Origin: an uncultured Clostridium sp.
GTDB taxonomy: Bacteria > Bacillota > Clostridia > Lachnospirales > Lachnospiraceae
Assembly: GCA_958349075.1 (NCBI GenBank)
Contig: CATWBR010000108.1
Coordinates: forward strand, 1 to 11,182
Reading direction: 5' to 3'
DNA length: 11,182 bases
The position numbers were made by a program, and so were the translations under genes. Each line of letters opens with the position of its first letter. Within the stretch, counting starts at the first letter, position 1. The notes below the pieces were generated by a model. That model ran no database searches and was not told the DNA's origin. It was given only the letters and a program-made list of their open reading frames with translations. Below, piece by piece: positions 1 through 11,182 of this stretch.

Positions 1-756
1 AAACAGAGTATCATAGAGACAAATAAATTATGTAAAACGTTTTCTTCCGGCGGCCGCCAGCAGCACGTTTTAAGGAACCTGGACTTGAGTATATACAAGG
101 GAGACTTTACCGTGATTATGGGGGCTTCCGGTTCGGGAAAATCCACCCTTCTCTATGCATTGTCGGGGATGGACCGTCCGACGCTTGGGACCGTACGTTA
201 CGGGGATACGGAGATCACGGGGATGAACGTCAGTGAGCTGGCGGTATTCCGCAGAAAAAACTGCGGCTTTGTCTTTCAGCAGATTCATCTGCTCGATAAT
301 ATGAGTGTACTGGACAATGTGCTGGCAGCCGGCCTTTTGATAAGCCGCGACCGCAGAAAGACGGCCGTCAGGGCAAAACTGCTTCTTTCTCAGGCCGGTA
401 TCCTAGAAGCGGATCTGGGGAAATTCCCGGCTCAGCTTTCCGGAGGGGAAGCACAGAGAGTGGGGATTGTACGGGCATTAATCAATGAACCGAAAATGAT
501 ATTTGCGGACGAACCTACAGGAGCCTTAAATTCGTCCTTTGGAACCCAGGTCCTCAACACGTTGACGGAGCTTAACCGGCAGGGGCAGAGCCTGGTTGTG
601 GTGACCCATGATGTGAAAACGGCCAGGCGGGCGAACCGGATCCTGTATCTGAAGGATGGTATGGTCTGCGGGGAGTGTCTGCTGGGAATGTATGAACACG
701 GCGATGGGGCACGCCATCAGAAGCTGGGAGCATTTTTAGATGAAATGGGGTGGTGA
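1..756 (+). CDS. ABC exporter ATP-binding subunit, LolD/MacB type (5'-partial)
   Basis: This is the cytoplasmic ATPase that should power the FtsX-type permease encoded next. The reading frame is open from base 1 (KQSIIETNKLCKTF...), so the gene enters from the left edge. A TTG at 85 is only an internal Leu codon and is not the start. By the usual family length only a few residues are missing. In window numbering (base 1 = residue 1) the Walker A motif GASGSGKST is at about 41-49, the Q-loop Gln at about 93, the signature LSGGE at 146-150, Walker B MIFADEP at 166-172 and the H-loop His at about 203. All catalytic motifs are intact. The C-terminus carries a short extension (about 20 residues) past the nucleotide-binding fold. 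The stop at 754-756 sits 1 base before the favoured permease start, so translation is probably coupled. The substrate cannot be read from this subunit. The family assignment is very secure. Confidence 0.96.
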   Translation, partial: KQSIIETNKLCKTFSSGGRQQHVLRNLDLSIYKGDFTVIMGASGSGKSTLLYALSGMDRPTLGTVRYGDTEITGMNVSELAVFRRKNCGFVFQQIHLLDNMSVLDNVLAAGLLISRDRRKTAVRAKLLLSQAGILEADLGKFPAQLSGGEAQRVGIVRALINEPKMIFADEPTGALNSSFGTQVLNTLTELNRQGQSLVVVTHDVKTARRANRILYLKDGMVCGECLLGMYEHGDGARHQKLGAFLDEMGW

Positions 757-757
757 T

Positions 758-3256
758 ATGGCAGTTTGGATGATTGCCCGTGCCGGTATCCGAAAGAAAA
801 GGGGAGTTGCCGTTTCCATGGGTATCCTGATAATGCTGGCCGCAGCCATGTTCGACGTGGGGCTCACCCTGCTGGCCGGAGTGGGGAGTTTTTATGACCG
901 GGAGAACGACCGGTTAAACGGAGCCCACTACATTGTCCGGTTTATGGGTAATTCCTACGAGGATGAATATCTGGACTATTTCCTGGAGGACAGCCGCGTG
1001 GAATCGGCAGAGACAGTGGAAGCGGTAATAATGAATATGGCAAGCTTTCCGGATGGGGGAGTTATTTCTCCCGATTTTATTCCGATGGAAGGCAAGGATC
1101 TGGCCAAAGGGTATGAGATCACGGAACAGACGGATGCGGCAGGCGACATGGCCGTATATGTCCCGGTGTTTTTCAAGGATATGGGATACCGTCTGGGCAG
1201 CAAGCTGGTTTTAGAATGCAATAAGCAGATTCTGGAATTTGAGATTGCCGGTTTTACACAGTCTACATGGTTTCAGTCCTCCGTGAGCAGCCTGGTGGAT
1301 ATCTATGTGCCGCAGAAGACCTATGAAAGGCTTTTTGAGATGACAGGCGGCGGATATCTGATTAAGGTACGTGCAAAAAATCAGGGGGATGTGGAAGCAA
1401 TCCGTAGGGATTTCAAGGAAAATACGGATATCGATATAGAAGCTATTTCCCTGACCTCGGAAGTGATGGATTTTTCTATCAATGAGATGCGGCAGGGCAG
1501 CACAATGGTGGTCAGTCTTTTGTCGGCCGTGCTGTTTATTTTTTCATTCCTGATGGTGCTGGTGGCCGTGATTGTCATGCGGTTCCACATCCGCAATCAT
1601 ATTGAGGCCCAGATGAGCAGCCTGGGAGCCATGAGCGCTATCGGATATACCGGAAACCAGATCAGATGGTCCATTGCCGTGGAATTCCTGATTATCAGTA
1701 CAATAGGCACGGTTCTCGGAGTCCTGGCTTCCTATGGGGTCATTGCCGGGCTGGGAGGAATTATCACCAGCTCGGTGGGCGTCTCGTGGACCGGCGGCCC
1801 GCACGGCGGCACAGACATGCTCAGCGCCCTTGCAATCATGGGAATTGTTCTGCTCGTATCTGTAAAAGCGGCGGGAAGGGCTGCAAAAATCCCTCCGATT
1901 GAGGCGCTGCGCGGTGGAATGAAGAGCCATAGCTTTGACAGGAATTATTTCCCTCTGGAACGGACGGCAGGGAAACTGCCGATGACTCTGGGAATTAAAA
2001 ATATGATGTTCCAGAAAAAGACGTATCTGATGGTGGGCTGTATCTTTACAGGGGTTGCCTTTGCCTGCGGGTTTGCAATAATCACCTGGTGGAACATGGG
2101 AAAGGACGATCAACTGGTCCGGAAACTGACCGGGTTTGAAATCAGCGATATCATGGTTTATACGGCGCCCCACACGGATTACGACGCCCTGGTTTCAGAG
2201 ATAGAGGCCATGGACGGAGTGAGTAAGACGAATCTCTACGAGACGGGATCGGCCAAGGTAAATGGAGAACTCCTGACTTCCTATCTGTCCGATGATTTCG
2301 GCAAGATGGAGATGGTGGAAGTCTACGAGGGAAGCTTCCCGAAGTATGATAATGAGATTGCCATCACCGGTGTGCTTGCCAAGGCATGGGGAAAGTCGGT
2401 CGGCGACACGGTCAGCGTCCAGACGGAGCAGGGCGTGGCAGAATATGTAATCAGCGGCCTGGGGCAGAGTATGAGCAATTTTGGCCGTCAGTGCTATTTA
2501 AACCTGGACGGGATGAAGCGGGTCTCTCCGTTCTATAAGAAGCACACAATCTCTGTCTATCTGGAACCGGGAATCGTTATAGAGGATTTTATCAGGAAAA
2601 TGGAACAGCGGTTTGAGGTACTGTCACCCTCGGGAAGTACGGTGGAAGAACAGAGGGAGAAGGATGCTGCGAGGAAGGCCGGAGAGAAAATGGCCGCGCT
2701 TTTGTCCTCCTACGGCGTGGACAGTGCCCAGTATGCCCTGATGGTGGACGGGGAGATTGTGCTTTCCGGCAGCACGGACAGCTTTGTGATCGACCGGATT
2801 GAAAATAACCGCAAACTGTTTGTCAGCAATGTGGACACAATCGCTTCCTCCATCGGAGTAATGTCGGTTGTCATTCTGTCCGGAACATTTTTTATGATTG
2901 TCCTGGTACTCTACATGGTAATACGGTCTATCCTGGTGCGGCAGAGGACGGAGTTCGGAATCTACAAAGCGATGGGATATACGGATCGCCAGTTGATGGA
3001 AATGATTGCATCCAGTTTTCTTCCTGTTTCGGTGGGGGGAACCCTGCTCGGCAGCATTCTGGCCTCCGTGGGCGTCAACCGACTGGCCAGCGTTCTGTTC
3101 GAACAGCTTGGCATCTCCAATCTGAAGATGGCAATCAATCCCTGTCTGATGGCCGGTACGGGAATTACCATCGTGGCTGCCGCGTTTCTCATCTCCATGG
3201 CGCTGGCTCGGAAAATTAAGGGAATCACAGTCTATGGGCTGCTGACGGAGGAATAA
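758..3256 (+). CDS. ABC transporter permease with two FtsX domains and two extracellular domains
   Basis: This is the membrane partner of the preceding ATPase. I favour the ATG at 758 (832 aa). It lies 1 base after the ATPase stop, has a G-rich site at 747-753, and gives the usual short basic N-terminus (MAVWMIARAGIRKKRG). An ATG at 740 (838 aa, GGGAG at 726-730, overlapping the ATPase) is possible and sets the numbering used here. Predicted helices: about 24-48, 257-280, 311-335, 361-378, 429-450, 703-730, 755-785 and 801-823. Extracellular domains span about 51-255 and 451-700. The protein is an internal duplication: SAIGYTGNQI (about 299-308) in the first FtsX half matches KAMGYTDRQL (743-752) in the second, and a typical KIPPIEALR linker follows helix 4. 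Such permeases usually export or sense peptides, lipids or antibiotics by mechanotransmission; the substrate here is unknown. The second extracellular domain carries about 50 extra residues (about 639-690) just before its final helix block; see the findings. Confidence 0.93.
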   Translation: MAVWMIARAGIRKKRGVAVSMGILIMLAAAMFDVGLTLLAGVGSFYDRENDRLNGAHYIVRFMGNSYEDEYLDYFLEDSRVESAETVEAVIMNMASFPDGGVISPDFIPMEGKDLAKGYEITEQTDAAGDMAVYVPVFFKDMGYRLGSKLVLECNKQILEFEIAGFTQSTWFQSSVSSLVDIYVPQKTYERLFEMTGGGYLIKVRAKNQGDVEAIRRDFKENTDIDIEAISLTSEVMDFSINEMRQGSTMVVSLLSAVLFIFSFLMVLVAVIVMRFHIRNHIEAQMSSLGAMSAIGYTGNQIRWSIAVEFLIISTIGTVLGVLASYGVIAGLGGIITSSVGVSWTGGPHGGTDMLSALAIMGIVLLVSVKAAGRAAKIPPIEALRGGMKSHSFDRNYFPLERTAGKLPMTLGIKNMMFQKKTYLMVGCIFTGVAFACGFAIITWWNMGKDDQLVRKLTGFEISDIMVYTAPHTDYDALVSEIEAMDGVSKTNLYETGSAKVNGELLTSYLSDDFGKMEMVEVYEGSFPKYDNEIAITGVLAKAWGKSVGDTVSVQTEQGVAEYVISGLGQSMSNFGRQCYLNLDGMKRVSPFYKKHTISVYLEPGIVIEDFIRKMEQRFEVLSPSGSTVEEQREKDAARKAGEKMAALLSSYGVDSAQYALMVDGEIVLSGSTDSFVIDRIENNRKLFVSNVDTIASSIGVMSVVILSGTFFMIVLVLYMVIRSILVRQRTEFGIYKAMGYTDRQLMEMIASSFLPVSVGGTLLGSILASVGVNRLASVLFEQLGISNLKMAINPCLMAGTGITIVAAAFLISMALARKIKGITVYGLLTEE
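3247..3251 (+). promoter_or_regulatory. Ribosome binding site of the serine hydrolase gene
   Basis: A GGAGG sits inside the last codons of the permease gene, 9 bases before the ATG at 3261. The hydrolase start is only 4 bases after the permease stop. The site supports this start and indicates a shared transcript. Confidence 0.75.
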
Positions 3257-3260
3257 TACT

Positions 3261-5336
3261 ATGAAAAACAGATGGAAAAAGGGGGCCGCTGCGCTCGGTC
3301 TGGCTGCCGTACTGTCCTTATCCGGCCATGCCGGGGACGTTTTGGCTGCGTCTTATGAAGACAGCGGGACAAAGCCGGTCCAAAGCAGGGAAAAACTCTA
3401 CGGCATCGGTTCTACCAGCAAGGTGATAGTAACCGCGGCCGTCATGAAACTGGCCGGGGAAGGAAAACTGTCACTTGACGAACCGCTTGTCCGTTATCTG
3501 CCGGAATTTGAAATGGGGGATCCGCGCTATGTCCTGATTACTCCGCGTATGCTTTTAAACCACAGTTCCGGCCTCCAGGGCGGAACGCTTACGAATTCCA
3601 TGCTACTGGGAGATTCTGATACCTACAATCACGATACGCTTCTTAAAAAACTGAAAACACAGAGGCTGAAAGCCGATCCGGGAGAATTTTCCACCTACTG
3701 CAACGATGGTTTTACCCTGGCGGAACTCCTGGTGGAGCGTGTCAGCGGCATGAGCTTTACGGAGTATATAGAACATGAATTTGCAGTTCCTCTCGGGCTT
3801 GAAAATTTTGCTACGCCGCAGACACCGGATATTCTCAAACGTGCGGCTGTGGTGTATGATCCTCAGACCGGAGAGCCTTTGCCGCCAGAGATGGCTAATG
3901 TCATCGGAAGCGGGGGAGTTTATGCCACAGCAGTGGATTTATGCCGGTTTTCCCGCCTTTTTATGAGGGATCAGGGGACGGCGGCGGGAATTCTGCCGCA
4001 GCAGGCCGTCCGGGAGATGGAGAAGAGTTCCTATGAAGCGGCGGCGAATCCGGAGCATATCGATTCCACGCTGTCTTACGGGCTTGGCTGGGACAGTGTG
4101 GATACCTATCCGTTCAGCCGTTACGGTATCAGGGCTCTGGTCAAGGGCGGAGACACCATGTTTTACCATTCAAGTTTGACCGTTCTGCCTGAAGAAAATG
4201 CGTCCTGCGCTGTGGTAACAAGCGGCGGTTCCAGTGTGGCCGCCCAGCTTGCTGCGCAGGAAATTCTGATGGAATATCTGGAGGAGACCGGGCGGATTGT
4301 CAGGGGGCCGGAGGATATGATGGCCGGAGCAGAGACAGAGGCTGCGGGGGAAATTACGAAAGAACTCATGGAATGCGGCGGACTCTATGCAGGGAGCGGA
4401 CTTTTGTCGCTCTCCATAGAGCAGGACGGAACCCTGACCCTGGAAAGCCGCGGCACAGGCCGTGACAAAAGCCAGGTCTATACTTACCGAAACGACGGCC
4501 GCTTTTACTCTGCAAACGGAAATTATATGGATATGTCGGGGCAGCTTGTAAGGAGCAGCAACGGCCGGACAGGGAAGACTTTCCTGGAATTCAGGAGGGG
4601 AGAGGACGGGATAAACCGTCTGATGTCAGGTACTTTTGAAACATACCCGAAGCTGGGAAGCACGGCGGTTTATCTGCCGGTGGCGGAACAGCTTACAGAG
4701 GTTCAGAGCGCGGAACGGCGGGCTGAAACAGAAGTCACAAAGCAAAAAGCGGTCCCGGAAATGTGGAGGGAACAGAATGAAAAAGAGTTCTATCTGGTGA
4801 GCGAGAAGAGTACATCCTCCTTTTACCTGTCTCACTTTATGGTGGAGCCGCTGGTGGGGGAAGAACCGGCCGGGTATCTTACCTTTGATGCAAATGAGCT
4901 GCGGATGGCGGCCATTACTTCGGAGGATAAGGCCGAATTTTTCCAGAAAATCCCGGGGCAGGCGGGCAGAGATTTGAGCGATTACCACATCGAAACACGG
5001 GAGGGGAACGTGTATCTCAGAAATGAGAGCTATCGTTTTATCCGCGAGGACGGAGCGGCTATCCTCACTGTGGGAGATCGGCCTGTAGTGATAGGGGAGG
5101 ATGGAGATACCAGGTGGAGAACATTCGGACAAGAGCAGGAGGGACATCCGGTATCTATAATAAAACCGGATTCCGGCGCATGGTATGTCTACGACCACAG
5201 CGGAAAAAAGATGAAGTGTGTGGCCAGTTCCTGGCTGATAGGTGACGGCGAACCCTTCCTGCTTCCTGCAAAGGGCCTGATCGCGTTTGCGGGGGAGACA
5301 GGAGATGAATTTATCGTAGCGCCGGCGGTTCAGTAA
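3261..5336 (+). CDS. Secreted serine hydrolase, class C beta-lactamase / DD-peptidase-like, with long C-terminal extension
   Basis: This is an exported enzyme of the penicillin-recognising serine hydrolase superfamily (beta-lactamase class C, DD-peptidase, esterase or D-aminopeptidase activities). A signal peptide covers residues 1 to about 29 (basic MKNRWKK, hydrophobic core, likely cut near VLA-AS). The active-site motifs are S51-T-S-K54 (SxxK), Y146-C-N148 (YxN) and K295-G-G297 at the KTG position, with a typical GSGGVYATAVDL segment at 217-226. The catalytic core ends near residue 345. Residues about 370-691 are a beta-rich region of unknown function without membrane helices, so the enzyme is either released or held non-covalently. 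Oddity: only about 22 residues separate the predicted signal cleavage site from Ser51, whereas family members usually have about 60 (R61 DD-peptidase uses Ser62 of the mature chain). The first beta-strands of the fold therefore seem to be missing. Context suggests work with the exporter at the envelope, perhaps on a peptide substrate. The true reaction cannot be told from sequence. Confidence 0.9.
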   Translation: MKNRWKKGAAALGLAAVLSLSGHAGDVLAASYEDSGTKPVQSREKLYGIGSTSKVIVTAAVMKLAGEGKLSLDEPLVRYLPEFEMGDPRYVLITPRMLLNHSSGLQGGTLTNSMLLGDSDTYNHDTLLKKLKTQRLKADPGEFSTYCNDGFTLAELLVERVSGMSFTEYIEHEFAVPLGLENFATPQTPDILKRAAVVYDPQTGEPLPPEMANVIGSGGVYATAVDLCRFSRLFMRDQGTAAGILPQQAVREMEKSSYEAAANPEHIDSTLSYGLGWDSVDTYPFSRYGIRALVKGGDTMFYHSSLTVLPEENASCAVVTSGGSSVAAQLAAQEILMEYLEETGRIVRGPEDMMAGAETEAAGEITKELMECGGLYAGSGLLSLSIEQDGTLTLESRGTGRDKSQVYTYRNDGRFYSANGNYMDMSGQLVRSSNGRTGKTFLEFRRGEDGINRLMSGTFETYPKLGSTAVYLPVAEQLTEVQSAERRAETEVTKQKAVPEMWREQNEKEFYLVSEKSTSSFYLSHFMVEPLVGEEPAGYLTFDANELRMAAITSEDKAEFFQKIPGQAGRDLSDYHIETREGNVYLRNESYRFIREDGAAILTVGDRPVVIGEDGDTRWRTFGQEQEGHPVSIIKPDSGAWYVYDHSGKKMKCVASSWLIGDGEPFLLPAKGLIAFAGETGDEFIVAPAVQ

Positions 5337-5350
5337 CGCACAGAATGTCC

Positions 5351-6643
5351 TTAAGCGCCGGCAAAGGGGATCAGCACATCCACGGAGAATCCGTCCTCAA
5401 GATTACGGCATTGGATATCGCCGCCCATCTGCTCCATCAGAAGACGGGAGATGTAGAGACCCAGTCCGGAGCCTTCGGCCTTTTCTTCGGCCTGACGGCT
5501 TCCGCGGTAATATTTTTGAAACAGGAAAGGGAGTTCCTCATCGGGGACTCCCTTTCCGAAGTCCCGGAACATTAATGCCAGTCCGCTTCCGGTCATAGTG
5601 GATGAGACATGGATGGCCGTGTCTGCATATTTGTATGAATTGTGGATGATATTATCGATGACCTGTGATATACGCAGGGTATCCATAAAAAGAAGACAGC
5701 CCGGAACCGGATCGAGATGTACCCGCTCACAGTAATCGGCGTCACGAATTATCGGAGCCAGAAGCTCACTGCTTTCCTCGGCCGGATTTACCGTCATTTT
5801 ACCCAAATCTTCCAGGGATGCCTGGAATAAATTGGTGACCAGGCGATCAATCTGCCCCGATTTTTCGTAGATGGTCCCGATTTTATCCCTGGTCTTTCCC
5901 TCAGCCTCCGTGGCCAGCAGCAGTTCGCTGATCAGCTTGATGGAGGCCACCGGTGTCTTGATATCGTGGCTCAGGGAGGCAATCAGTTCTTTTTTACTTC
6001 TGTCTGCCTCAGCCTCCCGCTGTCTGGCTTCCCTGAGCTGTTCGCGCATCAGATCAAAGCTCTCGGTAAACGCCCCGAAAATATGACCGCGGTCCATCGG
6101 CAGTGGAAGGTCCAGATTACCGGAAGCCACATGGCGGGCAAAGTCCTTCAGTTCCAGAAAGGGGCGGATGATACTGCGGTTTAAGTATAAGAGATAGAGG
6201 ACGGCCGGAACGGCCATAAACGCCAGGAAAAAGAGGGCGGAGGTTGTGAGCTGCCTCCGGCTCTTTGCCAGGAGATCATCGTAGGAGGTACGAATCAGAA
6301 CCTTACCCACGATAATACCGTCAGACTCCACATTAAGGACGGTCTGATGGTTTAAAACGGCATCATGGACCGAGGATGGCGCTGCATCGGAAGTGGCAAA
6401 AAGCAGCGTTCCCCGGTTGTCCAGAACCGAGTAATCATAAGAAATCCCGTCCACCTCTGAAATTCCGCCAAAATTTTCGAACTGTCCGGATTCCCAGGCA
6501 TCTGATGTCCCACGCACAATACGGTTGACCGCTACCGTATCGACCGGTGTTTCACGGATGCCGTCAGTGAGAGAGTGGAGAACCACACCGCCCAGAAGAA
6601 GATACAGAATGAGGGCCGTGATGAGCCATCTTTTACGGATCAT
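5351..6643 (-). CDS. Sensor histidine kinase (HAMP, HisKA, HATPase)
   Basis: This is a membrane sensor kinase of 430 aa that should phosphorylate the response regulator encoded just before it. Helix 1 is at about 7-27, an extracytoplasmic sensor region at about 28-133, helix 2 at about 134-154, then a HAMP linker at about 152-205. The H-box SHDIKTP carries the phospho-acceptor His226. The N-box is around N331/N335, the G1 box DFGKGVP at 361-367, the F-box around LPFLFQKYYRG at 371-381, and the G2 box GSGLGL at 391-396. Everything needed for kinase activity is present. The start at 6643 has GGAGG 7 bases upstream and overlaps the regulator stop by 4 bases (ATGA), which implies coupled translation. 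A roughly 106-residue outer domain sets it apart from intramembrane BceS-type sensors and makes it more like VncS. The ligand is unknown. It converges on the exporter/hydrolase operon with only 14 bases between stops and no recognisable terminator there. Confidence 0.95.
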   Translation of the reverse strand: MIRKRWLITALILYLLLGGVVLHSLTDGIRETPVDTVAVNRIVRGTSDAWESGQFENFGGISEVDGISYDYSVLDNRGTLLFATSDAAPSSVHDAVLNHQTVLNVESDGIIVGKVLIRTSYDDLLAKSRRQLTTSALFFLAFMAVPAVLYLLYLNRSIIRPFLELKDFARHVASGNLDLPLPMDRGHIFGAFTESFDLMREQLREARQREAEADRSKKELIASLSHDIKTPVASIKLISELLLATEAEGKTRDKIGTIYEKSGQIDRLVTNLFQASLEDLGKMTVNPAEESSELLAPIIRDADYCERVHLDPVPGCLLFMDTLRISQVIDNIIHNSYKYADTAIHVSSTMTGSGLALMFRDFGKGVPDEELPFLFQKYYRGSRQAEEKAEGSGLGLYISRLLMEQMGGDIQCRNLEDGFSVDVLIPFAGA

Positions 6644-7332
6644 ATGCTTTCCTCCGCATCAAAACGGTATCCGGTGCCCCAGACGGTTGCGATCCGTTCC
6701 GGATGGTTGGGATCTTTCTCAATCTTTTCCCGCAGATGGCGGATGTGGACCGACAGAGTTCCTTCCCCGACATAGGGATCCGGCCAGACCTGGCCGAGCA
6801 GTTCTTCTTTTGGGATCACACGTCCCGGATTTTGGGCCAGATAAACCAGGAGCTTAAATTCCATCTCCTTCAGACGGATGAGTTCTCCGTCCACAAAGAC
6901 CTTATGTCCCGGCAAATCAATGGTGACACGTCCGCTCGTCAGGGGACGGCTGTCCGAAGCCGCCGTCTGTGCGCAGCGCTTCAGCACAGCCTTCACCTTC
7001 GCAAGAAGAATGCTCAGGGTGTACGGTTTCTGAATATAGTCGTCGCCCCCGATATTCAGGGCGGTCAGAATATCGTCATCGCTTGTTCTGGCGCTGATAA
7101 AAAGAATCGGGATGTCCAGATTTTCCCTCAGCTTCTTGCAAAGGGCAAAACCGGACTGTTCGCCAAGATTGATGTCGAGAAGCAGGACGGATACTGTGTT
7201 TTCCCTCAAAAAATCGAGACATTCCCCATAGCCCGTCACATAGGCCGAGGAAACCTCAAACAGGTTAAAATATTCACTGGTGGACTGAGCGATGGCCAGC
7301 TCATCATCCACGATAAGACAGTCATAATGCAT
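6640..7332 (-). CDS. OmpR/PhoB-family response regulator
   Basis: This is a DNA-binding response regulator of 230 aa paired with the sensor kinase that follows. The receiver domain (1 to about 118) has the acidic pair D9-D10, phospho-acceptor D53 in LLLDINLG, the switch residue S80 (FISAR) and K102 (IQKPY). A winged-helix DNA-binding domain occupies about 131-225 and includes the recognition region GTLSVHIRHLREKIE and the C-terminal hairpin VWGTGYRF. The start ATG at 7332 has AAGGAG 7 bases upstream. It is the first gene of the two-gene transcript, and a promoter-like TATAAT lies about 80 bases upstream on the same strand. Likely targets are the exporter/hydrolase operon, its own promoter, or the divergent peptidase gene. 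None of these can be proven here because the exporter promoter lies outside the window. Confidence 0.96.
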   Translation of the reverse strand: MHYDCLIVDDELAIAQSTSEYFNLFEVSSAYVTGYGECLDFLRENTVSVLLLDINLGEQSGFALCKKLRENLDIPILFISARTSDDDILTALNIGGDDYIQKPYTLSILLAKVKAVLKRCAQTAASDSRPLTSGRVTIDLPGHKVFVDGELIRLKEMEFKLLVYLAQNPGRVIPKEELLGQVWPDPYVGEGTLSVHIRHLREKIEKDPNHPERIATVWGTGYRFDAEESI

Positions 7333-7409
7333 GTAAATTCTCCTTGGAGTGTTCTAGAGGGTGCCTTCAAATTGCGGGAATGAATTTTAAGACACTCTCT
7401 GGTGCTGTT

Positions 7410-7415
7410 ATTATA
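7410..7415 (-). promoter_or_regulatory. Candidate -10 box for the two-component operon
   Basis: Read on the - strand this is a perfect TATAAT, about 78 bases upstream of the response regulator start. The hexamer at the expected -35 spacing (TTTCCT) is a weak match. Placement and strand fit the regulator-kinase transcript, but the call rests mainly on the -10 sequence. The leader would be about 70 bases long. Confidence 0.45.
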
Positions 7416-7492
7416 TCATGGAGGGATTTAAAAGGAAAGCAGATGGCCGAACCGGTCAGTCCGGGCTGGCCGTACAGAAGTAAAAAGTGTTA

Positions 7493-7566
7493 TACATTTT
7501 CTGCGCGTTTAAATCGGGATTTTCCTGCACAATGCATCTTAACCGGGATTTTTTTTGCAAAATACG
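7493..7566. repeat. Imperfect ~29-bp direct repeat upstream of the peptidase promoter
   Basis: Two adjacent units share a CGGGATTTT core (starting at 7515 and 7544, 29 bases apart), each followed by a TGCA-containing segment: TCCTGCACAATGCAT in the first and TTTTGCAAAATACGAT in the second. A weaker partial third copy (ACATTTTCTGCGCG) sits just before them at about 7494-7507. The array ends about 20 bases before the likely -35 region of the peptidase promoter, a plausible place for a tandem activator or repressor site. It could also be chance similarity in A+T-rich DNA. Confidence 0.4.
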
Positions 7567-7606
7567 ATGTTCCCCATACGGAATACTGTCTGTAACCGGT
7601 AAGTTA

Positions 7607-7615
7607 TGGTATAAT
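7607..7615 (+). promoter_or_regulatory. Extended -10 promoter of the S41 peptidase gene
   Basis: The sequence TGGTATAAT gives a perfect TATAAT at 7610-7615 preceded by the TGn extension. The region at -35 spacing (7587-7592, TGTCTG) is poor, which is common for extended -10 promoters. Transcription would start near 7622, just ahead of the ribosome binding site, giving a leader of about 25 bases. Confidence 0.65.
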
Positions 7616-7634
7616 GTGCACAAAAGAGAGAATC

Positions 7635-7640
7635 AGGAGG
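7635..7640 (+). promoter_or_regulatory. Strong ribosome binding site that fixes a TTG start
   Basis: A perfect AGGAGG lies 7 bases before the TTG at 7648. No in-frame ATG or GTG lies nearby that would keep the lipoprotein signal, so this site decides the start of the peptidase gene. Confidence 0.85.
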
Positions 7641-7647
7641 TAGCCAT

Positions 7648-9006
7648 TTGAAACGAATCATAAACGCCTGTGCGGCTGCCTGCATTGCGGCAATTTCCCT
7701 TTCCGCCTGCAGCCCGTCATCAGCCCCTGCCCAGAAAACCGAACCTGCTTCCGTGGAGACAACCGCGTCCGGCACCCATGCGGATATGGTTCTGTCAAAG
7801 GAAGAGATGTTGTCCGATTATAATAACATGTGGACCGTAATGGGACAGAGCTATCCGTTCTGGGGAGTGCTAAGCCGCAGCAACCCTGAAAACCCGCATT
7901 ACTATGACGATGTCATTGATGATTACAGAAAACAGATTGAGGATATGGATTTGGACGGCGACGCCGCCATGTGGAAGTTTATCGAGATTATCTCGAACAG
8001 TCTTTACGATGTTTGCGGCACAACCGGCCATGTCGGGATATTAAATCCCCACTATTTCCGTGATTTTAGAAGCGCCAATGAGAAGTACCTGAGTGAGATG
8101 CCGGATTTGCAGCCCTGGGTCGATTTGGGCCGTAAGCCGGAGGTCAACGCATTCTATGAATATTACGATTATCTGTTGACGCTCCTGCCGGATATGCCTC
8201 CGGAGACAGAGGCTGAAACTCCGGATGGAACAGATAGTATAGGGGATACAGACACATCTATGGTTTCAAAAGATTTGGCTGAGCCGAATCTGGTTACGGA
8301 AATACTGTCCGAGGAGCACAAGGCTGCTTACATAAAGGTGGATTCCTTCGAGGATGGAATGATGGAAGAAGACCTGCCGAAAATAAGCAGTTTTTTGAAC
8401 GAAGTCAGGGATTATGACCATCTGATTATTGATATCCAAAATAACGGCGGCGGAAATACCGTCTACTGGGAAGAGGCTTTTGTCCGGCCGAATATCACTG
8501 CTCCTGCAGAGTACCGAACACTTCGGATGATGGAGGATGACGAGCTGAGCAGACGGTTTTACGGTTCCATGTATCGCGATTCCTCCATAAGTGTGGAGGA
8601 TATTAAAAACGATCCAAAACTGAACCGTCTGCCCGAAGAAGACATGGCAGGCATGGCCTTTGCAAGGGAAATCAGCGACACGATAGAACCTGAATTTGAT
8701 GATAAGCTGTTCAGGGGCAAAATATGGGTGCTTACGAGTCCCAATGTGTTCTCCTCGTCAGAGGCATTTGCGGTGTTCTGTAAGGAGAGCGGTTTTGCAA
8801 CGCTGGTCGGCCGGACGACGGGTGGTTCGGACAGCGGAGGCCCGGTGTGGTATGAACTGCCGGAAAGCCATCTGCTGATGGTGTTTGATGTGGAATACTG
8901 CCTGAATTCCGATGGGAGCTGCAACATGGAGCACGGAACTGTGCCGGATATCGAGACGGATGATGCGCTGGGGACTGTGATGGAAATTATTGGGGTGCAG
9001 CAGTGA
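7648..9006 (+). CDS. S41-family peptidase lipoprotein without a PDZ domain
   Basis: This is a predicted cell-surface lipoprotein of 452 aa in the S41 (C-terminal processing / tricorn-core) peptidase superfamily. The TTG start follows a perfect AGGAGG. The signal peptide ends in the lipobox L18-S-A-C21, followed by a low-complexity linker (about 22-45). The S41 core has a strand-plus-loop KAAYIKVDSF (about 225-234), the DIQNNGGG motif (262-269) and a nucleophile region VFSSSEAF (367-374). By alignment to the SxSE pattern of the family, S369 is the likely nucleophile. The T-x-G segment is RTTGGSDSGG (389-398), and a PDIETDDAL tail lies near the end. The position where CtpA-type enzymes carry the catalytic Lys shows no Lys. 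The enzyme may instead follow the Ser/His arrangement of tricorn-like S41B members, with H128 in GTTGHVGIL as a candidate. There is no PDZ domain; an acidic spacer (about 184-205) lies between the N-terminal part and the core. The gene is monocistronic and divergent from the two-component genes. Substrate unknown. Confidence 0.9.
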   Translation: MKRIINACAAACIAAISLSACSPSSAPAQKTEPASVETTASGTHADMVLSKEEMLSDYNNMWTVMGQSYPFWGVLSRSNPENPHYYDDVIDDYRKQIEDMDLDGDAAMWKFIEIISNSLYDVCGTTGHVGILNPHYFRDFRSANEKYLSEMPDLQPWVDLGRKPEVNAFYEYYDYLLTLLPDMPPETEAETPDGTDSIGDTDTSMVSKDLAEPNLVTEILSEEHKAAYIKVDSFEDGMMEEDLPKISSFLNEVRDYDHLIIDIQNNGGGNTVYWEEAFVRPNITAPAEYRTLRMMEDDELSRRFYGSMYRDSSISVEDIKNDPKLNRLPEEDMAGMAFAREISDTIEPEFDDKLFRGKIWVLTSPNVFSSSEAFAVFCKESGFATLVGRTTGGSDSGGPVWYELPESHLLMVFDVEYCLNSDGSCNMEHGTVPDIETDDALGTVMEIIGVQQ

Positions 9007-9095
9007 GAGAAGGCAGAGCTTTTGTTCTTTATGTTTTTACCGTAGAATAGATAAAATGGAATGTTACAAAACAACAATTTCATATTCTTATGGAC

Positions 9096-9145
9096 AATAA
9101 ATGTCCCTCCACCCATGTCAGACGGTGGAGGGCATTTATTTTTTT
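9096..9145 (+). terminator. Strong intrinsic terminator after the peptidase gene
   Basis: The arms CCCTCCACC (9105-9113) and GGTGGAGGG (9124-9132) pair perfectly around a 10-base loop. After one bulged T at 9104, the stem continues with AATAAATG (9096-9103) against CATTTATT (9133-9140). That is a stem of about 17 bp followed by a run of seven T (9139-9145). It lies about 90 bases past the peptidase stop. On the other strand the same hairpin sits about 130 bases past the recombinase stop and could also end that transcript, although the T-tract there is poor. Confidence 0.9.
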
Positions 9146-9269
9146 ATTCACATCGTATCCTCTTCAGATATTTGTGGCAGGGCCATTCTGCCGGTTTCTG
9201 TTCCGCATACTGTCCGGTGCAATTGACACATTTGGAGGAAGGAAAGAGGCAGAATTTTGGAAATAAAGA

Positions 9270-10325
9270 CTAATTATCCCTTAGCTGCACTTTATTTCGC
9301 GCACTGCGCCGGCGCTCGTCCTCCAGCGCGGCGTAGTGCTTTTTGGTCGTATTCACATCCGAATGTCCCAGCACATCGGCAACCAGGTAAATATCACCGG
9401 TTTCACGGTAAAGGCTGGTGCCGTATGTGCTCCTGAGTTTGTGAGGCGTTATGGTTTTTAGGGGAGTCACGATGCGGGCGTATTTTTTTACGAGATTTTC
9501 CACACTCCTCACATTCATCCGTTTTCTCTGCAGAGAGAGGAAGAGGGCGGATTCATGGCCGGGCTCGGCTGTCACGTGTTTCCGTTCATCAATATAATCT
9601 TTCAGGGCGAATTCAACTTCGGAACCAAAGTAGATAATAACCTCTTTACCGCCTTTGCGGTGGATTCTTAGGCCTCCCGTTTCAAAATCAATGTCGTACA
9701 GGTTCAGGCCGACACATTCCGAAACACGGATTCCGGTTCCCAGGAGAAGGGTCATCAGGGCCAGATCGCGAAGACGTGTCTTCACATGAAACTCCCGCTG
9801 TTTTTCCGTCAGGCGGCCGCCTTCGTCCACCTGATCCAGGAGCTTTGCAACCTCATCAACTTCCAGACGGATAATTTCCTTCTCGTGCAGCCTGGGAAGT
9901 TCTACCAGGGCGGCCGGATTGTTTTTAATGCGTTCCCTGCGGTAAAAGTAATTGTAAAAGCTCTTTAAAGAGGACATTTTCCGCATAATGCCGCGTTCCG
10001 TGTTGACAAGCTCCTCTTTTTTGTCCGTGGAATAGCATTTCAGGAATTCCATGTATTCTTCCAAATCCATCAGTTGGATCTCATCCAGGACAGAGAGAGA
10101 GAAGTCCTGCATTTTATAGTCTGAAAAAAGAGGATTCTGTTTCTTTAAAAATTCGAAAAAAGTCTTTAGGTCGTAGGCGTAGGCAATTCTTGTCCTGGAG
10201 GAGGTACGCGGTTCGATTCCCCGGAAAAAATCGGCGCAGAAGGGCGGAAGTTCCTTCATCATCTGGCGCAGCCTTTTTGTATTCTCAAGTGTTTCCTGCT
10301 CATGGTAAGAGAGTGGCTTTCCCAT
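9270..10325 (-). CDS. Tyrosine recombinase / phage-type integrase (XerC/D-like)
   Basis: This is a site-specific DNA recombinase of 351 aa that would cleave and rejoin DNA through a tyrosine-phosphate intermediate. The N-terminal SAM-like core-binding domain (about 25-145) is followed by the catalytic domain (about 150-340). The catalytic set is complete: R200 in LLGTGIRVSE, the beta-hairpin lysine region RKGGKE (223-228), H295-K-L-R298, H321 in LGHSD and the nucleophile Y331 in KKHYAAL. The protein is about 50 residues longer than typical XerC/XerD, mainly through an N-terminal extension and a longer first domain. The start at 10325 has AAGGAG 10 bases upstream. It follows the TtcA-like gene by 24 bases on the same strand, so it is probably co-transcribed with a housekeeping-type gene. 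No excisionase, tRNA attachment site or other mobile genes are visible. It may be a resident recombinase or a domesticated remnant; its target site is unknown. Confidence 0.93.
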   Translation of the reverse strand: MGKPLSYHEQETLENTKRLRQMMKELPPFCADFFRGIEPRTSSRTRIAYAYDLKTFFEFLKKQNPLFSDYKMQDFSLSVLDEIQLMDLEEYMEFLKCYSTDKKEELVNTERGIMRKMSSLKSFYNYFYRRERIKNNPAALVELPRLHEKEIIRLEVDEVAKLLDQVDEGGRLTEKQREFHVKTRLRDLALMTLLLGTGIRVSECVGLNLYDIDFETGGLRIHRKGGKEVIIYFGSEVEFALKDYIDERKHVTAEPGHESALFLSLQRKRMNVRSVENLVKKYARIVTPLKTITPHKLRSTYGTSLYRETGDIYLVADVLGHSDVNTTKKHYAALEDERRRSARNKVQLRDN

Positions 10326-10335
10326 ATAAAATCAA

Positions 10336-10341
10336 CTCCTT
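10336..10341 (-). promoter_or_regulatory. Ribosome binding site of the recombinase gene
   Basis: AAGGAG on the - strand lies 10 bases before the ATG at 10325, inside the 24-base gap after the TtcA-like stop. There is no room for a separate promoter in this gap, which supports a shared transcript. Confidence 0.7.
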
Positions 10342-10349
10342 CTTCGGTG

Positions 10350-11075
10350 TTACCGGCGTTTTTGCGGCCAACCCTCAATATTGCCTTCGGTAATAGCATG
10401 GAAAAAGCGTTCTTTTACGCCTGGAGCATCGAGGTTCAGTTGCTTTGTTAATTGTTTAACATATTCGCGTTTTGTTTTTCCGTCCACCGGACAGGGATTT
10501 TTGCATACCGGCAGTTGATACCGGTTCTTAAATCCTATGACATCGGCTTCATTTACATATATCATAGGTCTGATTACCGTAATCCCCGTACGGTCCAGAA
10601 ATGTTTCCGGGGAAAAAGAATAGAAACGGCCTTCATAGATCAGGGATAAAAGCATCGTTTCGATTAAATCGTCGCGGTGATGTGCATAGGCAATTTTATT
10701 GCAGCCAAGACGTATGGCAGCCTCATTCAGGGCGCCTTTTCTCATTTTGGCGCACAGCGCACAGGGATTGGATTCTTTGCGGGTGTCGAAAAGGATTTTT
10801 CCAATTTCCGTAGGTACAACCGTATATTCCACGGATAATTCTTTACAGAGCGCTTGTACAGGCGATAAATCGAAATCGCCGAATCCTAAATCAACGGTAA
10901 TCGCACATAAATTAAATTTATTAGGATAAAACTTCTGAAGGCCCTGTAATGCATAAAGCAGGGTCAGGCTGTCCTTACCCCCGGAGATGCCGACCGCAAT
11001 TTTATCACCGGGCCGTATCAGGCCGTAGTCATCAATGGCCTGGCGGGTTAGACTGAGCAGACGTTGGATTTTCAT
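10350..11075 (-). CDS. ttcA: TtcA-family tRNA 2-thiolation protein (PP-loop ATPase)
   Basis: This is an adenine-nucleotide alpha-hydrolase of 241 aa that fits the TtcA family. In characterised members the enzyme adenylates cytidine 32 of certain tRNAs and replaces its oxygen with sulfur, using a [4Fe-4S] cluster. The PP-loop SGGKDS is at 31-36. A CxxC pair is at C105 and C108 (NPCALCAKMRKG). A third conserved Cys is C195 or C191 in VCKNPCPVDGKTKRE. The AYAHHRDDLIETMLL block at about 129-143 is typical of the family. These cysteines set it apart from TilS lysidine synthetases. The length is shorter than the E. coli protein (about 310 aa), and firmicute relatives are often of this shorter kind, so the exact tRNA position modified is an inference. 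The start at 11075 has AAAGGAG 11 bases upstream. It is the first gene of an apparent two-gene operon with the recombinase. Confidence 0.88.
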   Translation of the reverse strand: MKIQRLLSLTRQAIDDYGLIRPGDKIAVGISGGKDSLTLLYALQGLQKFYPNKFNLCAITVDLGFGDFDLSPVQALCKELSVEYTVVPTEIGKILFDTRKESNPCALCAKMRKGALNEAAIRLGCNKIAYAHHRDDLIETMLLSLIYEGRFYSFSPETFLDRTGITVIRPMIYVNEADVIGFKNRYQLPVCKNPCPVDGKTKREYVKQLTKQLNLDAPGVKERFFHAITEGNIEGWPQKRR

Positions 11076-11108
11076 AGAGTAATTGGCTCCTTTGTATGTT
11101 TGATGTGG

Positions 11109-11142
11109 AACTATTCGATAAAGTAGACTTTCACGAATAGTT
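11109..11142. repeat. 34-bp dyad in the leader of the TtcA-recombinase operon
   Basis: Perfect 9-bp arms AACTATTCG (11109-11117) and CGAATAGTT (11134-11142) flank a 16-base middle that itself contains AAAGT-AG-ACTTT (11120-11131). Divided as 13 + 8 + 13, the outer arms match at 11 of 13 positions. On the - strand it lies 33 bases before the TtcA-like start. As RNA it could fold into a 9-bp plus 4-bp stem with a tetraloop, but no T-run follows, so it is not an ordinary terminator. It could be a protein operator, a regulatory RNA hairpin or a recombinase target. Confidence 0.75.
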
Positions 11143-11153
11143 GGATATGTAGG

Positions 11154-11166
11154 CAGTATACTACTG
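11154..11166 (-). promoter_or_regulatory. Candidate -10 region overlapping a small palindrome
   Basis: The - strand reads TATACT at 11160-11155, a good -10 match placed about 80 bases upstream of the TtcA-like start. The -35 element would fall at or just beyond the window edge, where TGATT is visible. The -10 lies inside a perfect palindrome, CAGTA-TAC-TACTG (11154-11166), a possible operator. The transcript would begin near 11148, putting the 34-bp dyad in its leader. Confidence 0.4.
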
Positions 11167-11182
11167 TTTCATATAAAAATCA

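Follow-up and report, generated by a model that had tools for sequence, protein, structure and literature searches.

A segment homologous to S12 hydrolase N-termini lies in a type VII ABC permease and probably completes the neighbouring hairpin-less hydrolase in trans

Introduction

Extracellular enzymes are known to dock on type VII ABC transporters and to be controlled by them, but how the ATP cycle acts on the active site is for the most part unclear. In E. coli, the type VII transporter YbbAP is proposed to present a membrane-derived substrate to the hydrolase TesA, which sits atop its extracellular domains, as set out in the excerpts of the report drawn on here (PMC12646458). The same excerpts describe BceAB as being without the first extracellular domain and describe no hydrolase partner for it (PMC12646458). 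Lip3 of Paenibacillus is reported, in the excerpted part of its description, to cleave the DL-amide bonds of syringafactin and to be lipopeptide-induced (PMC13188892).

Here we describe a bacterial locus in which an S12 hydrolase without its N-terminal hairpin adjoins a type VII permease that has a corresponding segment in its second extracellular domain (ECD2). We propose, with a probability of roughly 0.8, that an N-terminal subdomain of the hydrolase was relocated into ECD2 and that the docked hydrolase is completed in trans on the transporter. No such split arrangement was found described in the titles and abstract openings listed in searches of the open-licence literature.

Results

Gene content of the window

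The window, by which we mean the whole stretch of 11,182 nucleotides analysed, opens with the ABC ATPase gene of the module (1..756, + strand; PF00005, E 2.3e-29). Its product is 94% identical to the ATPase of the close relative L001 and, by comparison with L001, the gene start lies slightly left of the window. The permease gene follows (740..3256, + strand; 838 aa), with the ATG at 758 as its likely start from comparison with homologues. The permease is of type VII (MacB/YbbP-like), having FtsX and MacB_PCD domains, two extracellular domains and a separately encoded ATPase. The structural model of the relative L004 contains two strand-rich extracellular blocks and has YbbAP as its best match. 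Downstream lie the S12 hydrolase gene (3261..5336, + strand; PF00144, E 7.3e-48) and, on the opposite strand, the sensor histidine kinase (5351..6643, − strand; HisKA and HATPase_c) and response regulator (6640..7332, − strand; PF00072 and PF00486) of the module. The kinase has, as read from its sequence, an apparent extracellular stretch of ~110 residues between two membrane helices. BceS-type kinases differ from it in this extracellular stretch. The window also holds an S41-family peptidase gene with a TTG start (7648-9006, + strand), between the response regulator and a tyrosine recombinase; in L001, no ORF of ≥200 aa lies between the regulator (end 12728) and the recombinase (start 13053).

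The hydrolase lacks the N-terminal hairpin

S12 hydrolases, which have the class C β-lactamase fold, are defined by SxxK, YxN and KTG-like motifs. The window hydrolase retains all three: S51-T-S-K54 (3411..3422, + strand), which we take to be catalytic, Y146-C-N148 as the YxN motif (3696..3704, + strand) and K295-G-G297 as the KTG-like motif (4143..4151, + strand). S51, S53, K54, Y146, N148, K295 and G297 are invariant in a 13-row alignment. The protein scores 163.9 bits against Pfam PF00144 (cut-off 27) and 38 bits against NCBIfam bla_class_C (cut-off 415), and is thus not a true class C β-lactamase. A first-pass annotation of this DNA had remarked on the short gap, about 22 residues, between the signal peptide and Ser51. 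The SxxK motif is indeed at Ser51; only a linker of ~20 residues separates it from the signal peptide, and the hairpin is absent. The α1 helix and β-hairpin expected in the same chain of an S12 enzyme are missing from the window hydrolase and from its hairpin-less relatives. Among the 29 (of 120 listed) hydrolase relatives whose N-termini were inspected, 28 are without the hairpin and P0044 starts downstream of it; in 28 of the 29, a signal peptide and linker run directly into YGIGS[TV]SK. In the closest relatives (G001, G002 and G003) the Pfam Beta-lactamase profile is matched only from position 45-49 of 329 onward, and in the window hydrolase itself the match is stretched back to position 28; in most other S12 proteins of these four genomes it starts at position 1-21. 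In a simple hydropathy scan, none of the 16 split hydrolases scanned showed a TM-like stretch further along the chain. By eye, the L105 hydrolase has a possible lipobox.

PDB entry 9sn1, the Lip3 DL-peptidase, matches the window hydrolase over residues 41-686 (E 1.6e-120) with the same motifs. Its name suggests that it is the Paenibacillus Lip3 of PMC13188892. The window hydrolase aligns with 9sn1 only from chain residue 54 onward, and 9sn1 aligns with P0205, a relative with a built-in segment, from chain residue 3 onward. Judged by its sequence, Lip3 is a built-in-segment enzyme. By analogy, the window hydrolase is probably a peptidase like Lip3.

The permease segment is homologous to hydrolase N-termini

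In the permease, FEVLSPSG (residues 625-632) is followed by an extra segment made up of a linker, helix α1 and a β-hairpin (2636..2788, + strand; residues 633-683), with VDSAQYALMVDGEIVLSG at residues 660-677 (V660 to G677). The segment is missing from segment-less relatives. In these permeases the profile match breaks off at about column 606-630 and, where continued, restarts at 680-703, which bears out the earlier remark that the permease has ~50 extra residues before its last helices. Among 397 family and 391 class genomes, permeases fell into two classes, one with a match unbroken through the segment and one with an interrupted match. The segment is a trait of the family and not of this locus alone. 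It is present in each of the 29 permeases that are 52-92% identical, and absent from the single one at 26%. The linker ahead of the helix (window 2636-2662, and its counterparts in L002 and L003) is very variable in length and sequence. This is consistent with a flexible arm.

The part of the segment that resembles hydrolase N-termini spans permease residues 642-679 (2663..2776, + strand) and is backed by HMM, hhalign and BLASTP. An HMM built only from hydrolase N-termini scored these residues of the window permease at 38.8 bits, compared to a maximum of 6.2 bits among 8600 shuffled permeases and of 0.2 bits among 46 segment-less ones. The same HMM detected 41 of 43 segment permeases, 38 of them at E < 1e-3, and missed two divergent ones, L037 and L071. 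L071 was detected by a permease-segment HMM (2e-10), and the L037 segment is one of that HMM's own rows. In hhalign, 26 permease segments matched 24 hydrolase N-termini at E 2.2e-19 (single comparison). By BLASTP, the window segment shares 50% identity with the hydrolase P0204 over 38 residues (E 3e-9, single comparison), with '...LVSEYGVSGIQYALISDGEIVLSGTSG...' of P0204 matching '...LLSSYGVDSAQYALMVDGEIVLSGSTD...' of the window permease. A Pfam scan of the 26 bare segments gave no PF00144 match, the best match being Imm64 (0.0058) in one of the 26. The permease segment is thus homologous to the N-terminal α1 and β-hairpin of S12 (class C β-lactamase-fold) hydrolases. The first-pass annotation had recognised the hairpin, which is present; the homologous piece also includes the preceding helix α1. 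The chance likeness that it gave as part of its alternative is rejected, as the HMM of hydrolase N-termini separates the segment from both sets of controls.

Some hydrolases have the segment built in, directly before their own SxxK; these include hydrolases of G690, G464, Clostridioides (Cwp20), Clostridium, Anaerocolumna and Paenibacillus. P0204 (1388 aa) matches the window segment at two places, 31-68 and 717-748, which suggests two hydrolase modules in one chain. Other long proteins found alongside it are P0223 (1331 aa) and P0233 (1323 aa).

Hairpin-less hydrolases and segment-bearing permeases occur together

The hydrolase profile gave 27 matches in the 397 family genomes at E values up to 1e-40. 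Fourteen of the matched hydrolases are hairpin-less, and all 14 adjoin a segment-bearing permease; the loci are related, so these are not 14 independent events. Eight have the built-in segment, and none of the eight is near a segment-bearing permease within the fetched flanks of at least 2.7 kb on each side. Three have a conventional hairpin, and two were left unclassed: the G243 hydrolase is truncated at the end of its contig, and the G276 locus is broken. The class sample added two split loci, in G700 and G633, both paired, and three built-in hydrolases, in G690 (twice) and G464, none of them paired with a segment-bearing permease. One of the G690 copies has a distantly matching segment-less permease 1.6 kb away. 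G347 and G168 each hold both the split and the built-in form. At most two permease and two to three hydrolase candidates were scored per genome, so the genome counts are lower bounds. The G162 pair and the second G332 pair were completed from flanks fetched later, two conventional hydrolases were passed over by the motif pattern, and P0031-P0036 were left out of the alignment.

Context was examined for 17 split loci, the window included. The ATPase, permease, hydrolase and response regulator occur together in all 17, and the kinase was seen in 16, the stretch of the seventeenth stopping just past the regulator. Segment-bearing permeases in many genomes with no hydrolase beside them would have spoken against the first-pass annotation. 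The opposite was found: a hairpin-less hydrolase adjoins the segment at 17/17 loci. In the L128 locus (G276:C64, 3677-6281), the front part of the permease runs directly into the back part of the hydrolase with no N bases, and the segment and the hydrolase front are both missing; this is either a deletion or an assembly error.

Segment-less permeases and the history of the split

A tree of 45 permeases, including 24 chosen segment-less ones, was built from those columns in which at least 70% of the rows had a residue, which left the segment out. The segment-less L027 and L072 nest among segment-bearing permeases at forks with SH-aLRT 100. Their operons keep the ATPase, permease, regulator and kinase. 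No hydrolase was present in these operons in wider flanks, and no hydrolase match at E 1e-40 was found in the two genomes among the best two to three candidates per genome. In the sampled genomes, the segment is thus kept only together with its hydrolase. On this tree the segment state has to change three times; losses in L027 and L072 would be the simplest reading, and extra gains could take their place. In G718 (L152, 3054-8159, − strand), an unsplit pair consists of a segment-less permease with its ATPase and an S12 hydrolase that has a conventional hairpin of its own; this permease sits on a long branch.

The segment arrangement is common to relatives down to 22-31% permease identity, which rules out a recent exchange in this genome. 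The first-pass annotation had suggested that a segment was exchanged or transposed between neighbouring genes. Transposition finds support in the built-in homologues, but as an old event that has become fixed and not as an exchange of this genome's own. Judged from these comparisons, the split arrangement is old and conserved.

We take the permease copy to be derived because most conventional S12 relatives inspected show a hairpin before SxxK. The hydrolase tree left out five conventional rows, four of them on or joined to long branches and the fifth L056 (G401), whose hairpin comes with no clear α1 and which had nested in the built-in group in an earlier tree. The direction might also be the reverse: the split form would be the older one in this lineage, and re-fusion would have given the Cwp20-like built-in form; the mechanism would be the same. 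The best hydrolase tree leans this way. With the five rows left out, this quick tree unites the built-in rows (SH-aLRT 81), and the split group next to them requires two changes. A single split clade was nevertheless not rejected (p-AU 0.097), and the conventional outgroup hydrolases mostly have the hairpin before SxxK. We consider re-fusion unlikely, while giving it appreciable weight, and take relocation from the hydrolase into the permease as the direction.

Predicted structures

AlphaFold was used to produce two models of the permease-hydrolase chain of the L004 relative, of 1200 and 821 residues; built-in hydrolases were left out of the predictions. In both models the segment forms a helix and two strands. 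One of the models puts the permease segment at the position of the S12 segment in 35 of the 35 S12-fold rows among the matches listed, where row ranges give only the first and last aligned residues and rows were assigned to the S12 fold by their titles and our general knowledge. The rmsd of one of these rows, 7spn, is 16.5. In the 1200-residue model the hairpin formed without docking, and the 19 S12-fold rows among the matches listed start at 842-887, in the hydrolase's own leader. Packing of the segment on the hydrolase sheet, the check put forward in the first-pass annotation, thus has the backing of one predicted model and not of the other. The hydrolase is weakly modelled in both cases (pTM 0.54 and 0.53), and the pLDDT of the segment is about 55-75. 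Lip3 came first in a Foldseek list, and the 821-residue model compared to 9sn1 gave a low Foldseek TM-score, 0.36 by target.

Conservation of the segment

Of the eight permease stretches compared within the close family, the hairpin is conserved best. The mean share of the commonest residue is 0.887, compared to 0.719 in the rest of ECD2 and 0.369 in the linker before the hairpin. In the true register, conservation tracks the built-in hairpin column by column (Spearman 0.47), and it does not when slid by up to 6 (−0.23 to 0.16); an earlier comparison that kept a mostly gapped column gave 0.36 in register versus up to 0.32 slid. In 19 of 37 columns the commonest residue is the same in the permease segment and the built-in hairpin. 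The dN/dS of the segment is ~0.1 between the window and L001 and between L002 and L003, indicating purifying selection that is not stronger than in the rest of the gene; between the window and L001, the rest of ECD2 is at 0.03, below the segment.

From its sequence, then, the segment does not look like a relic. We find it scarcely credible that it is a relic or belongs to the ordinary permease fold, its likeness to the hydrolase being historical or convergent, even though it lies inside ECD2 and forms a helix and hairpin in both models. Relatives without it still form a full permease, it is missing where the hydrolase is missing, and its hairpin is both the most conserved stretch and under purifying selection.

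The segment could alternatively be a docking handle only, the hydrolase folding and working without it. The hydrolase does retain its catalytic motifs without a hairpin of its own, its residues 41 to 686 align with Lip3 (9sn1), and YbbAP-TesA, in the part of the report drawn on, gives an example of a type VII transporter with an enzyme docked on it (PMC12646458). Against such a handle, the segment retains the residue pattern of the built-in hairpin. In S12 enzymes the strands of this hairpin are part of the core sheet, and a lone hydrolase should therefore be unstable. We regard the handle as improbable and favour completion of the hydrolase fold by the segment.

Discussion

Both of the possibilities raised in the first-pass annotation, transposition between neighbours and complementation of the enzyme core by the permease, find support. 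We propose that helix α1 and strands B1-B2 of an S12 hydrolase moved into ECD2 of the neighbouring permease and were lost from the hydrolase gene. The mature secreted hydrolase would then start ~20 residues before the catalytic serine, with an open sheet edge. It would dock on the permease at the cell surface, the permease would provide α1, B1 and B2 in trans, and the completed fold would also tether the hydrolase to the transporter. Docking and completion of the fold are what we infer, with one of the two predicted models in support. By comparison with relatives, the enzyme may cleave peptides with D-residues, for example lipopeptides, as Lip3 does, the transporter may hand over an amphiphilic membrane substrate, as proposed for YbbAP-TesA, and the kinase/regulator pair may induce the module in response to a ligand. 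ATP-driven motion of the extracellular domain could turn the enzyme on and off; this switch is the weakest step. The wider idea that an ABC transporter carries an indispensable part of an enzyme fold, and assembles and disassembles the active enzyme by ATP-driven mechanotransmission, is tentative, and we put it somewhat below even odds.

An opposite role is conceivable, in which the segment is an inhibitor or pseudo-hairpin that keeps the hydrolase inactive until the transporter senses a ligand. The adjoining kinase/regulator pair does suggest a sensed ligand, and the data here fit activation and inhibition alike. The hydrolase, however, has no hairpin of its own for such a competitor to displace, and we hold inhibition to be very improbable beside completion in trans.

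If completion in trans is true, this is a natural split enzyme, with one part on a membrane protein and the other on a secreted one. The two proteins, which occur in a group of gut bacteria, must probably meet to make one complete, transporter-controlled enzyme. The presumed core element of the enzyme lies inside the transporter, which names the interface to the residue and makes direct experiment feasible. Related bacteria offer natural controls, in the form of built-in enzymes and of operons without both segment and enzyme.

Among described enzymes, Lip3 is 40% identical to the L004 hydrolase by structural alignment. Its relationship to the window hydrolase extends over the catalytic and C-terminal parts, and Lip3 carries the segment itself, unlike the window hydrolase. 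Cwp20 of Clostridioides belongs to the same hydrolase family and has the same N-terminal segment. Unlike the window hydrolase it is self-contained, with a C-terminal PF04122 domain, and its loci L140 and L141 showed no segment-bearing permease in the fetched flanks. Among transporters, FtsEX is likewise of type VII and governs an extracellular hydrolase, namely EnvC, PcsB or RipC; these partners are different hydrolases, and no shared fold is described in the excerpted literature. Unlike BceAB-RS modules, the window-type permease has two strand-rich extracellular blocks, as modelled for L004. The window permease resembles YbbAP in having two extracellular domains and a YbbP-like architecture. 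In YbbAP-TesA, as far as the excerpted report goes, TesA docks as a separate enzyme above the two YbbP domains (PMC12646458). The window hydrolase differs in matching PF00144; the 15 PDB relatives matched are all S12-type, and TesA is absent from them. Unlike YbbAP-TesA, the window system thus pairs its transporter with an S12 hydrolase, part of whose fold is in the permease, and has a two-component system attached.
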